A DNA stretch of 64,000 nt from Acidimicrobiia bacterium (lineage in GTDB: Bacteria; Actinomycetota; Acidimicrobiia; Spongiisociales; ZC4RG35): contig JANQRA010000018.1 in assembly GCA_028284765.1 (NCBI GenBank), positions 124,001-188,000 on the forward strand. The letters run 5' to 3'. The notes below the pieces were generated by a model. That model had not been told where the DNA came from and did no database searches. It worked only from the letters and a program-made list of their open reading frames with translations. Position numbers and translations under genes: made by a program. This document shows, one piece after another, positions 1-64,000 of the stretch. The stretch's first letter is position 1; every line of letters starts with the position of its first letter.

Positions 1-1266
1 TGCGGGTACAAATCATCCAAATGGATGGGGTTCTGTCCGCAATGTGGATCCGACGACCCGCTGACCGAACACGGTGCCTCCGTCTCTAAAAGTAGCCGCT
101 CCCTACGGCCCGTGACAATAAAAGAGGCCTCCTCGGAACAAACGGATCGGCTAGTCACCGGGTGGCACGAGGTGGACCGAGTGCTTGGCGGAGGGCTGGT
201 CCATGGCTCGGTTGTGTTGCTGGGTGGCGAACCGGGCGTGGGCAAGTCAACGCTTCTGCTTCAACTCGCTGGTGGCTTGGGTAGTCAAGGAGCGTCAGTC
301 GTGATGGCCAGTGCTGAGGAATCCGCCCAGCAAGTTGCGATGCGAGCGGAGCGCATTGGCGTCGGTTCAGGAGACGTCGTTCTGGTCTCGGACGACGATG
401 TAGACGCCATCGTTGCTGTCGTGGAGAAATCACGCCCGGCGGTGCTCGTTGTCGACTCGATTCAGACAGTTGGCGTGCCGGAGATCAGTTCAGCACCCGG
501 TGGCGTCGCCCAGGTGCGTGAGAGCGCCGCTCGACTCATTCGACTCGCCAAAACGTCAGGTGTTGTGGTCGTCTTGGTCGGTCACGTGACCAAAGAAGGG
601 GGCCTTGCAGGACCCAAGATTCTCGAGCACATGGTCGATGTGGTGCTCTATCTCGAAGGTGATCCCGACCGTGGCTTCCGGGTGCTGAGGAGCAACAAGA
701 ACCGGTTTGGCGGCACCAACGTCTCCGGAATGTTCGACATGCAGAGCGAGGGACTGATCGAGGTCGAGGACCCATCGAAGGTGTTCCTGGACGGTTGGGA
801 GACGGACGTTCCGGGAACAGTTGTGTATCCGGCAGTGGAGGGTCGGCGGTCGATTCTCGTTGAGATACAGGCCCTGGTCGCACCAACCAACAATCCTCAA
901 CCACGCCGATCGGTCCGTGGGCTGGACCAAGCGCGGGTCAACCAGGTGATAGCCGTTCTCGACCGTCACGCCCGCGTGAAACTCTACGACCGCGACGTCT
1001 ACGTGAATGTCGTCGGTGGGTGGAGGCTCGACGAACCGGGTTGCGACCTACCAGTGGCGCTGGCTCTGGCATCCTCAGCCACCGACACACCGCTCGGTCG
1101 GCTCGCTGCGTTCGGTGAGGTCGGTTTGGCGGGGGAGGTACGTGCGGTCCCATTTGAAGCGAGGCGTCGTGACGAGCTGCAACGCATGGGTCTCGACCGG
1201 CTTCTGGCTCCTGGCAGCGGTGAGCCGATGAGACTCGCCGACGCCCTGGGAAGGGCTGGTCTGTAG
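1..1266 (+). CDS. radA: DNA repair protein RadA, 5' end cut by window
   Basis: RadA is a RecA-like ATPase that processes recombination intermediates and branch migration in the cytoplasm. The frame is open to base 1 and starts inside the N-terminal zinc finger: the first codon is a Cys followed by Gly-Tyr-Lys, and CPQC (about nt 37-48) is the second half of the C4 finger, so the true start lies upstream. Walker A GGEPGVGKS is at about nt 220-255, the RadA-specific KNRFG motif at about nt 697-711, and the C-terminal Lon-like domain (GGWRLDEPGCDLPVALA) follows. disA starts 22 nt downstream, the usual partner order. Identification is certain; only the first residues are missing. Confidence 0.97.
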   Translation, partial: CGYKSSKWMGFCPQCGSDDPLTEHGASVSKSSRSLRPVTIKEASSEQTDRLVTGWHEVDRVLGGGLVHGSVVLLGGEPGVGKSTLLLQLAGGLGSQGASVVMASAEESAQQVAMRAERIGVGSGDVVLVSDDDVDAIVAVVEKSRPAVLVVDSIQTVGVPEISSAPGGVAQVRESAARLIRLAKTSGVVVVLVGHVTKEGGLAGPKILEHMVDVVLYLEGDPDRGFRVLRSNKNRFGGTNVSGMFDMQSEGLIEVEDPSKVFLDGWETDVPGTVVYPAVEGRRSILVEIQALVAPTNNPQPRRSVRGLDQARVNQVIAVLDRHARVKLYDRDVYVNVVGGWRLDEPGCDLPVALALASSATDTPLGRLAAFGEVGLAGEVRAVPFEARRRDELQRMGLDRLLAPGSGEPMRLADALGRAGL

Positions 1267-1288
1267 CTGATGGTGATAGCCTGACCCC

Positions 1289-2350
1289 GTGGGTGGTCCA
1301 TCGATATATGAGACCCTCGAGCGCCTAGCTCCGGGTACCTCTCTCAGAACGGCATTGGAACGAGTCATCCAGCAGGGTAAGGGTGGTCTTGTCGTGCTCG
1401 GGTCGAACCCAAAGGTGGCAGCAGCGAGCTCAGGCGGGTTCAAGCTGGTCAATTCTCCCTTCACGCCGGCGCGACTTTCCGAGCTGTCGAAGATGGACGG
1501 TGGAATCATCCTCGACGACACCTGGAACAACATCCTGGAGGCCAACGTCCACTTCATCCCTGACGGGACGATCGCAACGGACGAGACCGGGGCGAGGCAT
1601 CGAACCGCCGAGCGACTTGCGGTGGAGACAGGGACCCCGGTGGTGGCGGTGAGCGAGGGTCGTCGGGTCGCAACGCTCTTTTATGGCGATCACAAGATCG
1701 AACTGGTCTCACCGACCGAGGTGTCAGCCCATATCAATCAGGAGTTGCAGTCCCTGGAGCGTCTCCGGAGTCGGCTCGATGAAGCCGAAAACCGGCTCGG
1801 TCGTCTCGAAGTGACCGGACTTGTCAGCTACCGGGCTGTGGTCACGGTGCTGCAGCGGGCCGAGCTTGCTCTTCGTCTCGGCAAGGTGATCCGGGGCCGA
1901 ACTCGCACCTTGGGCGAGGAGGGACTGATCGCAGGGCTGCAGTTGAATGACCTTCTGACTGGTGTCGAGGAGTTGGAACGGCTCGTACTCAGCGACTACT
2001 TGAAGCCTTTGCGATCGAACTCGGTCGACAAGGCGATGAGGGCTCTTTCGGACCTCACGGCCACCGAAGTCGACGACGCACCCCGGGTGGCCAAAGAGCT
2101 TGGATTCTCTGACCTCGATGACGAGGCTGACGGCCGGGGTCACCGACTCCTCTCACACGTCGCCAGGCTTCCCGAGAGCGTTCGTGAGGACATCGTCAGG
2201 CATTTCGGCTCGGTGACGAAGCTTCTCGCTGCCTCAGAAGTACAGCTGACAAGGGTTGAAGGTGTCGGCGGTACGAGGGCTGAGCAGCTTCGAGGGTTCT
2301 TCAGACGACTCGAGCTGGCAGCCCACGAGTGGGAGCCAGTGCTCGATTGA
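1289..2350 (+). CDS. disA: Diadenylate cyclase DisA (c-di-AMP synthase, DNA-scanning)
   Basis: DisA makes c-di-AMP from two ATP and scans DNA for branched structures. The 353 aa length is normal. The N-terminal DAC domain carries GARHRTAER (RHR motif, about residues 97-105); the usual DGA motif reads MDGG here, Ala replaced by Gly. A helical linker follows, and the C-terminal helix-hairpin-helix (VEGVGGTRAEQL) binds DNA. The start is GTG at 1289, just after radA, because the sequence from GGPSIYETLERLAPG matches the family N-terminus. The pair radA-disA is known to be functionally linked, RadA restraining DisA in other bacteria. Confidence 0.96.
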   Translation: MGGPSIYETLERLAPGTSLRTALERVIQQGKGGLVVLGSNPKVAAASSGGFKLVNSPFTPARLSELSKMDGGIILDDTWNNILEANVHFIPDGTIATDETGARHRTAERLAVETGTPVVAVSEGRRVATLFYGDHKIELVSPTEVSAHINQELQSLERLRSRLDEAENRLGRLEVTGLVSYRAVVTVLQRAELALRLGKVIRGRTRTLGEEGLIAGLQLNDLLTGVEELERLVLSDYLKPLRSNSVDKAMRALSDLTATEVDDAPRVAKELGFSDLDDEADGRGHRLLSHVARLPESVREDIVRHFGSVTKLLAASEVQLTRVEGVGGTRAEQLRGFFRRLELAAHEWEPVLD

Positions 2351-2381
2351 TCGAGCGGAGCTGTACACTCCGTCACCGTCT

Positions 2382-2894
2382 ATGGCTCAAGCTGCTTCCA
2401 AATACTCGGTAGGGGACAAGGTGGTGCACCCACAGCACGGTGCGGCCACCATAAAGAAGAAGGTTAAGAAGACCTTCGACGGTTCACGCACCGACTACTT
2501 CATTCTCGAGATCGCAACTGAACAACTGACTGTGATGGTCCCATTGGAGAAGGCCGAGGATCTGATCCGACCGGTCATCTCCAAGACAAAATCACGTGAG
2601 GTGCTTCGATCACTCAAAGGCGAGCCCGAAGAGGCAGGGTCCAACTGGTCGCGTTGGTACAAGGTGCTCAACGAGAAGATGGTCTCAGGTGACATATTCC
2701 AGGTCGCAGAAGTCGTCCGCGATCTCTCTTTTGCCCAGCAGACGAAGGGCATCAGCCCGGCACTGAAGAGGATGCTCTCGAAGGCTCGACTCACTCTCAG
2801 CTCGGAGCTCGCGTTCAGTCTCGAAGTCGACGACGAAGAGGCTGTGAAGAAGCTCGATCGGGCGCTGCCCAAGTTCGAACCGCCTGAAGAATGA
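2382..2894 (+). CDS. carD: CarD family transcription regulator
   Basis: CarD binds the RNA polymerase beta subunit and stabilises open complexes, mainly at rRNA and housekeeping promoters. The 170 aa protein begins MAQAASKYSVGDKVVHPQHG, a typical CarD/TRCF RNAP-interacting Tudor-like domain (residues 8-65), followed by a helical DNA-binding domain ending in the acidic LPKFEPPEE. The frame extends upstream to 2256 inside disA, but ATG 2382 gives the family N-terminus. The stop overlaps the ispF start by 4 nt (ATGA), so the two are translationally coupled. Confidence 0.95.
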   Translation: MAQAASKYSVGDKVVHPQHGAATIKKKVKKTFDGSRTDYFILEIATEQLTVMVPLEKAEDLIRPVISKTKSREVLRSLKGEPEEAGSNWSRWYKVLNEKMVSGDIFQVAEVVRDLSFAQQTKGISPALKRMLSKARLTLSSELAFSLEVDDEEAVKKLDRALPKFEPPEE

Positions 2895-3382
2895 CCTCTC
2901 CTGGTCAGAGAGTCGGCTGGGGCTTCGATGCCCACCGGCTGAACGACCAGCCACCCACCAATCTGGGGGGCGTCGTGGTGTCAGACACAGTTGGTGTCGA
3001 CGCGACGTCCGACGGCGATGTTCTAGCCCACGCTCTGACCGACGCCATCCTCGGAGCCTGCGCTTTGGGAGACATAGGACAGCACTTCCCGTCTAACGAT
3101 CCCAGGTCCGAAGGAGCCGACTCCATGGATCTCCTCAGATCTGCCGTCAGCATGGCTAGAGGAGCTGGATTCCGCCCTCAACACTGCGATCTGACGGTTG
3201 TGGTCCAGGACATCAGAGTCTCGCCGCACCGCACTCAGATCGCCGACGAAGTTGCTGCTGCACTGTCGGTCCCTCCATCCGATGTCTCAGTCAAAGCGAC
3301 CACAACCGACGGCCTCGGCTTCATCGGTGAGGGCGACGGCATCGCTTGCGTCGCTGTGGTCACCGTGGCCCCCCTCACTTAA
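2891..3382 (+). CDS. ispF: 2-C-methyl-D-erythritol 2,4-cyclodiphosphate synthase
   Basis: IspF converts CDP-methylerythritol phosphate into MEcPP in the MEP isoprenoid pathway. The length of 163 aa is normal for this trimeric enzyme. Seen motifs are GFDAHR near the N-terminus (Asp and His bind the catalytic metal), SDGDVLAHALTDAILG, GDIGQHFP, and KATTTDGLGFIGEGDGIA at the C-terminus. It overlaps carD by 4 nt. In many actinobacteria ispD sits between carD and ispF; it is not here, so the CMP-transfer step must be encoded elsewhere. cysS follows after 6 nt. Confidence 0.96.
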   Translation: MTSPGQRVGWGFDAHRLNDQPPTNLGGVVVSDTVGVDATSDGDVLAHALTDAILGACALGDIGQHFPSNDPRSEGADSMDLLRSAVSMARGAGFRPQHCDLTVVVQDIRVSPHRTQIADEVAAALSVPPSDVSVKATTTDGLGFIGEGDGIACVAVVTVAPLT

Positions 3383-3388
3383 CATCAA

Positions 3389-4747
3389 GTGATGATCAGG
3401 GTCCGAAGCACACTGCACCGCGACGTCGTTGACTTCGTCCCCCGGGACGAGGGCAAGGTCGGCATTTACGTTTGCGGGCCAACAGTCCAATCGGAGCCCC
3501 ACGTCGGACATGGCCGGTATGCCGTTTCTTTCGACGTGATCCGTCGCTACCTGACATGGCGCGGCTTTGACGTCACCTATGTCTCGAACATCACGGATGT
3601 CGAGGACAAGATCATCGCCGCAGCCGCCGAGACCGGTGAGGACATGGATGTCCTCGCCGAGCGAATGGCAGTCAGATTCAAAGCAGCTTTCGCTGCGCTG
3701 GGGGTGCTTGAACCTGATGTCGAACCGAAGGCCACCGAGCACATCCCGGAGATGCACGACATCATTCGGAAACTGATCGACCGAGGTCTGGCTTACGAGC
3801 GAGGTGGCGACGTCTACTTCTCGGTGCGGACATTGGAGTCCTACGGGAAACTCTCCGGCCGGAAGCCAGATGAGCTGAGGTCCGGACACCGAATCGAGGT
3901 GGACGAGTCGAAGGAAGACCCTTTGGACTTCGCACTGTGGAAGGCGGCCAAGCCTGGCGAGCCGACGTGGGATTCCCCGTGGGGGGCGGGTCGTCCTGGT
4001 TGGCACATCGAGTGCTCCGCAATGGCGGAGAAGTACCTGGGCATGGGTTTCGACATTCACGGCGGCGGGCTCGACCTGGTGTTTCCCCATCACGAGAATG
4101 AGCTGTCGCAGAGCGAGGGCGCAACAGGCGAGGTGTTTGCCCGCTATTGGCTGCACAACGGGATGGTCAACCTCGACGGCGAGAAGATGTCGAAGTCGAC
4201 CGGAAAGCTGGTCGATCTCGAGTCAGCGATCGACCAATACGGGGGGAGGGCGTTGCGGATGCTCTACGCCCGTGCCCACTACCGCTCACCGATCGAGTAC
4301 TCGGACGATCTGATGCAGGATGTGGCCGAGTCACTGGACCGACTCGATCGATTCCGTGACCGCGCTAATGCTGGTGTCCCTGATCCCGACGCGGTCGCAA
4401 GCTTCAAGGAAGTCATGGACGATGACTTTGGTACGCCTCAAGCTGTGTCTCTGATGTTCGACCTGATCCGGGTAGGCAACCGGAAGATCGACTCGGGTGA
4501 TGATGCCTCCGGTGTGGCTGGCGCTGTGGAAGAGATTGTTGGTGTCCTCGGGCTCGATGACGCCGCCGACTTGGAGGTCTCTTCGGGAGGCTTGAGCGAT
4601 GACGAGATCGAGACGCTGATCTCGAGTCGGGCTGAGGCTCGAGATGCAAGGGACTTTGCAAGGGCGGATGCAATAAGAGATCAGCTGGCTGAGGCTGGGG
4701 TGACGATCGAAGACGGAGCCGATGGCACCCGCTGGCTACGGCAGTAG
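3389..4747 (+). CDS. cysS: Cysteinyl-tRNA synthetase
   Basis: Class I aminoacyl-tRNA synthetase charging tRNA-Cys. The 452 aa protein shows IYVCGPTV (zinc Cys), a HIGH-like PHVGHGR, WHIECSAMA and the HHENE zinc/substrate motif, and KMSKS (about nt 4186-4200), then the C-terminal anticodon-binding DALR region. Full length with the anticodon domain argues against the shorter mycothiol ligase MshC. Two ATG codons are adjacent at 3389 and 3392, either of which could start. The 3' end overlaps rlmB by 26 nt. Confidence 0.97.
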   Translation: MMIRVRSTLHRDVVDFVPRDEGKVGIYVCGPTVQSEPHVGHGRYAVSFDVIRRYLTWRGFDVTYVSNITDVEDKIIAAAAETGEDMDVLAERMAVRFKAAFAALGVLEPDVEPKATEHIPEMHDIIRKLIDRGLAYERGGDVYFSVRTLESYGKLSGRKPDELRSGHRIEVDESKEDPLDFALWKAAKPGEPTWDSPWGAGRPGWHIECSAMAEKYLGMGFDIHGGGLDLVFPHHENELSQSEGATGEVFARYWLHNGMVNLDGEKMSKSTGKLVDLESAIDQYGGRALRMLYARAHYRSPIEYSDDLMQDVAESLDRLDRFRDRANAGVPDPDAVASFKEVMDDDFGTPQAVSLMFDLIRVGNRKIDSGDDASGVAGAVEEIVGVLGLDDAADLEVSSGGLSDDEIETLISSRAEARDARDFARADAIRDQLAEAGVTIEDGADGTRWLRQ

Positions 4748-5438
4748 CGTCGAAGGCATCCACGCCGCGACCGCCGCCTACGAAGCGGGTCGGGTGGAGA
4801 AGTTGTTCATCGAAAGGCGGCGACGTGGTCGTCTTGGAGATGTGCTCGGCTCCGCTCCGGACAGCATCGTTTCCCTCGTCGACGACGTCCGTTCGATGGC
4901 GGAGACGACTGCCCCACAGGGTGTCGTTGCACGATGTCGTCCGATACCGCCTGTGACCCTTGATTCCCTTGCTGCAGAAGACGCCGCGGTGCTCGTCCTC
5001 GACCACATCGAGGATCCGCACAACGTTGGTGCCATCGCCCGAAGCGCTCTCGCGTCGGGCATGTCCGGGCTGGTCCTCTCCGATCGGAGGGCGGCCCCCT
5101 TGTCGGCTGCCACGTTCAAAGCCGCAGCCGGGGCTCTTGAGCGACTTCCCGTGGCGGTGGTCGGCTCGGTTCCCGAGGCTCTCAATCGGCTCAAGGCGAA
5201 TGATGTGTGGGTGGTCGGACTCGATGCTGGAGGCGACCAGTCGTTGTTCGGGATGGACCTGCTCACTGAGGCTGTCGCCGTGGTCATCGGCGCCGAAGGA
5301 AAAGGCCTTGCGGAGCTGACCCGGAAACGCTGTGATGTGGTCGCATCAATCCCGATGGCGTCGGGATTCGAGAGTCTCAATGCTTCGGTTTCCGCTGCGC
5401 TCGCCTCGTTTGAGATAATGAGGGTGCGTAGTGCGTGA
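4722..5438 (+). CDS. rlmB: 23S rRNA 2'-O-methyltransferase, RlmB/TrmH family
   Basis: SpoU/TrmH family methyltransferase, most likely modifying G2251 of 23S rRNA. The 238 aa protein has the substrate-binding N-terminal domain (SVEGIHAATAAYEAGRVEKL), motif 1 DHIEDPHNVGAIARSA, motif 2 VIGAEGKGL and motif 3 IPMASGFESLNASVSAA, which form the trefoil-knot SAM site. ATG 4722 lies inside the end of cysS and precedes the conserved start, giving a 26-nt overlap. The last codons run into a dispersed palindromic repeat (5431-5477). Confidence 0.94.
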   Translation: MAPAGYGSSVEGIHAATAAYEAGRVEKLFIERRRRGRLGDVLGSAPDSIVSLVDDVRSMAETTAPQGVVARCRPIPPVTLDSLAAEDAAVLVLDHIEDPHNVGAIARSALASGMSGLVLSDRRAAPLSAATFKAAAGALERLPVAVVGSVPEALNRLKANDVWVVGLDAGGDQSLFGMDLLTEAVAVVIGAEGKGLAELTRKRCDVVASIPMASGFESLNASVSAALASFEIMRVRSA

Positions 5439-5477
5439 GCAAATGAGCCGCTCAGAGCGGACAATCTGCGCACGCAC
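5431..5477. repeat. Dispersed palindrome family 1, copy A
   Basis: A 47-bp imperfect inverted repeat. The outer arms begin GTGCGTGAGCAAAT and end CTGCGCACGCAC, and the inner core is CCGCTC-A-GAGCGG, a perfect 6-bp dyad. It contains the rlmB stop codon and lies 59 bp before tRNA-Thr. Very similar elements occur at 21901-21947 and 48719-48766. Two further hairpins lie between it and the tRNA (around 5492-5515, and a perfect 8-bp stem 5519-5526/5530-5537). Confidence 0.85.
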
Positions 5478-5536
5478 GGATGCGAAGGCGGGAGTTTCGC
5501 CAAAGGCGAATACTCCAACCTGATGCGGAGCATCAG

Positions 5537-5612
5537 GCCGCGTTAGCTCAGTTGGTAGAGCAGCTGATTTGTAATCAGCAGGTCATCGGTTCGACTCCGG
5601 TACGCGGCTCCA
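5537..5612 (+). tRNA. tRNA-Thr (anticodon TGT)
   Basis: The cloverleaf is complete: acceptor GCCGCGT pairs with ACGCGGC, the D arm has AGCTCAGTTGGTAGAGC, the anticodon stem GCTGA/TCAGC flanks TTTGTAA with anticodon TGT, and the T arm is ATCGG-TTCGACT-CCGGT. The discriminator is T, as expected for threonine, and CCA is encoded. Confidence 0.97.
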
Positions 5613-5653
5613 CACTCAGGGTGTTGCCCTGGGTATAGACCGAGACCGCGACA

Positions 5654-6097
5654 GTGGGGTTGTTGATGGGTCGAGATTGGATCAATCGTTGGCTGATACC
5701 GGTTGGGCTTTCGGTCGTAGGTGTCGGGCTCTTGTGGTGGTCATCTGACCAGCTCGAGGTGGCCCGATTGGTCAGTGGTTCCACCTTTTCGTTCCCGATG
5801 TGGCGGATCCTCGGTTGGTTGGTGACCCTGGTCGCCGCCGGAGCAGTCTTTGGGTTTGCGGCACGGACGGCTAGCGGGAAGGAGTCCGGCCTGAGCGTCC
5901 AGACCTCGGTTCTCGTGGGCGCACTGCCGCTCTTCTTGGTGGTCTACTTCTGGACGTTCTTCGTGGTCGGGTGGCTGCCCACCATCGGTTGGCTTACTGA
6001 ATCGACGGTCACTGCCTGCTGCCTAACGGTGGGAGTCCTGGCAGGGGGCTTGCTTTCTGATGCCATTCGCAGGTTTCCCGCGGGCTCGAGCCGCTGA
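5654..6097 (+). CDS. Small four-helix membrane protein, unknown function
   Basis: I do not recognise a family. The 147 aa product has four hydrophobic segments: about residues 13-30 (IPVGLSVVGVGLLWW), 48-68, 80-105 (LVGALPLFLVVYFWTFFVV) and 118-138. Few charges lie between them, with Arg-rich ends (IRRFPAGSSR), suggesting an inner-membrane protein with cytoplasmic termini. The start may be GTG 5654 or, equally plausible, ATG 5666. It follows tRNA-Thr by 41 nt and converges on the DsrE-like gene, 40 nt away. Confidence 0.6.
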   Translation: MGLLMGRDWINRWLIPVGLSVVGVGLLWWSSDQLEVARLVSGSTFSFPMWRILGWLVTLVAAGAVFGFAARTASGKESGLSVQTSVLVGALPLFLVVYFWTFFVVGWLPTIGWLTESTVTACCLTVGVLAGGLLSDAIRRFPAGSSR

Positions 6098-6137
6098 ACT
6101 AGAGAGAGCGGCCTTCGCCCGCAGGAAATGCTGGCCT

Positions 6138-6542
6138 CTACAGGCTGATCACCTGGTCAGGCATGTTGCCGGACAGCGCGGTGTAGAGGTCCGGGAAGCA
6201 ACCCACAGTTGCGCCTTCGACCATGTCGACCGGCTCACACTCCGCAGCCTCGCTACGACCTTGTCCAGTAGCGGGATCACACCAACGCGGCTGACCTTTG
6301 GCAAGATTGCGCTCCAGGGCGCAGTTGTCACAGGCCATGATCAGCATGCCCTTCTCTTTGGCGACGGCGGCAAGCCGCTCACCAATCGGATCTCCCTTGC
6401 GCAGGGACCAGACGTTGTCGTCGAAGAAGAAGATCCCAACCACTTCGACGCCGTGGGTTCCGGCTTCGAGCTGGGGGAGGATCATCTGAGCGACCTTGTA
6501 GCTGGCGGCTCGAGGGGTATTGAGTACGTATGCGACCTTCAT
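6138..6542 (-). CDS. DsrE/SaoD-like sulfur-relay family protein
   Basis: A 134 aa cytoplasmic protein starting MKVAYVLNTPRAASYK, with the DsrE-fold pattern: N-terminal beta strand, FFDDNV, GDPIGERLA, then MACDNCALERNL with a CxxC pair and a C-terminal GCFPDLYTALSGNMPDQVI. These segments resemble DsrE-related proteins of the SaoD type known from sulfur/selenium gene clusters; no such cluster lies here, so the role is inferred only. The ATG at 6542 is preceded by AGGAAAGG, a good ribosome-binding site, and is preferred to the longer frame reaching 6644. Divergent from the DUF3263 gene. Confidence 0.7.
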   Translation of the reverse strand: MKVAYVLNTPRAASYKVAQMILPQLEAGTHGVEVVGIFFFDDNVWSLRKGDPIGERLAAVAKEKGMLIMACDNCALERNLAKGQPRWCDPATGQGRSEAAECEPVDMVEGATVGCFPDLYTALSGNMPDQVISL

Positions 6543-6660
6543 TGGTCCTTTCCTGGTTGATAGACGGCCGCCGAACATAGTCAGGTCGGGACCGGCCCCG
6601 GACAAAGCGGCTTGGGCCAAATCCGCGACTAAGGAGGTCCCCACTCATACGCTCTGGGCC

Positions 6661-6891
6661 GTGTTGAGCAGTGGGGACAAGGCCATCCTTGATTTCGAGC
6701 GTCATTCGTGGGTCGAATCGGGCCCGAAGGACCGTGCGATCGAGTGGGTTCTGGGTCTGAGTGCGACCGCTTTCTACGATCGGCTGAGGGAGCTGATCTC
6801 GGAGCCGGCCGCTTTGGCATACGACCCACTGACCGTTAAACGTGTCTCCGCACTCATCGATCGAACCGTTGAAACCGAGCTGGCTGGCTGA
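6661..6891 (+). CDS. DUF3263 family protein
   Basis: A 76 aa protein reading LDFERHSWVESGPKDRAIEW, then GLSATAFYDRLRELI and ALAYDPLTVKRV, the DUF3263 helix-turn-helix-like pattern. Family members (Rv0430 in M. tuberculosis) have no proven function. GTG 6661 fits the family N-terminus; the frame runs further upstream with a strong AAGGAGG at 6631, 23 nt before the GTG, so a slightly earlier non-canonical start cannot be excluded. The stop overlaps the next start (TGATG), the same pairing with a LytR_C protein as Rv0430-Rv0431. Confidence 0.85.
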   Translation: MLSSGDKAILDFERHSWVESGPKDRAIEWVLGLSATAFYDRLRELISEPAALAYDPLTVKRVSALIDRTVETELAG

Positions 6892-7439
6892 TGACCAACA
6901 AAGGACGACACGCTTCTCAAACTCCAGGGACGTTCTATCGCGACCTGGCGATCATGATCCTCGGGATCATCACGGTCGGTGCTGCCGTCTTCTTCCTGCT
7001 CTACATTTTCGCTGAGAGCCCGGCCACTGGCCCGACAACAACGGTGATCGCTGCCGAGTCGACAACGACCGAGGGCGATGCAACCACGTCCACGTCTGAG
7101 GGTGAGACCACAACCACATCCACCCAACCCACGTCCACCACCGTTCCGGTTCGCCCACCAGACCAGGTGTCTGTGATCGTGCTCAACTCAATGGGCCTCG
7201 ATGGTGCGGCGGGAAGGATGACTTCGCAGCTCACTGATGAGGGTTACGTGACCCTCACGCCTGGGAACTACTCACCGGAGCAGGACCCCTCGAGAATTTG
7301 GTATCGGGAGGGTTATGCGGCCGAGGCAAATGAGCTTCTCGCTTTCCTTCCAGACGCCACAGTCGAAGCCCTGCCAGACGAGGCAACAGGCGAAGGTGCT
7401 GATGTGGTGATGGTCCTGGGAACCGGATACGAGGAATGA
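6891..7439 (+). CDS. LytR_C domain envelope protein, VirR-like
   Basis: A 182 aa membrane-anchored protein: short basic N-terminus, one transmembrane helix (about residues 19-42, LAIMILGIITVGAAVFFLLYIF), a Thr/Ser-rich extracytoplasmic linker (43-85), and a C-terminal LytR_C domain (VSVIVLNSMGLDGAAGRM...VVMVLGTGY). The family includes Rv0431 (VirR), which affects cell-envelope integrity and vesicle release in mycobacteria. It overlaps the DUF3263 gene by 1 nt and the next gene by 4 nt, so all three are one coupled operon. Confidence 0.85.
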   Translation: MTNKGRHASQTPGTFYRDLAIMILGIITVGAAVFFLLYIFAESPATGPTTTVIAAESTTTEGDATTSTSEGETTTTSTQPTSTTVPVRPPDQVSVIVLNSMGLDGAAGRMTSQLTDEGYVTLTPGNYSPEQDPSRIWYREGYAAEANELLAFLPDATVEALPDEATGEGADVVMVLGTGYEE

Positions 7440-8299
7440 CATTGGGCACGGTCGGTTTCGGCCGTAGCTTTCCAAGAATCTGGATCGTCCCGATTGGGAT
7501 CCTGATACTTGCTTTTGGCCTCGCAGTTGTTGGGGTTCTCAGTCGATCCATCGCCGCCGACTTCCTGGCTTGGTGGCCGGTATGGATCTCGATTGCCATT
7601 GCTGCCGTTGTTCTGCGCCACAGATCCTTCGGCCGATTCCGAGCAGCGGGGTTGGTGCCTCTCGTCGCGACGGTGCTCACGCTCGCTTTTGTTTTTGGTC
7701 ACGTCGTTGGCTGGGAGATCATGCCTTCGGCGTCGCAGAAGCTCGTCGGCCCCACGGCAGATGGAACTGCCAGTGCGGCGTTCACCGCAACTCTTGATGG
7801 CGTTCTGGAAGTGACGGGTGACGACCAGGCGAACCTGTATGTGGTCACATCTGTACGGCGGGGCGGCAGTTTCGGGATCCCGCAAGCCAGCGAAGAGACT
7901 CAGGGGGAATCAACTGCCGTTGAACTCATCGAAGTCGCGGACCAAGGTATCTACACGTTCGCCGGTTGGGATATCTCTCTCGCGTCCGAGCCGACTTGGA
8001 CCGTGAGGCTCGAGGGGGCCTTGGACGCAGACTTGCGTTCGCTCACCCTCACCGGCGGTAGTTTTGGCGGTTCCGGCACGGTAAGGCTGGGGACGCCGGT
8101 TGGACAAACCACCATCAACGTTTCAGGCGATTTCGACCTGATCCTCGATGAAAGGACTCCGGCCTCAGTAACGGGGGTTGCCAGTGTTCCGGACACGTGG
8201 AGGTTGACGGACGGCGGAGCCGAGTCAGCATCAGGCGCTGATGGCGGTTGGAAAATCGTCGTAAACGAAGACGCAATCGTTCGGATATCGGAGCAGTAG
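7436..8299 (+). CDS. Membrane protein with C-terminal beta (toastrack-like) domain
   Basis: A 287 aa protein with three N-terminal hydrophobic helices (about residues 14-37, 42-60 and 68-90), then a soluble C-terminal half rich in beta-forming, Gly/Thr segments (DLRSLTLTGGSFGGSGTVRLG, VGQTTINVSGDFDLIL). This resembles LiaF/DUF4097-type toastrack domains fused to a membrane anchor, which in other bacteria sense envelope damage. The assignment is by pattern only. It overlaps the VirR-like gene by 4 nt, consistent with an envelope role. Confidence 0.6.
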   Translation: MTLGTVGFGRSFPRIWIVPIGILILAFGLAVVGVLSRSIAADFLAWWPVWISIAIAAVVLRHRSFGRFRAAGLVPLVATVLTLAFVFGHVVGWEIMPSASQKLVGPTADGTASAAFTATLDGVLEVTGDDQANLYVVTSVRRGGSFGIPQASEETQGESTAVELIEVADQGIYTFAGWDISLASEPTWTVRLEGALDADLRSLTLTGGSFGGSGTVRLGTPVGQTTINVSGDFDLILDERTPASVTGVASVPDTWRLTDGGAESASGADGGWKIVVNEDAIVRISEQ

Positions 8300-8320
8300 C
8301 TATCTCGATACAATCTCGCC

Positions 8321-9583
8321 GTGCCATCTGACCGTCTCAGACAGCTAGCTCTCATCGTCTGGACGACGGTCGGTGCGCTGATCCTCGGGTGGGCCTTCCT
8401 CCAGATTGCCGAGGCAATACGTGTTATCTGGCTGCCAATGGCGTTTGCCGCCGGCCTGGTCTTCTTGCTCGAGCCGCTCGTCAAGGTGTTCGATCGATTG
8501 CGGTTGCCGCGGATAGCCGGGGCACTACTCGCGTTCCTGATCTTCCTGGCGATCATCGTCGCGGTGAGCGCCCTCGTATGGCCCACCATTCAGATGCAGG
8601 CTCAGGAGTTGGGGGATCAGCTTCCAACGCTCTATTCGGACTTTCTCGAATGGGCTCGCCAGCTGGGCGAACAGTTCGATATCGACATCGAGCAGTACCT
8701 GTCTCAGCAGTGGATAGAGGATTGGCTCAACGACCCCGCCAACCAGGAGATTATCCAGAACGTTCTGCTCGGGTTCGGCTCTCAGGCCGGGTTCATTATC
8801 CGGACAGTCACTGAAGCGGTGGTCATCGTGACTCTGGCTCCGGTCCTGGCGATTTACATCCTGATGGATCTCAACCGCTTCAAGCGGCAATCCCTCGACC
8901 TGACTCCACCGAATCACCGAGACGAAGCGGCCTACGTCACAGGTCAGGTTGGCACGGCACTGGGCTCGTTTGTCCGCGGCCAGCTACTCGTCTCGTTCAT
9001 AGTCGGTGTTGCCTCGAGCATTGGCATGTGGGCGATCGATCTGCCCTTCTGGCTCCTGATTGGAATCCTGGCCGGCGTCCTCAATCTCATTCCGTTCCTC
9101 GGCCCGGTGGTCGGTGGGGCGGTGGCGGTCGTCGTTGCACTCCTCAACGGAGATCCCTGGCAGGCAGTTTGGGCGGTGTTGATCATGGTCGGAATTCAGC
9201 AGGTCGATAACAACGTGATCACCCCGGTCGTCCAACGGGCTCGCGTGAATCTCTCGCCCTTTGTGATTGTTCTCGCCCTGATCGTTGGCGGCACCCTTGC
9301 AGGTCTGCTCGGCGTCCTGATCGCCGTTCCCGTCACGGCCGCCATTCGGATACTCGCCGGCCACTTCTGGCGGACGAGGATCCTCGGTCAATCCTGGGAG
9401 GAGGCTGCAGACGCAATGATCGAGATGACAGAGCGTCCCGAGAGGCTGACTCGAAAGGGTCGTCGAAACCCGAATCAGACCCGCCTATTCGACACCCAAG
9501 AGATGCAGGCAATCAACGAAGAGGACGGCGAACCGGCTCCGTCTGAGCGAGAAGATCCGTCGGACGACGAACCCTCCATCTGA
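8321..9583 (+). CDS. AI-2E family transporter (PerM/YdiK-like permease)
   Basis: A 420 aa membrane protein with the AI-2E/PerM pattern: two N-terminal helices, a long amphipathic loop (residues 90-150), then PVLAIYILMDL, GFSxG-like GQLLVSFIVGV, LNLIPFLGPVVGG and IGGTLAGLLGVLIAVP. The substrate is unknown; some members export autoinducer-2 or act in Na+/H+ antiport. The last 60 residues are a charged cytoplasmic tail with NQTRLFDTQ. The start is GTG 8321, 21 nt after the preceding gene. Family-2 repeats begin 14 nt after the stop. Confidence 0.9.
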   Translation: MPSDRLRQLALIVWTTVGALILGWAFLQIAEAIRVIWLPMAFAAGLVFLLEPLVKVFDRLRLPRIAGALLAFLIFLAIIVAVSALVWPTIQMQAQELGDQLPTLYSDFLEWARQLGEQFDIDIEQYLSQQWIEDWLNDPANQEIIQNVLLGFGSQAGFIIRTVTEAVVIVTLAPVLAIYILMDLNRFKRQSLDLTPPNHRDEAAYVTGQVGTALGSFVRGQLLVSFIVGVASSIGMWAIDLPFWLLIGILAGVLNLIPFLGPVVGGAVAVVVALLNGDPWQAVWAVLIMVGIQQVDNNVITPVVQRARVNLSPFVIVLALIVGGTLAGLLGVLIAVPVTAAIRILAGHFWRTRILGQSWEEAADAMIEMTERPERLTRKGRRNPNQTRLFDTQEMQAINEEDGEPAPSEREDPSDDEPSI

Positions 9584-9597
9584 ACCGTCGATTCTTT

Positions 9598-9634
9598 CCT
9601 CAGGTTCAAGGTCTCAAATATGGCACTGTGAGCC
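9598..9634 (+). repeat. Dispersed repeat family 2, copy 1
   Basis: Starts CCTCAGGTT and carries GGTCTCAAATATGGC then CTGTGAGCC. It is related to copies at 9671-9711 (minus) and 17435-17471 (plus). With the minus copy it forms a facing pair over about 114 bp downstream of the AI-2E transporter gene. Confidence 0.75.
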
Positions 9635-9670
9635 GACAGAATGGACGGCCCGCAAACCGGACCGCGGTAC

Positions 9671-9711
9671 TTCCTGCACACAGTCTCGTATATGGGACTC
9701 ACAACCTGAGG
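9671..9711 (-). repeat. Dispersed repeat family 2, copy 2 (inverted)
   Basis: Read on the minus strand it begins CCTCAGGTTGTGAGTCCCAT, identical over 22 nt to the copy at 17435, then ACGAGACTGTG. It is inverted relative to copy 1, with a GC-rich spacer (GGCCCGCAAACCGGACCGCGG) between them. Confidence 0.8.
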
Positions 9712-9733
9712 ATTGGGTAGGAGGGTCAGAAGA

Positions 9734-9758
9734 TCGAGATTGATTGCATCAATCTCGA
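9734..9758. terminator. Hairpin between convergent operons
   Basis: A perfect 11-bp stem TCGAGATTGAT/ATCAATCTCGA with a TGC loop, 12 nt beyond the livF stop on the minus strand and at the end of the plus-strand transporter operon. There is no long T run on either side, so its role as a terminator is inferred from position and stability. Confidence 0.55.
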
Positions 9759-9769
9759 ATCTGATTTCA

Positions 9770-10492
9770 TCACACCTCGCCGAGGTAAGCCTGACGCATC
9801 TGGGGGTTGGCTAGTAGGCCTTCGGCGGTGTCGTCGAGGACGATCTTGCCCGTCTGCAACACGTAGCCACGATCGGCGATCGACAACGCCATGTTGGCGT
9901 TCTGCTCGACGACGAAGACCGTGGTTCCGGCCTTGTTGATCCGTTCGATGATCTCGAAGTTCTGGGCGACCAGCACCGGGGCCAACCCCATGGAGGGCTC
10001 ATCCATGAGCAACACCTTGGGTCGAGCCATGAGAGCCCTGCCCATGGCAACCATCTGTTGCTCTCCACCCGAAAGGGTTCCGGCCTTCTGGGCCAGCCGC
10101 TCCTTGACCCGTGGGAACAGCTCAAAGACCCGGTCGTAATCACTGGAGAGGTCTTCGCCGGGACGCAGGTAAGCGCCGATCTCGAGGTTCTCCTTGACCG
10201 TCATTCGCTTGAAGAGTCGACGGTTCTCCGGAACCATCGTCACGCCGCGTCCTACACGCTCGGCTGTGGGCCAGTCGCTCACGTCCTCGCCATCCAGAAG
10301 CACCTGTCCGCTGGTGGGCTTCACGTATCCCAAGATCGTCTTGAGGGTCGTTGTCTTACCCGATGCGTTGCCCCCGAGGAGGCTGACCATCTCACCCGCA
10401 TAGATATCGATGTCGACGTCCTTGAGGATGTGAACCGCCCCGTAGTGGGTGTTGACGCCCTTGAAACTCAGTACTGGTGTTCTGGACGTCAT
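9770..10492 (-). CDS. livF: LIV-type ABC transporter ATP-binding protein LivF (system 1)
   Basis: One of two ATPases energising branched-chain amino-acid type uptake. The 240 aa protein has Walker A GGNASGKTTT, signature LSGGEQQMVAMGRALM, Walker B VLLMDEPSMGLAP (the LivF-typical SMGLAP) and the switch His replaced by the LivF-usual EQN of VVEQNANMALS. It ends the operon and overlaps livG by 4 nt. Walker A has Asn-Ala where most homologs have Asn-Gly or Asn-Gly-Ala; the fold should be unaffected. Confidence 0.95.
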   Translation of the reverse strand: MTSRTPVLSFKGVNTHYGAVHILKDVDIDIYAGEMVSLLGGNASGKTTTLKTILGYVKPTSGQVLLDGEDVSDWPTAERVGRGVTMVPENRRLFKRMTVKENLEIGAYLRPGEDLSSDYDRVFELFPRVKERLAQKAGTLSGGEQQMVAMGRALMARPKVLLMDEPSMGLAPVLVAQNFEIIERINKAGTTVFVVEQNANMALSIADRGYVLQTGKIVLDDTAEGLLANPQMRQAYLGEV

Positions 10493-11271
10493 CCTGCCTC
10501 CGCCGGTCTACCGAGGTAGGCCTCGATCACATCGTCGTTCGTCGAGACCGATTCGTAGTCTCCCTCGGCGATCTTGACACCGTGGTCGAGCACGACGACA
10601 CGGTCGCTCACATGTTCCACGACCTTCATGTCGTGCTCGATAACGACAACCGTGAGGCCACGCTCGTCACGAAGTTCTCCGATCAGTTCGGTCAGTTCGA
10701 CGGTCTCTCTTGGGTTCATGCCGGCGGTGGGCTCATCGAGTAGGAGGAGCCGGGGTTCGGTTGCCATGGCACGGGCGATCTCCAGCCGGCGTCTGTTGGC
10801 ATAGGAGAGGACGAAGGCAGGCTGGTCATATCGATATCCGGCCAGCCTCGAACCAAAGAACGAGAGAACCTCCTTGGCGTTCTCCTCGATCCTCTTCTCC
10901 TCTTCCCTTTGAGCCTTGGTCTGCAGGATCGTCCCCCACATGCCTTCTTTGGTGCGGCAGTGCTGGCCGACCATGACGTTCTCCAGGACGGTCAGGTTGG
11001 GGAACAGTCGGACGTTCTGGAACGTCCGGGCTATCCCTCGGCGGGTGATCTCGTTGGGCTGGTGGTGGGCGAGGTTGTCACCATCGAACAGGATTTCTCC
11101 CGAGTCAGGTGGGAAGAGCCCAGAGATCACATTGAAGAAGGAAGTCTTGCCCGCACCGTTGGGGCCGATGACCGAGACGATGGTGCCTTCGTCGATGTGA
11201 AAGTCGACCCCACCAAGAGCCTGGACACCGCCGAAAGCCTTCGTCAGTTGGTTGATCTGAAGGAGCGCCAT
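10489..11271 (-). CDS. livG: LIV-type ABC transporter ATP-binding protein LivG (system 1)
   Basis: The second ATPase, 260 aa. Walker A is IGPNGAGKTSFFN, followed by RTFQNVRLFPNLTVLENVMVG, typical for LivG, an LSYANRRRLEIARAMA signature, Walker B LLLLDEPTAGMNP and switch His in VVIEHDM. The C-terminus DVIEAYLGRPAEAG is family-like. It overlaps livM by 1 nt and livF by 4 nt. Cytoplasmic, pairing with LivF on the LivHM permease. Confidence 0.95.
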   Translation of the reverse strand: MALLQINQLTKAFGGVQALGGVDFHIDEGTIVSVIGPNGAGKTSFFNVISGLFPPDSGEILFDGDNLAHHQPNEITRRGIARTFQNVRLFPNLTVLENVMVGQHCRTKEGMWGTILQTKAQREEEKRIEENAKEVLSFFGSRLAGYRYDQPAFVLSYANRRRLEIARAMATEPRLLLLDEPTAGMNPRETVELTELIGELRDERGLTVVVIEHDMKVVEHVSDRVVVLDHGVKIAEGDYESVSTNDDVIEAYLGRPAEAG

Positions 11272-13019
11272 CAGGTTGTCGCCTCTTCCTCAGCTGAGTC
11301 ACCGGTGAAGTCTCCGCCCTTATCGAGCCAGGCGTCCTGTGTCAGATCTTCGCCATGAAGCTCGCGGGAACGCCTGACTGAGGGGAGAAGGCCTTCGGGA
11401 CGCTTCAGCATCATGTAGACGAGAAGGGCTCCGTAAATCAGCAGCTTGAACTCCGAGAATTCTGCAAGAAGCCCGGGGGACTTCGGTCCGCCGAGGATTC
11501 CAATGAGAACTAACGCTCCAACCACCACGCCCCGGATGCTGCCCATGCCGCCGACGATGACCACAACCAGGATGATGATGGACACCAGCACATCGAAGGA
11601 GTTTGTGAACACCGTCCCGACCTTGGCCGAGAACAGGGCTCCGGCGAACGAGGCGATCACAGCACCTGTCACGAAGGCGAGCAGCTTGGCTTGGACGGTC
11701 GAGATACCGATGGCCTCCGCCACGTCCTCGTCTTCTCTCATTGCTGCCCAACTTCGGCCAATCCTCGAGTTCTGTGCGCGATAGGAGATGTAGGCGGCAA
11801 GCAGCACGAACATGAACGTGAAGTAGATGAACAGCTGAGGGTCGGTCCCGCTGATCGTGCCGGCCCCGGGAACCGGGATTCCTGGAATCCGGGTGATTCC
11901 TTGCGCACCACCAAAGATCGGGGTGAGCCAGTCGGAGAGGAGAAGGATTCGAACGATCTCGCCGAAACCCAGAGTCACGATGGCCAGGTAGTCACCACGC
12001 ATCCTGATGACCGGGGTGCCGACGAATAGCCCAGCTATTGCGGCTAGCACCATGACAATTGGTAGGGCGATCCACCAGGAGAGCCCCGGGGCGAATGCGG
12101 GTGATGAGGGCGAGGTGAGGATGGCTGTGCCGTAGGCCCCAACCGCAAAGAAGGCCACGTACCCGAGGTCGAGCAGGCCGGCGAGCCCGACGACGATATT
12201 GAGGCCAAGACCCATCAGGATGAACAGGCCTGAGGTGATGAGAAGTTCGTTGACGACTCCGCCCACGATCATCGGGAGGATGATCACGGCCGCAACGCCG
12301 AAGAGGATCACTGACCTACGAAGACGGCTCCCGGCTTCGGAATCCTTGACCCTTTCGGTGAAGGCTTCGCCTCTGCCTTTGTACCGCGTTGACAGCCACC
12401 AGGCCAACGCCCCGATAATCACTGCGGCCCACGGCTGCAGTCCGCCGCGAGGCGCATATATGAGATCCACAAGCGGGTCGGCGAAGTCGAGGATCTCGCT
12501 GACCACCAGCTCGAACAAAGCGAAGGCGACGACCCAGCCGAGGGCCCTTGACATCCCGGCCCGGAAACTGTCCGACATTCCGTGGAAGGCCCCGCCGGCT
12601 GCCGCTGTGGCTGTAACGACCGCGGTCAGGACGAGCAACCCAACTGGAACGCCTAGCTCGAATGTCATGGCCTCGACCAATGGCTCCCGCATGTTGGGGA
12701 AGAACTCACTCACGTCGAAGGTGTCGACAAAGAGCACAAAGAGGCTTGTCACGACACCGGCGATTGCCCCGGTCAATCCTCCGGCAATTCCTCCAGATCG
12801 AGAGTCCCTCGCTGTCTCCACGAGTGGATTGGGCTTGCCGGCGGCAACGATGTAACCGAAAACGGCGGCGATTCCCAGGATGAGCAACAGGCCCATAGTG
12901 ATGCCGGGGTTGATGAGAGTCCTCTCGTTGAAGCTCTCCACCATGCCGATGGCTGCGACAAAAGACAGGGTGCCGCCAGCGATGAGACCGAACGTCCGGA
13001 CCCGTTTGAGGTCGATCAT
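11271..13019 (-). CDS. livM: LIV-type permease LivM with long N-terminal membrane extension (system 1)
   Basis: Inner-membrane permease subunit. The conserved LivM core starts near residue 240 (SGLFILMGLGLNIVVGLAGL) and includes GYVAFFAVGAYGTAIL, RMRGDYLAIVTLGFGEIVRI, the cytoplasmic RAMREDE-like WAAMREDEDVAEAIGI loop and GGMGSIRGVVVGA. At 582 aa it is much longer than the usual 320-420. The first 235 residues hold about five or six additional hydrophobic helices with no recognised domain. It overlaps livG by 1 nt and livH by 4 nt. Start at 13019 is coupled to the livH stop. Confidence 0.92.
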   Translation of the reverse strand: MIDLKRVRTFGLIAGGTLSFVAAIGMVESFNERTLINPGITMGLLLILGIAAVFGYIVAAGKPNPLVETARDSRSGGIAGGLTGAIAGVVTSLFVLFVDTFDVSEFFPNMREPLVEAMTFELGVPVGLLVLTAVVTATAAAGGAFHGMSDSFRAGMSRALGWVVAFALFELVVSEILDFADPLVDLIYAPRGGLQPWAAVIIGALAWWLSTRYKGRGEAFTERVKDSEAGSRLRRSVILFGVAAVIILPMIVGGVVNELLITSGLFILMGLGLNIVVGLAGLLDLGYVAFFAVGAYGTAILTSPSSPAFAPGLSWWIALPIVMVLAAIAGLFVGTPVIRMRGDYLAIVTLGFGEIVRILLLSDWLTPIFGGAQGITRIPGIPVPGAGTISGTDPQLFIYFTFMFVLLAAYISYRAQNSRIGRSWAAMREDEDVAEAIGISTVQAKLLAFVTGAVIASFAGALFSAKVGTVFTNSFDVLVSIIILVVVIVGGMGSIRGVVVGALVLIGILGGPKSPGLLAEFSEFKLLIYGALLVYMMLKRPEGLLPSVRRSRELHGEDLTQDAWLDKGGDFTGDSAEEEATT

Positions 13020-14116
13020 GCCCGATCCTCCGAACCCAGACGCTCACCGAGGAGACCGGTGGGCCTGAAGACGAGGACGAGCACTAGTGCTGCGAAAGCT
13101 ACGGCGTCTTTGAGCTGGGACACGGCCGGGATTCCCAGGCCGTTGAGGACCAGGAGCGGTCCGACGTTCTCGAAGAGACCGAGGAGAACGCCGCCGAGCA
13201 TGGCACCTGGCAGGTTCCCGATTCCTCCCAGCACGGCGGCCGTGAAGGCCTTGATTCCCGGCAGGAATCCGGTGAGGAAGTCAACGGCCCGGAAGAGCAA
13301 CGCCCACAAAAGGCCGGCAACACCTGCCATCGCGCCACCAACTGCGAATGTGGTGACGATGGTGCGATCGACGTTGATGCCCATCAGCCCAGCGATTTCT
13401 TTGTCTTCGGCAACGGCCCGCATTGCTCGACCGGTCTTGGTCTTGGCCACGAACCACCAGAGGCCCACCATCGAGATCAGGGCCACGCCAACCACCAAAA
13501 GCTTGGTGCCTTCGATAGCGATGCCGAGGAACTCGACGTCGTTTCCAAGGTTGCCCGGAGCAGGTGGGTAGCTACGTGTTGCCACACCGAAAATGCCGGC
13601 GAAGGCGTATTGCAAGAAGAAAGAAACACCGATCGAGGTGATTAAGGGGATCAGACGGGGCGCGCCTCTCAACGGTCGATAGGCAATTCGTTCAGCAAGG
13701 ACTGCCACTAGCGTCGAGACCAACATCGAGATGGAGAGCACGATCAGCAGAGCCAGGGTCGGGTTGGCGTCCCAGAACCCATTCTCGAACATCAGGGTGG
13801 CGGCGATGAGGCTCACCATGAGCCCGCTCATGAAGACCTCACCGTGGGCGAAGTTGATGAAGCCGAGAACGCCATAGACCATCGAATAGCCGAGTGCGAT
13901 CAGGCCGTACATGAATCCGGTGCTCAGACCGGAGATCACCAGATCTCGCCACTGTTCTGCTGTGGGGCCCTCACCCTCCAAAAAGAGCTGAACTGACCCG
14001 ACGATTCCGATGACGATTGCGATTAGCGCTGAAACGCGGATGAACCACAGGAAGCTGTCGACCCAGTTGAAGCGGAACCGCCTACTGGTCTTGCTTGGTG
14101 ATGTGGTTGTCGTCAC
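13016..14116 (-). CDS. livH: LIV-type permease LivH (system 1)
   Basis: Inner-membrane permease of 366 aa. The core from residue 58 (LVISGLSTGFMYGLIALGYSMVYGVLGFINFAHGEVFM) is the LivH signature, followed by YRPLRGAPRLIPLITSIGVSF, RAVAEDKEIAGLMGIN and GGIGNLPGAMLGG. An N-terminal stretch of about 55 residues adds one extra transmembrane helix (residues 27-48). It lies 75 nt downstream of the binding-protein gene, with an intervening hairpin, and overlaps livM by 4 nt. Confidence 0.94.
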   Translation of the reverse strand: MTTTTSPSKTSRRFRFNWVDSFLWFIRVSALIAIVIGIVGSVQLFLEGEGPTAEQWRDLVISGLSTGFMYGLIALGYSMVYGVLGFINFAHGEVFMSGLMVSLIAATLMFENGFWDANPTLALLIVLSISMLVSTLVAVLAERIAYRPLRGAPRLIPLITSIGVSFFLQYAFAGIFGVATRSYPPAPGNLGNDVEFLGIAIEGTKLLVVGVALISMVGLWWFVAKTKTGRAMRAVAEDKEIAGLMGINVDRTIVTTFAVGGAMAGVAGLLWALLFRAVDFLTGFLPGIKAFTAAVLGGIGNLPGAMLGGVLLGLFENVGPLLVLNGLGIPAVSQLKDAVAFAALVLVLVFRPTGLLGERLGSEDRA

Positions 14117-14139
14117 TGAGGGGGGCGAGCATAGAAGAA

Positions 14140-14165
14140 GCCCTGGCAGTTTTCACCGCCAGGGC
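14140..14165 (-). terminator. Intercistronic hairpin after the binding-protein gene
   Basis: The stem GCCCTGGC/GCCAGGGC with a 10-nt loop sits between the binding-protein stop (14192) and livH. The minus-strand sequence after it is TTCTTC, weakly U-rich, so it probably works as a partial terminator or mRNA 3' stabiliser that lets more binding protein than permease be made. On the plus strand it is followed by TCTTTTTG, so it could also end antisense transcripts. Confidence 0.6.
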
Positions 14166-14191
14166 CTCTTTTTGTCTAACTGACTTCGGTG

Positions 14192-15457
14192 TTAGCCGGA
14201 GTACGTGTAGAGGATGTTGGCCTTTGAAGCCTGATGGTCATCGAGGTTGTTGTGCTGGAAGATGGAGATGACGTTTGCGCCACAGTCTCCATATTCGTCA
14301 CAAGTGATCGAGCCAATCAGACCGTCGAAGCCGCTGATCGAGTTGAGCTCATCTCTGAGCGCCTGCCGATCGATCCACAGGCTGTCACCGTCTTCGACGG
14401 CTACGGCCTCGATCGCCGTGAGCAACATGGTTGTCGCGTCGTAGGCGTGGCCCCAGAAGTCGGCTGACGGTGCCTCACCGAACTCGGACTCGTAATCAGC
14501 CAGGAACTGCTCACCATTGAGGTCTGTGGCCTCGTTGGTGTTCTCGTCGAAACGAGTGTCAGGTCCTGAGAAGTACATGTTCTCTGACTCAGGCAGGTCC
14601 AAGAAGTTGGTGACAGAGAGGCCGTCAGCAGCCATCAGCACCACGTCTTCGAGACCAGCAACTCCACTGACCTGCTGCGCGATGGCTGTGCCCTCGGCAG
14701 GGAAGATCGGGAAGAAGATCAGCTCGGGCTCACCAGCAGCGACCTCGGTGAGGACCGGGACCATATCGGTCTGGCCCACTGAGACTGCGGTGTGGACCAC
14801 AATCTCGCCACCAAGCTCGGTGAAGGCGTTCTCGAACGCTGTCGTCAGACCGTTCGTGTAGGGGTCACCATCGTGAATGAGGGCAACCTTGGTGAGATCG
14901 AGGTTCTCAAACACGAAGTTCGCAGCAGCCTGACCCTGGAAGAGGTCGTTGTGGGCTGTGCGGTAGTAACCGGCGTAGTAGTTCTCACCGGCGGTTCCCT
15001 CGAGGTCCGAGGTCAGCGACGGGGAGGTGTTCGATGCGGAGATCATCGACAGACCGGCATCACTGAGCAACGGTGAAGCTGCGGCGGCGGCGCCGGAACA
15101 GGAAGTTCCGATGACACCCACAACTGCCGAGTCAGCGACGATCGTCTGGGCGGCGGACTGGCCACCGTCAGCAGAACAAAGGTCGTCGAGACCGGTACCC
15201 ACGTTCACGTCACGCCCGGCGATCTGGCCATAGTCATCGACGGCCATCCGGATTGCGTTCTCGTTGGGGATACCGAGGAATGCGACCTCACCGGTGATCG
15301 CGTTAAGCGATCTGATCTGGATGGCCTCGTCAGCTCCGACTTCGACGGCACCAAGCTCGCCGGCCTCGAATTCACCGCCACCGTCGCCACAGGCGGCGAT
15401 GACAAGTGCGAGAGCACCCAGAGCTGCGATGAGACGCACGCTCCTTGATTTCTTCAT
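14192..15457 (-). CDS. LIV-type substrate-binding lipoprotein (system 1)
   Basis: Extracytoplasmic periplasmic-binding-fold lipoprotein, first gene of the livHMGF operon. The 421 aa precursor has a basic signal peptide and lipobox LVIAAC (Cys about residue 23), then an acidic Gly linker and type I binding domain (IRSLNAITGEVAFLGIPNENA, VVGVIGTSCSGAAAAASPLL, KVALIHDGDPYTNGL). The AASPLL and SAS segments match amino-acid binding members, but the ligand cannot be read from sequence. The ATG at 15457 has GGAGGAAGGA upstream; the leader carries a TATAAA -10 like box near 15515. Confidence 0.93.
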   Translation of the reverse strand: MKKSRSVRLIAALGALALVIAACGDGGGEFEAGELGAVEVGADEAIQIRSLNAITGEVAFLGIPNENAIRMAVDDYGQIAGRDVNVGTGLDDLCSADGGQSAAQTIVADSAVVGVIGTSCSGAAAAASPLLSDAGLSMISASNTSPSLTSDLEGTAGENYYAGYYRTAHNDLFQGQAAANFVFENLDLTKVALIHDGDPYTNGLTTAFENAFTELGGEIVVHTAVSVGQTDMVPVLTEVAAGEPELIFFPIFPAEGTAIAQQVSGVAGLEDVVLMAADGLSVTNFLDLPESENMYFSGPDTRFDENTNEATDLNGEQFLADYESEFGEAPSADFWGHAYDATTMLLTAIEAVAVEDGDSLWIDRQALRDELNSISGFDGLIGSITCDEYGDCGANVISIFQHNNLDDHQASKANILYTYSG

Positions 15458-15582
15458 TTATTCCTTCCTCCAATTGAAGTGGGCAGGCTCGAGGAGCCCG
15501 CCGTAAACCGGACTTTATACGGATTAAGCCCCTGAGTCACTCCGAAACGGCCAAACGGCGACCTCCCGAGTACCGTTCAGAC

Positions 15583-16683
15583 ATGGCCGAAGAGCTCCAG
15601 GTGATTGCCGATGGAGCGACCCCTGAGCGTGTATCTCGTCCCAAGAATTCGCCGTGGTTCCTGGTTCTTCTCGCCTTCGTCGTCGGCGTTGGAGTTGGTG
15701 CGGCATTTGTTTCCCCGCCAGACCCCTCCGAAACCAACGACGGTATCGAGGACGGAATTGCAGCACCCGTCGTCGAGACTGTTCCCCAAATCACGGAGTC
15801 CGGTCTCGCGGAGGCTGTCGACGGCTTGACCGGGTCGATCGTCGTGCTGTCTGAGTCTGCAAGTGGTCGTTTCAGCCAGCTGTTCTGGCCCGCGAACGAT
15901 CCGTTGGCGATCAGCGTCGTCGGTGACGGGGACTCCCCTAGAGCGGACCTGTCAGGGCAGATCATGGCGGCGGTCGAAACCGTGCCAGGTCTTGAAGGGG
16001 GTGTCCTCGCAACTGGTCGATCCAGCGGCCTCGAGCCAGTGGCTTTCGGTGTGACCAGCTACAGGTGGCACGACGGTAGGGCCGGAATTCTCAGTTTCAC
16101 CACGGTCGTTGACGATGAGTGGCGGCTTTGGCGCTTGTTTGGCGATATAGAACCGACTCTCGTCGCCACAGCGCCTTTAGAGCAGATTGGCCAAGGATTG
16201 ATCGCCGCTTGGGGCGACTGGGGCTGGGCGGTCCAGGCCTCGGAAGATCAAATCATCCTCCTCACACCGGACGGACGGGTGAAAACTACCCATGCGGGGG
16301 TTGCGTACGGTTCCACAGGAGACGGTTGGATGGTCGTGATAAACGACAGGGTGCAGCTGGTGTCTGGCGGAGGCGGCGTCCAAAACCTGCCCGTTGCGCC
16401 TGGCCGAATCGGTGAGGTCGTATGGGCGGCCACCTCCCCCTCGGGGGAGTACCTGGCAATGGCCGGCAGCGAAGGCGTGTTGGTGACACCCATCAACGGG
16501 AGAGGCACGGGGGTCATCGAGTTCGACATAGACACTTCAGGTGAATTCGTCTGGACCCAAGACGAGCGTTTCATCGTGGCACCTGTCGGCAGGGGGGTGG
16601 CTTTCTTGGACATCGCCCGGGGAGTTCGACAGGTACTGCTCAGCCAGTATTCAGTTGCCGATGTGGTCGCTCTGGGCGGCTGA
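15583..16683 (+). CDS. Membrane-anchored beta-propeller-like protein, unknown
   Basis: I do not recognise a named family. The 366 aa product has one transmembrane helix at about residues 25-45 (PWFLVLLAFVVGVGVGAAF) and an extracytoplasmic domain with repeated short strands such as DEWRLWRLFGD, DQIILLTPDGRV, GDGWMVVINDRVQLV, SPSGEYLAMAGSEGVLV, DERFIVAPVGRGVAFLD, which suggest a WD40/TolB-like propeller of four to six blades. It is divergent from the LIV operon, 125 nt apart, and 18 nt upstream of alaX. Confidence 0.6.
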   Translation: MAEELQVIADGATPERVSRPKNSPWFLVLLAFVVGVGVGAAFVSPPDPSETNDGIEDGIAAPVVETVPQITESGLAEAVDGLTGSIVVLSESASGRFSQLFWPANDPLAISVVGDGDSPRADLSGQIMAAVETVPGLEGGVLATGRSSGLEPVAFGVTSYRWHDGRAGILSFTTVVDDEWRLWRLFGDIEPTLVATAPLEQIGQGLIAAWGDWGWAVQASEDQIILLTPDGRVKTTHAGVAYGSTGDGWMVVINDRVQLVSGGGGVQNLPVAPGRIGEVVWAATSPSGEYLAMAGSEGVLVTPINGRGTGVIEFDIDTSGEFVWTQDERFIVAPVGRGVAFLDIARGVRQVLLSQYSVADVVALGG

Positions 16684-16701
16684 ACCCATAGAGTCGGGGC
16701 G

Positions 16702-17427
16702 ATGTCAAACAAACCAACTGAAGAGCTGGCCCCGGTCGATTCATATCTCGATCGGGCGGAGGGTTCGGTCGCCGAGATTGCGGACGACGGTCTCTTTCTC
16801 GACCGCACGGTCTTCTACGCACGAGGGGGTGGCCAGCCAGGGGATATCGGGACGATCACGTGGGGTGAGGGGTCGGTCGAAGTGGTCGACACCGTCAGAC
16901 GTTCGGGACGCCCGTTCCATGTTGTGGCCGAGGGGTCGGTCCTTCCTGAACCAGGGACGGCAGTCGAGGGAGTGATCGACTGGGATCGGCGCTACCTGAC
17001 GATGCGGACCCACACCGCCCTTCATGCCCTGACCGGAGTGATCTATCGCGACTACGGAGCGAAAGTGACTGGAGGGAACATGACACCGGGTGAGGCTCGG
17101 ATGGACTTCGAGCTCGACGAGATATCGGTGGAATTCGGGCAGATGATGGAGCGCAAGCTCAACGAAGAGCTGGTCAAGGGCTATCCGACTGAAATCGTCA
17201 CCATGGCCCGCGAGGTCGCTCTTCAAGATCCAGACCTGATCAGGACCAAGGTCAACCTCATCCCGGAGTTCGTCACCGAGATACGAGTTGTAGATATCAA
17301 AGGTCTCGATAGACAGGCCGACGGGGGCACCCACGTGAAGTCAACTCTGGAGGTCGGCCAGATCGAAGTGGTCAAGACCGAGTCGAAGGGCAAGGCCAAC
17401 AAACGCATGCGCATCCGCATCGTCTGA
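16702..17427 (+). CDS. alaX: Alanyl-tRNA editing protein, AlaX type
   Basis: A stand-alone trans-editing factor that hydrolyses mischarged Ser- or Gly-tRNA(Ala). The 241 aa protein carries the ThrRS/AlaRS second additional domain: RTHTALHAL (zinc His104 and His108), GGNMTPGEARMDF, and QADGGTHVKSTLEVG, where the usual zinc Cys of CGGTHV is Asp207 while His211 is kept. FYARGGGQPGD near the N-terminus is the AlaX beta-barrel motif. No catalytic aminoacylation domain is present. The Asp variant also occurs in some AlaX proteins as far as I recall. Confidence 0.92.
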   Translation: MSNKPTEELAPVDSYLDRAEGSVAEIADDGLFLDRTVFYARGGGQPGDIGTITWGEGSVEVVDTVRRSGRPFHVVAEGSVLPEPGTAVEGVIDWDRRYLTMRTHTALHALTGVIYRDYGAKVTGGNMTPGEARMDFELDEISVEFGQMMERKLNEELVKGYPTEIVTMAREVALQDPDLIRTKVNLIPEFVTEIRVVDIKGLDRQADGGTHVKSTLEVGQIEVVKTESKGKANKRMRIRIV

Positions 17428-17434
17428 AAGCAAA

Positions 17435-17471
17435 CCTCAGGTTGTGAGTCCCATATATGGGGCTGTCAGCC
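17435..17471 (+). repeat. Dispersed repeat family 2, copy 3
   Basis: CCTCAGGTTGTGAGTCCCAT followed by ATATGGGGCTGTCAGCC, beginning 8 nt after the alaX stop. The centre AGTCCCATA/TATGGGGCT is a near-perfect 18-bp dyad with one wobble. The first 22 nt match the minus-strand copy at 9671-9711. Confidence 0.8.
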
Positions 17472-17503
17472 TCGAGAACGGGCTAAATTCTCACTTGGGA
17501 GTC

Positions 17504-17530
17504 AGGGCGACGCAGCGGCGTCGCCCTTTA
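17504..17530 (+). terminator. Rho-independent-like terminator after alaX
   Basis: A perfect 10-bp stem AGGGCGACGC/GCGTCGCCCT with an AGCG loop, followed by TTTA. It lies 77 nt after alaX and 21 nt before the TTG start of the next gene, so it would separate the two units or attenuate the second. Confidence 0.7.
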
Positions 17531-17550
17531 CTTGTGTCTGAGGAGGCTGC

Positions 17551-18507
17551 TTGATCGACTTTGTTCTCGGGATTGCACTGGCTGGCATGCTCGTTCGGGG
17601 CTGGGCCAGAGGCTTTGTCCGAGAGAGTCTCGACCTGGTGTCACTGATCGTCGGCATATGGATCGCGTTTCGGCTCTCGGCTCCGTTTGGTGACTTCCTG
17701 ACCGACAGCTTTGGGGTCGCTCCGGAGCTGGCACGTATCGGGGGTGGGATTGCCCTATTCGTCCTGTTCGGGGCCAGCCTCTCGGTCGCTGCCCACTATC
17801 TCTCAAAGGTGATGAATCTCCCAGGCCTGTCGATGGTCAATCGGGTCGGTGGAGCCGTCGTTGCGGTTGGCTGGGGAGTCCTGATCGTTCTAGTAGTCAT
17901 CAGCATCGTACGGGTGCTGCCGATCCCGGAGTCGTGGCGCGAGGAGATCGACGACTCCAACATCGTGGATGCCATCACCGGCGAAGATGCCGTGCCAAGC
18001 CAGGCCTTCGAAGCGGTTGCCGGTGACAATGTGATGGGTGCCATTGCTTCCATCAGGGAGCTCTTCGGTGAGTCGAGAGCTGTCCCCGAGGGCGGGGAGA
18101 CGCTGCAGATCCCGGCTGCGGGGGATGACGAGATCCGTCAGGATCGCGATGCAGTCGACCGTGTGCTGGACTCACTCAATGAATACAGGGTGGGACGTGG
18201 GCTACGGGCCTTGCAGACTGTGGCGCCGATGACTGACCTCGCAGAGACAGCGGCGGCTGGCTTCTACGTTGATGGCACGCTCCGCCGTCTTGACGAGTGC
18301 GAGAACTCGCTCGCTGCCAGGTCGTACATCGTCGTGCGATGTGGGAGTGGTGTGGCCCTGGCCGGCACCGCGCTCGGGGCCTATGACGGTGTGCTGGACT
18401 CTGACTATGGGCCCGACTTGCTCGGTGATCCCGACATGGACCGGGTTGGTGCTGCCGTTGTCGACGGACCGACGGGCCAGCTATTGGTTTTGTTGTTGGG
18501 TGGCTAG
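17551..18507 (+). CDS. CvpA family membrane protein fused to a CAP-like domain
   Basis: The N-terminal 130 residues contain four membrane helices of the CvpA (colicin V production) type: FVLGIALAGMLVRGWARGFVRESLDL, then GGGIALFVLFGASLSVAAHYLSKVM and NRVGGAVVAVGWG. After a linker (130-205) the C-terminal part has DRVLDSLNEYRVGRGLRALQ, LAETAAAGFY and VGAAVVDGPTGQLLVLLLG, the helix and strand pattern of CAP/SCP (PR-1) domains, outside the membrane. The TTG start at 17551 follows AGGAGG by 4 nt. The 3' end overlaps the convergent EamA gene by 27 nt. Confidence 0.82.
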   Translation: MIDFVLGIALAGMLVRGWARGFVRESLDLVSLIVGIWIAFRLSAPFGDFLTDSFGVAPELARIGGGIALFVLFGASLSVAAHYLSKVMNLPGLSMVNRVGGAVVAVGWGVLIVLVVISIVRVLPIPESWREEIDDSNIVDAITGEDAVPSQAFEAVAGDNVMGAIASIRELFGESRAVPEGGETLQIPAAGDDEIRQDRDAVDRVLDSLNEYRVGRGLRALQTVAPMTDLAETAAAGFYVDGTLRRLDECENSLAARSYIVVRCGSGVALAGTALGAYDGVLDSDYGPDLLGDPDMDRVGAAVVDGPTGQLLVLLLGG

Positions 18508-19383
18508 AGGCGGAGTCGGAAGTGGACGCGCCTTCGTGAACGCCACGTAGCCGACTCCCAAGAGGACCACGGCTGCTCCCACGATCTGAAGACTCGATGG
18601 CCGCTCGTCGAGAATCAGGACACCCCAAACGAGGGTCATCGCAGGCTGAAGCAAGATGATCGTCGCAGTTTCGGCCGCCGGCAGTCGGGGAAGGGCGTAC
18701 CCGATGAGCAGCCATCCGACTATCTGGGAACCGATTGCCATGGCTATCAGCCAGCCGTGTTGCGGCCAAGAGAACTGGAAGTCGATATTCGATGTGGGTA
18801 CACCCACAGCAAGGGCCAGGATCGCTACGCCAATCGTGGCTTCTAAAAGCGGGCCTGATCCTGGAGCCTGGGACTTGTTCGACTCGCGGAACGCAAGGAT
18901 GAACGTTGCATAGAAGACGGCCCCGAGCAGGGCAAAGGCGGTACCCACGAGCGGGTTCTCACCGAAAGCCCCGGCCTGGCCTACGCCAGAGACCAAAGCA
19001 ATTCCGATCAGGATCACAGGAATCGCGAATGCGGTCTCCCTTCGCGGACGCTCACCGAACGCCAACCACGCTCCAAGGGCTACAAATATGACCTGGGTGT
19101 TGACAATGAGTGTGGCGAGTCCCGCACCGATCCGGTCGATCGCCGCGTTCCAGGCCGTCAGATCGGCACCGAGCATCAGTCCGGCTCCCAGAGCCAACCA
19201 TCTCGCCTTTATGGGTCTCTGGTCCCGCTGACGGCGGATGAGATAGAGGACCACCAGAATCGGCAGGGCATAGGCAGCCCGAAAGAAGGTTCCGGTGACC
19301 GGGTTGGCCTCCGAGAGCACGAAGAAGATCCCGGCGAAAGAGATCAGTAGCCCGCCCCCAAGCGCCGCCAGGGGGAGTCTCAC
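18481..19383 (-). CDS. EamA/DMT superfamily transporter
   Basis: A 300 aa inner-membrane protein with two EamA repeats and about ten hydrophobic helices: FRAAYALPILVVLYL, DLTAWNAAIDRIGAGLATLIVNTQVIFVALGAW in the first, and GWLLIGYALPRLPAAETATIILLQPAMTLVWGVLILDERPSSLQIVGAAVVLLGV in the second, both typical of drug/metabolite exporters. The GTG start at 19383 overlaps the stop of the acyltransferase gene (GTGA), so it is the last gene of a three-gene minus-strand operon. Substrate unknown. Confidence 0.9.
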   Translation of the reverse strand: MRLPLAALGGGLLISFAGIFFVLSEANPVTGTFFRAAYALPILVVLYLIRRQRDQRPIKARWLALGAGLMLGADLTAWNAAIDRIGAGLATLIVNTQVIFVALGAWLAFGERPRRETAFAIPVILIGIALVSGVGQAGAFGENPLVGTAFALLGAVFYATFILAFRESNKSQAPGSGPLLEATIGVAILALAVGVPTSNIDFQFSWPQHGWLIAMAIGSQIVGWLLIGYALPRLPAAETATIILLQPAMTLVWGVLILDERPSSLQIVGAAVVLLGVGYVAFTKARPLPTPPLATQQQNQ

Positions 19384-20801
19384 GCGTCGGTCGCGAGTTC
19401 CTGCAGCTCCTTGAGGGCAGATTGGAGAGCGTCGACGAAGTCGGCCGAGTCGGGCATGGCGTCGTAGTCGGCCTGGATACCCCAGAGGAGCCGGCCGTTG
19501 TAGGAGAAGAGGGCTACCCCCAGCCCGTGCTGCGCCCAGAGAGGGACCATCGGATAGTTCGCGATCATCTGCGACTCGAGCAGGTACATCGGGAACTGCG
19601 GCCCAGGAATGTTGGTGACGGTCATGTTGAACGGGCGGATACGGGGTCCGACCATTCGGTTTGCCATCGATAGGAGGGTGATCGGCGTTCCCGAGCTCAG
19701 TTCCACGAGGGTTGCCGCTCCGAGGGCCTGATTGGTCTCCTTCAAGTTCTTAGTCGATTCTTTGATCGACTCGAAGCGAGCTGCCGGATCGGGTTCTGCA
19801 ATGGGCAGATCGACAAGCCACATGGCCACCTGATTGCCCATTTGGCCTGCCGTTCCGGACGACCTGGTGGAAACCGGGTTCATGGCCCTGAACTCGGAGG
19901 CCGACGGATCGAAGTCCCTCCGATCGATCAAGAATCGACGTACCGCTCCGGCGACGATGGCGAGCACCACGTCATTCAGCGAACCGCCGAGGCTGTTCTT
20001 GACCTGTTTCACGTCACCGAGGTCCATCTCGGTCCAGTTGAAACGACGGTTGGGCCCGAGGTCAGGATTGAGTGGTGTCCTGTCTGACGGAGTGAGCCAG
20101 CCAGAGCGGAGCGAGCTCATGGCGGCAGCGGACTTGTCGATAGCCCGATCCGAGATCGTCTTGCCTTCTTTGACGGCCTCACCGACGCTGCTCAATCCGT
20201 CAATGACCCGCCTTGTGAAACGGGCCGCCTCGGCCACAGCCAACTGTGTCGGGGTTGGCGCCGTTCTGGGCTCCCATTCGGGGGCATCCTCGATGTCGGA
20301 GTCCGGGATCACGTTCATGAGAATCGTCGTGAGGTCGACCCCCGACATCCCATCGATCATGCAGTGGTGGATCTTGGCAATGATCGCAAACCGATCGCTG
20401 GAGACGCCTTCGACGACCCACAGCTCCCAAAGCGGCTTTGTCCGGTCCAGCTTCGTCGAGACGATCCGTCCTGCGAGATCCTTGAGCTGATCATCGGTTC
20501 CCGGCCTTGGCAGGGAGGTGTGGCGGACGTGGTAGTCGAAGTTGAACGCTGAGTCGTCGACCCAAACCGGCCGGCGGTCGTAGGGGACCCACTCCAGTTT
20601 CTGGGTGTAGCGCGGGATGTACTGGAGCTTCGAACGGACGTGATCCTTGATTCTCTCGATATCAATTCCACCGTCGTCGGCCTTGAGCGGTGCGGCGTCG
20701 AAGAGGGCCACGCCGGTGACGTGCATGTGAGCAGTCGGCGACTCGAGCGCGAGGAAAGAGGCATCGAGGTAGGAGAGTGGCTCGTAGTGGAACTGGGTCA
20801 T
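19380..20801 (-). CDS. Wax ester synthase/diacylglycerol acyltransferase (WS/DGAT)
   Basis: Bifunctional O-acyltransferase moving acyl groups from acyl-CoA to fatty alcohols or diacylglycerol for storage lipid. The 473 aa length is typical. The catalytic HHxxxDG motif is H145-H146-C-M-I-D150-G151; conserved companions are PLSYLDASFLALE at the start, PLWELWVVEG, NDVVLAIVAGAVRRFL and the C-terminal NxPGP segment VTNIPGPQFPMYLL. Cytoplasmic, membrane-surface enzyme. It lies 12 nt after the GNAT gene and overlaps the EamA gene by 4 nt. Confidence 0.94.
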   Translation of the reverse strand: MTQFHYEPLSYLDASFLALESPTAHMHVTGVALFDAAPLKADDGGIDIERIKDHVRSKLQYIPRYTQKLEWVPYDRRPVWVDDSAFNFDYHVRHTSLPRPGTDDQLKDLAGRIVSTKLDRTKPLWELWVVEGVSSDRFAIIAKIHHCMIDGMSGVDLTTILMNVIPDSDIEDAPEWEPRTAPTPTQLAVAEAARFTRRVIDGLSSVGEAVKEGKTISDRAIDKSAAAMSSLRSGWLTPSDRTPLNPDLGPNRRFNWTEMDLGDVKQVKNSLGGSLNDVVLAIVAGAVRRFLIDRRDFDPSASEFRAMNPVSTRSSGTAGQMGNQVAMWLVDLPIAEPDPAARFESIKESTKNLKETNQALGAATLVELSSGTPITLLSMANRMVGPRIRPFNMTVTNIPGPQFPMYLLESQMIANYPMVPLWAQHGLGVALFSYNGRLLWGIQADYDAMPDSADFVDALQSALKELQELATDA

Positions 20802-20813
20802 CGGCAGCGAAGG

Positions 20814-21845
20814 CTACCCGTTGTTGGGGAGAGCGGCCCGGGCGTCTGCGATGAGCCCCTGCCATGCGCTGATCTCGAGAATCGCGTTGAATCCCATCTC
20901 GTCATTGATCCGAAGCATCGGCACATTTGACCCCGCGTTGCCCGTGTTGATTCGTGTCACCTCCGGGTATTTGGTCAGGAATTCCTTGGCCATGGACGCT
21001 TTGAGAAGACGACCAAGTCCTCGTCCCCTGTGGTCGGGGTGGACGACTGTGTCGTCCTGCATTGCGATCTCGGGGTGGAAGCGTTGATACATGAGGGTCG
21101 TCATCCCGGCGAAGTCACCGGTTGGCTTGTGTACCGCCACCGCCGCATGGACATCCCATCCACGATGGGTGAGGTTGGATTCGATGCTTCGCCACTTCTC
21201 AGGTGTCATAACTGTGTCCTCGAGGTCGAGGTCCTCGTTGGGAGCGTCGTTCATCGAGTCGGAGATCCGGCACCAACTCTCGATGTGCTCTTCCGGGTAG
21301 GGGGGTCGCATCCAGAGCAGCTCGTAATCGGGCGCCTTGACAGATGCGGCTTCGATCCAGCTATCCATCAGACCCCAGTCGATGTCGGAGACTTGCAACT
21401 GGTTGATCTTCTCGGTCAGCGCCCGCTCCAAGCCGTAGCGCTGAGCGGTGGGTTCGAGGGGAGAGCCAATGGGTACGTCGACGATCAGCTTGGTTCTCCC
21501 GTGGCTCTCCAGCGCGTCGAGAGAGTCCGCAAACAAAGCCGTTCCGACGCCCTTGCCTCGCATGTCCCTGCGGACTGCCGGCGTAATCAACCCGATATCT
21601 GCGTGGTCGTTCCAGATTGCAACGTGGCAGACGCTCACGACCTCATCGGCCAGCTTGGCGACGAGGCGTACGTCCGAACGGTGGAGGCTCGGCTTGGAGC
21701 GCCAGTTGTGGAGGTGAAACTCGAATGGGGTCAGAGGATCGTTGGGGAAGAAGTCTCGCTCCAGGTCGAGATAAGCCTCGTGAGCGCCCCGGAAAACGGA
21801 CTCAGGCGCAGTGGCCGGGTCGAAGGGTTCAACCGAAATCGTCAT
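20814..21845 (-). CDS. Tandem GNAT N-acetyltransferase
   Basis: A 343 aa cytoplasmic protein with two GNAT domains. The first (residues 60-160) has VCHVAIWNDHADIGLITPAVRRDMRGKGVGTALFADSLDAL-like content; the second has VVHPDHRGRGLGRLLKASM, the R/Q-x-x-G-x-G/A acetyl-CoA loop, and NAGSNVPMLRINDEMGF. The layout resembles mycothiol-synthase-like tandem GNATs, but the substrate is not evident. The frame reaches 21947, through a dispersed repeat; ATG 21845 (MTISVEPFDP) is the sensible start. First gene of the operon with WS/DGAT. Confidence 0.87.
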   Translation of the reverse strand: MTISVEPFDPATAPESVFRGAHEAYLDLERDFFPNDPLTPFEFHLHNWRSKPSLHRSDVRLVAKLADEVVSVCHVAIWNDHADIGLITPAVRRDMRGKGVGTALFADSLDALESHGRTKLIVDVPIGSPLEPTAQRYGLERALTEKINQLQVSDIDWGLMDSWIEAASVKAPDYELLWMRPPYPEEHIESWCRISDSMNDAPNEDLDLEDTVMTPEKWRSIESNLTHRGWDVHAAVAVHKPTGDFAGMTTLMYQRFHPEIAMQDDTVVHPDHRGRGLGRLLKASMAKEFLTKYPEVTRINTGNAGSNVPMLRINDEMGFNAILEISAWQGLIADARAALPNNG

Positions 21846-21900
21846 GTGTGGAGTCTCCCAGGCGTCGCCTGCCAATGCTGGGGTATTCACCGAGACACCT

Positions 21901-21947
21901 GTGTGTGAGCAGATGGGCCGCTGTGAGCGGCTCAACTGCGCACGCAT
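21901..21947. repeat. Dispersed palindrome family 1, copy B
   Basis: GTGTGTGAGCAGAT, core GCCGCT-GTG-AGCGGC, then CTGCGCACGCAT. It lies between the GNAT start and the 3' end of tRNA-Arg, 8 nt from the tRNA. The same palindrome occurs at 5431-5477 and 48719-48766. Confidence 0.85.
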
Positions 21948-21954
21948 GGGAAGG

Positions 21955-22027
21955 CGCCCTCGCCAGGATTCGAACCTGGGACACCCGGTTTAGGAAACCG
22001 GTGCTCTATCCCCTGAGCTACGAGGGC
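21955..22027 (-). tRNA. tRNA-Arg (anticodon CCT)
   Basis: On the minus strand, acceptor GCCCTCG pairs with CGAGGGC, D arm TAGCTCAGGGGATAGAGC, anticodon stem CCGGT/ACCGG around TTCCTAA with anticodon CCT, T arm CCAGG-TTCGAAT-CCTGG. The discriminator is G. The tail reads CCT, so CCA must be completed by the nucleotidyltransferase. Confidence 0.96.
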
Positions 22028-22073
22028 CGATGGAGGATGGTATCGCCAACGGGTGGGCTGCCCCCAGTCGGTT

Positions 22074-23027
22074 TCAGCTTCCACACACTTCGAACTCGTT
22101 CACAAGGGGACCGTGACCTGCGGCTACTGCCCGCTCTCTGAATTCGACCAGGCCCGGGAACTGTTCGAACCATTGGATCCGCTCCCGTTGCTCGGTGTTG
22201 GACGCCTCGACTTGGAGGACGTAGGCAGAGAACGATTCGGCAAAGTCTTCCTCCGGGTGGCTAGCCGCATACGGGCCCAGGAAGCCGGGATCCAGGTCGC
22301 ATCGCTCTTCCCCGTCTGCCACCGATGGCGAGATGTCGGGGTCGATGTCGTCGATGTACTCAGTCCAGAAGTCCTGGATCCACATGTAGACAAGAGAGTC
22401 GTCATAGAAACAGCCATCCCCGTTGTAGAAGGTGTCGCAGTCGGCCGCATCAGCTAGCCGATCTATCTGGATGACCGTGCCGGAGAAGACGTGGGCGAAC
22501 TCATGGACAAGAGTCAGCTTGGTGGTTGATTCGTCGGTCTCTTCCTGATCGAGGTTGATCGACATCTGAAACTCACTGCCTTCGTCGTCGAAAGGGGCCA
22601 CGAAGGCGAGGGTTGTCTCATCTCCGGTCTCCAGGGATTCAAACCCGGAGAAGACCGCGAGATCCCAGAGCTGGCCTGGTGGGACGATGTCGGCGAGGAT
22701 TTCCCAGGCGTCGAGAATCAGCTCAGACTCAGTGCCGAGGCAGAGACCGCCGAGGTTCCCTTCAACGACCTGGTGGGCGACCAGGGATTGCACGATCTCG
22801 TCGTCTCCGAGATCCTCAGGCGTACATGAAACATCTTGGCGACCGAGGGAAAGGTCGATAGCGCCACCGCGGATCGCTTCCGCTGTTGTCGTCGTCTCAT
22901 TTGGTGGGTCTGAAGTCGTCGTATCTGATCCCGGATTCGGGGTGTCTGGCTCATCGACTGCCATGGCACAGCCGACTAGAAAGAGCGCTGTCAAGGCGAC
23001 CCCCGCCAGCTTCAAGGCGAGTCCCAA
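22074..23027 (-). CDS. Lipoprotein with HExxH metallopeptidase motif
   Basis: A 317 aa secreted lipoprotein: signal peptide with lipobox LVGC (Cys20), a Thr/Ser/Pro-rich linker (25-50), then a globular domain. VHEFAHVFSG holds HEFAH at residues 175-179, and HPEEDFAESFSAYVL further on supplies a likely third zinc ligand (Glu264), an arrangement seen in gluzincin peptidases. Several Cys pairs suggest disulfides. I cannot name the family. The start lies within the last codons of the membrane hydrolase gene (16-nt overlap), so the two are one operon. Confidence 0.72.
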   Translation of the reverse strand: MGLALKLAGVALTALFLVGCAMAVDEPDTPNPGSDTTTSDPPNETTTTAEAIRGGAIDLSLGRQDVSCTPEDLGDDEIVQSLVAHQVVEGNLGGLCLGTESELILDAWEILADIVPPGQLWDLAVFSGFESLETGDETTLAFVAPFDDEGSEFQMSINLDQEETDESTTKLTLVHEFAHVFSGTVIQIDRLADAADCDTFYNGDGCFYDDSLVYMWIQDFWTEYIDDIDPDISPSVADGEERCDLDPGFLGPYAASHPEEDFAESFSAYVLQVEASNTEQRERIQWFEQFPGLVEFRERAVAAGHGPLVNEFEVCGS

Positions 23028-24991
23028 CAGCTCTCCAGCGCATCAGTCGGAGGCTTGGACAGCCCTTGTTTCCTGGAGGCACAGAACTCCGGAGTCAGCT
23101 CGTACCGGCTGTGACCGGTTCCCGTCTCCACCAACCAGTTGCGGTCCCCGATGTGAGCGATCACCTGCCCTCCGATCGGGTCTGTGGAGCGCCAGAGATT
23201 GACCCAACTTCCGTCGAGACTGGTCAATGTCTCGGTAACCAGGTCGCCAAAACCCACGCTTGGGAACAAAGCGGGATAGAGGTCACCCAGCTGGGATCCG
23301 TACGACACAAATCTCTGTGGCACATCGTCGGCTCCAATCTGGCTGATTGCCAGGGCAGATATCAGCGAACCCTGTGAATGTGCGGAGAGGACATCTGGCC
23401 GATCTGCCTCCAGTTGTTCACGAAGACTGTCCACAGCATTCGGGCCGTACTCCGGGGGAGCGAGCGGATGGAACCACCGTGGCCAGAACGAGCCCAGATC
23501 CCAGATGATGCCTACCTTCCGCCGCGCATCCTGACCGTTGAGGAGACCACCAACGATCGAGCGGAGAATCAGGAACGCAGGCACCGCAATCATCAGAAGC
23601 TTCGCCCACCCGACCACTGAGCCTGGGTCGAACGGCAGCCCGAGAAGCTCGACTTGGGCCTCTGTCGACTCCTGCATCCATTCTGGAAGTACCAGATTCG
23701 ACTGCGAGCAAGTACCGCCGCGGCAGCTCACCAGCGCAGCGATTCCGCCGACGACGAGTCCGTAAACGCCGGCTGCCCCGATAGTCACTCGAGACCTCAA
23801 CACGCCCCTGCGCAACGCGCTCTCCTCTCGACGCCGCCCTTTGACGACCATCGTGATGACAAACGTGATCGCCATGGCAGCAACCAGTCCGAGCATCCCT
23901 ACGGTGACGAAGCCGGCTCCGCCCGTGAGTAGAGCTTGCCCTTCGCCGGCACCAGGCAGGTACGTGCCGGCCAGCATCGCGGCGGTGAGGCCGTAGGTCG
24001 CCCCGAGGAGCGTTGCCACTGTGAGCAAACCGAGAGGTACCAGTCCACCCCGACCACGGGTGGCGGCTAGCTCGCCGATCACAGCCAATACGGCTGAAAC
24101 GATCAGTACCAATGCGAGCTGGAATGTCAGATCGTCGGAGACATTGTTTGCGCCCGGGGCCAGCGATTGAAGCTCGACGAGGACCCATATGAGAGTCGCA
24201 AGGGAGAGCAAAGGCAGCAGGGCTGTCGCCCAAATCACGGCTGTCCACTTGGCCATCGGGCCCGCGGTGAGACCAAGCATGATCAGAGAGAGACCGGCGG
24301 TCGTCATCGCAGCCAATTCGAGATCTGAGTTCTCCAGGGTTCGAGCAGCGACGGTGGCGAGGACCGCAGTTCCGAAGGCGACGTGAATCTTTCTGAGCCG
24401 ATGAGGCATGGACTGTTCCGACCACATCTCATTCCCGGTGAGCGAGGAGTCCTCAGCCGGGTCGCTCCAGTCGTTCTCGGGGTTTGAGCTCATCGACGGT
24501 GGGCTCGGCTGATATACCGACCGGAGCCGATCCCACAATCCGCTTGACCCGTTGCTGGTCCTGGTCGTGAGGATCACCAGTCCTCCGATCAGAGCTGCAC
24601 AAAACGCAACGTAGACGGCGTGGACGAGCGAAGGATCAATTCCAATTTCCAACAGGACGTCGAGGGACACGTTGGCCGCCTGCGCAAAGAAGATCGCGGT
24701 CAGAGCGAGGCCTGACACCCGAATCCAGATCCTCGACCAAACGTTGGGTTTCTCGGTCATCCACCCGGCGACGTTCGCCATGGCAAACGGAGCGAGAAGT
24801 ATCCAGAACGACGTGAGGATGTTTCGTGAGGTGAGGCTGCCCCAGTGGTATGCCCGCACATCCCATATGTCCCGGTTTGTCTCGTAGACCTTTGCCAGAT
24901 CAGCTGTCTGGTCGTAAGAGACAGGATCGGTGTACAGCAACTGGGATGGTGGCGTGCCGGATACGCCGTGGACTCGCAGTTCGGTTGGCAT
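23012..24991 (-). CDS. Large membrane protein with split alpha/beta-hydrolase features
   Basis: A 659 aa protein. The soluble N-terminus reads RVHGVSGTPP, resembling the HG oxyanion strand of lipases. About ten to eleven hydrophobic helices follow (residues 58-480). The soluble C-terminus has VLSAHSQGSLISALA with candidate nucleophile Ser539, TDPIGG near 602 and GTGHSRYE near 627 for the remaining triad. This looks like a lipase fold interrupted by a membrane domain, as in some actinobacterial integral-membrane proteins of unknown substrate. Divergent from the NYN gene, with only 37 nt between. Confidence 0.68.
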   Translation of the reverse strand: MPTELRVHGVSGTPPSQLLYTDPVSYDQTADLAKVYETNRDIWDVRAYHWGSLTSRNILTSFWILLAPFAMANVAGWMTEKPNVWSRIWIRVSGLALTAIFFAQAANVSLDVLLEIGIDPSLVHAVYVAFCAALIGGLVILTTRTSNGSSGLWDRLRSVYQPSPPSMSSNPENDWSDPAEDSSLTGNEMWSEQSMPHRLRKIHVAFGTAVLATVAARTLENSDLELAAMTTAGLSLIMLGLTAGPMAKWTAVIWATALLPLLSLATLIWVLVELQSLAPGANNVSDDLTFQLALVLIVSAVLAVIGELAATRGRGGLVPLGLLTVATLLGATYGLTAAMLAGTYLPGAGEGQALLTGGAGFVTVGMLGLVAAMAITFVITMVVKGRRREESALRRGVLRSRVTIGAAGVYGLVVGGIAALVSCRGGTCSQSNLVLPEWMQESTEAQVELLGLPFDPGSVVGWAKLLMIAVPAFLILRSIVGGLLNGQDARRKVGIIWDLGSFWPRWFHPLAPPEYGPNAVDSLREQLEADRPDVLSAHSQGSLISALAISQIGADDVPQRFVSYGSQLGDLYPALFPSVGFGDLVTETLTSLDGSWVNLWRSTDPIGGQVIAHIGDRNWLVETGTGHSRYELTPEFCASRKQGLSKPPTDALESCWDSP

Positions 24992-25028
24992 GAGGCCCCC
25001 TTGGTGATCCCCAAGCTACATTCGGCAC

Positions 25029-26024
25029 ATGGAAGAAGAACGAATAGCTCTATTCGTCGACTTCGAGAATCTCGCAATAGGTGCACGTGAGGCCCTGGGA
25101 GGGATGGAGTTCGACTTCGAGCCAATCGCCAATGCGCTGGCTGAGCGGGGGAGGGTTGTGTCACGTCGCGCATACGCCGATTGGTCGATGTTTGATGATT
25201 CACGACAGAGGCTGACCCGCAGCCACGTCGAGCTGATCGAGATCCCCCAGCGCATGGGTGCCACACGGAAGAACGCAGCCGACATCAAAATGGCCGTCGA
25301 TGCCATCGAGCAGGCCTACGAGCGAGATTACATCACCACTTTTGTGATCTGCACCGGCGACTCGGACTTCACCCCTCTCGTCCACAAATTGCGTGAGCTG
25401 AACAAGAAAGTGATCGGTGTCGGGGTCAAAGCGTCGACCTCCAACTTGCTCCCACCGGCATGTGATGAGTTCCTGTTCTACGACAATCTTGCCGGCGTCG
25501 ACGCCCGCAGTCAGGAAGCACAGAGCTCAAACGGCAACGACGAACAGCCCGAGTTGGAGTCCATCATCACCACAACACTCGGCGGGCTTCTCCGTTCAGG
25601 ACAAGCCGAAGTACTCGCCTCGGGTCTCAAGAGAGCGATCCTTCGCAAGGATCCCACTTTCTCCGAAGCGGACTTCGGTTTCAGAGCGTTCGGTGAACTT
25701 CTTCGGCACCTCGAGTCCGACGGTCTCATTGAGCTGTCTGAGGGTCCGGGCCGGGGAGATCCGCTGGTCCAATTCTCTGCTTCCGGGACGAGTGAGCAGG
25801 GTGCGTTCGAACTCCTCAGGTCTGTCGTAACAGACCTCTCCAACAATGGTCCGGTTGTCCTGTCGGGACTCAAGAATCAGATGAGGAAAGTCCAACCCGA
25901 CTTCAGCGAGAAGAAGTTCGGCTACGGCGGATTCCTCCAGTTCTGCCGTGCTGCCGCGACACGGGATGTCATCGACCTCGAGTTCGACGAGAACGCCGGC
26001 GACTACATAGTCACACCGGCATGA
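25029..26024 (+). CDS. NYN domain nuclease-like protein with two OST-HTH/LOTUS domains
   Basis: The N-terminal NYN (PIN-like) domain shows LFVDFENLA (Asp11), ADIKMAVDA (Asp85) and CTGDSDFTPLV (Asp111, Asp113), the acidic residues expected to bind metal for RNA cleavage. Two winged-helix OST-HTH/LOTUS domains follow: residues 175-250 (LLRSGQAEVLASGLKRAI, DFGFRAFGELLRHLE) and 255-331 (VLSGLKNQMRKVQPDFSEKKFGYGGFLQFCRA). Such proteins (LabA/MARF1 relatives) bind and probably cut RNA. It overlaps the FAD oxidoreductase gene by 4 nt. ATG 25029 is the only suitable start. Confidence 0.9.
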   Translation: MEEERIALFVDFENLAIGAREALGGMEFDFEPIANALAERGRVVSRRAYADWSMFDDSRQRLTRSHVELIEIPQRMGATRKNAADIKMAVDAIEQAYERDYITTFVICTGDSDFTPLVHKLRELNKKVIGVGVKASTSNLLPPACDEFLFYDNLAGVDARSQEAQSSNGNDEQPELESIITTTLGGLLRSGQAEVLASGLKRAILRKDPTFSEADFGFRAFGELLRHLESDGLIELSEGPGRGDPLVQFSASGTSEQGAFELLRSVVTDLSNNGPVVLSGLKNQMRKVQPDFSEKKFGYGGFLQFCRAAATRDVIDLEFDENAGDYIVTPA

Positions 26025-27256
26025 GCCAGACCGCTGAGGTCATCGTCGTTGGCGGTGGAATCATCGGCTCAGCTATTGCTTATCAGTTGGCTCGAAGGGG
26101 AGTCGACGTGCAGGTGCTGGACAAGGGCCTTGGTCCGGCAGAAGGCTCAACGGGGGCTTCTTCTTCGATCTGCCGCTGCCGGTACACACATCCCGAAGTC
26201 GTTCGGCTGGCCTATCACGGGCGGGAGTCGTACGGGAATTGGCAGGACTACACCGGGCTGTCGGAAGTGCGCACCGGCCTTACCCGCACCGGGGTGCTGT
26301 GGATCATGGGGGAGAGCAAGCAGAAAGTTGAAGTTGACGTCTCGAAGCTGCGGGCTCAGGGCGTTGAGGCTGAAGCTCTCGTGCCTTCGGATCTCGAAGA
26401 CATGTTCCCTGCGGTTTCTGCTTGCGCTGCTCCGTTTGATCTGACCGGCGAAGTCACCCACGAATGTGAGCCGGGAGAGGCGTTCCTCTACGAGGTAGAG
26501 AGCGGCTACGTGGATCCATCGAGCGCCAACCAGGACCTTCTCGACGCCACGCGAGCGGCTGGGGGCAGCATCACGTTCGACGCAAGAGTGACCGAGGTGG
26601 TGACAAGCCGCGAGACAGTGACGGGCGTGCGTACCGCTACCGGGGTGGAGCACAGCGCTTCGCTGGTGATCAATGCCGCAGGCCCCTGGTGCAACCAGCT
26701 GAACGCTATGGCCGGTGTGGAGCACAGATGGACACTCACGCCGACTCGCATCCAGACCGTCTATCGCCCATGGCCCGCGGATCTGGGATCACTCCCCACG
26801 GCTGCAGACGGCGTGACCGGGATCTACTTCCGGCCAGAGTCAGGGGGTCAGTCCCTCCTGGTGGGATCGGTCATCGCTGAAGATGAAGAAGAGGTCGTGA
26901 GCGATCCCGACAGCTACAAGCGGACTCCTGACGCCGAGTTCTTGGAAATGAAGATGGCGATGTTCCACCATCGGATCCCAAGTCTCGAACCTCGTGGTGA
27001 CCTCTCCGGAATCGCAGGGCTGTACACGATCAACCGGGAGGACGTACATCCGATCTTGGGTCCGGTCGGTGTGGATGGGTTCTGGGTAGCCAACGGATTC
27101 AGCGGTCACGGATTCAAGCTGGCACCGGCGATCGGTTCGATGATCGCCCAGCACTACACAGGCGAGTCCATCGACGGTGACACCGATGTGCCCATGTCAT
27201 TCTTCGCAGCTGATCGGGAACCCATAGATGTCGAAGCCATGAGTGTCCTCGCCTGA
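26021..27256 (+). CDS. FAD-dependent amine/amino-acid oxidoreductase (DAO family)
   Basis: A 411 aa flavoprotein of the D-amino-acid/sarcosine oxidase family. The Rossmann FAD motif is VIVVGGGIIGSAIAYQLARRG with Asp/Lys of VLDKG following, then GSTGASSSICRCRY, the second FAD-binding VINAAGPWCNQL, and C-terminal GPVGVDGFWVANGFSGHGFKLAPAIG, which closes the flavin site. The likely reaction is oxidation of a secondary amine or amino acid; the substrate is open. It is coupled to the next gene (TGATG), an ornithine cyclodeaminase homolog, which points to amino-acid or opine-like catabolism. Confidence 0.88.
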   Translation: MSQTAEVIVVGGGIIGSAIAYQLARRGVDVQVLDKGLGPAEGSTGASSSICRCRYTHPEVVRLAYHGRESYGNWQDYTGLSEVRTGLTRTGVLWIMGESKQKVEVDVSKLRAQGVEAEALVPSDLEDMFPAVSACAAPFDLTGEVTHECEPGEAFLYEVESGYVDPSSANQDLLDATRAAGGSITFDARVTEVVTSRETVTGVRTATGVEHSASLVINAAGPWCNQLNAMAGVEHRWTLTPTRIQTVYRPWPADLGSLPTAADGVTGIYFRPESGGQSLLVGSVIAEDEEEVVSDPDSYKRTPDAEFLEMKMAMFHHRIPSLEPRGDLSGIAGLYTINREDVHPILGPVGVDGFWVANGFSGHGFKLAPAIGSMIAQHYTGESIDGDTDVPMSFFAADREPIDVEAMSVLA

Positions 27257-28125
27257 TGATCTTTCTCGACGCCGAAGCAACGCGAGAGTGTCTACCGATG
27301 CCGGATGCGATAGAAGCAATGGTCCATGCATTTACCGGCGACGCTGAAGCCCCATTGCGATCGCTGGTGGGACCATCGCTAGTGATGCCAGGTCGGCTTG
27401 ATGACGAGATGGCAGTGAAAGTCGTATCGATCGTTCCAGGCAACCCCGTTGGGTTGGTGATCGTGTTCGGGGACGACGGATCGCCGATTGGAATCGTCGA
27501 CGGCCCCACTGTCACCGCCATTCGAACCGGTGCCGTGGCTGGGATGGCGACCAGGGTTCTAGCCCCGGAAGGCAACGCCACGTTGGCCATGTTGGGTGCA
27601 GGGGCGATGGCTTTCGACCAGATCGAGGCCATTCGTGCAGTGAGGCCGCTTGATCGGATTCTCGTGTGGTCACGGACGATCGAGAACGCAGCCAAGATCG
27701 CAGATCGGGTCGGAGGTGAGCCGATCGCAGATGCGGACCAGGCAGTTGCCGAGGCATCGATCGTGTCTTGTGCGACGCCTGCCACGGTGCCCCTTTTCTC
27801 TGACGACTCGGTCGGTCCTGGAACACACATCAATGCTGTCGGCGCCTTCACTCCGGAGATGGCTGAGCTCAACTCGGAGACCTTGGAACGCGCCTATGTC
27901 GTGGTGGACGATGTCGAAGCGGCTGAAGCCGAGGCAGGTGACCTCATCCAGGCAGACCGCGCCCCAAACACGACACTTCGAGCGCTGCTCGAGGGAACTG
28001 CTCCACAGGTCGGCGAGGACGTCACCGTCTTCAAGAGCGTCGGGGTTGCTGCTCAGGATGTTGCCGCTGCGTCGGTGGCGCTGGCCAATGCGGCGCGACA
28101 AGGTCGAGGCGTCAGGCTGACTTAG
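27256..28125 (+). CDS. Ornithine cyclodeaminase/mu-crystallin family protein
   Basis: A 289 aa NAD(P)-binding enzyme. MAVKVVSIVPGN holds the family's substrate Lys, DGPTVTAIRTGAVAGMATRVL the Arg/Thr site, LAMLGAGAMAFDQIEAI the dinucleotide loop (Gly rich, with Ala in place of one Gly), and HINAVGAFTPEMAEL the C-terminal substrate segment. Family members deaminate ornithine to proline, reduce ketimines, or make/cleave related imino acids. It is somewhat short (usual 310-330 aa). Start overlaps the oxidoreductase stop by 1 nt; its end overlaps the convergent DUF2277 gene by 14 nt. Confidence 0.88.
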   Translation: MIFLDAEATRECLPMPDAIEAMVHAFTGDAEAPLRSLVGPSLVMPGRLDDEMAVKVVSIVPGNPVGLVIVFGDDGSPIGIVDGPTVTAIRTGAVAGMATRVLAPEGNATLAMLGAGAMAFDQIEAIRAVRPLDRILVWSRTIENAAKIADRVGGEPIADADQAVAEASIVSCATPATVPLFSDDSVGPGTHINAVGAFTPEMAELNSETLERAYVVVDDVEAAEAEAGDLIQADRAPNTTLRALLEGTAPQVGEDVTVFKSVGVAAQDVAAASVALANAARQGRGVRLT

Positions 28126-28327
28126 CCCCTCTGATCTCCAGTCCGTCGAGAAGTCGTTGGGATGCCGCTGCGATGTCAGCGACTGCGCTGTCAAAGACCT
28201 CCTCGTTGTGTGCAGCTGGCTTCGTGAACCCCGAGATCTTTCTCACGAACTGGCGAGCTGCAGCCTCAATGTCTTCGTCTGGAGCTGGCGTCGCTCCATC
28301 TCTGAGTCTCTTGATCGATCGGCACAT
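28112..28327 (-). CDS. DUF2277 family protein
   Basis: A 71 aa protein starting MCRSIKRLRDGATPAPDEDI and containing AARQFVRKISGFTKPAAHNEEVFDSAV, the full DUF2277 pattern. The function is unknown. It lies 10 nt downstream of the membrane-protein gene on the same strand and overlaps the 3' end of the cyclodeaminase-like gene. Confidence 0.88.
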   Translation of the reverse strand: MCRSIKRLRDGATPAPDEDIEAAARQFVRKISGFTKPAAHNEEVFDSAVADIAAASQRLLDGLEIRGAKSA

Positions 28328-28337
28328 GTGTCGGAAT

Positions 28338-29153
28338 CTAGGCCCTGGCGCCTGGATCCAACTCGTTGGATACGACCACCAACCCCAGTGTCAAGACAAG
28401 CGGCGCAACGGATGAGAGGCTGAGTCCGGCGGCCGCCGTCACGGCCACTGAGGCGATTGCGACCGTCGCACGTCCCAGATGGAGCTGCCGCTGGTCCAGG
28501 GTCGCACCGTGGCGGGCATCGACGATGGATGTCGGTGCGACCGGCCCCCTCAAGACCAGGATCAATCCCAGGCCTCCAACCAACGCAAGCGCGGCTGGGT
28601 CGATGTCCCACGGAGCGGTCGGGAGGCCGTCAGCAGCGGTTAACACGACTGTTGCTGCGATTGCAGCGATCGCCGGGATGACGAGTCGCCATCGAGCTTG
28701 GTCATCTTGTCTGGCTCCATCGATTGCCATAGCGACCGCGAGAGTGAAACCGCCGATCCAGCCTGAGACGGTGTAGCTGATCGCAATCGCACCGATTCCG
28801 ACGACAACCCAGTCCGACAACAGGGAACGTCGACCGGTGGTTCCCACCACGATTCGAGCCCCGACCATCAGGGCACCCACGGCCAGAAGACTCAAGCCAG
28901 GACCGTCCACCAGAGTCCAGAGGGCTCCGACCGGACCGGCGACCATGGCGGTCCACGGGTGGTCTGGGTCGATCTCACGAGCCAGGGCCCAATAGAGCAG
29001 TGCCGCTCCGGGGGCCACCCAGAGACCCGAATCGCCTCCGTTGAGGATGATGATGACGGCCGCGATTCCGGACAGGGCGATGGCAACGATTGCAACGACA
29101 TTCGAGGGAACTGTGACGTCAAAATCTCGAGCCAGATGTGAGCGAAAGCGCAT
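28338..29153 (-). CDS. Polytopic membrane protein, unknown function
   Basis: A 271 aa product with seven to nine hydrophobic stretches (VVAIVAIALSGIAAVIIIL, GLWVAPGAALLYWALA, LLSDWVVVGIGAIAISYTVSGWIGGFTLAVAMAI, VIPAIAAIAATVVL and others), no recognised motif. The frame extends to 29528 over the start of the ClC gene, but that part is not protein-like; ATG 29153 (MRFRSHLARD) is preferred, with ATG 29174 as an alternative. Divergent from the ClC gene, 33 nt apart, so they may share control. Confidence 0.65.
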   Translation of the reverse strand: MRFRSHLARDFDVTVPSNVVAIVAIALSGIAAVIIILNGGDSGLWVAPGAALLYWALAREIDPDHPWTAMVAGPVGALWTLVDGPGLSLLAVGALMVGARIVVGTTGRRSLLSDWVVVGIGAIAISYTVSGWIGGFTLAVAMAIDGARQDDQARWRLVIPAIAAIAATVVLTAADGLPTAPWDIDPAALALVGGLGLILVLRGPVAPTSIVDARHGATLDQRQLHLGRATVAIASVAVTAAAGLSLSSVAPLVLTLGLVVVSNELDPGARA

Positions 29154-29186
29154 AACGCTCGGATTGTGGCGCATACCCTCCGGTTG

Positions 29187-31295
29187 ATGACAAATCCGCT
29201 GACCGGCATCAAGAAGATCCCCGCTGTTGGTGCCCTTGCCGAACGGCAGATGGGCGGGTTCCTCGCTTTGAGTGCTCTGGTCGGCGTCGGGGTTGGAGTC
29301 GGCGCTGCAGTTCTCGTTGTGTCTCTCGAGGCCGTTTCTCATCTGATGGAAGGACTCCTCGTCGTTGAGGATGAAGACGGCCTCTTCACACTGCAGAGGG
29401 CGTGGATCTTCTTGACGGTCCCGATCGGTCTTCTGGCTGCATGGTGGATCGCGAAGAGGTTCGCTCCTGAGGTTGCGGGGGATGGGGTTCCCGCCGCTAC
29501 CGAGGCTCTGATGGTCAGAGGTGGTCACATCCGTGGGCGTGTCGCCCCACTGAAGGTGCTTGCGACTTCGCTGACCGTGGGCTCCGGAGGTTCAGCAGGT
29601 CGAGAAGGCCCGATCGTTCAGATAGGCGCCGCAATCGGGTCGTGGCTCTCGCGTCGCTTCAACATGGGTGAGGATCAGGTCCGATCCCTAGTCGCAGCCG
29701 GTGCCGGTGCGGGAATTGGTGCTTCGTTCAACGCTCCGATCGCCGGGATGCTCTTCGCGCTCGAAGTGATCCTTGTCTCCTTCGCTCCAAGACACATGTC
29801 AGCGATCGTCATCGCATCGGTGACTGCGGCGATCACCTCTCAAACACTCGTGGGTGAAGAGTTGGCTTTGAGCGCCGGTGCGTATGACCTCAACTCGTTC
29901 AGCGAGCTGATTCCATACACCGGCTTGACGATCGTCGTCGTCGCTGTCGGGTTCTTCTTCCTGAAACTCTTGGACTTGGTGGAAGGTTTCGCCCACACTC
30001 GCGCGGCACGTCTCTCTTGGATCCGACCAGTCGGTGCGGGGTTGATCGTCGCAGGCCTCATATATGTGGAACCTGCGGTATTCGGGACCGGTCAGAGAGT
30101 GACGAACTCGCTGCTGCTCGACGAGCAGGTGGCTGCGATAACGGGTATCGGCGGGGAGCTTTGGTGGGTATTGATACTTCTCGCGCTGGCCAAGGCGGTC
30201 GCCACGTCGTTCACGATTGGTTCTGGTGCCTCTGGTGGCGCATTCATGCCCTCGCTTTTCATGGGGGCTGCGGTGGGAGCCGGGTTTGCCCGATTGGTAG
30301 GGGAGTTCTGGACGGGTTCCACTCCGCTCGATACGGGCGCCTTCGCCGTCGTCGGCATGGCGGCCATGTTCGCGGTGGTGGGGCGTGCCCCCCTCACGGC
30401 GATTCTCATTGTCTTCGAGGTGACTGGGGCGAGGGACTACGGGCTGATCCTGCCTCTGATGCTCACTGCCACGGTCGGAACGTTCCTCGCCGAGAGGTTC
30501 ATGAAGGACTCGGTTTACACCATGGCCCTCAAGAGGAAAGGGATCCGGCTCACTCGCACCGCGGAAGTGGACATTCTCGACACGGTGACGGTTGGCTCGG
30601 TCATGGTCGAGCCGCCATTCGTGGCGGCTCCCGGTCTTCTAGTGGACGACGCGGAGGCTCAGCTCAGAAGGACGAGAGCCCACGGTGTCCCGGTTTTGGA
30701 GGATGGGGAACTGGTTGGAATCGTCACGGTCTCTGACCTGCGGCGAACCAGTGAGGCCGAATTCGTGGGAGATGTCATGACCAGGCGCCCGGTGACTGTG
30801 ACTCCCGACACACCCGTTTCAACTGCCCTGGAGAGGATGGCCGCGTTGGGGGTAGGTCGCCTACCTGTCGTCGACGATCACAATCCAAAGGTGCTCGTTG
30901 GCTTCTTCCGTCGGGAGGAAGCTGTGCACGCCTATCACGAAGCGCTGACGACGACCACGGATCACCATCTTCACCGTCTCCGATTAGCTCAGCGCACTCA
31001 GCCCGGTGCGGGCTACTACGACTTCAGGATTCCGGTCGGCTCTATTGCAGACAGCAAGAGGGTCCGAGAAGTCGCCTGGCCCGAAGGCTCGACGTTGGTA
31101 TCGGTTAGGAGGGGACGCGACGTCCTGGTGCCGTCCGGCAGCACAACTCTGCAGCCTGAAGATGTCGTTACCGCCTTCGGCACAGCTACCTCCCGGCAAA
31201 GGATGATCGACAGACTCAATGCGGGAGCAGACGAGCCCACCGCTGAGATTCAGCTTCCCGATGACCTTGGCGAGGACACCGCCGAGGTCGAATAG
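29187..31295 (+). CDS. ClC chloride channel/transporter with CBS pair and TrkA_C domain
   Basis: A membrane chloride pathway of about 702 aa. The ClC core shows GDGVPAATEAL (usual Cl-binding GSGIP region, with Asp at the Ser position), GSGGSAGREGPIVQIGA with the gating Glu (about nt 29605), FNAPIAGMLFALEV where the intracellular proton Glu is Val, and GSGASGGAFMPSLFMG. SVYTMAL keeps the central Tyr. Two CBS domains follow (VMVEPPFVAAPG and VMTRRPVTVTPDT), then a TrkA_C/RCK-C ligand domain (EVAWPEGSTLVSVRRG). Start ATG 29187 is preferred to the in-frame GTG 29166. Confidence 0.92.
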   Translation: MTNPLTGIKKIPAVGALAERQMGGFLALSALVGVGVGVGAAVLVVSLEAVSHLMEGLLVVEDEDGLFTLQRAWIFLTVPIGLLAAWWIAKRFAPEVAGDGVPAATEALMVRGGHIRGRVAPLKVLATSLTVGSGGSAGREGPIVQIGAAIGSWLSRRFNMGEDQVRSLVAAGAGAGIGASFNAPIAGMLFALEVILVSFAPRHMSAIVIASVTAAITSQTLVGEELALSAGAYDLNSFSELIPYTGLTIVVVAVGFFFLKLLDLVEGFAHTRAARLSWIRPVGAGLIVAGLIYVEPAVFGTGQRVTNSLLLDEQVAAITGIGGELWWVLILLALAKAVATSFTIGSGASGGAFMPSLFMGAAVGAGFARLVGEFWTGSTPLDTGAFAVVGMAAMFAVVGRAPLTAILIVFEVTGARDYGLILPLMLTATVGTFLAERFMKDSVYTMALKRKGIRLTRTAEVDILDTVTVGSVMVEPPFVAAPGLLVDDAEAQLRRTRAHGVPVLEDGELVGIVTVSDLRRTSEAEFVGDVMTRRPVTVTPDTPVSTALERMAALGVGRLPVVDDHNPKVLVGFFRREEAVHAYHEALTTTTDHHLHRLRLAQRTQPGAGYYDFRIPVGSIADSKRVREVAWPEGSTLVSVRRGRDVLVPSGSTTLQPEDVVTAFGTATSRQRMIDRLNAGADEPTAEIQLPDDLGEDTAEVE

Positions 31296-31328
31296 AATCG
31301 AGTCCGTGACCAAAAAGGAACGGGATTA

Positions 31329-32282
31329 GTGGAAATCTTCATTGGCGTCGTAGCGGCAGCCGTCGTCATCTATTTGCTCTACAACATGTTCAGAAACCGC
31401 AAGAAGCGGATGGAAGATGCAGCCAAGAGTTCAGACTCCGCCGCTGCAACCGGGCTCTCCGTGAGCAAGGACCTCTTCGAAGCCGAGTTGGGTCATCATC
31501 CGCCACTCGAGAGCTTCCACGTGGTGGGCAACGAAGCGAGGGTGACTTTCGACGTGCCGCTTCAGGACGAAGAGGACAGTGTTCTAAACGATCTGTTGGT
31601 CGGTGAGGGCGTGGAGGTCGTGCGGCAGAAGAGACATGAGCTTCCGATCAGTGACATCGAAGAGATCGTGGTCTTTGCAGGTCGCGGCCAGAGTCGTGAG
31701 GTCGGGCGGACCAAGCTCGCCTCCCCGGGGGAACTGCCCCCGCCAGCACTCGCTGAAGGCATGAGTATCGCTGCCGTTGCTCACGATCCTTTCGCAGCGC
31801 CCTTTGACGACGACGACGACCGTCCACCGCCCGCCGTCAGCGACTTCGATCCGTCAAGTGATGAGTTGGGTCCGATCCGCGATGAGCTCAACTTCCCCAT
31901 GGGGCTTGAGCGTGGGCTGCGCGCCACCGGCACTGATCCCGCATCTCTCAATGGGCCGGAGTTGGTCGTGGCGTTGCTCAAGATGTTCGGGTACCGCGTC
32001 ACCGAGCAGTCGTATGAGGGCACCTACATGGCGACCAAAGATGGCATCAGCACATACATCGCCACTGAGGCTCATACCGAAAGCTCCCATCCCGAGCTGA
32101 GTGAAGGCGCCATCCAGAGGTTCGTTGCGGCTTTCGGCTCATCTGGCGCAGACCGGGGAATGATGATCACCGACAAGTACGGGCCGTTCAAGATCTACGA
32201 GATCGAGCGAAATCAGCCCAAGGTCCGCTTCGTCACACGGGAGCGCCTGCAGAGATTCATCGACTCGATGGCCCTCGGATAA
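31329..32282 (+). CDS. Membrane-anchored protein with restriction-endonuclease-like C-terminus
   Basis: Not a named family. The 317 aa product has one N-terminal helix (residues 1-22, IGVVAAAVVIYLLYNMF), a basic stretch (FRNRKKR), a middle region with acidic linker (about 155-180, DDDDD-like), and a C-terminal domain from residue 195: GPELVVALLKMFGYRVTEQS, TKDGISTYIATEAH, GAIQRFVAAFGSSGADRGMMITDKYGPFKIYEIER. This order of helix, short strands and a gvviT-like strand resembles Mrr-type endonuclease folds, but the catalytic D-ExK is not clear. GTG 31329 follows an AAGGA box, 33 nt after the ClC gene. Confidence 0.6.
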   Translation: MEIFIGVVAAAVVIYLLYNMFRNRKKRMEDAAKSSDSAAATGLSVSKDLFEAELGHHPPLESFHVVGNEARVTFDVPLQDEEDSVLNDLLVGEGVEVVRQKRHELPISDIEEIVVFAGRGQSREVGRTKLASPGELPPPALAEGMSIAAVAHDPFAAPFDDDDDRPPPAVSDFDPSSDELGPIRDELNFPMGLERGLRATGTDPASLNGPELVVALLKMFGYRVTEQSYEGTYMATKDGISTYIATEAHTESSHPELSEGAIQRFVAAFGSSGADRGMMITDKYGPFKIYEIERNQPKVRFVTRERLQRFIDSMALG

Positions 32283-32294
32283 CCAGTTTCCTGC

Positions 32295-32343
32295 GAACCC
32301 AGGGTTCCTGCCTACGCATAGCGGGGTCTAGAACCCAGGGTTC
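32295..32343 (+). promoter_or_regulatory. Tandem 13-bp palindromes upstream of tatA-sigE
   Basis: The perfect palindrome GAACCC-A-GGGTTC occurs twice, at 32295-32307 and 32331-32343, 36 bp start to start. A further GGGGTTGAAAACC follows at 32355-32367. They lie between the nuclease-like gene stop and the tatA start, so they look like a two-site operator for the tatA/sigma operon. Their GAACC halves also resemble ECF -35 elements, but no properly spaced -10 was found. Confidence 0.6.
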
Positions 32344-32405
32344 ACAGAAGAGCCGGGGTTGAAAACCTTGTACGGGGGTAACATGACGGTTCAAGGAGGT
32401 TCTTT

Positions 32406-32594
32406 GTGATACGAGGACAGGAATGGATCATCGTGCTTCTCGTCGTGGTCTTGATCTTTGGCGCGGCGAAGCTGCCGGCGCTCGCCCGATCACTCGGCGC
32501 CTCGGCCAAAGAGTTCCGCAAGGGCATTGAAGAAGGCACCGGAGACGACGAAGACGAGCAGGCAACGTCGGACTCCAAGGAAGTTTCCGAATAG
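32406..32594 (+). CDS. tatA: Twin-arginine translocase subunit TatA/E
   Basis: A 62 aa single-pass membrane protein: EWIIVLLVVVLIFGAAKLPALARSLG has the hydrophobic helix, the FG hinge and the amphipathic helix of TatA, followed by SAKEFRKGIEEG and an acidic tail. It forms the protein-conducting oligomer for folded substrates. The GTG start at 32406 has AAGGAGG 5 nt upstream. The sigma factor gene starts 49 nt later, so tatA probably belongs to the envelope-stress operon, as tatB follows sigE-rseA-htrA in mycobacteria. Confidence 0.93.
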   Translation: MIRGQEWIIVLLVVVLIFGAAKLPALARSLGASAKEFRKGIEEGTGDDEDEQATSDSKEVSE

Positions 32595-32642
32595 CCGGAA
32601 CTGATCGCGGCCCAGCGGCGTTGACGAGCTAGGTCTCCGAAG

Positions 32643-33143
32643 ATGGAGTCCATCCCGCTTACCTGGGAAGAGGTAGCCCGTGTCTACGGCCGCAAGATCT
32701 ACAACTTCGCCTATCGGCTCACCGGCAATCCGGCCGACGCCAACGATCTTGTCCAAGAAGTGCTCCTTCGCGTCCGTCGAGGCCTCGCGAACTATCAACC
32801 CGGAAGCTTCGAGGGGTGGCTTTGGCGGATCACACGCAATGCCTTTCTCGATGACGTCCGCAAGAAGCAACGTCGGCCCACGGCACCGCTCCCCGACGAG
32901 GTCGACCGCTGGGACTTGGCGTCAGCCGAGGGAGCTGATATCGAATACGCCCGTCTCTCCCTCGGCGACGACATACAGAAAGCCCTACTCGAGCTCCCAG
33001 TGGATTTCAGGGAAGCCGTTGTCCTGTGCGACGTCGTCGGGTTGTCGTATGAGGAGATTGCGGCGGCGGTCGCAGTCCCAATCGGAACCGTCCGTAGCCG
33101 TATCCACAGAGGCCGGAAGATGCTGAGAGATTTGCTGTCATGA
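32643..33143 (+). CDS. ECF RNA polymerase sigma factor, SigE-like
   Basis: A 166 aa sigma factor with only region 2 (YNFAYRLTGNPADANDLVQEVLLRVRRGL, then GWLWRITRNAFLDDVRKKQRR) and region 4 (LELPVDFREAVVLCDVVGLSYEEIAAAVAVPIGTVRSRIHRGR), which marks the extracytoplasmic-function group. It overlaps a zinc-type anti-sigma factor gene by 4 nt and an RseB-like gene follows, so it should direct the cell-envelope stress response. ATG 32643 matches the family N-terminus. Confidence 0.94.
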   Translation: MESIPLTWEEVARVYGRKIYNFAYRLTGNPADANDLVQEVLLRVRRGLANYQPGSFEGWLWRITRNAFLDDVRKKQRRPTAPLPDEVDRWDLASAEGADIEYARLSLGDDIQKALLELPVDFREAVVLCDVVGLSYEEIAAAVAVPIGTVRSRIHRGRKMLRDLLS

Positions 33144-33547
33144 GCCATCCCTCCGAGCTCATCAGTGCCTACCTCGACGGCGAGTTGCATGGCAAGGAGT
33201 TGGCCACCCTCACCAAACACCTCAGCTCATGCGGTCGCTGCGCCGCTGAACTCGAAGACATGCAGCGCGTACGGAGCGCAGTCCGATCGCTGCCGGTGCT
33301 GGAGGTTCCCGGAGGGCTGGTACCCGAGGCCGATCCGGTCGTGGTCCCGCTACGGCAGAACAGAGGCTTCCTGGTCGGTGCCGCAGCGGCAATCGTCGCA
33401 GTAGTCATTGCGGTGGCAGCCGCGTTGGCCCCGGACCCTGGCAGCGTGTCGATCGACGAGTTGAACAGCAGGTTTGGAGCGCGAGCGTCTCTTGATCCGG
33501 CGTTTGGGCCGGCAAAGATCGTCGAACCGGCGGTGTTCGGCGAATGA
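33140..33547 (+). CDS. Zinc-type anti-sigma factor, RseA/RsrA-like, membrane anchored
   Basis: A 135 aa anti-sigma factor. The ZAS domain has ELISAYLDGEL and KHLSSCGRCAAEL with His27-x3-Cys31-x2-Cys34, the zinc motif that clamps the sigma factor. One transmembrane helix follows at about residues 75-98 (GFLVGAAAAIVAVVIAVAAAL) and a short outside tail. It should hold the SigE-like factor at the membrane until signalled or proteolysed. Coupled by 4-nt overlaps to both neighbours. Confidence 0.93.
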   Translation: MSHPSELISAYLDGELHGKELATLTKHLSSCGRCAAELEDMQRVRSAVRSLPVLEVPGGLVPEADPVVVPLRQNRGFLVGAAAAIVAVVIAVAAALAPDPGSVSIDELNSRFGARASLDPAFGPAKIVEPAVFGE

Positions 33548-34458
33548 GGCGCGTCCTGGTTGTCCTCGTTGCGGTCATGGCGATGCCCATCGCTCCCGCT
33601 CTGGCGACGGAGCTCGATGAGCTTTTGGAACGTACGCGCTCAGCCGAATACTCGGCCGAACAGTTCATCTCTTGCGAGACACCCGACGGTGTTCAGGATG
33701 CCTTTGTTGAGATCTCTCAGAGTGGAGGCGACATCAGAATCGCCTCGAATGCCAACGACGTCGAAGTCTCTGCTGGTGCGGGCTTGTGGACCTTGAGCCG
33801 GCCTGACGGAGCGGTAACCGATGCGGCCGTCGACAGTGCTCGCACCCTTGAGGACGAGTTGTACGACGTCGACGACGGTGAGCAGGTGATCTTCCTCGGG
33901 CGTTCGGCCCAGTCCTATCAACTGGAGCGAGATGGGATATTGCGGGCCGAGTTGGTGATCGACGATCAAACGGGCGCCCTCGTCCAGGCTGTGACCTTCA
34001 CGGGTGACGGCGATGTGTACTGCACAAGACGATTCGTCTCGATCGATGCCTCAGCCCCGGTCGGCACGGACAAACAGCCCGTGGAGTCAGTTGCAGTAGA
34101 CCAGGTGGCAGAGTCGATGCTGCCCGCTGAGGTTGAGGGCTTCGTGCGACTCGACCACTACGAAGACGCAGACGGATTCAGTTTCGCCTACTACTCCGAC
34201 GGGTTCTTCTCGTTTGCGCTCTTCGAGACGCCGTCGATGGTCGAGCTCCCCGGTGCGAACGAGGTTGAGTTCGAGTCTGGTGTCTACCGTCGAGCGTTCG
34301 ACGCCGGACAAGCAAGCTACGTCTGGCCGACGGATGACGGAGGGATGGCCCTCATTGGCGATCTGCCACCAGATCTCCACGAGTCGGTCCTGGCAGCAAT
34401 GCCGGAGCCGCAGGGCGATGGCTTTCTAAGGCGGTGGTGGCGGGCGCTATTTGGATAG
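33544..34458 (+). CDS. RseB/MucB-like sigma-E regulatory protein
   Basis: A 304 aa secreted or membrane-edge protein: cleavable signal peptide (MRRVLVVLVAVMAMPIAPALA), then ELDELLERTRSAEYSAEQFI, the LolA-like start of the MucB/RseB N-terminal domain, and a smaller C-terminal domain (EGFVRLDHYEDADGFSFAYYSDG). RseB binds the outer part of RseA and blocks its proteolysis until lipids or misfolded proteins are sensed. The gene order sigma, anti-sigma, RseB supports the call more than the moderate sequence likeness. The 3' end overlaps the convergent peroxiredoxin by 12 nt. Confidence 0.82.
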   Translation: MRRVLVVLVAVMAMPIAPALATELDELLERTRSAEYSAEQFISCETPDGVQDAFVEISQSGGDIRIASNANDVEVSAGAGLWTLSRPDGAVTDAAVDSARTLEDELYDVDDGEQVIFLGRSAQSYQLERDGILRAELVIDDQTGALVQAVTFTGDGDVYCTRRFVSIDASAPVGTDKQPVESVAVDQVAESMLPAEVEGFVRLDHYEDADGFSFAYYSDGFFSFALFETPSMVELPGANEVEFESGVYRRAFDAGQASYVWPTDDGGMALIGDLPPDLHESVLAAMPEPQGDGFLRRWWRALFG

Positions 34459-34902
34459 CGCTGCCCGATAGCCACCAAAGTCGCGGGCTTCGCCGATGCC
34501 GCCCGACGCAACAACATCGGTGATGACGCCATCCTCATCGAGGAAAAAGGTGACGCGCTCGGCGTAGCCGAAGGCATCGTTGAATGCTTCATAGGACCTG
34601 GCAACCTCACCGTGTGGCCAGAAGTCGGACAGCAAGTCGAAGGTGAAGCCCTGCTGTTGGGCCCAATGAGCGTTGGTGTGGAGCGTGTTGCAGGTGATGA
34701 CTACCACCCGGGCCTGGACTTCGTTGAAAACGGATGCTTCGTCCCTGATCTGACACAGCTCGCCCTCGCAAGTGCCGGTGAAGGCGAAAGGAATGAAGAC
34801 GACGACCGACCGGCCACCCTTTAGGTCGTCGAGGCTGACTTTTTCACGGCGCTGGTTCAGCAGAGTGAAGTCCGGTGCCAGGGTTCCAACGGCGAGGGTC
34901 AT
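34447..34902 (-). CDS. Peroxiredoxin, AhpE/Bcp type
   Basis: A 151 aa thiol peroxidase. The active site PFAFTGTCEGELC gives P38-x3-T-x2-C45 with Cys45 peroxidatic; Cys50 five residues on could be a resolving Cys of the Bcp type. LAPDFTLLNQRREKVSLDDLKGG is the family N-terminus and GYAERVTFFLDEDGVI the thioredoxin-like end. ATG 34902 is preferred to the frame start 34920, which would overlap the upstream gene. It lies 4 nt downstream of the DUF2342-like gene, third in a minus-strand operon with htrA. Confidence 0.92.
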   Translation of the reverse strand: MTLAVGTLAPDFTLLNQRREKVSLDDLKGGRSVVVFIPFAFTGTCEGELCQIRDEASVFNEVQARVVVITCNTLHTNAHWAQQQGFTFDLLSDFWPHGEVARSYEAFNDAFGYAERVTFFLDEDGVITDVVASGGIGEARDFGGYRAALSK

Positions 34903-34906
34903 TTGG

Positions 34907-35965
34907 CTATGACCATCCATCCAGAAGCACGCGTGCTGCCCAGGCGGTTGGGTCTCGTAGCTCGGCTGCAGACGGCATTCGCGAGGGGTCGGCCCAGAGA
35001 GTGGCTAGAGCGTCATCTCCATATCGAACCTCCACCTCCTGGTTGAAGGCGTCGCCAGCCTGCGTGGCGTCTGGTGGCACCGGGCCGATCCCGATTGCAG
35101 CAGGCTCAGCAGATTCGGTCCGCACGATGTCCCGCCGGTTGGATATGGCGTCGAAGTTCGGGGCAATCTCACTGACGGCTCTGCGGGCCAGCAGTCGAGC
35201 GCAGCCGGTCAGGGCGCCAAGAAAGGCCTCGAGTTCGGCTCTCGGAGCTTCTGCCTCTTCGCCTCCGATGAGCGACTCCAGGCCCCCGGCTTCCTCGATG
35301 GCGGATTCGATGGAGGCCGGGTCGGTCCCGCCCATCATCAAACCGCTCAGTTTCGTCGGATCGATCTTGGCCGCTTCCGCGTAGTTGCCGACGAGCCCGG
35401 CTAGATGGTCTTCGACCCATGGAATCGCACAGACTGCCCGAAAGGCCACCTCGTTGGCGACGACCCATAGCCTGACTTCCCGGTCGTCTACATCCAAGGT
35501 CTGCAACGTGGAGATGTTCGGAACGATGATGCTGAGAGGGCCGGCATGGTCGGGAGGTAGACCGGCGTCGAACCCGGCGACAACCCAAGCCGAAAGGCCT
35601 CCCACCAAGGATCCAGCCTGAAGCCCGATCATTGCTGGAGCGAGTTGGCCGAGCATTGGGTTGCCGGCATCCATCGAACCGGCGAATGGCTCGACTAGCG
35701 ATCCATACGATTCGAGGTTCTTCTCCACCCAGGTTCTGGCATCGAGTGGCAGAACGTCAACGGCTGACTTCACCGGGAATGGAGCAACCTCGGCGAGGCG
35801 GTATTCGGCGAGGCGTGTCAGCTCACGGAACTCCTCGGCCGCCCATGGCTCGATGGGCTGGCGCTCGCCAGAAAGGTGTCGTGCCACCTCTGCGGCGAGT
35901 TTCCAGTTGACAGGCCCCGGTTGGTTGAACAACTCGAATAGTTTCGAAAAGAGGTCGTCGCTCAT
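34907..35965 (-). CDS. DUF2342/zinc-metalloprotease family protein, active site lost
   Basis: A 352 aa cytoplasmic protein that follows the actinobacterial zinc-dependent metalloprotease family associated with F420 genomes: DLFSKLFELFNQPGPVNWKLAAEVARHLSG, VLPLDARTWVEKNLES, PMLGQLAPAMIGLQAGSLVGGLS and VWVEDHLAGLV-like segments are in order. At the place of the family HExxH helix it reads WVVANEVAFRAVCAIPW: Asn171 and Phe175 replace both zinc His. It is therefore probably non-catalytic. It overlaps htrA by 4 nt. Confidence 0.8.
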   Translation of the reverse strand: MSDDLFSKLFELFNQPGPVNWKLAAEVARHLSGERQPIEPWAAEEFRELTRLAEYRLAEVAPFPVKSAVDVLPLDARTWVEKNLESYGSLVEPFAGSMDAGNPMLGQLAPAMIGLQAGSLVGGLSAWVVAGFDAGLPPDHAGPLSIIVPNISTLQTLDVDDREVRLWVVANEVAFRAVCAIPWVEDHLAGLVGNYAEAAKIDPTKLSGLMMGGTDPASIESAIEEAGGLESLIGGEEAEAPRAELEAFLGALTGCARLLARRAVSEIAPNFDAISNRRDIVRTESAEPAAIGIGPVPPDATQAGDAFNQEVEVRYGDDALATLWADPSRMPSAAELRDPTAWAARVLLDGWS

Positions 35966-37101
35966 GGATTCAGTAGTCCCATCGTCACTTGGAGAGTGGT
36001 CTCAGCATCAGAATCGCCCCTAAGGATACGGACGTTGGCGACATCTCCCTCTCTCATGCGTCTCAGTCGCCCAAGCAGCCCGTCGAGGGTCTGCAACTCC
36101 GTGCCGTCGATCTCGATGATCACGTCGTTGATCTGCCCACCGGCAAGCTCGTACGGGGAACCACTGGTGACATCACTCACCAACACCCCGACCGGGAACT
36201 GGGCCCCTCCTTCTTCAGCCCACGCGGTACCACCACGAATGCCTAGCAACGCGTGCCTGACCGTCCCCGTCTCGATGAGATCGTTTGCCACCCCGATGAC
36301 GATGTCGACGGGCACCGCAAAGCCGAGGCCCTCGGGACCGACCGCGGATACCGCGATCGCCGTTGTGATCCCTATCAGTCGTCCCTCGGCGTCGACCAAA
36401 GCTCCTCCGCTGGACCCCGGAGCTATGGGCGCATCGGTCTGAACCAACCCATACAGCGGTTCCCCACCCTGGACGTCCAACCTTCGGTCAATCGCGCTGA
36501 CGATGCCTGCGCTCACCGTCGGGCCCCCTTCGAGCCCCAGCGGGTTGCCTACGGCGATCGCTGGCGCACCGATCCGAATCGCATCAACCGAACCAATGCC
36601 GATGGAGTTCATGTCCACCCGATCTACAAGCAGGACTGCGATATCGGTTGTTGGATCGGTGCCGACTACTTCAGCTGGGAACCGGCCTCCGTCGGCGAAT
36701 ACGACGAACACCTCGTCAGCTGAGTCGACGACGTGATGGTTGGTAACGATGTAGCCATCAGAACCCAGGACGACACCGCTTCCGCTCCCGCCCGCCAGGA
36801 ATGAGCTGACCTCCACGGCAACTGTGGATGGGATTACTCGGTCGGCAACGTCGGCTGCCGACACGACATCTCCGAATGTCGGTGAAGGGCTCACCGGAGG
36901 AACCGTGAGCGTTGGGGCGGGTGGAATAGTCGGTGGGGTCGGCTCCTCGAACACGCCGACCGCGCCCAAGAGGGCAAAGGTCAACCCGGTGCCCAGGAGC
37001 ACGCCGCCAATGATGCCCATGGCGATCGCCCACGGGTCTCTAGGCCTTTCGACAGCCTGGTCTTGTTGCGGCTGAACATCCCAGGACGGCAGATTTGTCA
37101 T
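35962..37101 (-). CDS. htrA: HtrA/DegP-like trypsin family protease with PDZ domain
   Basis: A 379 aa membrane-anchored serine protease. One helix at about residues 25-50, a Pro-rich linker to 75, then a trypsin fold with His123 (VTNHHVV), Asp153 (DPTTDIAVL) and Ser231 (APGSSGGAL), and a C-terminal PDZ domain (residues 290-375, GSPYELAGGQINDVIIEIDG). It degrades or refolds damaged envelope proteins. Proximity to the SigE-like module (1.5 kb, opposite strand) matches the mycobacterial sigE-rseA-htrA arrangement. Divergent from moaE with 14 nt between starts. Confidence 0.94.
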   Translation of the reverse strand: MTNLPSWDVQPQQDQAVERPRDPWAIAMGIIGGVLLGTGLTFALLGAVGVFEEPTPPTIPPAPTLTVPPVSPSPTFGDVVSAADVADRVIPSTVAVEVSSFLAGGSGSGVVLGSDGYIVTNHHVVDSADEVFVVFADGGRFPAEVVGTDPTTDIAVLLVDRVDMNSIGIGSVDAIRIGAPAIAVGNPLGLEGGPTVSAGIVSAIDRRLDVQGGEPLYGLVQTDAPIAPGSSGGALVDAEGRLIGITTAIAVSAVGPEGLGFAVPVDIVIGVANDLIETGTVRHALLGIRGGTAWAEEGGAQFPVGVLVSDVTSGSPYELAGGQINDVIIEIDGTELQTLDGLLGRLRRMREGDVANVRILRGDSDAETTLQVTMGLLNP

Positions 37102-37115
37102 ACTCTCTCGATTCT

Positions 37116-37550
37116 ATGGAGAGCACCCAGCAATCGATCGAGGTAAGGGTCAGTGACGACCCAATCGATCCCGGATCCTTGGTCGACCGGGTGTCGAGAC
37201 CTGATGCCGGAGCGACGGTTCTGTTTCTCGGCACGGTTCGCGATCACTCTGAAGGCAAGACCGGTGTCACTCACCTGGACTACGAGGTCTACCAGGAAGA
37301 AGTCGAGAACCGCATCGCCTCGTTGATCGATGACGCCGCTGAGAAGTGGCCGATCCTCAGCGCTGTGGTGGAGCATCGGTCCGGGCGCGTAGAGCTCCAA
37401 GAGGTTTCCGTTGCCGTGGCGGTGTCCTGCGCACACCGCTCTGATTCTTTTGCTGCCGCCAAGTACTTGATCGACGAACTGAAGAGAAGTGCGCCCATCT
37501 GGAAGAAGGAATTTTGGCCAGGCGGCTCAGAGTGGAGCCAAGGAAGCTGA
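37116..37550 (+). CDS. moaE: Molybdopterin synthase catalytic subunit MoaE
   Basis: MoaE with MoaD inserts the dithiolene sulfurs into precursor Z during molybdenum cofactor synthesis. The 144 aa protein has VLFLGTVRDHSEGKTGVTHLDYEVY, HRSGRVELQEVSVAVAVSCAHR and LKRSAPIWKKEFWPGGSEW with the catalytic Lys pair. ATG 37116 is chosen because the upstream codons lie over the htrA start. No other moa gene is in the window, so it is isolated from its pathway. Confidence 0.95.
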   Translation: MESTQQSIEVRVSDDPIDPGSLVDRVSRPDAGATVLFLGTVRDHSEGKTGVTHLDYEVYQEEVENRIASLIDDAAEKWPILSAVVEHRSGRVELQEVSVAVAVSCAHRSDSFAAAKYLIDELKRSAPIWKKEFWPGGSEWSQGS

Positions 37551-37625
37551 GCCAAAAAGGGCAGCTTTCGCCGCGCGAACGTCGGTCGTTCTCTAGTCTC
37601 CGCGTTCTGTGAGGAAGGACAACCG

Positions 37626-39503
37626 ATGACGACTGTTGTCGAGCGCCCAGAGGCGCCAGGGGCGGCAACCGGCTATCCGACGATCGCATCCCTGATCAGG
37701 GATAGGGCGGGAGTCAAGCCGGACGTTGTTGCCATGCGTGAGAAAGACTTCGGCATCTGGCAGGAGATCACCTGGGGTGAGTTGTGGGACACAATCCTCA
37801 ACGCGGCCCATGGACTCCTGGCACTGGGGGTTGAAAAGGGTGATCGGATCTCGATCCACTCCGAGGACAGACCTGAATGGGTGATTCTTGATGTCGCCAC
37901 GGTCGCGGTCCGTGGGATATCGGTTGGCCTCTATCCGACGAATCCGGCGGCCGAGGTCGAGTACCTCTTGTCAGACTCCGGTTCGGTTGTTCATCTCGCC
38001 GAGGATCAAGAGCAGGCGGACAAGGTGATGGAAGTCGTCGACTCACTCACCGCCCTCAAGAAGGTCATCCATGTGGAGCCTCGTGGGTTCCGACGCTGGC
38101 GCGACGATGAGCGCTTCCTCTTCTGGGACGAGTTCATCGAGTTGGGTAAGGAGCACAGGGCTGCCAACCCCGGCGCTGTGGACAAGATCATGTCTGAAGC
38201 GACGGAGGAAGACGTGATGACCTTGGTGTACACCTCGGGAACCACAGGTCCTCCTAAGGGGGCGATGCTCACCAACTCCAATGTCTCGTTCTGTCTCGAC
38301 ATTCTGGTGAACGATCCGAAGCGGGTCGGTGGCGACAAGCCGGTCAGCGAGGATGACATCATCCTGACTTATCTCCCGCTGTGTCACGTGGCCGAGCGGA
38401 TTTTCTCGACATGGACTCTGGCGGCCGCCGGGCCGACCCTCAATTTCGCCGAATCGATTGACACGGTTCAGTTGAACCTTCGGGAGATCCAGCCGACCAT
38501 CTTCTTTGCCGTTCCCCGGATTTGGGAGCGGATCCACGCCGGCGTCCTGATAAGGCTCAGCGACGCGACCTTCTTCAAGAAGATGCTGGCCAAACCTTCA
38601 ATGGCCGCTGCTCAGTTCATAGGACGAGAGCGTGTGAAGAACGGCGGCAACTTCACGGTGGCGTCACGGTTGCTCTACCTCATCTTCAACGTACTGTTCT
38701 TCCGCAGTCTCAAAGAGCGGATCGGACTACGTCGTTGTCGATACGCCGCCTCAGGTGCGGCGCCGATCGCACCAGAGGTGCTCGAGTTCTTCCTGGGTCT
38801 CGGAGTATCGGTGTACGAGCTCTACGGAATGACCGAGAACGTGGCGGTAGCGACGACCAACTATCCAGGTCGGGCAAAACTCGGCACGGTCGGCGAGCCT
38901 TACATCGAGGGTTCGTTGCGAATTGACGAAGACACCGGCGAGATCCAGACGAAACACGGCGGCGTATTCAAGGGCTATTGGAACAAGCCGGAGAGAACGG
39001 CTGAGACGTTCACAGACGACGGATGGCTCAAGACCGGGGATGTCGGAGAGTGGGTCGATGGGACGCACGTGAAGATCGTCGATCGGATGAAGGACATCAT
39101 CATCACGAGCGGCGGCAAGAACATCTCACCTTCGGAGATAGAGAACAGTCTCAAGACCTCTCCTTTCATCAAGGAAGCGATGGTGATCGGAGACGGTCGC
39201 AAGTTCTTGTCGGCGTTGATCGCAATCGAATTCGACACCGTCGGAGACTGGGCCACGCGCAAAGGGATCCCCTACACGACATACCGCGATCTCTCGGAGA
39301 AGCCGCAAGTGATCGAGTTGGTGCAGAAGGAAGTCAACAAGACCAACGAGCGTTTCGCCAGGGTCGAGAACGTCCGCAAGTTCGCGATGATCCCCAAGGA
39401 GTTGGACCACGAGGACGGCGAATTGACGGCGACCCAGAAGCTGAAGCGTTCGGCCATGTCTGACCTGTTTGGTGACCTGATCGAAGACATGTATCGGTCG
39501 TGA
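37626..39503 (+). CDS. fadD: Long-chain acyl-CoA synthetase (AMP-forming), FadD15-like
   Basis: A 625 aa adenylate-forming ligase that activates a carboxylic acid to its CoA thioester. P-loop LVYTSGTTGPPKGAMLT, A5 motif VYELYGMTENVAVAT, A7 DGWLKTGDVGEW and A8 VDRMKDIIITSGGKNISPSEIEN are present, and the C-terminal GELTATQKLKR supplies the A10 Lys region. It is first of a long operon: its stop overlaps livH (GTGA), followed by a full LIV transporter. An AAGGAAGGAC-like site precedes ATG 37626. Confidence 0.93.
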   Translation: MTTVVERPEAPGAATGYPTIASLIRDRAGVKPDVVAMREKDFGIWQEITWGELWDTILNAAHGLLALGVEKGDRISIHSEDRPEWVILDVATVAVRGISVGLYPTNPAAEVEYLLSDSGSVVHLAEDQEQADKVMEVVDSLTALKKVIHVEPRGFRRWRDDERFLFWDEFIELGKEHRAANPGAVDKIMSEATEEDVMTLVYTSGTTGPPKGAMLTNSNVSFCLDILVNDPKRVGGDKPVSEDDIILTYLPLCHVAERIFSTWTLAAAGPTLNFAESIDTVQLNLREIQPTIFFAVPRIWERIHAGVLIRLSDATFFKKMLAKPSMAAAQFIGRERVKNGGNFTVASRLLYLIFNVLFFRSLKERIGLRRCRYAASGAAPIAPEVLEFFLGLGVSVYELYGMTENVAVATTNYPGRAKLGTVGEPYIEGSLRIDEDTGEIQTKHGGVFKGYWNKPERTAETFTDDGWLKTGDVGEWVDGTHVKIVDRMKDIIITSGGKNISPSEIENSLKTSPFIKEAMVIGDGRKFLSALIAIEFDTVGDWATRKGIPYTTYRDLSEKPQVIELVQKEVNKTNERFARVENVRKFAMIPKELDHEDGELTATQKLKRSAMSDLFGDLIEDMYRS

Positions 39504-40486
39504 CTCCAGACCTACTCGTCGTGATCGCCCAGGAAGCTTCGACGCCGTCGAAGTTCGCCCAGATGGTGGTCGACGGGGTCAACCTCGGCGGAATCTACGC
39601 GCTGCTGGCGGTGGGGTTTGTGATCATTTTCCGAGCCACCCAGGTGCTCAACTTCGCCCACGGTGCGCTGGCCGCGCTTGGCGCTTTCTTGGTCGCCTCG
39701 TTTGCAACGGTTCTCGACATACCGGGCCGATGGATCCCCAATGCCCCAGCGTGGGTCTCCTGGACCGGAGCTGTGTTCCTGGCGCTCATTGCCGCAGCCC
39801 TTATCGGGATGGCACTGGAACGTGTCTTCCTGAGACCAATGGTCGGCGAGGAGCTCTTTGCCGTCGCCATTGTGACGTTGGGAATGGACATCGTTGTCCG
39901 CAACATCACCAACGACTGGATTGGCCCACAGCCGCGTCCGCTGGGTGACCCATTCGGTATATCGGTCTTCGACCTGGGCTGGGTACGGATCCCGTACACA
40001 GTGGTTACGCAGACGGTTGTCGCCCTGCTGGCCGTTGCGCTAATCGCCTATTTCTTCAGATCGCGCATGGGTGTAGCCATGAGGGCGACTGCCTTTGATC
40101 AAGAGGCGGCCAGAGCCCAGGGGATAAGCGTCGGCCGCGTCTTCTCAACATCGTGGGCCATCGGTGCCGTGTTGGCAGCTCTGGCCGGAATCTTCATCTC
40201 GTTGTTCCCACGACGGTCTACCGGCGTAGATCCGACGACAGCGTTCTTTGCGTTCAGGGCGTTCCCAGCGATCATCATCGGCGGGCTCGATTCAGTTGTG
40301 GGCGCCCTCGTCGGCGGGCTGATCGTTGGATTCGCAGAAGCAGGGGCTAGTTCCTACCTGGTGGGTGAGAACTGGGAGTTCCTCGGCACAGGGTTCGCCG
40401 GAATCGTGCCCTATCTGCTGATGATGGTGGTGCTGATAATCCGGCCCTATGGCTTGTTTGGGACTGAGGAGATAAGGCGCGTATGA
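39500..40486 (+). CDS. livH: LIV-type permease LivH (system 2)
   Basis: A 328 aa inner-membrane permease with VDGVNLGGIYALLAVGFVIIFRATQVLNFAHGALAALGAFL, the LivH hallmark, RAQGISVGRVF, and GGLDSVVGALVGGLIVG. It begins with GTG 39500 inside the fadD stop codon. About eight helices. With LivM, LivF and LivG downstream it completes a transporter. The ligase upstream suggests the imported molecule is an acid activated on entry. Confidence 0.93.
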   Translation: MTPDLLVVIAQEASTPSKFAQMVVDGVNLGGIYALLAVGFVIIFRATQVLNFAHGALAALGAFLVASFATVLDIPGRWIPNAPAWVSWTGAVFLALIAAALIGMALERVFLRPMVGEELFAVAIVTLGMDIVVRNITNDWIGPQPRPLGDPFGISVFDLGWVRIPYTVVTQTVVALLAVALIAYFFRSRMGVAMRATAFDQEAARAQGISVGRVFSTSWAIGAVLAALAGIFISLFPRRSTGVDPTTAFFAFRAFPAIIIGGLDSVVGALVGGLIVGFAEAGASSYLVGENWEFLGTGFAGIVPYLLMMVVLIIRPYGLFGTEEIRRV

Positions 40487-40551
40487 CGTCGCATGATGCT
40501 CGCGTCGCAATGCTCTCCGGCCTCGATGTGCCGAGTGGAGGGAGCCGATGA
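40483..40551 (+). CDS. Possible 22-residue coupling ORF between livH and livM
   Basis: An ATG at 40483 overlaps the livH stop (ATGA), and the frame ends in TGA at 40551, which overlaps the livM ATG (ATGA). The peptide MTSHDARVAMLSGLDVPSGG and two more residues has no family. The frame could carry ribosomes across the 61-nt gap and couple livM translation. It is short and may be chance; note GGAGGGAG just before its stop would also serve livM directly. Confidence 0.35.
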   Translation: MTSHDARVAMLSGLDVPSGGSR

Positions 40552-41783
40552 GAGGCCGCCCGATGCTCTATACCCGATACGAGTCGGATCAGGCCCTGCT
40601 CAACACCGGGACCAAGAAAGTGATGATGGGCTTGTTCATCGTCCTCTTGGTCCTTATCCCGTTTGGGGTTGTTCCTGGGCTGACCTTCTTGTCGCAACCG
40701 GACTGGATGAGGCTCCTCAGCACTGTTTGCATTTTTGCCGTTGGCGCCCTCGGGCTGAATATCCTCACCGGACTTGCCGGGCAGGTGTCACTCGGGCACG
40801 CCTTCTTCATGGGCCTCGGGGCATACACAGCTGCGTGGTTTGGCGTCGAACCCGGACCACTTTCGGGACTTGGGCTCCCGATGTGGGTCTGGCTCCCACT
40901 GGCAGGTCTGGTCCCCGCCATCGTCGGAGTCCTGATCGGCCCCGTCGCCGTACGGGTGCGGGGTCTCTATCTCGCTTTTGTGACGCTCGGCCTGGTCTTC
41001 ATTGGTGAATACATCTTCCGAAACTGGGTCTACGCCACGGGTGGCCCAGACTCCGGAAGGACCTTCCCGTCGCTCGAGTGGAAGATCTGGAAGGAGGAGA
41101 CGCCCCTCGTCGACTTCCAGAGTGATGGCGTCTGGTTCGGTGTAGAGATAATCGAGGAGGCCAAGACGTACTTCTTGATGCTCCTACTGCTGGTGATATT
41201 CGTGCTTCTGGCGAAGAACATCCAGCGGACGAGAGTCGGGAGGGCCTTCCAGTCGATTCGCGATCGCGATATCGCCGCTGAAATCATGGGTGTCAACGAG
41301 GTTCAGTACAAGCTTGTCGCCTTCGGGCTGTCTTCTTTCTATGCAGGAATCGCAGGTGCCTTGTTAGCCACGTTCATCGGACGCACCATCCCGGAGCGGT
41401 GGAATCTGTTTTTGTCGGTCCAATTCATCGCCATCATCCTCATTGGCGGCGCTGGTGTGGTCAGCGGTGTGATTCTCGGATCCGTCTTTGTCACCGTGTT
41501 GCCCCGGCTGGTTCAGGACTTCTCGTCCTGGCTCGCCGATTACGTGAGTGAGGGCGAAGGTGCCTTCGTTTGGCTTGCCGACCTATTCATTTCGACTGGG
41601 TCAGGCGATTTCGGGCTGGTCAATACGCTGCCGGGGGTCGGCCCCGGATTATCTGTGTTCCAGTTCAACCAAGTCCTATACGGTCTATTGATAATCCTGT
41701 TCCTGATATTTGAACCGCTCGGTTTGTACGGGATATGGCTCCGAATACGCAATTATTGGAAGGGTTGGCCGTTCACATATTGA
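40548..41783 (+). CDS. livM: LIV-type permease LivM (system 2)
   Basis: A 411 aa permease with normal core: GLNILTGLAGQVSLGHAFFMGLGAYTAAW, VRVRGLYLAFVTLGLVFIGEYIFRN, RDRDIAAEIMGVNEVQYKLVAF and GGAGVVSGVILGS. A central insertion (YATGGPDSGRTFPSLEWK to FQSDGVWFGVEI, about residues 163-200) would face outside. The C-terminus FEPLGLYGIWLRIRNYWKGWPF is typical. ATG 40548 follows GGAGGGAG. It is unlike system-1 LivM, which has a long N-terminal extension. Confidence 0.93.
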   Translation: MRGRPMLYTRYESDQALLNTGTKKVMMGLFIVLLVLIPFGVVPGLTFLSQPDWMRLLSTVCIFAVGALGLNILTGLAGQVSLGHAFFMGLGAYTAAWFGVEPGPLSGLGLPMWVWLPLAGLVPAIVGVLIGPVAVRVRGLYLAFVTLGLVFIGEYIFRNWVYATGGPDSGRTFPSLEWKIWKEETPLVDFQSDGVWFGVEIIEEAKTYFLMLLLLVIFVLLAKNIQRTRVGRAFQSIRDRDIAAEIMGVNEVQYKLVAFGLSSFYAGIAGALLATFIGRTIPERWNLFLSVQFIAIILIGGAGVVSGVILGSVFVTVLPRLVQDFSSWLADYVSEGEGAFVWLADLFISTGSGDFGLVNTLPGVGPGLSVFQFNQVLYGLLIILFLIFEPLGLYGIWLRIRNYWKGWPFTY

Positions 41784-41796
41784 GCGGTCCGACATT

Positions 41797-41816
41797 GGAC
41801 CGGGTAACTCCGGTCC
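41797..41816 (+). promoter_or_regulatory. Hairpin in leader of the binding-protein gene
   Basis: A perfect 7-bp stem GGACCGG/CCGGTCC with a GTAACT loop, 13 nt after livM and 10 nt before the GAGGAGGAAGG site of the next gene. There is no T run, so stabilisation or processing of the binding-protein mRNA is more likely than termination. Confidence 0.45.
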
Positions 41817-41839
41817 ATTAACGAGGAGGAAGGAAACAA

Positions 41840-43237
41840 ATGAAGATCAAGTCCAGGTGGCTAGCGATCTTCCTGACGCTCGGTCTCGTACTCGCCGCTT
41901 GTAGCCCAAGTGGCGGTGACGACACAACTACGACCGCAGCCGATGGAGGAGAAGCGACCACCACAACCTCCGGTGACGGTGGCGATGCAACCACCACCAC
42001 CGAAGGCGAGATGATGGACGATCCTGCAGTCGACGTTGGCGTCGACCTCGAGGCCGGCACCATCACCGTTGGACTTCTCTCTGACCTCACGGGACCATTC
42101 GGTCCGCTTGTCGCACCGTTCGTGACGGCGCACGAGGTCTACTGGGAAGAGGTCAACGAGAACGGCGGAATCAACGGCCTTCAAGTTGAGCTTGAAGTTC
42201 GTGACACAGGGTATGTGGTCGACAACCACGTTCAGCTCTACGAGGAGCTGAAGGATCAGGTTGTCATGTTCGGTCATTCGACCGGCTCGCCGCACACCGT
42301 GGCGATCTCACCGCAGCTCGCAGAGGACGGAATCCTCGCCATCCCGCTTACGTGGTACTCGGGTTGGACCGACCCGGCACTCTCGAGCAACGTGATGCAC
42401 CACGGCAACCCGTACTGCATCGAGTCGATGAACCTCATCAGCTGGATAACCGAGCAAATGCCGGATATCTCGACCGTGGCGATCGCCTCGTTCGCAGGTG
42501 ACTACGGACAGGACTCGGCTGCTGGCGCCAAGCTCGCTGCCGAAGCTCTGGGTCTCGAAGTCGTCTATGACGCAGAGGGTCTCGTGAACGCTGCTGATGA
42601 AGCATCGCTCACCGAAGTTGCCAACGGCATCGTTGCCGCAGCACCGGACCTCGTCTGGCTCACGGCCAACGGCACCGCTCTCGGCGCCATCTTCGGACAG
42701 GCACTGGCTGCTGGCTTTGACAGCGCCGTGTGGTCCGGGGCCGCTCCGACGTTCAGCCCAGCGCTGATCGCTCCGGATGCGCCGCTCAAGGATCCGATTG
42801 CTGCTTCCTGGTACAGCGGTTCGTACTACGAGCCCTGGTCAGGAACCTCAGCCGGCACCGAAGCTGCGAAGGCCAGCCTGCTGGAGCGTCGCCCCGACAC
42901 GACACCACTTGACTTCTACATGGGTGGTTTCGTTGAGGCGCAGATGACACATGCCGCCCTTCAGGCCGCATACGACGCTGGTGACCTGACCCAAGCTGGA
43001 GTTCTCGCTGCCGGTAAGGCGATCGAGAACCTCGACTTCGACGGTCTTGCACCGCCGGAGACATACGTCGGTGATGCCAACACGCAATTGCAGCGTGTGA
43101 TTCACATCATCCAGCCCGATCCGGAAGGTCTTGCTACTGGAATGTCGGGTGGCACCCAGATCGTGGAGGCGAACTACACGGCACAGATTGCCGCTGACTT
43201 CGACTTCCAGTCTGCGTGTTACACGCTGGGCTCATAG
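41840..43237 (+). CDS. LIV-type substrate-binding lipoprotein (system 2)
   Basis: A 465 aa lipoprotein with signal peptide and lipobox LVLAAC (Cys about 21), then a Thr-rich linker with repeated TTTT (residues 28-55), and a type I periplasmic-binding fold (ITVGLLSDLTGPFGPLVAPFVTAHEVYWEEVNENGGING, VVMFGHSTGSPHTVAISPQL, TVAIASFAGDYGQDSAAGAKLA). The pocket residues differ from system 1 (which has AAAAASPLL), so a different ligand is likely; HSTGSPHT suggests a polar or carboxylate ligand, but this is inference. SD GAGGAGGAAGG is strong. Confidence 0.92.
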   Translation: MKIKSRWLAIFLTLGLVLAACSPSGGDDTTTTAADGGEATTTTSGDGGDATTTTEGEMMDDPAVDVGVDLEAGTITVGLLSDLTGPFGPLVAPFVTAHEVYWEEVNENGGINGLQVELEVRDTGYVVDNHVQLYEELKDQVVMFGHSTGSPHTVAISPQLAEDGILAIPLTWYSGWTDPALSSNVMHHGNPYCIESMNLISWITEQMPDISTVAIASFAGDYGQDSAAGAKLAAEALGLEVVYDAEGLVNAADEASLTEVANGIVAAAPDLVWLTANGTALGAIFGQALAAGFDSAVWSGAAPTFSPALIAPDAPLKDPIAASWYSGSYYEPWSGTSAGTEAAKASLLERRPDTTPLDFYMGGFVEAQMTHAALQAAYDAGDLTQAGVLAAGKAIENLDFDGLAPPETYVGDANTQLQRVIHIIQPDPEGLATGMSGGTQIVEANYTAQIAADFDFQSACYTLGS

Positions 43238-43250
43238 CTAGTTAGAACGA

Positions 43251-43277
43251 GTGGGGTAGGTCTCCGACCTGCCCCAC
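43251..43277 (+). terminator. Stable hairpin after binding-protein gene (system 2)
   Basis: A 12-bp stem GTGGGGTAGGTC/GACCTGCCCCAC (one G-T pair) with a TCC loop, 13 nt after the stop. The bases after it are ACCGTTCTG, weakly U-rich. A second hairpin (GATTG..CTGCTC/AGCAG..CAATC, 43293-43321) precedes livF. Together they probably give a partial terminator or 3' stabiliser, as at the system-1 binding-protein gene. Confidence 0.6.
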
Positions 43278-43347
43278 ACCGTTCTGTGAGGATTGGGACT
43301 GCTCGGAGCAGGCTCAATCTTCACAAAACGGTTGAAAGAGGACTGAG

Positions 43348-44139
43348 ATGCTGACAGTTGAGAATCTCGAGGTCGTGTACAACGACGTCGTTCTCGTTCT
43401 GCGTGGTATCTCCCTCGAGGTTGGAGACGGCCAGATAGTGGCGCTGCTCGGCGCTAACGGTGCGGGGAAGACCACCACCCTCCGCTCGATCACAGGTCTC
43501 CTCGACGTCCACGAAGGTGACATCACCAAAGGCGAGATCACGTTCAAGGGTGACGAGATCACCGAGGCATTGCCATCCAAGATCGTGGAAATGGGGATCT
43601 CTCAGGTGATGGAAGGCCGACGGATATTCGCCGAGATGACGGTTGACGACAATCTGCGAGCGGGTGCGTACGTCAACAGCAACCGGGCTGGATATAAGGC
43701 TTCCTACGACCGGGTCATGGGTTTGTTCCCGAGACTCAAGGAACGGCGATCAGCCACTGCTGGCTACCTATCCGGCGGTGAACAGCAGATGCTCGCCATC
43801 GGGCGTGCCCTCATGCAGGATCCGAAACTGATGATTCTCGACGAGCCTTCACTTGGGCTCGCGCCACTGCTTGTGCAAGAGGTGAGGGACATCATCGTCC
43901 AGATCAATGAGCAGGGCACCGCGGTCCTCTTGATCGAGCAGAACGCCAACATGGCGCTGTCGATTGCCCACCACGGGTACATCATGGAGACCGGGAAGAT
44001 GGTCATGGACGGCGACCCGCAGAAGCTCTTGAAGGACGATGACGTGAAGGAGTTCTATTTGGGCCTGCACGCCTCGGGTGAGAAGAAGTCTTTCCGAGAT
44101 GTGAAGCACTACAAGCGTCGCAAGAGGTGGCTCTCATGA
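43348..44139 (+). CDS. livF: LIV-type ABC transporter ATP-binding protein LivF (system 2)
   Basis: A 263 aa ATPase with Walker A LGANGAGKTTTLRSI, signature LSGGEQQMLAIGRALM, Walker B LMILDEPSLGLAPLL and LLIEQNANMALSIA, all LivF type. The C-terminus has an added basic tail (GEKKSFRDVKHYKRRKRWLS) not seen in system 1. It lies 110 nt after the binding-protein gene and is separated from livG by 97 nt. ATG 43348 follows AGAGGA. Confidence 0.95.
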   Translation: MLTVENLEVVYNDVVLVLRGISLEVGDGQIVALLGANGAGKTTTLRSITGLLDVHEGDITKGEITFKGDEITEALPSKIVEMGISQVMEGRRIFAEMTVDDNLRAGAYVNSNRAGYKASYDRVMGLFPRLKERRSATAGYLSGGEQQMLAIGRALMQDPKLMILDEPSLGLAPLLVQEVRDIIVQINEQGTAVLLIEQNANMALSIAHHGYIMETGKMVMDGDPQKLLKDDDVKEFYLGLHASGEKKSFRDVKHYKRRKRWLS

Positions 44140-44236
44140 CACGGCAGAGTCATGTCCGCCCGACCGGCGTCTGTTTGGCCGGAAACCTAGGAGTGGGCTG
44201 CCCTTCGGCAAGCCATGATGCCCCTTCTACGGGAGA

Positions 44237-45109
44237 GTGTCGGTGCCAGGAGGCAAACGGCCAAAGTCGGGCGGTATCAAATTGAGTGGGAAGCTGCTGC
44301 GCCGCAACTCCGAGCGCTGGGGTCCGGAGAACTACGACCACCTCTTGGAGGTCAAAGATATCCATCTGTCTTTCAAGGGTGTGAAGGCCATCGACGACGT
44401 GTCGTTCCATGTGGACGACGGTGAGCTGTTCGCCATCATCGGGCCGAACGGGGCAGGCAAGACTTCGCTGTTCAACTCGATCAACCAGGTCTATCACCCC
44501 CAGGAAGGCGACATCCTCTGGAAAGGCGAGTCGCTCATGGGCCTCAAGCCCAACGTGACTGCCGAGCGAGGGCTTGCACGAACCTTCCAGAACATCGCCC
44601 TCTATCCCCACATGACCGTCCTTGAGAACATCCTCACCGGACGTCACGTTCGCATGGACTCCGGATGGCTTGCAGGCTCCATCTGGTGGGGGAAGGCGAA
44701 GCGTGAGGAGATGGCCAACCGGGAGGTCGTCGAGGGAATCATCGACTTCCTCGAAATCGAGCAGTGGCGCAAGTACCCGGTTGGGCTGCTTCCGTACGGT
44801 GTCCAAAAGCGTGTCGAGTTGGGTCGGGCCCTCGCCATGGATCCGGAGCTTCTGATGCTTGACGAGCCCGTGGCCGGGATGAACCTCGAAGAGACCGAAG
44901 ACATGGCCCGTTTCATCCTCGATGTTCAGGACGAGCTTGATATCGCAATCATCCTTGTGGAGCACGACATGGGCCTTGTCATGGACATCGCTGACCGCGT
45001 CCTTGTCGTTGACTTCGGCAAGCCGATCGCCGTCGGGCCTCCCGCTGAGGTGCAGGCCAACCCCAACGTGATCAAGGCCTACCTGGGTGAAGAGGTCGAA
45101 GCCGGTTAG
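44237..45109 (+). CDS. livG: LIV-type ABC transporter ATP-binding protein LivG (system 2)
   Basis: A 290 aa ATPase with a 35-residue N-terminal basic extension (GGKRPKSGGIKLSGKLLRRN) before the normal LLEVKDIHLSFKGVKAIDDV. Walker A is IGPNGAGKTSLFNS, then RTFQNIALYPHMTVLENILTG, signature LPYGVQKRVELGRALA (LSGG replaced by LPYG, common for LivG), Walker B LLMLDEPVAGMN and switch His VEHDMG. GTG 44237 or GTG 44243 could start. The stop TAG overlaps the dehalogenase GTG by 1 nt. Confidence 0.94.
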   Translation: MSVPGGKRPKSGGIKLSGKLLRRNSERWGPENYDHLLEVKDIHLSFKGVKAIDDVSFHVDDGELFAIIGPNGAGKTSLFNSINQVYHPQEGDILWKGESLMGLKPNVTAERGLARTFQNIALYPHMTVLENILTGRHVRMDSGWLAGSIWWGKAKREEMANREVVEGIIDFLEIEQWRKYPVGLLPYGVQKRVELGRALAMDPELLMLDEPVAGMNLEETEDMARFILDVQDELDIAIILVEHDMGLVMDIADRVLVVDFGKPIAVGPPAEVQANPNVIKAYLGEEVEAG

Positions 45110-45990
45110 TGGCTGAACGACTCGCCGCCCCTGATTTCCCAGACTGGCTCGCTGATCAAGTCCCGTACGAGCGCTACCTCCTGCAGCTCTCGGATGGACG
45201 GCGCATGCATGTCATGGAGTCGGGCGAAGGTCGGCCGGTGGTTCTGTTCCACGGCAATCCCACTTGGGGATACCTCTATCGCAATGTGGTCTCGGAGCTG
45301 GAGGGCGAGCCGTATCGCCTGATCATGCCCGATCTGATGGGTCTGGGCTTCTCCGATCGGGTGTCTGCTGAAGAGATGACGCTCGCGAATCACGTCCGCT
45401 GGATGGGCGAGCTGATTGCAGGATTCGACCTCACAGACGCCATTGCCGTAGTTCAAGACTGGGGTGGGCCGATTGGTTTGCACTCCGTCCGGCAGAACCA
45501 GGCGGCGTTCAACGGACTGGTGGTGATGAACACTGCCATTGGTCCGCCAAAGCCTGGGTTCAAACCGACAACGTTTCATCGTGTGTTCGGCTCACCGATC
45601 GGACCGGTGCTCGGACGCTTCGGGCTTCCTCACAGACGACTCTCGATGGCTCAAGGCGACAAGAGCTCGATCGGCAAGGTGGAGCAACGTGCTTACAACT
45701 ACGCACTCCGGAATCCAGGCGATCCCATGGCGGTTATCGGGTTTGTGAGAATGGTGCCCGACTCTTTGGATCATCCTTCCGTTCCGTTGCTTCAGGAAGT
45801 GGCGGACTTCGTCGATGGATACCAAGGTGCTGCACGGATCGTGTGGGGCGAGCGTGACCCTGTATTGGGCAGGCTCAGAAGGCGGATCGAACGCCAACTT
45901 CCACAGGCGGAATCTGTGACAACTCAGGCCGGTCACTTCCTTCAGGAGGAAGTGCCTGACGACATTGCCGACGCCATCCGAGCCCTTTAA
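45109..45990 (+). CDS. Haloalkane dehalogenase-like alpha/beta hydrolase
   Basis: A 293 aa cytoplasmic hydrolase with an Asp nucleophile: VVQDWGGPIG gives Asp117 with halide-binding Trp118, HGNPTWGYLYR gives the oxyanion region with Asn50, WGERDPVLG gives Asp250 and AGHFLQEE gives His276. Nucleophile Asp plus Trp next to it and Asn50 mark haloalkane dehalogenases (R-X to R-OH plus halide) rather than epoxide hydrolases. It is the last gene of the fadD-liv operon, GTG 45109 overlapping the livG stop. The natural substrate is unknown. Confidence 0.86.
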   Translation: MAERLAAPDFPDWLADQVPYERYLLQLSDGRRMHVMESGEGRPVVLFHGNPTWGYLYRNVVSELEGEPYRLIMPDLMGLGFSDRVSAEEMTLANHVRWMGELIAGFDLTDAIAVVQDWGGPIGLHSVRQNQAAFNGLVVMNTAIGPPKPGFKPTTFHRVFGSPIGPVLGRFGLPHRRLSMAQGDKSSIGKVEQRAYNYALRNPGDPMAVIGFVRMVPDSLDHPSVPLLQEVADFVDGYQGAARIVWGERDPVLGRLRRRIERQLPQAESVTTQAGHFLQEEVPDDIADAIRAL

Positions 45991-46058
45991 CTCTTCGAAA
46001 CCGAGCGCAACCGAGAATACGTCCAAGTGGCGATTCACTCACGGATAGAAGCGAAGCG

Positions 46059-47078
46059 ATGACGACTGACAATCAGACAAACGAAACGGCACGCTGGCCG
46101 GTCTACACCGTCGTGGTGCTGTTTTTCGTTGGTCTGATGGGGATCATCGCCTGGAACATCGAACTGCCCTACCTCGCCTACTCGGCTGGACCGGTGTCAG
46201 ACGCCGCCGATACGATCGTTGCCGACGGAGTCGAGTACTACCCACCAGATGGCGAGTTGTTGATGCTGACCGTCATCAGCCAGGACGTGAACATCTTCGA
46301 AGCAGCCATTGCCGGCGTGGATCCCACAATCGATCTGGTCCGCAAACAGAAGGTGCGCCGAGAGGGCGAGACCGACCAGGAGTATCGCAATCGAACCTTG
46401 CAGCAGATGGACGATTCCAACTTCCGATCCATCGTCGTTGCAATGGACTATCTCGGATTTGAGATGGTGCCCATTGAAGTGGTCGTCAACGAACTCGTGG
46501 AAGGGGTTCCAGCTGCCGACCTCATCGAACTGGGCGACACCATCGTTTCGGTCAACGGCTTCCAGATAACAGCAGTTTCGGACTTCGCACCAGCTCTCGA
46601 TGGTCTCGAGGTGGGAGATGTCGTCGACATCTCAGTCCGACGAGCTGACGGCGTGGTTGACCTCAGGGTCGAGTTGGCGGAGCGTGAGGAAGAGCCCGGA
46701 TCACCGATGATCGGGATCGTTCTCGGTGAGTTGACCGAGCCGCCGTTCCCACTCTCCATCGAGTCAGGCGATGTCGGTGGCCCGTCGGCCGGCATGATGC
46801 ACACGATCGCGATTATCGACTCGCTGACCGAAGGTGAGCTGACCAACGGCAAAGTCATCGCCGGCACCGGGACCATTCGACTCGACGGCACCGTCGGCAA
46901 CATCGGTGGCATTCGCCAGAAGGTCGTCGGAGCCGAAGCGGCTGGCGCCGAGTACATCCTGGTTCCCCAGGGCAACTACGAATCGGCGCTGACAGCCGAG
47001 CGCGACGACATCCAAATAGTGCCCATCGAGACACTTGACGACGCCATTCAATTCCTCGAGTCGCTGGCCACCACATAG
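46059..47078 (+). CDS. YlbL-type PDZ and Lon (S16) protease
   Basis: A 339 aa membrane-anchored protease: one helix (residues 14-32, VYTVVVLFFVGLMGII), a PDZ domain (about 138-210, GVPAADLIELGDTIVSVNG), then a Lon-type proteolytic domain with Ser243 (GGPSAGMMHTI) and Lys288 (GGIRQKVVGA). Relatives include B. subtilis YlbL and Rv3194c, which cut membrane or division regulators. The next genes, DivIVA and UPF0182, keep the Rv3194c-Rv3193c neighbourhood. ATG 46059 has GAAGCGA upstream. Confidence 0.92.
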   Translation: MTTDNQTNETARWPVYTVVVLFFVGLMGIIAWNIELPYLAYSAGPVSDAADTIVADGVEYYPPDGELLMLTVISQDVNIFEAAIAGVDPTIDLVRKQKVRREGETDQEYRNRTLQQMDDSNFRSIVVAMDYLGFEMVPIEVVVNELVEGVPAADLIELGDTIVSVNGFQITAVSDFAPALDGLEVGDVVDISVRRADGVVDLRVELAEREEEPGSPMIGIVLGELTEPPFPLSIESGDVGGPSAGMMHTIAIIDSLTEGELTNGKVIAGTGTIRLDGTVGNIGGIRQKVVGAEAAGAEYILVPQGNYESALTAERDDIQIVPIETLDDAIQFLESLATT

Positions 47079-47124
47079 CCAAAGTCACAGAACAGGATTT
47101 CTCGGCCTGTATCTTTTAGGTCGA

Positions 47125-48726
47125 ATGAACTCTGAAGTCTCCGCCAACAACATACGGCGGGCTGAATTCCGTACGGCAATCCGGGGTCTGGACCGCGTTG
47201 AGGTCGAGGCCTATCTAGACGTCGTGGCTGGTCGCTTCGAACAGCTGGAAGGCGAGATCGCGAAGCTTCAAACACGGTTGGAAGAGACGCAGAGCACCGA
47301 TCTCGAGAGTGAGTTCGAATCCGTGGGTCGTGACGTGTCCGCGATTCTCCAATCGGCGCGGGAGGCCGCAGAGTCCCTCCGTGAGAGGGCCTCGATGGAC
47401 GCTGCGAGATGGAGAAGCGAGGCAATGGAGGAAACCGACGTCCTGCGACGGGAGGCTGCTGCCGATGCTGAAGCGCTTCGTCGTGACGCCTGGGTGAGTG
47501 GTTCAGAGCTTCTGGAGCAATCCCAGGAGGAGGCGGATTCGATGCTCGCCAACGCCGAGCGAGATGTGCTCACCACCATGGGCGAGGCGGAGCGTGAAGC
47601 CCACCGGCTGACGAGCTCAGCTCGGAGGGAGGCCGAAGATCTCCTGAGGCAGGCCAACATGGACGCCGAGTCGATAACCAACGACGCCAAGAGCCGTCGC
47701 GACCAGATCATCGACAATGCAAATCAGCAGGCTTCTGCTGCTCAAGAGAGGACGAGGGCCCTGGAGCAGCGTCGCGATGAGCTTCTCGATGAGCTCGAGA
47801 ATGTCAGGTCGACTCTGACGAGACTCGAAGGTTCTCTTGAGGAGCGCCGAGAAGTGATGGACCTTTCCACCGAGACCACTTCGGTCAAGGTCGTCCACCC
47901 GCCAGAGGACGCCAAGAAAGAGTGGGAGCTTGGGGAGACCGTAAGGGTTGTACCCACCGATCACGGGGCGCCGCCGCCACCGGACCCCGAGTTCGCCGAG
48001 GAGATGAGTCGCGAAGCAGAGCCGGAGCCGGAGCCGGAGCCTGAGGCCGAAATCGTGGATGACCCTGCACCAGATCCCGAGCCTGAAGAAGATCCCGCGC
48101 CAGAAGCGACGACCTCTGATGACGATGTCGGTGCCTTGTTCGCTTCGCTGAGAAGTGCCGACGAACCCACCCAAACTGACGAAGAGCCCCCAGCGTCAGA
48201 GTCAATCGATTCGCAAGCCGACGAGCCTTCCGCTGAGGAGTCCGGCGAAACTGTGGACTGGCTCGACGAACGCGAGTCGGTGCTCCTTCCAATAACCAAT
48301 CGCGCTCTGCGGGGAGTCAAGAAGGCGATGACAGAGGTTCAGAACGTCACTCTCGACAGTCTCCGCACCGATGAGAACTGGACGCTGGCCGCTTCAGTGA
48401 TCAGCGATGCGGTGCATGCCGAACTGGTGGCCGTCTGGTCCGAGAGTTTCTCCGCTGGCCACACCGTCGCCGAACAGATGTCAGGGGAGAAGCTGAAGCG
48501 CCCCCAGACGCCGAAGGCGAAAGGCGAGGCGGATTTCGCCAGCGATCTAGCTAACGCGGTGACGGACGCAGTAGAGAGCGCGGGTGACGGACCGCGTGAG
48601 CGCCAGGCCGCTGCCTCCAAGGTGTTCCGGGTCTGGCGGAGCGACGAGGCCGAACGTCGGATTCGCGATGTGGCGCTCGAGGCCTACGAGACCGGTCTGG
48701 AGAAGTCTCGATCCGTCGGTGTGTGA
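47125..48726 (+). CDS. DivIVA-domain coiled-coil protein
   Basis: A 533 aa polar-growth/septum-type protein. The N-terminal DivIVA domain is SANNIRRAEFRTAIRGLDRVEVEAYLDVVAGRFEQLE, followed by a long heptad coiled coil (residues 50-260, many Glu, Arg and Ala), an acidic Pro-Glu repeat linker (about 295-335) and a C-terminal helical region. Start ATG 47125 (MNSEVSANN) is preferred; the frame runs 30 codons upstream over the YlbL end. It would bind curved membrane and organise cell-wall growth. The last codons merge into repeat copy C. Confidence 0.85.
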   Translation: MNSEVSANNIRRAEFRTAIRGLDRVEVEAYLDVVAGRFEQLEGEIAKLQTRLEETQSTDLESEFESVGRDVSAILQSAREAAESLRERASMDAARWRSEAMEETDVLRREAAADAEALRRDAWVSGSELLEQSQEEADSMLANAERDVLTTMGEAEREAHRLTSSARREAEDLLRQANMDAESITNDAKSRRDQIIDNANQQASAAQERTRALEQRRDELLDELENVRSTLTRLEGSLEERREVMDLSTETTSVKVVHPPEDAKKEWELGETVRVVPTDHGAPPPPDPEFAEEMSREAEPEPEPEPEAEIVDDPAPDPEPEEDPAPEATTSDDDVGALFASLRSADEPTQTDEEPPASESIDSQADEPSAEESGETVDWLDERESVLLPITNRALRGVKKAMTEVQNVTLDSLRTDENWTLAASVISDAVHAELVAVWSESFSAGHTVAEQMSGEKLKRPQTPKAKGEADFASDLANAVTDAVESAGDGPRERQAAASKVFRVWRSDEAERRIRDVALEAYETGLEKSRSVGV

Positions 48727-48766
48727 GCAGATCGTCCGCTCTGGGCGGCCCATCTGCTCACGCAGT
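48719..48766. repeat. Dispersed palindrome family 1, copy C
   Basis: GTGTGTGAGCAGAT, core CCGCT-CTG-GGCGG (one wobble), then ATCTGCTCACGCA; the outer arms match over 12 of 13 bases. It includes the DivIVA stop codon, as copy A includes the rlmB stop. Confidence 0.87.
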
Positions 48767-48802
48767 GAGGGTTAGCCCCACGCACTCGTAAACTCGGCGT
48801 CG

Positions 48803-51709
48803 ATGTTCACCAGGGTCCCCAGTGACTATCAATCGGATCGCCGACGACCGCTGACCTTCTTCTTGGTCATCGCGGTCCTCATCTACCTGCTGCTGACAGC
48901 AGCTGGGACCCTCTGGACCGATCTTCTCTGGTTCGACTCCGTGGGATACCGCGAGGTCTGGCTCCGCAACTGGGGGATGTCGCTGCTCCTCGGTGCCATT
49001 GGCGTTGTTGTTTCGTTCCTCGTGATCTGGACTGCGTTGCGACTCGTCGAGAGGTTCTCGCCGCGCTTCGCTCCCTTCGACCTCACCGAGGACGAGGAGC
49101 TTGTGGAACGATTCCGCGAGTGGGTCGAGCCACGGGTGAGCCAGCTGCGTGTCGTCGTCACCGTCTTCCTTGCCCTGGTGATGGGTTTGAGCGTCGCTAC
49201 CTGGCGTGATGACGTGTTCCTCTTCCTCAACTCTCAGGACTTCGGAACCGACGACGCCATATTTGAGGCCGACCTCGGCTTCTACGTTTTCGAGCTTCCC
49301 CTCCTGGAGGCGGGTGTCGACTGGCTCTTTAACCTCTTGGTCCTCACGACTGTTGTTGTGGCAGTCGCCCTGTACCTGAATGGCGGCATCCGCTTCGACG
49401 GTCGGCGAGTAACCGCCACTCGTGGTGCGAAGGGTTATCTGTTGGGGCTATTCGCCCTGATCGCTTTGGTTCGTGCCGCCTCGTATCGCCTCGACATGTA
49501 CGAGCTGTTGTACTCGAACAACGCCGAGAAGTTCTTCGGCCCCGGGTATACCGACATCAATGCTCGTCTGCCTGCCCTGCGGCTGTTGCTTGTCGTGGCA
49601 CTCATTGCTGCCGCCCTATTCGTGGTCAACATGTTCAGACGGGGTTGGACGCTTGCCGCCGTCTCGGTTGGTTCGTGGATCGTGGTGGCGATTGCGGCGG
49701 GGACGATCTACCCGGCGTTCGTCCAGAGGTTCACGGTTGTCCCGGACCAGTTGGGAAGGGAGACGGAATTCATAACCAACAACATGGCCGCCACCAAGGA
49801 GGCCTGGATGTTGGACCAGATAGAGGTGCGCGATTTCGAAGCCGCTGACGATCTCGATGCAGCTGACATCGAGGCGAATCGGACGACGGTCGACAACCTC
49901 CGCATTTGGAATACCAGCGTTCTTCCGAGGACATATCAGAACTTCCAGGAGCTCGAGCCGTACTACGCCCTCGACAAGGTGGACACCGACCGGTATCTGG
50001 CTGACGGCCAACCCAACCAGGTGATGGTCGCAGTCCGGGAGTTGGACGAACTGGAAGTCCCGGACAACTGGCAGAACGAGACACTCTTCTACACCCACGG
50101 GTATGGGGCCGTTATCAACCAGGCGAATGTCGTCCAAAGTGACGGTCAGCCCGTCTTCCTGCTGAAGGATGTTCCGCCGGTTGCTTCGGTTGAGGGCATC
50201 GAGCTCGAGGAGTCCCGGGTGTACTTCGGTGAGACCTACGAGCGTGGCAGGCCAGTTGTCGTCAGGACCGGAGATCAACCCCAGGAAATCGACATCCCCC
50301 TTGCGACCGGAACTGGCTTCAACGAGTACTCCGGTGACGCTGGGGTGGAACTCGACAACTTCTTCAAGCGTATTGCGTTTGCCTTCAGGTATCGCGATCT
50401 CAACATGCTCATCTCGAACCAGATCCGGTCTGACAGCCGGGTCCTGGTCGAGAGGAACGTTCGGGCGATCGTCGATCAGCTGGCCCCATTCTTCGAAGCC
50501 GATGCGGACCCTTATCCGGTGATTCTCGATGGTCGGATTCTCTGGGTGCTCGACATGTACACGACCACCCAGTACTACCCGTATTCTCAGCCGTTCGACT
50601 TCGAGGCTCAGGATCGTCTCGCACGGGCATCGCTCTTGCCGTTGGGCACCAACTACATGCGCAATTCGGTCAAGGTGGTCATCGACGCCTACCAGGGGGA
50701 CGTCACCTTCTATCAGGTCGACCCGGATGATCCGATCGCCAATGCATGGGGTCAGATTCACCCCGAAGTTCTCGAACCCGCCGAGAACATGCCGGAGAAT
50801 CTGGTGAACCATCTGCGCTATCCGCAGGATCTCTTCCGAATCCAGAGTCAGATCTATCTGGAGTACCACGTGATCGAGGAGAACCAGCTGTTCTCTGGCA
50901 ACGACGCTTGGTCGTTCCCAGGTGACCCCTCTCTCGACGGACAGCAACGCAAGCGCTCTGGTGACGAGCGTCTCTATGGAGAGACAAGGCCAACGTCAGT
51001 GGGCGAGCTGAATCAGCTGCTCCCTTACTACCTCCTCACTGAGCTCCCAGGGGAGGACGAGCTGTCATACCTTCTGCTCCAGCCGTTCAATCCGCGTGCG
51101 AAGAGAAACATGGTCAGCTTCCTGGTGGCCGACTCGACTCCCGGTCGATACGGCCGTCTGATCGATTATCGAATGCCCTCTGGTGAGCTGGTCGATGGTG
51201 CTGAACAGGCCGGGCAGCGTATCGAGCAGGATGCCGACATCTCCCAGCAATTGAGCCTCTGGCGCGGTGACGGCTCCGATGTCATCAAGGGTGACATGCT
51301 GGTCGTGCCGATCGAAGAGTCCGTTGTCTATCTGCAGCCGATCTTCCTGGAGGAGGAGGGCGGCGCCTTCCCCGAGTTCAGGCGGGTGGCGGTTGTCTAC
51401 AGCGATCGGGTTGAGTGGGCTGACTCACTTGATGGCGCCTTGGACCTGGTCTTTGGTCCCAGCCCAGGCGGTGGCGACGGGGATGGTGATGGGGATGGCG
51501 GAGAAACACCACCGCCTCCGTCCGGTGACTCGACTCTCGAAGAGCTGATCGCAGAGGCTGAGCAGGCCTTCGACAATGCCGACGCTGCGCTCCGGACCGG
51601 CAACCTGGCTGAATACCAGACCTGGGTCGACGAGGCGCAGCGGATACTCGACGAGATAGCCGATCTGGTGAACTCCACGACAAGCGCTGGCAGGCTGCAC
51701 CCTCTCTAG
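48803..51709 (+). CDS. UPF0182 family large membrane protein
   Basis: A 968 aa protein of UPF0182: seven or so N-terminal helices (residues 18-330, FFLVIAVLIYLLLTAAGTLWTDLLWFDSVGYREVW), a large extracytoplasmic domain with VDNLRIWNTSVLPRTYQNFQELEPYYAL, YTTTQYYPYSQPFDFE and NYMRNSVKVVIDAYQGDVTFYQVD, typical for the family, and a Gly-Asp linker (DGDGDGDGG) before a C-terminal helix. Function is unknown; it neighbours a YlbL protease as Rv3193c does. ATG 48803 follows repeat copy C. Confidence 0.93.
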   Translation: MFTRVPSDYQSDRRRPLTFFLVIAVLIYLLLTAAGTLWTDLLWFDSVGYREVWLRNWGMSLLLGAIGVVVSFLVIWTALRLVERFSPRFAPFDLTEDEELVERFREWVEPRVSQLRVVVTVFLALVMGLSVATWRDDVFLFLNSQDFGTDDAIFEADLGFYVFELPLLEAGVDWLFNLLVLTTVVVAVALYLNGGIRFDGRRVTATRGAKGYLLGLFALIALVRAASYRLDMYELLYSNNAEKFFGPGYTDINARLPALRLLLVVALIAAALFVVNMFRRGWTLAAVSVGSWIVVAIAAGTIYPAFVQRFTVVPDQLGRETEFITNNMAATKEAWMLDQIEVRDFEAADDLDAADIEANRTTVDNLRIWNTSVLPRTYQNFQELEPYYALDKVDTDRYLADGQPNQVMVAVRELDELEVPDNWQNETLFYTHGYGAVINQANVVQSDGQPVFLLKDVPPVASVEGIELEESRVYFGETYERGRPVVVRTGDQPQEIDIPLATGTGFNEYSGDAGVELDNFFKRIAFAFRYRDLNMLISNQIRSDSRVLVERNVRAIVDQLAPFFEADADPYPVILDGRILWVLDMYTTTQYYPYSQPFDFEAQDRLARASLLPLGTNYMRNSVKVVIDAYQGDVTFYQVDPDDPIANAWGQIHPEVLEPAENMPENLVNHLRYPQDLFRIQSQIYLEYHVIEENQLFSGNDAWSFPGDPSLDGQQRKRSGDERLYGETRPTSVGELNQLLPYYLLTELPGEDELSYLLLQPFNPRAKRNMVSFLVADSTPGRYGRLIDYRMPSGELVDGAEQAGQRIEQDADISQQLSLWRGDGSDVIKGDMLVVPIEESVVYLQPIFLEEEGGAFPEFRRVAVVYSDRVEWADSLDGALDLVFGPSPGGGDGDGDGDGGETPPPPSGDSTLEELIAEAEQAFDNADAALRTGNLAEYQTWVDEAQRILDEIADLVNSTTSAGRLHPL

Positions 51710-51745
51710 GGGTAGCGATCTGCATTCCCCTAGGCTTGGTGCCTC

Positions 51746-51973
51746 ATGGCCAAAGACTCTGACGAATACATACGCATGCGGGGCACCGTTACGAAGATGC
51801 TTCCAGACTCCACGTTCGAGGTGAAGTTGGATAGCGGCTTCGAGCTGCTCGCAAAGCCCTCCGGGCGGATGCGTCGAGGCCGCGGAATTCGGGTGCTGCC
51901 CGGAGATCAGGTCGACGTGGAAGTGTCCACTTACGACCCCACCCGTGGGCGCATCGTCTGGCGTTACCGGTAG
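51746..51973 (+). CDS. infA: Translation initiation factor IF-1, divergent
   Basis: A 75 aa S1-like OB-fold protein. MRGTVTKMLPDSTFEVKLDSG and IRVLPGDQVDVEVSTYDPTRGRIVWRYR match IF-1 well, but the middle reads LLAKPSGRMRRGRGIRV where typical IF-1 has LAHISGKMR-xx-IRI: one residue longer and much more basic. It may be a second, specialised copy; the canonical infA usually sits by the rpsM-rpoA cluster, not here. It lies 36 nt after the UPF0182 gene; next gene is convergent. Confidence 0.85.
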   Translation: MAKDSDEYIRMRGTVTKMLPDSTFEVKLDSGFELLAKPSGRMRRGRGIRVLPGDQVDVEVSTYDPTRGRIVWRYR

Positions 51974-52441
51974 TTACCCAGCGGGCTTGGTCACATCGGC
52001 GACAGTCGCCGACAGAACACCAATCAGGCTTTTCTTGTCAACGGTCAGGCTCACCCCGGGGGCACCTCCGCCTATAGAGCAAGTGCTGGAGAGGGCGACG
52101 TCCGCGATCACCGGCCAGTCGTGGCTAGCCGCAAACGGTGTGATCGTCCCTCTTGCGTAGCCCGTGACGGCGAGTGCCTCGTCCGCGTCCGGCATCGATA
52201 GACGATTGACGTTGAGGAAGCTTCGAAGCTTTGGCCAATCGACGACCCGGTCTCCGGGCACCAGCACGAACACGTAGTCATCTTCGGCTTGGCGCACCAC
52301 CATGGTCTTGATGACTTGGGCCGGCTCGAGCCCTCTTGCCTCGGCGGCTTCTTCGAGAGAAGCGACCCGGTCATGTTTCACTAGTTCGAAGTCCAATTCC
52401 CCAAGCCTGGGATCGGAAAGGGCGGGGGCCTGTTCCGGCAT
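51974..52441 (-). CDS. YbaK/ProX-type aminoacyl-tRNA deacylase domain protein
   Basis: A 155 aa cytoplasmic protein of the YbaK family that hydrolyses mischarged tRNA. Seen are HDRVASLEEAAEARGLEPAQVIKTMVVR with the conserved Lys, YVFVLVPGDRVVDWPKLR, YARGTITPFAA, the G-x-x-x-P substrate motif and a GGGAPGVSLTV end. Whether it edits Cys- or Ala-tRNA(Pro) is not clear. The frame extends to 53008, but ATG 52441 gives the family start and overlaps the MFS stop (ATGA). It sits downstream of MFS. Confidence 0.9.
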   Translation of the reverse strand: MPEQAPALSDPRLGELDFELVKHDRVASLEEAAEARGLEPAQVIKTMVVRQAEDDYVFVLVPGDRVVDWPKLRSFLNVNRLSMPDADEALAVTGYARGTITPFAASHDWPVIADVALSSTCSIGGGAPGVSLTVDKKSLIGVLSATVADVTKPAG

Positions 52442-53664
52442 CAGACTGTCTGAGGTGTCGAGATGCGCATCGCGGCGAGGACCATCATCAGAGCGGCGAG
52501 TGTGGCGAAGTAGGCAAGCCAGCTGTATCCGGCCGCCTCTTTGACGAACCCTGAGCCAAGAGCCGCGGCAGCCCCGACGATGCTCATCGAGAGATCGGCA
52601 AACCCCTGAGCACCCACACGTTTGTCTGAAGCGAGGCTTTCGGTCAGAAGTGCGGATCCTGCGATCAAGGCGAAGTTCCAGCCGACTCCGAGCAGGAACA
52701 ATCCGGCGAACATCAGTGCCGGGTAGTAGCCGACTGCGACCGCTGACAGGGTTCCGATTCCGAGGATTGCTGCCCCCAGACCGAGGATCAGGACCCTCCC
52801 GTACTTGTCTGCCCAACGTCCGATGAGGGGCGAAAGACCGAACATGCCAAGAACGTGGGCGGAGATGACGAGTGTCGAGAGGTCGGCGTGTCCGAAGTCC
52901 CTCATGTGCAGCGGAGTCATCGTCATTACCGCCACCATTGCCATGTGACTTCCCGCCATCGTCACCAATGCCAGCCGCGCCGGCCGATTCGGCCAGATCG
53001 CCTGCCATGTGGTTCTCAAGCCCCGAAAGGGACGGGCTGGAGGGGCATCTCTATCAACTCCGCCCGCAAGCTCCAGCGGGTCAGGTCGGAGTCGCACCGC
53101 CACCACAATCGCCGCCAGCCCGAAGAAGACAACGCCGAGCAGCGAAGGGCTGACCCAATCGTTAATGCCCATGTCCACTCCAACGCGATTCGCCCAGAGT
53201 GCGGCAGTTGGTCCCAACACAGCTCCGACTGTGCCTACCCACACAATGAGGGCAATGGAACGTGCGCGGTGTTCCTCGTCGGCAAGGTCTGCTGCGGCGA
53301 ATCGGCTTTGCAGGTTGGACGCTTGGCCCATCCCGAACATGAGCATCGACACCACAAGGAGCACGAATAAGCCCTGCTGGCCGGAGAAGAGGGCCAGGGC
53401 AGCTCCCGTGAGGCCGATCCCGTAGCCCAGAGTGATCGCGTTTCGCCTGCCGGCACGGACGGCGCGCAGGGCGAGGGGAGTGGCGGCGATTGCTGTTCCG
53501 ATTGTTGAAGCAGCACCAGGCGTGCCGGCCCAAAGGTCGTTTCCAGTCATCTCCGCTGCGAGGAGCCCGGCGACCGCTACGACAGACACATTTGCAGCCC
53601 ATCCCAGGGAGCTGGAGAGCATCAGCGTCGAGACCGTGCGCCGCTGTACCTGGGCTGTTGTCAT
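52441..53664 (-). CDS. Major facilitator superfamily transporter
   Basis: A 407 aa membrane protein with twelve hydrophobic segments. The loop 2-3 motif region reads ATPLALRAVRAGRRNAITLGYGIG, near the family GxLaDrxGrr, and the symmetric loop is GRWADKYGRVLILG. Probably a drug or metabolite exporter; the substrate cannot be told. It is first of a two-gene minus-strand operon with ybaK, 1-nt overlap. ATG 53664 lies 99 nt from tRNA-fMet on the other strand. Confidence 0.9.
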   Translation of the reverse strand: MTTAQVQRRTVSTLMLSSSLGWAANVSVVAVAGLLAAEMTGNDLWAGTPGAASTIGTAIAATPLALRAVRAGRRNAITLGYGIGLTGAALALFSGQQGLFVLLVVSMLMFGMGQASNLQSRFAAADLADEEHRARSIALIVWVGTVGAVLGPTAALWANRVGVDMGINDWVSPSLLGVVFFGLAAIVVAVRLRPDPLELAGGVDRDAPPARPFRGLRTTWQAIWPNRPARLALVTMAGSHMAMVAVMTMTPLHMRDFGHADLSTLVISAHVLGMFGLSPLIGRWADKYGRVLILGLGAAILGIGTLSAVAVGYYPALMFAGLFLLGVGWNFALIAGSALLTESLASDKRVGAQGFADLSMSIVGAAAALGSGFVKEAAGYSWLAYFATLAALMMVLAAMRISTPQTV

Positions 53665-53720
53665 CGCAGCACCCTACAAGTGAGGTCGGAATCTCACCGT
53701 TGATCATCGGATTGTCGACA

Positions 53721-53748
53721 TTGCGTATTGGTGGCGGCGCCGTACAAT
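53721..53748 (+). promoter_or_regulatory. Promoter of the initiator tRNA gene
   Basis: A -10 box TACAAT at 53743-53748 lies 15 bp before the tRNA 5' end, with a TTGCGT -35 like hexamer at 53721-53726 and a 16-bp spacer. The -10 fits well; the -35 matches the consensus only at TTG. Confidence 0.55.
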
Positions 53749-53763
53749 CTGTGGTTCACCCGA

Positions 53764-53837
<74 letters not shown>

Positions 53838-53842
53838 CGAAG

Positions 53843-53874
53843 AGACCCTCAGGCTTCGGCCTGGGGGTCTTTCT
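53843..53874 (+). terminator. Rho-independent terminator of tRNA-fMet
   Basis: A 12-bp stem AGACCCTCAGGC/GCCTGGGGGTCT closed by the stable TTCG tetraloop, then TTTCT. It begins 6 nt after the tRNA. This is the clearest intrinsic terminator in the window. Confidence 0.88.
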
Positions 53875-53962
53875 GTTGGGCCGTGCGCGAAAGGCATCGA
53901 CGGCGCTTTCGGGGAGCCGGAAGGACAGTTCAAATCCTCGCGATGAGAAGAACCTGCGATGA

Positions 53963-55531
53963 CTAGGGCTGCGAGAGGGTTGTTTGCTCGCTCGCTTGCG
54001 TGTGAGTGATGGTGTAGGCCGAAGTCGACAGGTCGGCCTCGAGGGATGCCGTGGCTTCGCCGTTGCTCCAACGCAGGAAGAGGCGGTTGGAGGCTGTGGG
54101 GATCACTTCGAGTTCACCCTCGAATGCGTTTGAGGTATTACGTAGTCGCAACATTTCCAATTGGTCGGTCACGACACGTCGCTTCAGCCCCTCCTTGACG
54201 TCGTCCAGGGTCAGATTCGTTCGATTGATCTCTTTGTGGCCGGCGCTCCCTCCGCGGTCAGCCGCATCGATGTCGTTGACACCTGCGAAAAGGTCGAGAT
54301 ACCAAATCTGCGGAGTTCCCGGCATGAACAGCTGTATCGCTCGAGCCAACCTCAAGCGGTCCTCGCTTTCGCCGAGTGCACTGAAGAACGTGGCGTTGAC
54401 CTGGTAGTACGAGATCTTCGTGCCGTCGGGTCCGTACAGATTCTTCACCCGCCCACCACGCTCGAGCAGGCGGGCGATTACCTCCTCGATCCTCTCGTCG
54501 CTCAATAGCCCGTCAGAGGATCCCCCGTCGATTGCTTCACCTCTCAGGTCGAGGACTGGAATGCCGTCGTGGCAACCCAACATGTTGACCGTCTTGATGT
54601 CCTGCTCGGTGACTTCGCGGATCCACCTGATCAAGTGCTGATTGTCGGCCGAATCCAGCGCATCGATCACCAGGCCCGGAAGGAAGAAGTCGTACACGGG
54701 GAAACCCAGATCAGACAGCTCTTGGTGGACCCCTGACCCGTAGGCAGCGTGGATTTCGGGTAGCAGTATCAGGTCATTGTCGGTTGCGATCTGGCGGAGT
54801 CGCTCCAGGTAATCCAGGGTGCCGGGCCTGTTGAAGAAGTTCACCTCACCGACACGCTTATGCAGGTATGCAAAGGCATCGAGTCGGAGGATCTTGGCCC
54901 CGTAGTCCGAGAGCCGTTGAATTGTGTCGCGATAGAAGTCCCAGACCTTCTCAGACGTTGCGTTCAGATCCATCTGGCCGAGGTATTTGCGCTCGCCGTC
55001 GACAACGTCGACTCTCTGATAGAACGTGTTCCAGTAAAACCGGTCCGAGCCGTCCGGGAAGCGAACCCGAAGGATTGGCAGGCCGGGCTTTCTCATGAAG
55101 AGCTTTTCGAGGTGGTGGGGGCTCGGTACGACGTATCCGTCTTCATGAAACTCGCCTTCGCCCTGCCAGAAGTCATTCCAGTCGATGAAGAAGTCGGAGA
55201 ACTCTGACTCATCGCCCTTCTCGAGCATGTCCTGAAACTGTGGCGATCCAACCGAGAGGTGATTGAGGACCAGGTCTAGTTTCAGTTGGATGCCGAGCCT
55301 GTCCAGGGCTTCGAGGTCGTCATGGGACACCAACATCTTGTTGAGCCCGTAGTCGACGATCGAGAATCCCCGATCGAGATCGCTGCTGAAGATGGTGGGG
55401 AGGACGTAGAGCAGACTGCAGACTTCTGCGAACTCCGGCCGTTCCAGCATTCGCAGCGTTCCCCTCAGGTCGCCGTCGACGCTGTCTGGATAGACGTTGA
55501 GCATCACCCGATTCGGCAGATCGGATTTCAC
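53963..55531 (-). CDS. GH13_18 glycoside phosphorylase (sucrose-phosphorylase family)
   Basis: A 522 aa (beta/alpha)8 enzyme. The nucleophile is Asp218 (ILRLDAFAY), the acid/base Glu259 (LLPEIHAAYG) and the third acid Asp322 (GCHDGIPVLD). YGLNKMLVSHDDLEAL and LKLDLVLNHLSVGSP are GH13 regions. The subfamily includes sucrose, sucrose-6-phosphate, glucosylglycerol and glucosylglycerate phosphorylases, releasing Glc-1-P; the actual substrate is not evident. GTG 55531 overlaps the kinase stop (GTGA). The end is 89 nt from the tRNA terminator. Confidence 0.87.
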   Translation of the reverse strand: MKSDLPNRVMLNVYPDSVDGDLRGTLRMLERPEFAEVCSLLYVLPTIFSSDLDRGFSIVDYGLNKMLVSHDDLEALDRLGIQLKLDLVLNHLSVGSPQFQDMLEKGDESEFSDFFIDWNDFWQGEGEFHEDGYVVPSPHHLEKLFMRKPGLPILRVRFPDGSDRFYWNTFYQRVDVVDGERKYLGQMDLNATSEKVWDFYRDTIQRLSDYGAKILRLDAFAYLHKRVGEVNFFNRPGTLDYLERLRQIATDNDLILLPEIHAAYGSGVHQELSDLGFPVYDFFLPGLVIDALDSADNQHLIRWIREVTEQDIKTVNMLGCHDGIPVLDLRGEAIDGGSSDGLLSDERIEEVIARLLERGGRVKNLYGPDGTKISYYQVNATFFSALGESEDRLRLARAIQLFMPGTPQIWYLDLFAGVNDIDAADRGGSAGHKEINRTNLTLDDVKEGLKRRVVTDQLEMLRLRNTSNAFEGELEVIPTASNRLFLRWSNGEATASLEADLSTSAYTITHTQASEQTTLSQP

Positions 55532-56187
55532 GGTACCGGGATGACTTCGTAGTCCTTCGTGATGACGAAATCAGCGAGTTGTTTGTGGCCAGCAATGATT
55601 TTGTGTTCCGTCTCGAGCACCTTCTCGATGAATGGGTCGCCAACCTCGTTGCCGCGATTGCGCTTCTGCCGGTGCTCCAACGTGTCGAGTCGGTTGCGAG
55701 CGATGAACACTCTCGAGTCGAGATTCTTGAGGAGAGACGTGTAAGTGCCTTCCACGACGACGACGTCGACGCCACGAAGGTCGATGGTCTCGTCCTCGAC
55801 AGTGTTCTTGTTGTAATCGACGAGCGGTTTGACGATCTCTTCGGCTCCAGCGATGGCCTCGACAAGGTTCTGTTCGAGGAGGTCGAGCCGAACCTCGACG
55901 TGCGGACCCAGCCAGCTGTCGTCTTCCCGTCGCCTGGCGTCGTTGGGTTTCGGCGGAAGCCGGAAGTAGTCGTCTTGACCCAGCAGAACCGACGACAAGC
56001 CGTGTGTCTCCAGCTCTTCGCAGATCGCCTGCCCAGTCTCGGACTTGCCGCTCCCTGACTCGCCAGCGATCGACATGGTGTAGCGGCTGCTTTTCGACTT
56101 CACCGATTCAACGATCGCCGGAACGATGGAGCGGGCCGCGGCCCTGTGATGTTCCTCGACAACGACAACGTCACCCTTCACTTGCAC
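55528..56187 (-). CDS. Uridine-kinase-like P-loop kinase
   Basis: A 219 aa cytoplasmic kinase of the uridine kinase/phosphoribulokinase type. Walker A is AGESGSGKSE (residues 41-50), followed by QDDYFRLPPKPNDARRRED, then DVVVVEGTYTSLLKNLDSRVFIARNRLDTLEHR, the UK/PRK strand and lid with Arg. It is coupled to the phosphorylase, so it more likely phosphorylates the sugar, polyol or glycerate freed by that enzyme than uridine. GTG 56187 is the start; the first 35 residues are a helical extension. Confidence 0.8.
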   Translation of the reverse strand: MQVKGDVVVVEEHHRAAARSIVPAIVESVKSKSSRYTMSIAGESGSGKSETGQAICEELETHGLSSVLLGQDDYFRLPPKPNDARRREDDSWLGPHVEVRLDLLEQNLVEAIAGAEEIVKPLVDYNKNTVEDETIDLRGVDVVVVEGTYTSLLKNLDSRVFIARNRLDTLEHRQKRNRGNEVGDPFIEKVLETEHKIIAGHKQLADFVITKDYEVIPVP

Positions 56188-56292
56188 TCCGATCCACCAG
56201 CTGCTCCTGGACCGTGACCATCGTGGTCGGGCAGTCTCTTCGTGTCAGCCTAGGCACACAGCTGAGATTCCTTCGTCGCACAGATCAGACAG

Positions 56293-56481
56293 ATGGTTAT
56301 GCCGTTCGCCGTTCTCACGCTGTTCAACACGGCAGCTCTCAGCCGTTTCGCCAGGGCTTCGGTACTCGACAACCTGTCGTCTGACTACGTCCGAACGGCT
56401 CGATCCAAGGGGCTTGGCGAGACGAGGGTCGTCACCGTGCACGGACTGCGAAACAGCATCATCCCCGTCATCGGGCTGGCC
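56293..56481 (+). pseudogene. Relic of an oligopeptide/dipeptide ABC permease (DppB/OppB)
   Basis: About 63 codons encode an internal piece of a binding-protein-dependent permease: MPFAVLTLFNTAALSRFARASVLDNLSSDYVRTARSKGLGETRVV then HGLRNSIIPVIGL. This is the EAA-loop region of DppB/OppB (RxSxLxxLxxDYVRTARAKGL). Both ends are lost: no membrane helices precede it in frame and the text after IPVIGL is unrelated, running to a stop at 56550 inside the E1-beta gene. The whole 318-bp interval 56188-56505 holds nothing else recognisable. Confidence 0.8.
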
Positions 56482-56505
56482 AGGCCGACACCAGTGGGGA
56501 GACGA

Positions 56506-57525
56506 TCAGCGTTCGAGCAGCGAGCGACTCGCCGCCACGATTCGACTTGAGTTGGGTAAGGCGTCGTGCTCGAGGTTCGGCGCAAGGGGGATCGTCGTTT
56601 CAACGGCGACGCGATCGTAGGAACACTCGACTCCCTCCTCCAGGAGGATGGCGCCGATCTCGCCCGTCAGCCCTCCGCGTAGGTAGTCCTCGTCGACTGC
56701 GACCACTCGTCCACAGCGTTTGGCGACTTCGACGATCATCTCACGGTCGAGCGGGGCGACACTTCGAAGGTCGAGCACCGTCGCCTCGACGCCCTCCGCC
56801 GCCAATTCAGCGGCGGCCTCCATGCATCGATGAACCCCGACACCGACGCTGATCAAGGCAAGATCCTCGCCTTCCCGTCGGATGCGGCCCGACCCGAACG
56901 GAACCGCCTCGACCGGGACTGGCACGTCGCCGATCGCTCCACCTGCCGGCACAACGTCCTGGAAGTCCACCGTGTTTCGGCTGTCCCCGCCGAGGTAGTC
57001 GAGGAACCGCTCGGAGAGAAGCTTGTGCTCGAGGAACACGACAAACCCGTCATCTTGGACCGCACTCAGCATCAACCCGGCAGCGTCGTCCGGAGTCGAA
57101 GGGCACACGACGGTCGTCGATGGCAAAGAGGCAAGCATGCCCCACAGAGCCTGACTGTGCTGGCCGCCGTCGGCGTACCAGCCGCCGACTCGAGCTCGGA
57201 TCACGAGCGGGATGGTCCATCGACCGCCGGAGAAGTCATGGAACTTCGACGCCGCGTTGACGACCGGGCACCAGGCAGCGGTGAGGAAGTCGACCAGCAT
57301 GACTTCAACGACTGGCCGCAAGCCGACCATTGCCGCTCCGACACCTGCATAAACGAACGCAGCCTCGCTGATTGGGGTGTCGAGTACACGCGTCGGGCCA
57401 AAGCGGGATAGGAGCTCGTAGTGGATGAGTTGCACGTCCTCACCCCAGGTCACCACGGTCGAGTCGTCGGCCATTGCCTCCCCGAGGGCGAAGTCCACAG
57501 CTTCTCCGTAGCGCATTGAGGTCAT
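56506..57525 (-). CDS. 2-oxoacid dehydrogenase E1 component, beta subunit (PDH/acetoin type)
   Basis: A 339 aa transketolase-like subunit that forms the E1 heterotetramer with the next gene. MTSMRYGEAVDFALGEAM, VVTWGEDVQ with the TPP-activating Glu, DTPISEAAFVYAGVGAAMVGLRPVVEVMLVDF, and the C-terminal VDEDYLRGGLTGEIGAIL are all typical. ATG 57525 overlaps the alpha stop by 4 nt. No E2 or E3 gene is in the window, so its acyltransferase partner is encoded elsewhere. Confidence 0.92.
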   Translation of the reverse strand: MTSMRYGEAVDFALGEAMADDSTVVTWGEDVQLIHYELLSRFGPTRVLDTPISEAAFVYAGVGAAMVGLRPVVEVMLVDFLTAAWCPVVNAASKFHDFSGGRWTIPLVIRARVGGWYADGGQHSQALWGMLASLPSTTVVCPSTPDDAAGLMLSAVQDDGFVVFLEHKLLSERFLDYLGGDSRNTVDFQDVVPAGGAIGDVPVPVEAVPFGSGRIRREGEDLALISVGVGVHRCMEAAAELAAEGVEATVLDLRSVAPLDREMIVEVAKRCGRVVAVDEDYLRGGLTGEIGAILLEEGVECSYDRVAVETTIPLAPNLEHDALPNSSRIVAASRSLLER

Positions 57526-58586
57526 CCGGCCCCGCCCTGTTTGCCAAACACGGGCCGAATCCCCACCATCTCTCGGGCCGTCCTCATGGCAGTGCCCATG
57601 GTCTCGGCCTCCGCGGTCTCGATGGCCGCTGCTTGCGCATGTGCCACTTGCTTCCTGAAGCGGCGTACCGGGTCTCTCATGGCACCTCTGGCCCGATCGC
57701 GAGCAGCTCGGCCTCCGCGTAGCGTCAATTCGCGTAGTCCTTGAGTCACATCTGCACGAGAACCTCGAGGTGCCTTGAGTCCTCGTCGTATGTCGTTCGC
57801 CAACGTGCCGATCTCTGTGATGGGGTTATTGGTGAGCCGCAGCAACGGGTCGCCCTCGAAGTGCCCGCCAGGTCGGTGACAAGTGGCGTAGAGGAGACCT
57901 GGCCCCTTGCCAGCCCGCGCTCGCCGGATCAGCTTTCCGGCTGCGGCATACACATCGCTGTGCCTCGTGCCCCGGACTGTCTCGACAGCTAGCCCGAACG
58001 ATCGAGCACGGTCGACGAGGTTGCCTCCGGTCACAGAAGCTGAGTACGTGGTGATCGACCAGCGATTGTCTTTGCACACGAACACCACCGGCAGCTGCCA
58101 GGCAACGGCCATGTTGTAGGCCTCCATCAGCATGCCCTGGTTCATGGCTGCCTCGCCATGGAACGCGATGGCAACTTGGCCTTCCTCGAGTTGGCGAAGC
58201 GCAATGGCATTGCCAACAGCCAGCGGCCCAGACGATCCGACGATCCCATCAGCGGCCATCCGCAGCTCCGGATCCATGAGGTGCATGTGCCCGGCACGTC
58301 CTCGATTCATGCCCTCTTCCGACCCCATGACCTCGAGCATCAAACTCAAGGGGTCCACCCCTCGAGCGATCATCGGACCGGTGCTGCGGTGGTCGAGGGC
58401 AACAGTGTCGCCGGGGGTGAGGTGCATGACCACGCCGGCGTTGATGGCTTCTTCCCCGATGCCAGAGTGATACTCGCCAGGCACCAGACCGTCAGCCCAC
58501 GCGGCGACGAGGTGATCCTCGGCCAGCCGCATCCGAACCATCATGCGATAGGTTGAGGCGGGGTCGGATGCCTTGGGACCGGGCAT
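57522..58586 (-). CDS. 2-oxoacid dehydrogenase E1 component, alpha subunit
   Basis: A 354 aa TPP-binding subunit. Segments SGIGEEAINAGVVMHL, HRSTGPMIARG, GRAGHMHLMD, and IVGSSGPLAVGNAIAL are E1-alpha type. The TPP/Mg motif that is normally GDG...NN reads HGEAAMNQG (residues 143-151) with Glu145 in place of Asp, then NMAVAWQLPVVFVCKDN with DN for NN. A 60-residue Arg-rich C-terminal part follows the domain. The reaction is decarboxylation of pyruvate, acetoin or a branched 2-oxoacid. ATG 58586 is 102 nt from the divergent pntA1. Confidence 0.88.
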   Translation of the reverse strand: MPGPKASDPASTYRMMVRMRLAEDHLVAAWADGLVPGEYHSGIGEEAINAGVVMHLTPGDTVALDHRSTGPMIARGVDPLSLMLEVMGSEEGMNRGRAGHMHLMDPELRMAADGIVGSSGPLAVGNAIALRQLEEGQVAIAFHGEAAMNQGMLMEAYNMAVAWQLPVVFVCKDNRWSITTYSASVTGGNLVDRARSFGLAVETVRGTRHSDVYAAAGKLIRRARAGKGPGLLYATCHRPGGHFEGDPLLRLTNNPITEIGTLANDIRRGLKAPRGSRADVTQGLRELTLRGGRAARDRARGAMRDPVRRFRKQVAHAQAAAIETAEAETMGTAMRTAREMVGIRPVFGKQGGAG

Positions 58587-58688
58587 GGTCCGAGGCTAAC
58601 GACGTATACGTCGCCGATGCCCGGTGGGTCGCTGCTCGGTTGTGGTGGTCTCGACCGCAGTGACGCTGCCAGTTAGCGTTGGGAGCCG

Positions 58689-59822
58689 ATGCACATTGCC
58701 ATACCGGCCGAGGGTCCGGGAGAACGCCGAGTCGCAATGACCCCACAGGTGACCCTGCGGCTAATAGAAGGACGCCACACGATTGCCGTTGAAGCTGGAG
58801 CGGGGGTGGGTTCAGGATTTGCTGATGATGCTTATTCCGACGCCGGCGCCACAGTGACAGGGTCACCCTTCCAAGGTGCAGATCTGGTTGCGGTAGTCGG
58901 TCCACCGTCGACCGAACTGGCGAGGCGCATCCCCGAGGGCGCAGCGCTGGTCGGGTTTCTCGATCCCTTCAACTCCGACGAACTCGTTCGGGTGCTGATG
59001 GACCGGAGCGTCGCTGCCTTCTCAATGGAGTCGATTCCTCGAACCACTCTCGCCCAAAGCATGGATGCACTGTCTTCTCAGGCCACCGCAGCCGGATATC
59101 ACTCGGTTCTTCTGGCAGCCGTCTCCACCCCACGTTTCTTCCCGATGCTTACCACCGCCGCTGGCACCATCCCTCCGGTCAAGCTGCTGGTACTTGGCGC
59201 CGGGGTCGCTGGTCTTCAAGCGATCGCGACGGCAAGACGACTAGGTGCAGCCGTGTCCGCCTATGACATTCGGCCTGAAGTGCGCGAGCAGATCGAGAGC
59301 CTTGGGGCTCGGTTCGTCGCAGCTCCGGTCGACGAGTCGGCGGCTGCCGCCACGGGGTACGCCAAAGAGGTATCCGACGAGACACAGCGACGGCAGCAGG
59401 ATGCCCTCGCCGAGGTCGTTGCCGAGTCGGATGTGGTTGTCACCACGGCGCAGATCCCCGGGATGCCCGCACCCTTGCTGATCTCGCGAGAGATGGTCGA
59501 GCGGATGCGGCCCGGCTCGGTCATCGTCGATGTCGCTGCCCCCTCGGGTGGAAACTGTGAGTTGACGCGTCCCGGGTCCACGATTGATCACAACGGTGTG
59601 AAGATCGTCGGCCCGACCGATCTTGCCGGACGGGTTGCGCACGACGCGAGCCAGATGTACGCACGCAACCTCGCATCATTCTTGAGCAGGATCAGCGGAG
59701 ACGACGCCGAGATCACGTTTGACTTCGACGATGAGATCGTCTCGGAGGCGTGTGTCACCTACGACGGTCGGGTAGTTCATCCGACCGTGCGCCGATCCAT
59801 GGGTCTGGACGGTCAGGAATGA
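58689..59822 (+). CDS. pntAA: NAD(P) transhydrogenase subunit alpha, soluble part (PntA1)
   Basis: The NAD(H)-binding dI domain of proton-translocating transhydrogenase. The 377 aa protein has IPAEGPGERRVAMTPQ at the start, the alanine-dehydrogenase-like fold, LLVLGAGVAGLQAIATARRLGAAVSAYDIRPEVREQ as the NAD Rossmann motif with Asp, and TAQIPGMPAPLLISREMVE. It lacks the membrane part, which is the next gene (4-nt ATGA overlap). It transfers hydride from NADH to the PntB dIII site driven by proton flow. Confidence 0.95.
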   Translation: MHIAIPAEGPGERRVAMTPQVTLRLIEGRHTIAVEAGAGVGSGFADDAYSDAGATVTGSPFQGADLVAVVGPPSTELARRIPEGAALVGFLDPFNSDELVRVLMDRSVAAFSMESIPRTTLAQSMDALSSQATAAGYHSVLLAAVSTPRFFPMLTTAAGTIPPVKLLVLGAGVAGLQAIATARRLGAAVSAYDIRPEVREQIESLGARFVAAPVDESAAAATGYAKEVSDETQRRQQDALAEVVAESDVVVTTAQIPGMPAPLLISREMVERMRPGSVIVDVAAPSGGNCELTRPGSTIDHNGVKIVGPTDLAGRVAHDASQMYARNLASFLSRISGDDAEITFDFDDEIVSEACVTYDGRVVHPTVRRSMGLDGQE

Positions 59823-60121
59823 GCGCTCTGGTCGTCGGAATCACTGTCTTCGTCCTGGCTGCTTTCGTTGGATTCGAGCTGATTTCCAAAGTGCCTCCCA
59901 CCCTCCACACGCCTCTGATGTCGGGTGCCAATGCCATTTCTGGAATAACGATCATCGGTGCGATCACAGCAGCGGGCCTGGGGAATACATCCCTCGCCCA
60001 GGTCCTGGGGTTCCTGGCGGTTGTCGCGGCAACCATCAACGTGGTCGGTGGGTTCGTAGTTACTGATCGAATGCTCGAGATGTTCCGCAGTCGGTCCGAC
60101 CGGGAGAAGAAGCGGGAATGA
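59819..60121 (+). CDS. pntAB: NAD(P) transhydrogenase subunit alpha, membrane part (PntA2)
   Basis: A 100 aa protein with three or four helices (ALVVGITVFVLAAFVGFELI, HTPLMSGANAISGITIIGAITAAG, AQVLGFLAVVAATINVVGGFVV) and the conserved MSGANAISG, which forms the first part of the proton channel domain dII. ATG 59819 overlaps the pntA1 stop (ATGA); the longer frame from 59750 is inside pntA1. The TDRMLEMF end is family-like. Confidence 0.95.
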   Translation: MSALVVGITVFVLAAFVGFELISKVPPTLHTPLMSGANAISGITIIGAITAAGLGNTSLAQVLGFLAVVAATINVVGGFVVTDRMLEMFRSRSDREKKRE

Positions 60122-61485
60122 CTCAGCTTCTCTATCTCGCCGCAGCTGTGGCTTTCATTGTCGGCCTCAGACGACTCGGTGCTCCGAGCAGCGCACGCTC
60201 CGGCAACCGCATCGCGGCCTTCGGGATGCTGGCGGCCATCGTCATCACGTTGGTCGACCAGGACATCCTCAACTGGTGGGTAGTGGCTGCTGGGCTCGCT
60301 GTGGGAGCAGTCCTTGGGCTGTGGGCAGCGCTGCGAGTGCAGATGACAGCGATGCCGCAGATGGTCGCCATCTTCAACGGTCTAGGCGGTGTTGCGTCGG
60401 CCCTGGTCGCGGCGACGGAGGTCGCCGAGATGAGCCTCGCCCAGGCGCCGCCAGAAACCTCGGTTTCCGTGCTGATTTCAATTGTCATCGGCTCGATCAC
60501 TTTCACCGGCAGCTTCGTCGCCTTTGGCAAGCTTCAGGGAGTACTCCCGGGACGACCACTGCTCTTCCCTGGCCAGATGGTGGTCAACGGTCTTCTGGTT
60601 CTGGGGTTGGTCGGCCTCGCAATTTGGGCCGGAGTCACCGGTGAGGACGTGGGTTATTGGCTGGTAGCGGGGCTGGCGCTACTGCTCGGAGTCATGACGG
60701 TCATACCCATCGGTGGAGCCGACATGCCCGTTGTCATCTCCCTCCTCAACTCGTTCTCGGGCTTGGCAGCCGCAGCAGCCGGATTTGTGATCGAGTCGAG
60801 CCCGCTGATCATTGGGGGAGCGCTGGTTGGCGCAGCTGGCCTGATACTGACCGTGCAGATGACCGAGGCAATGAATCGGTCACTGGGCAACGTCCTCTTC
60901 GCTGGATTTGGCACGGAGGCCGGCGGCGGCAGTGCAGCCACCATGTCGGAGCAGCCGGTGAAACGTGCGACCCCGGAAGATGCCGCCATCAGCTTGGGCT
61001 ATGCCGACTCAGTGATGATCGTCCCTGGATACGGGCTGGCTGTTGCCCAGGCCCAGCATGCGGTTCGGAAGCTGGCCGACGCTCTCGAGGAGCGTGGGGC
61101 AACTGTCCACTACGCGATTCACCCGGTGGCCGGACGCATGCCGGGACACATGAATGTGCTTTTGGCCGAGGCAGATGTGCCCTACGAGCAGCTTCTGGAT
61201 CTCGAGCAGGCCGACCCTCAGTTCCCACAGACCGATGTTGTTCTGATCCTCGGCGCCAATGACGTGGTCAACCCCTCGGCCCGAGATGACCAGGCCTCAC
61301 CGATCTACGGAATGCCAATTCTCAACGTCGACCGGGCCGGCACCGTGATTGTTGTGAAGCGAAGCCTGTCGCCGGGTTTCGCCGGCATCGACAATCCGCT
61401 CTTCTACGACGAGAGGACGCTGATGTTCTTCGCCGACGCCAAGGAAGCGCTCGAACAGACAGTCAATGCGCTGAAGAGCGTCTAG
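60118..61485 (+). CDS. pntB: NAD(P) transhydrogenase subunit beta (PntB)
   Basis: A 455 aa subunit with about nine membrane helices (dII) and the C-terminal NADP(H) domain dIII. FNGLGGVASALVA, GSITFTGSFVAFGKLQG and ALLLGVMTVIPIGGADMPVVISLLNSFSG are the channel motifs; VIVPGYGLAVAQAQHAVRKLADALEERGATVHYAIHPVAGRMPGHMNVLLAEA and ILGANDVVNPSARDDQASPIYGMPIL form the NADP site. It overlaps PntA2 by 4 nt. The complex makes NADPH for biosynthesis and redox defence. Confidence 0.96.
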   Translation: MTQLLYLAAAVAFIVGLRRLGAPSSARSGNRIAAFGMLAAIVITLVDQDILNWWVVAAGLAVGAVLGLWAALRVQMTAMPQMVAIFNGLGGVASALVAATEVAEMSLAQAPPETSVSVLISIVIGSITFTGSFVAFGKLQGVLPGRPLLFPGQMVVNGLLVLGLVGLAIWAGVTGEDVGYWLVAGLALLLGVMTVIPIGGADMPVVISLLNSFSGLAAAAAGFVIESSPLIIGGALVGAAGLILTVQMTEAMNRSLGNVLFAGFGTEAGGGSAATMSEQPVKRATPEDAAISLGYADSVMIVPGYGLAVAQAQHAVRKLADALEERGATVHYAIHPVAGRMPGHMNVLLAEADVPYEQLLDLEQADPQFPQTDVVLILGANDVVNPSARDDQASPIYGMPILNVDRAGTVIVVKRSLSPGFAGIDNPLFYDERTLMFFADAKEALEQTVNALKSV

Positions 61486-61536
61486 AGAAGACATGCCGTC
61501 GCCCGACCGTTAAACGCCCAGCTACCTCCAGCAAAC

Positions 61537-62229
61537 ATGGTGCAGATCCTCGACGAGTCATCAATTCAACACCTGCCGGAACCTGTGGTCCGGAGCCTGC
61601 GACGTTCAGGGGTGCTCGGGCGACCGATCCCACGACGAGTCAACATCAAGCAGCGTGGCGAGATATTGCTGCGTGACCGCTGGTTTCCATTCGACGCCGA
61701 TCAGTCCTATACGACTGACGCCCCCTCCTTCGCCTGGACGGCGCGCGTCAAGATCGCCGGCCTGCCGATCGCCAGGGCAACGGATTCGCTTGTCGGAGGC
61801 CGAGGCCGGATTCACGTACGACTGCTCAATCTGTTCACGGTCGTGGATGCCAGCGGCAAAGAGATGGATGAGGGTGCCCTGATGAGGTGGCTCAACGAGA
61901 CCATGTGGTTCCCGCAAGTCTGGGCCACTGACGTCATCTCTTGGCGGCCCGTTGACGATAAGACAGCGGTAGGTCGAGTCGCTGTTGAAGGCCTGGCCGT
62001 GGAAGCTGCGTTCAGATTCGACGGGGAAGGTCGTCTCTTAGACTTCAGTGCCGATCGCTATCGGATGGACGGTGACTCAGCCGCCTTGGCGCCTTGGCGC
62101 ACACCGATCACGGACCACGGCACATTCGACGGCGTGGAGGTTCCGAGTCGGGGGAGTGCCTTGTGGGACCTCGAAGCGGGGACCCTCGAATACATCCGAT
62201 TGCAAATCACCGACGTCCGATACGAGTAG
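61537..62229 (+). CDS. DUF6544 family protein
   Basis: A 230 aa soluble protein beginning with HLPEPVVRSLRRSGVLGRPIPRRVNIKQRGEILLRDRWFPFDADQ and continuing FAWTARVKIAGLPIARATDS, GRIHVRLLNLFTVVDASG, DEGALMRWLNETMWFPQVWA, and ending in a beta-rich part. This is the DUF6544/DUF6920 pattern common in actinobacteria. The function is unknown. ATG 61537 is 51 nt after pntB. Confidence 0.85.
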   Translation: MVQILDESSIQHLPEPVVRSLRRSGVLGRPIPRRVNIKQRGEILLRDRWFPFDADQSYTTDAPSFAWTARVKIAGLPIARATDSLVGGRGRIHVRLLNLFTVVDASGKEMDEGALMRWLNETMWFPQVWATDVISWRPVDDKTAVGRVAVEGLAVEAAFRFDGEGRLLDFSADRYRMDGDSAALAPWRTPITDHGTFDGVEVPSRGSALWDLEAGTLEYIRLQITDVRYE

Positions 62230-62325
62230 CGGGGGCCTTGCGGGGCCTGTCTACCGATCGGAACGCATGCATGTCCCTCCGGCTTCGCCCCGCAATTCGT
62301 CGATGGCGTCCCTTGTTCTGGCACC

Positions 62326-63183
62326 TCACGGCAGACGGACCTCCACCGCAGCGGCCAAGCGTTCCGCCGCTTCAGCCGACATCGACAACCACAATGCTGG
62401 ATCGACTGCCTCGATTTCGATCAGTGAGACGACGTCACCGATCACGACGTCGAGCCTGGCATACAAAGGATGCTGGGGGAACGAATCCAGAATGGACCTC
62501 ACCTCTCGCATCGGTAGAGAGTCAAGTTCGACGGATGTGGCAGTGGCGCCGTACGCACGGTGGGATCGGAACTCACCAGGCTTCGGCAGCTTCTGGACTG
62601 CGTGAGTCACCTCGCCGTCGATGACGATGATGCTCGTCTCACCGTGGGAACCAATTTCGGGAATGAACTCCTGGAGCATCCACGGTGTCCAATCCCTTTC
62701 GAAGCCGGAATTGTCGAGATCTCGTGCTCGGTTGTGGTCGATCATTTCAACCCCGTGGCCGCTGCCTCCAAAGGCGGGTTTGAGTACAGCTTGGTGCCAA
62801 CCGTGGTTGCCAAGAGTCCGCTCCAACCTTCCAGCGTGCACCTCAACGGTCTCCGGGACGTGAACAGATCCCGCTGACAGGTCGATTACGTAACGCTTGT
62901 CGAGGCACCACCGAACGGTCGAAGGGAGATTCCAGATCGACACGCCCTCGGCCTCGAGCCAGCCGAACCATGCCAGGTAGCTGTCGAATGTCGCCTCATC
63001 CTTCCAGGCATCCCAAGCTGACCGGAGCACAAGCAGGTCGGCACTAGCGGTTGTATGGCGCTCTCCATTCCAGGGCACAGCGATAGCTCGGTGACCTCGG
63101 CGTTCGAGAGCGGCCACGAGGAGCTGATCGTCTGTCGTGACCTCGGGGTAGGCCAAACAGGTCACCAAGCCGATGGTTGCCAC
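62326..63183 (-). CDS. ATP-grasp family ligase, RimK/DcsG-like
   Basis: A 285 aa enzyme with an N-terminal pre-ATP domain (DDQLLVAALERRGHRAIAVPW, LLVLRSAWDAW) and an ATP-grasp domain: VLKPAFGGSGHGVEMI is the Gly-rich loop with the ATP Lys, WMLQEFIPEIGSHGETSIIVIDGEVTHAVQK holds the grasp motif, and LARLDVV and SLIEIEAVDPALWL the metal-binding Asp/Glu. These fit the group around DcsG and RimK that link a carboxylate to an amine. The ligand is unknown. It lies alone on the minus strand. Confidence 0.82.
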   Translation of the reverse strand: MATIGLVTCLAYPEVTTDDQLLVAALERRGHRAIAVPWNGERHTTASADLLVLRSAWDAWKDEATFDSYLAWFGWLEAEGVSIWNLPSTVRWCLDKRYVIDLSAGSVHVPETVEVHAGRLERTLGNHGWHQAVLKPAFGGSGHGVEMIDHNRARDLDNSGFERDWTPWMLQEFIPEIGSHGETSIIVIDGEVTHAVQKLPKPGEFRSHRAYGATATSVELDSLPMREVRSILDSFPQHPLYARLDVVIGDVVSLIEIEAVDPALWLSMSAEAAERLAAAVEVRLP

Positions 63184-63294
63184 GCGTTTCGAACCTAGCC
63201 GCCCAACCGGTGATACGCGCTATTGCTCGTGCGGAACCCCAGCACGGCCCTGGGTTATCCGGCTTTCCGAGGTCGGCCAGCGGATTAGGTCTCC

Positions 63295-63323
63295 GGCGCC
63301 ACGTTCGAGCGAGGCGTGGCGCC
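63295..63323 (-). terminator. Hairpin downstream of the end-window hydrolase
   Basis: A 9-bp stem GGCGCCACG/CGTGGCGCC (loop 11 nt), extendable by TCCG with one bulge, 31 nt past the hydrolase stop on the minus strand. No T run follows, so the terminator role is uncertain. Confidence 0.45.
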
Positions 63324-63354
63324 CGGAAATGGTGGCCGGTCAGCTGAATGGGGA

Positions 63355-64000
63355 TCAGGTCATGTACTTGTCAAACCACGCCACGATCGATTCGGGGTGG
63401 TTGGCGATGTGGTCGTACCCAGCGAAGCGCGCCTTTTCGAGTTCGGGCCACTCGATGTTCTTATCGATCGAGGTTTCGCTGCCCAGCTTGTCGAAGTAGG
63501 CGTTGACCGCGTCCATATTGGCGTAGGGATCGTTCTTGTTCTGGATGACGAGCGTTGGCACGTCGATCGCTGACACATGCTCGAGAAACCCAGCATGTAG
63601 CCCGTGCCCTCCGAGCGACTTGAGTTTGTCGTCGACCCGATCGACGAGGAAGCGCGGCATGCGCATCTCTTCCATGAAGTCATCGGTTTCGAGGGGCTGG
63701 ACCCCAACCATGGCCTTGATTTGGGGATTGCCGTGTAGTCCACCGTCGGCTCCGAAAGCGATCGTCGCGGAGTTGCAACCCATGCAGATGGCCATCAGAC
63801 CGATCGAAGCTTCCCTGTAGTCGGAATGGCCGCTGATGTACTCGACCGCCCCTATGACGTCTTGGTATTCGTCGGCTCCGGTGGCCGCTAGTGCAGGTTC
63901 AGTCCTGTCGCTTTCCCCATGGTTCCGCATGTCGTAGCTCAAGACGGTATACCCGGCGTCTACGAGAGCCTTCGAAAGCCGGAGGAAGTAGATGGGGTCG
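63355..64000 (-). CDS. Alpha/beta hydrolase, 5' part cut by window
   Basis: The frame is open to the window end, so the start lies beyond it; the visible 215 codons begin with DPIYFLRLSKALVDAGYTVLSYDMRNHGES, a hydrolase strand with R-G-x-G-x-S-like DMRNHGES. The nucleophile elbow AICMGCNS has Cys where Ser is usual, as in dienelactone hydrolases; VIQNKNDPYAN supplies the Asp and YDHIANHPES the His. The substrate is not evident. No neighbour is visible on the far side. Confidence 0.82.
   Translation of the reverse strand, partial: DPIYFLRLSKALVDAGYTVLSYDMRNHGESDRTEPALAATGADEYQDVIGAVEYISGHSDYREASIGLMAICMGCNSATIAFGADGGLHGNPQIKAMVGVQPLETDDFMEEMRMPRFLVDRVDDKLKSLGGHGLHAGFLEHVSAIDVPTLVIQNKNDPYANMDAVNAYFDKLGSETSIDKNIEWPELEKARFAGYDHIANHPESIVAWFDKYMT

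Follow-up and report, generated by a model that had tools for sequence, protein, structure and literature searches.

The three overlapping genes described here encode a NYN nuclease-like protein with two LOTUS-type domains, a DAO-family oxidoreductase and an OCD/mu-crystallin-family reductase. They probably form an ordinary operon, which most simply has a single origin in one family's ancestor and whose lead RNase works alone, without specific control of the pair behind it. A single recruitment is probable because the linkage is restricted to this family in the sample, the NYN-LOTUS protein is far more widely distributed and the DAO-OCD pair occurs elsewhere without NYN. The linkage is thus real but lineage-bound, and therefore gives no basis for inferring RNA control of amino-acid catabolism. 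The locus does contain an RNase-like protein that is strongly conserved in actinobacteria and whose leaderless-type start is conserved as well, and it provides an assignment of the OCD gene that is testable though still weak.

Organization of the gene trio

The features of the trio within the window (the whole stretch of 64,000 nucleotides that was analysed) are given in Table 1. As described in a first-pass annotation of this DNA, the three genes overlap: ATGA is common to the NYN stop and the DAO start (4 nt), and the DAO stop and OCD start share a single base in TGATG (1 nt). No Shine-Dalgarno 4-mer is present in the window sequence upstream of the DAO start. DAO and OCD would lie on the NYN transcript and would be translated by way of the stop-start overlaps.

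The gene identities proposed in that annotation were borne out by Pfam. The first protein matches NYN (1.3e-34, residues 5-151; 120.2 bits, curated cut-off 24.2) and, in a single stretch, OST-HTH (1.1e-9, residues 261-322; 38.4 bits, cut-off 23.8). The second matches DAO (1.9e-54) and the third OCD_Mu_crystall (5.7e-46; 157.4 bits, cut-off 24). "DAO" and "OCD" are superfamily names. Among the NCBIfam matches listed (25 of 63), the DAO protein stays below every cut-off, and the OCD protein does so for all 15 of its 15 matches.

Table 1. Features of the NYN-DAO-OCD locus (positions in the window)
Feature	Position	Strand	Remarks
TACATT, probable -10 box	25017..25022	+	6 nt before NYN start codon; leaderless-type promoter
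NYN nuclease-like protein, two C-terminal winged-helix (LOTUS-type) domains	25029..26024	+	331 aa; ORF, Pfam, motif, predicted model, fold search
NYN domain	25041..25481	+	residues 5-151; Pfam, alignment
First winged-helix domain, LOTUS-like by repeated motif	25548..25775	+	residues 174-249; motif, predicted model, no Pfam match
Second winged-helix domain, OST-HTH/LOTUS	25794..26018	+	residues 256-330; Pfam, predicted model, fold search
ATGA overlap, NYN stop/DAO start	26021..26024	+	sequence
DAO-family FAD oxidoreductase	26021..27256	+	411 aa; ORF, Pfam, NCBIfam, best solved relative 1y56_B
OCD/mu-crystallin-family reductase, probable ketimine (delta1-pyrroline-2-carboxylate type) reductase	27256..28125	+	289 aa; ORF, Pfam, NCBIfam, solved relatives

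The NYN-LOTUS protein

The lead gene is widespread in actinobacteria and encodes a predicted RNase, which would act on its own. Residues D11, D85, D91, D111 and D113 of the NYN domain, which we take to be the metal site of the nuclease pocket, are invariant in 35 of 35 aligned proteins. Of the two LOTUS domains initially proposed, the C-terminal copy was confirmed by Pfam and fold search, and the first copy is LOTUS-like by motif and predicted model; Pfam gave no OST-HTH stretch in residues 174-249. The motif SGLK(7 residues)P.FSE..FG(F/Y)..F occurs twice without gaps (198-221 and 279-302), and the predicted model has the order helix-helix-helix-helix-two-strand in both 174-249 and 256-330. 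In the fold search, the C-terminal copy (252-331) matched the LOTUS domain of TDRD7 (Z 11.0, rmsd 1.9, 75 residues) and Oskar (Z 8.2 over 70 residues). The matches to the first domain (about 170-252) were origin-recognition proteins and 3bz6, none of them labelled LOTUS; a LOTUS identity of this domain would be compatible with this result. An experimental study of a bacterial NYN-LOTUS member was not found in the literature searched.

Probable leaderless-type promoter

Transcription of the NYN gene probably proceeds from a -10 box directly at the start codon, which would yield a leaderless mRNA. TANNNT at a spacer of 6-7 was found in 18 of 20 distinct source-family NYN upstream regions, compared with a mean of 0.28 in shuffles that retain single-base content only. 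Start codons for this count were set by homology and the nearest in-frame start codon. The control upstream regions of other genes, which are few and partly mid-operon, gave 2/30 for OCD, 3/12 for DAO, 0/10 for WS, 0/6 for up659 and 0/1 each for CLC and d317. A promoter scan of positions 24800-28800 revealed no sigma-70 consensus, a point against the favoured explanation. The box also occurs outside the source family (the set of others in this count still includes the source-family rows L098, L099, L103 and L104), and therefore did not arise with the linkage of NYN to DAO/OCD.

Linkage in other genomes

The first-pass annotation had suggested a survey of this linkage, with its absence from related genomes speaking against a connection. 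Inside the source family linkage was found: DAO and/or OCD lie within 2 kb of the orthologous NYN gene in 18 of 22 genomes. In contrast, none of the 43 NYN genomes of the other sampled families shows it, yet 26 of these carry DAO and/or OCD. The sample comprised 99 draft genomes, in which contig breaks may mask linkage. Genomes with weak matches were left out of the counts by hand, namely 12 of 77 for NYN (27-31% identity), 22 of 64 for OCD (≤43%) and 2 of 43 for DAO (32%). In genome G068 (locus L102), outside the source family, a 32% DAO-family match is convergent with NYN and was not counted as linkage.

A NYN-type match was detected in 57 of 198 phylum-sampled genomes. In a second collection, 66 of 80 loci are without any DAO/OCD match, three of them (L007, L026 and L040) belonging to the linked clade; the Micromonospora loci of this collection show no linkage. 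In ORF clustering of the 80 loci no neighbour family besides NYN occurs in more than 16. A tree built from 60 NYN proteins places the 16 linked rows and the one split row inside one group of 19 rows (98/97).

DAO and OCD are also paired elsewhere. All eight genomes of families f3 and f4 that have both genes carry them side by side in the same orientation, and NYN is absent from the surrounding 2 kb; two of the eight do have NYN further off, on the opposite strand at 8.2 and 12.4 kb. In family f2, the genes are divergent neighbours in 2 of the 4 genomes with both, and in family f8 they lie apart in 6 of 6. Within the source family, four genomes are without a DAO orthologue and OCD still abuts NYN there, and two (G007 and G021) keep all three genes on different contigs. 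As a baseline for synteny, a chloride-channel gene is located downstream in 13 of 17 source-family loci, OCD in 14 and DAO in 11; the chloride-channel gene also follows NYN in the two loci without DAO/OCD.

Most simply, the trio would have been assembled once in the ancestor of the source family, whose members are mostly labelled Acidimicrobiia, when DAO and OCD came to sit behind the NYN gene. The fallback of the first-pass annotation, simply a convenient operon, fits best with linkage in one family and none in the others sampled. Retention in 18 of 22 genomes is high for an accidental neighbour and counts against an ordinary operon, as does the OCD gene abutting NYN where DAO is missing. The same applies to the orthologues of DAO (41 of 41) and OCD (41 of 42) being found almost only in NYN-bearing genomes, though this pattern follows family lines.

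Selection might also hold the trio together for a common timing of expression, for example in starvation or growth arrest, without any molecular interaction. The high retention and the leaderless-type box of the source family are consistent with this, and leaderless mRNAs increase in starvation-induced arrest of Mycobacterium tuberculosis (PMC3898074). Since the unrelated chloride-channel gene is about equally syntenic and the box did not arise with the linkage, we consider shared timing rather unlikely.

It is very unlikely that the amino-acid pair is under RNA-level control, as the coupling had first suggested, by an NYN-LOTUS RNase that would bind and cleave the polycistronic mRNA it is encoded on or the mRNAs of the pathway. 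A common transcript is likely from the overlaps, OCD remains beside NYN even without DAO, and the NYN domain of MARF1 is an endoribonuclease (PMC6294520). However, NYN is without linked DAO/OCD in the 43 genomes of other families and more widely, and the pair does without a nearby NYN in the eight f3 and f4 genomes. Because four family genomes have no DAO, two have dispersed the trio and the synteny of an unrelated gene downstream is about as strong, such control finds no support, and positive evidence for it did not emerge. About as improbable is a broader version, in which the RNase, with its widely conserved leaderless promoter, has a role in growth arrest and, in the source family, a proline-type salvage came under its possibly autogenous RNA-level control through the common transcript.

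Predicted functions of the DAO and OCD proteins

In the operon favoured here, DAO would form an imine by oxidising an amino acid that is either a D-form or N-substituted. Its best solved relative is 1y56_B (1.3e-26; next 6e-16), which is listed as a sarcosine oxidase and is presumably the L-proline dehydrogenase beta subunit of Pyrococcus horikoshii. The predicted DAO model is poor (mean pLDDT 56.8) and was left out of the fold searches.

The OCD gene, the sole OCD-family match in the source genome, probably encodes a ketimine reductase of the pyrroline-2-carboxylate type. Mu-crystallin and a delta1-pyrroline-2-carboxylate reductase are its best relatives of solved structure. The earlier guess of an amino- or imino-acid function for the pair holds up. 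The curated equivalog scores are not reached (PRK06141 187.3 bits, cut-off 322; LhpI 115.9 bits, cut-off 400), and the protein is therefore described only as probably working like a delta1-pyrroline-2-carboxylate reductase. It carries NAVGAFTPEMAE in its loop. Ornithine cyclodeaminase proper has a catalytic Asp in the cyclodeaminase loop.

The substrate of OCD would be a cyclic ketimine, in all likelihood delta1-pyrroline-2-carboxylate, which it would reduce to L-proline; the enzyme may in addition act for a hydroxyproline dehydratase encoded elsewhere in the source genome. We give this substrate assignment an even chance. Possible ketimine-producing partners are the adjacent DAO and a proline-racemase-superfamily protein. 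The latter contains MCGHG and DRSPTGTG, which we take to be its two diagnostic sites, with Cys and Thr. Read by the Cys/Thr rule (PMC4113996), it is likely a hydroxyproline dehydratase; its best NCBIfam model scores 339 bits (cut-off 540), and its gene lies on a contig other than that of the trio.

In family f8, all 8 genomes with OCD contain the proline-racemase superfamily, as does 1 of the 5 without OCD. Over the whole set of 99 genomes, its presence does not follow that of OCD (23 of 42 genomes with OCD, 26 of 57 without): the superfamily occurs in 12 of 13 genomes of family f6 without such an OCD and in none of the 13 genomes that have OCD and belong to families other than f1 and f8. These counts leave out 6 of 55 genomes with weak matches, two of which (G007 and G021) are just above the cut-off. 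The source genome also has one gene of Ldh_2, the other superfamily with such reductases. The weak pattern across genomes and the Ldh_2 gene count against the proline assignment. A literature search for DAO and OCD together with pyrroline-2-carboxylate reductase returned nothing.

An opine-catabolic role of the pair, which had been suggested from resemblance, is highly improbable. The DAO superfamily includes catalytic subunits of opine dehydrogenases, and an OCD gene is present in the octopine catabolic operon (PMC4575208), but the operon here, consisting of NYN, DAO and OCD only, has no alpha and gamma subunit genes and OCD is nearer to ketimine reductases, which is why opine metabolism is disfavoured. 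In addition, the closest solved DAO relative is 1y56_B, and of the nine window proteins scanned with Pfam none is an ABC transporter. An MnmC-like, RNA-modifying role of DAO, which would account for the adjacent RNase, can practically be dismissed: among the matches listed, MnmC models score 42.9 and 53 bits, but N-methyltryptophan oxidase (113.7), amino oxidase (91.8) and glycine oxidase (78) score higher, all below cut-off, and the partner OCD belongs to a metabolic family.

Comparison with known systems

The delta1-pyrroline-2-carboxylate reductases of the OCD superfamily belong to the same Pfam family as the OCD protein, which differs in staying below the curated cut-offs. Flavin-containing opine dehydrogenases have alpha and gamma genes beside the DAO subunit gene, and an alpha-subunit gene also belongs to the 1y56_B system; in this operon neither arrangement is seen.

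Bacterial proteins with an LK-nuclease (NYN/DUF88) and OST-HTH domains are built alike: one or two OST-HTH domains follow the N-terminal nuclease. Anantharaman, Zhang and Aravind (2010, PMC2848206) described them as proteins that may stand alone and whose genes have no conserved neighbourhoods tying them to other RNA-processing systems. Unlike in that description, which in the parts cited here does not mention such an arrangement, the NYN gene heads a metabolic operon in the source family. MARF1/Limkain b1 is similar in the NYN fold (Z 19.7 and 18.6) and in having LOTUS-type domains. MARF1 contains eight LOTUS domains and two RRMs (PMC6294520), whereas the protein described here has two LOTUS-type domains in 331 aa.

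Organization of the predicted NYN-DAO-OCD operon

The NYN gene encodes a predicted RNase with two C-terminal winged-helix domains (331 aa). It is followed by an FAD oxidoreductase gene (DAO, 411 aa) and an OCD/mu-crystallin-family gene for a probable ketimine reductase (OCD, 289 aa). The overlap of these three ORFs, described in the first-pass annotation, was confirmed by plus-strand coordinates, junctions and Pfam assignments. In the window sequence, ATGA is common to the NYN and DAO ORFs, and one base within TGATG is common to DAO and OCD. The 4-nt overlap of NYN stop and DAO start was found in 10 of 13 rows of the window's family showing a DAO start; in the remaining three, this start is placeable by alignment alone. 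No Shine-Dalgarno word was detected upstream in 7/8 DAO starts among those listed, including that of the window, which would fit coupled translation. Relatives of the 659-aa protein occupy the same place in 9 of 17 loci of the window's family, and the 317-aa protein is also found downstream in several relatives.

Features of the predicted operon and its surroundings in the window
Feature	Coordinates	Strand	Remarks
NYN ORF	25029-26024	+	Pfam NYN and OST-HTH, above curated cut-offs
DAO ORF	26021-27256	+	Pfam DAO, above curated cut-off
OCD ORF	27256-28125	+	Pfam OCD_Mu_crystall, above curated cut-off
Divergent ORF, 659 aa	23012-24991	-	no Pfam match; start 37 bp upstream of NYN
Convergent ORF downstream of operon	28338-29528	opposite to operon	
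317-aa protein after chloride channel	31329-32282	+	no Pfam match above cut-off

In the stretch 25017-25028, TACATT is located 6 nt ahead of the NYN ATG. TANNNT with a spacer of 6 or 7 occurs in 18/20 distinct upstream regions of the family (shuffle mean 0.28) and in 67/99 other distinct ones (shuffle mean 0.78). The box is unevenly distributed among lineages (Micromonosporaceae 31/33; families f46 1/7, f80 0/6, f68 0/5 and f76 0/2) and is present in at least half of the rows for 57 of 82 genus-or-record units. According to PMC3160421, such pre-start signals mark leaderless genes, on average 19.2% of genes in actinobacteria. Judged by sequence, the element is a predicted leaderless-type box.

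Distribution of the linkage

The sample of 99 genomes comprised 34 of the window's family (window's genome included) and 65 of the order's other families, with orthologue-grade NYN, DAO and OCD genes in 65, 41 and 42. The linkage survey proposed in the first-pass annotation revealed DAO and/or OCD within 2 kb of NYN in 18 of the 22 NYN genomes of the window's family (14 with NYN and DAO adjacent, 4 with OCD directly at NYN) and in 0/43 of other families, 26 of which carry DAO and/or OCD, although these are draft genomes in which contig breaks could conceal linkage. Among the four unlinked family members, NYN and DAO/OCD are 6,240 bp apart on the same strand in G012, the three genes lie on three contigs in G007 and G021, and no orthologue-grade DAO or OCD was found in G015. 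In G001 the OCD match is on a different contig from NYN-DAO. Outside the family, genes sharing a contig lie on opposite strands in G043 (8.2 kb apart) and G036 (12.4 kb apart); in G053, assembled as a single contig, they are separated by hundreds of kb.

A second collection consisted of the loci of the 80 closest NYN relatives, kept of 452 found; 14 of these loci contain any DAO or OCD match. None was seen in 28 further phylum-sampled loci, whose flanks are about 1.5 kb or less and partly stop at contig ends. In a midpoint-rooted tree of 60 NYN proteins, the 16 linked rows and the split row fall into one 19-row group (support 98/97), whose two remaining members, L026 and L040, show no linkage. 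Rows of the NYN-OCD type, four in number, are dispersed (4 changes). Since the L017/L019 branch, outside the other 17 rows, carries the complete NYN-DAO-OCD order, we infer one origin with later losses.

NYN itself is more widespread: with a threshold of E 1e-30, it was matched in 75/197 genomes of a class-level and 57/198 of a phylum-level sample. 17 of the latter 57 are confined to residues 2-264 (37-53% identity) and may be without the second LOTUS domain. One orthologue (G005:C4:128516-129509) was matched as two abutting pieces, perhaps owing to a frameshift or assembly error.

RNA-level control of the pathway by the NYN-LOTUS protein, suggested in the first-pass annotation, is not supported; its other suggestion, a convenient operon, is the most likely reading. 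DAO and OCD are adjacent on the same strand with no NYN within 2 kb in 8/8 genomes of families f3 and f4 holding both, and are divergent neighbours in 2/4 such genomes of f2; therefore, the pair often belongs together independently of NYN. In f8 they are apart in 6/6. Among the 17 family loci, 13 have a chloride-channel gene downstream of NYN, 14 have OCD there and 11 DAO. Three of the four loci that lack the channel gene stop no more than 3.5 kb from NYN, and in the fourth a transporter is inserted. Locally, gene order is generally conserved; the NYN linkage therefore requires no special function. Against this counts that four genomes lacking a DAO orthologue still have OCD next to NYN.

Potential function of DAO and OCD

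The best solved relative of DAO is 1y56_B (1.3e-26), followed by dimethylglycine dehydrogenase and glycine oxidase entries; among solved structures, OCD comes closest to mu-crystallin entries and to a delta1-pyrroline-2-carboxylate reductase. The genome contains eight strong DAO-family matches, including that of the window, and the operon's OCD as its only OCD-family match. Its proline-racemase-superfamily protein contains MCGHG and DRSPTGTG, residues that would fit the single-Cys, Thr-substituted pattern given for hydroxyproline dehydratase in PMC4113996. In the pathway of this enzyme, the product leads to the ketimine of proline, which is reduced by an OCD- or MLD2 (Ldh_2)-superfamily enzyme. 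One Ldh_2 gene is also present (best models malate, sulfolactate and ureidoglycolate dehydrogenases, all below cut-off).

Across genomes, the evidence for this connection is mixed. The proline-racemase superfamily is present in 8/8 OCD genomes of f8 versus 1/5 others (that one 76% complete), in 15/21 OCD genomes of the window's family and in 0/13 outside these two families. It also occurs in 26/57 genomes that lack this OCD, including 12 of f6. Overall, no association was found among the 99 genomes (23/42 with OCD versus 26/57 without). The OCD enzyme must therefore be supplied from further sources as well, most obviously by DAO. In G012, branched-chain amino-acid ABC transporter genes lie between NYN and DAO-OCD (L152:2688-8729), in line with amino-acid use.

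The NYN-LOTUS protein

The protein is the single NYN-family match in the genome. D11, D85, D91, D111 and D113 are invariant in 35/35 aligned rows (window protein and 34 of the 80 relatives). In the AlphaFold model (mean pLDDT 81.8, pTM 0.48), the NYN domain is near 2qip (Z 21.8) and its MARF1 counterparts (Z 19.7, 18.6); it is followed by two domains of the winged-helix type. A structure search with the model matched the second of these to the LOTUS domains of TDRD7 (Z 11.0) and Oskar (Z 8.2); Pfam recognised it alone, and not the first, as OST-HTH. The two domains are likely a tandem LOTUS pair, because SGLK(7)P.FSE..FG(F/Y)..F recurs gap-free in both (residues 198-221 and 279-302).

This architecture is shared with the bacterial LK-nuclease and OST-HTH proteins of PMC2848206, where such a protein is termed a possible stand-alone RNA-degradation enzyme with no conserved neighbourhoods with other RNA-processing systems. 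The NYN protein is a new member of this known kind, in a lineage-specific setting.
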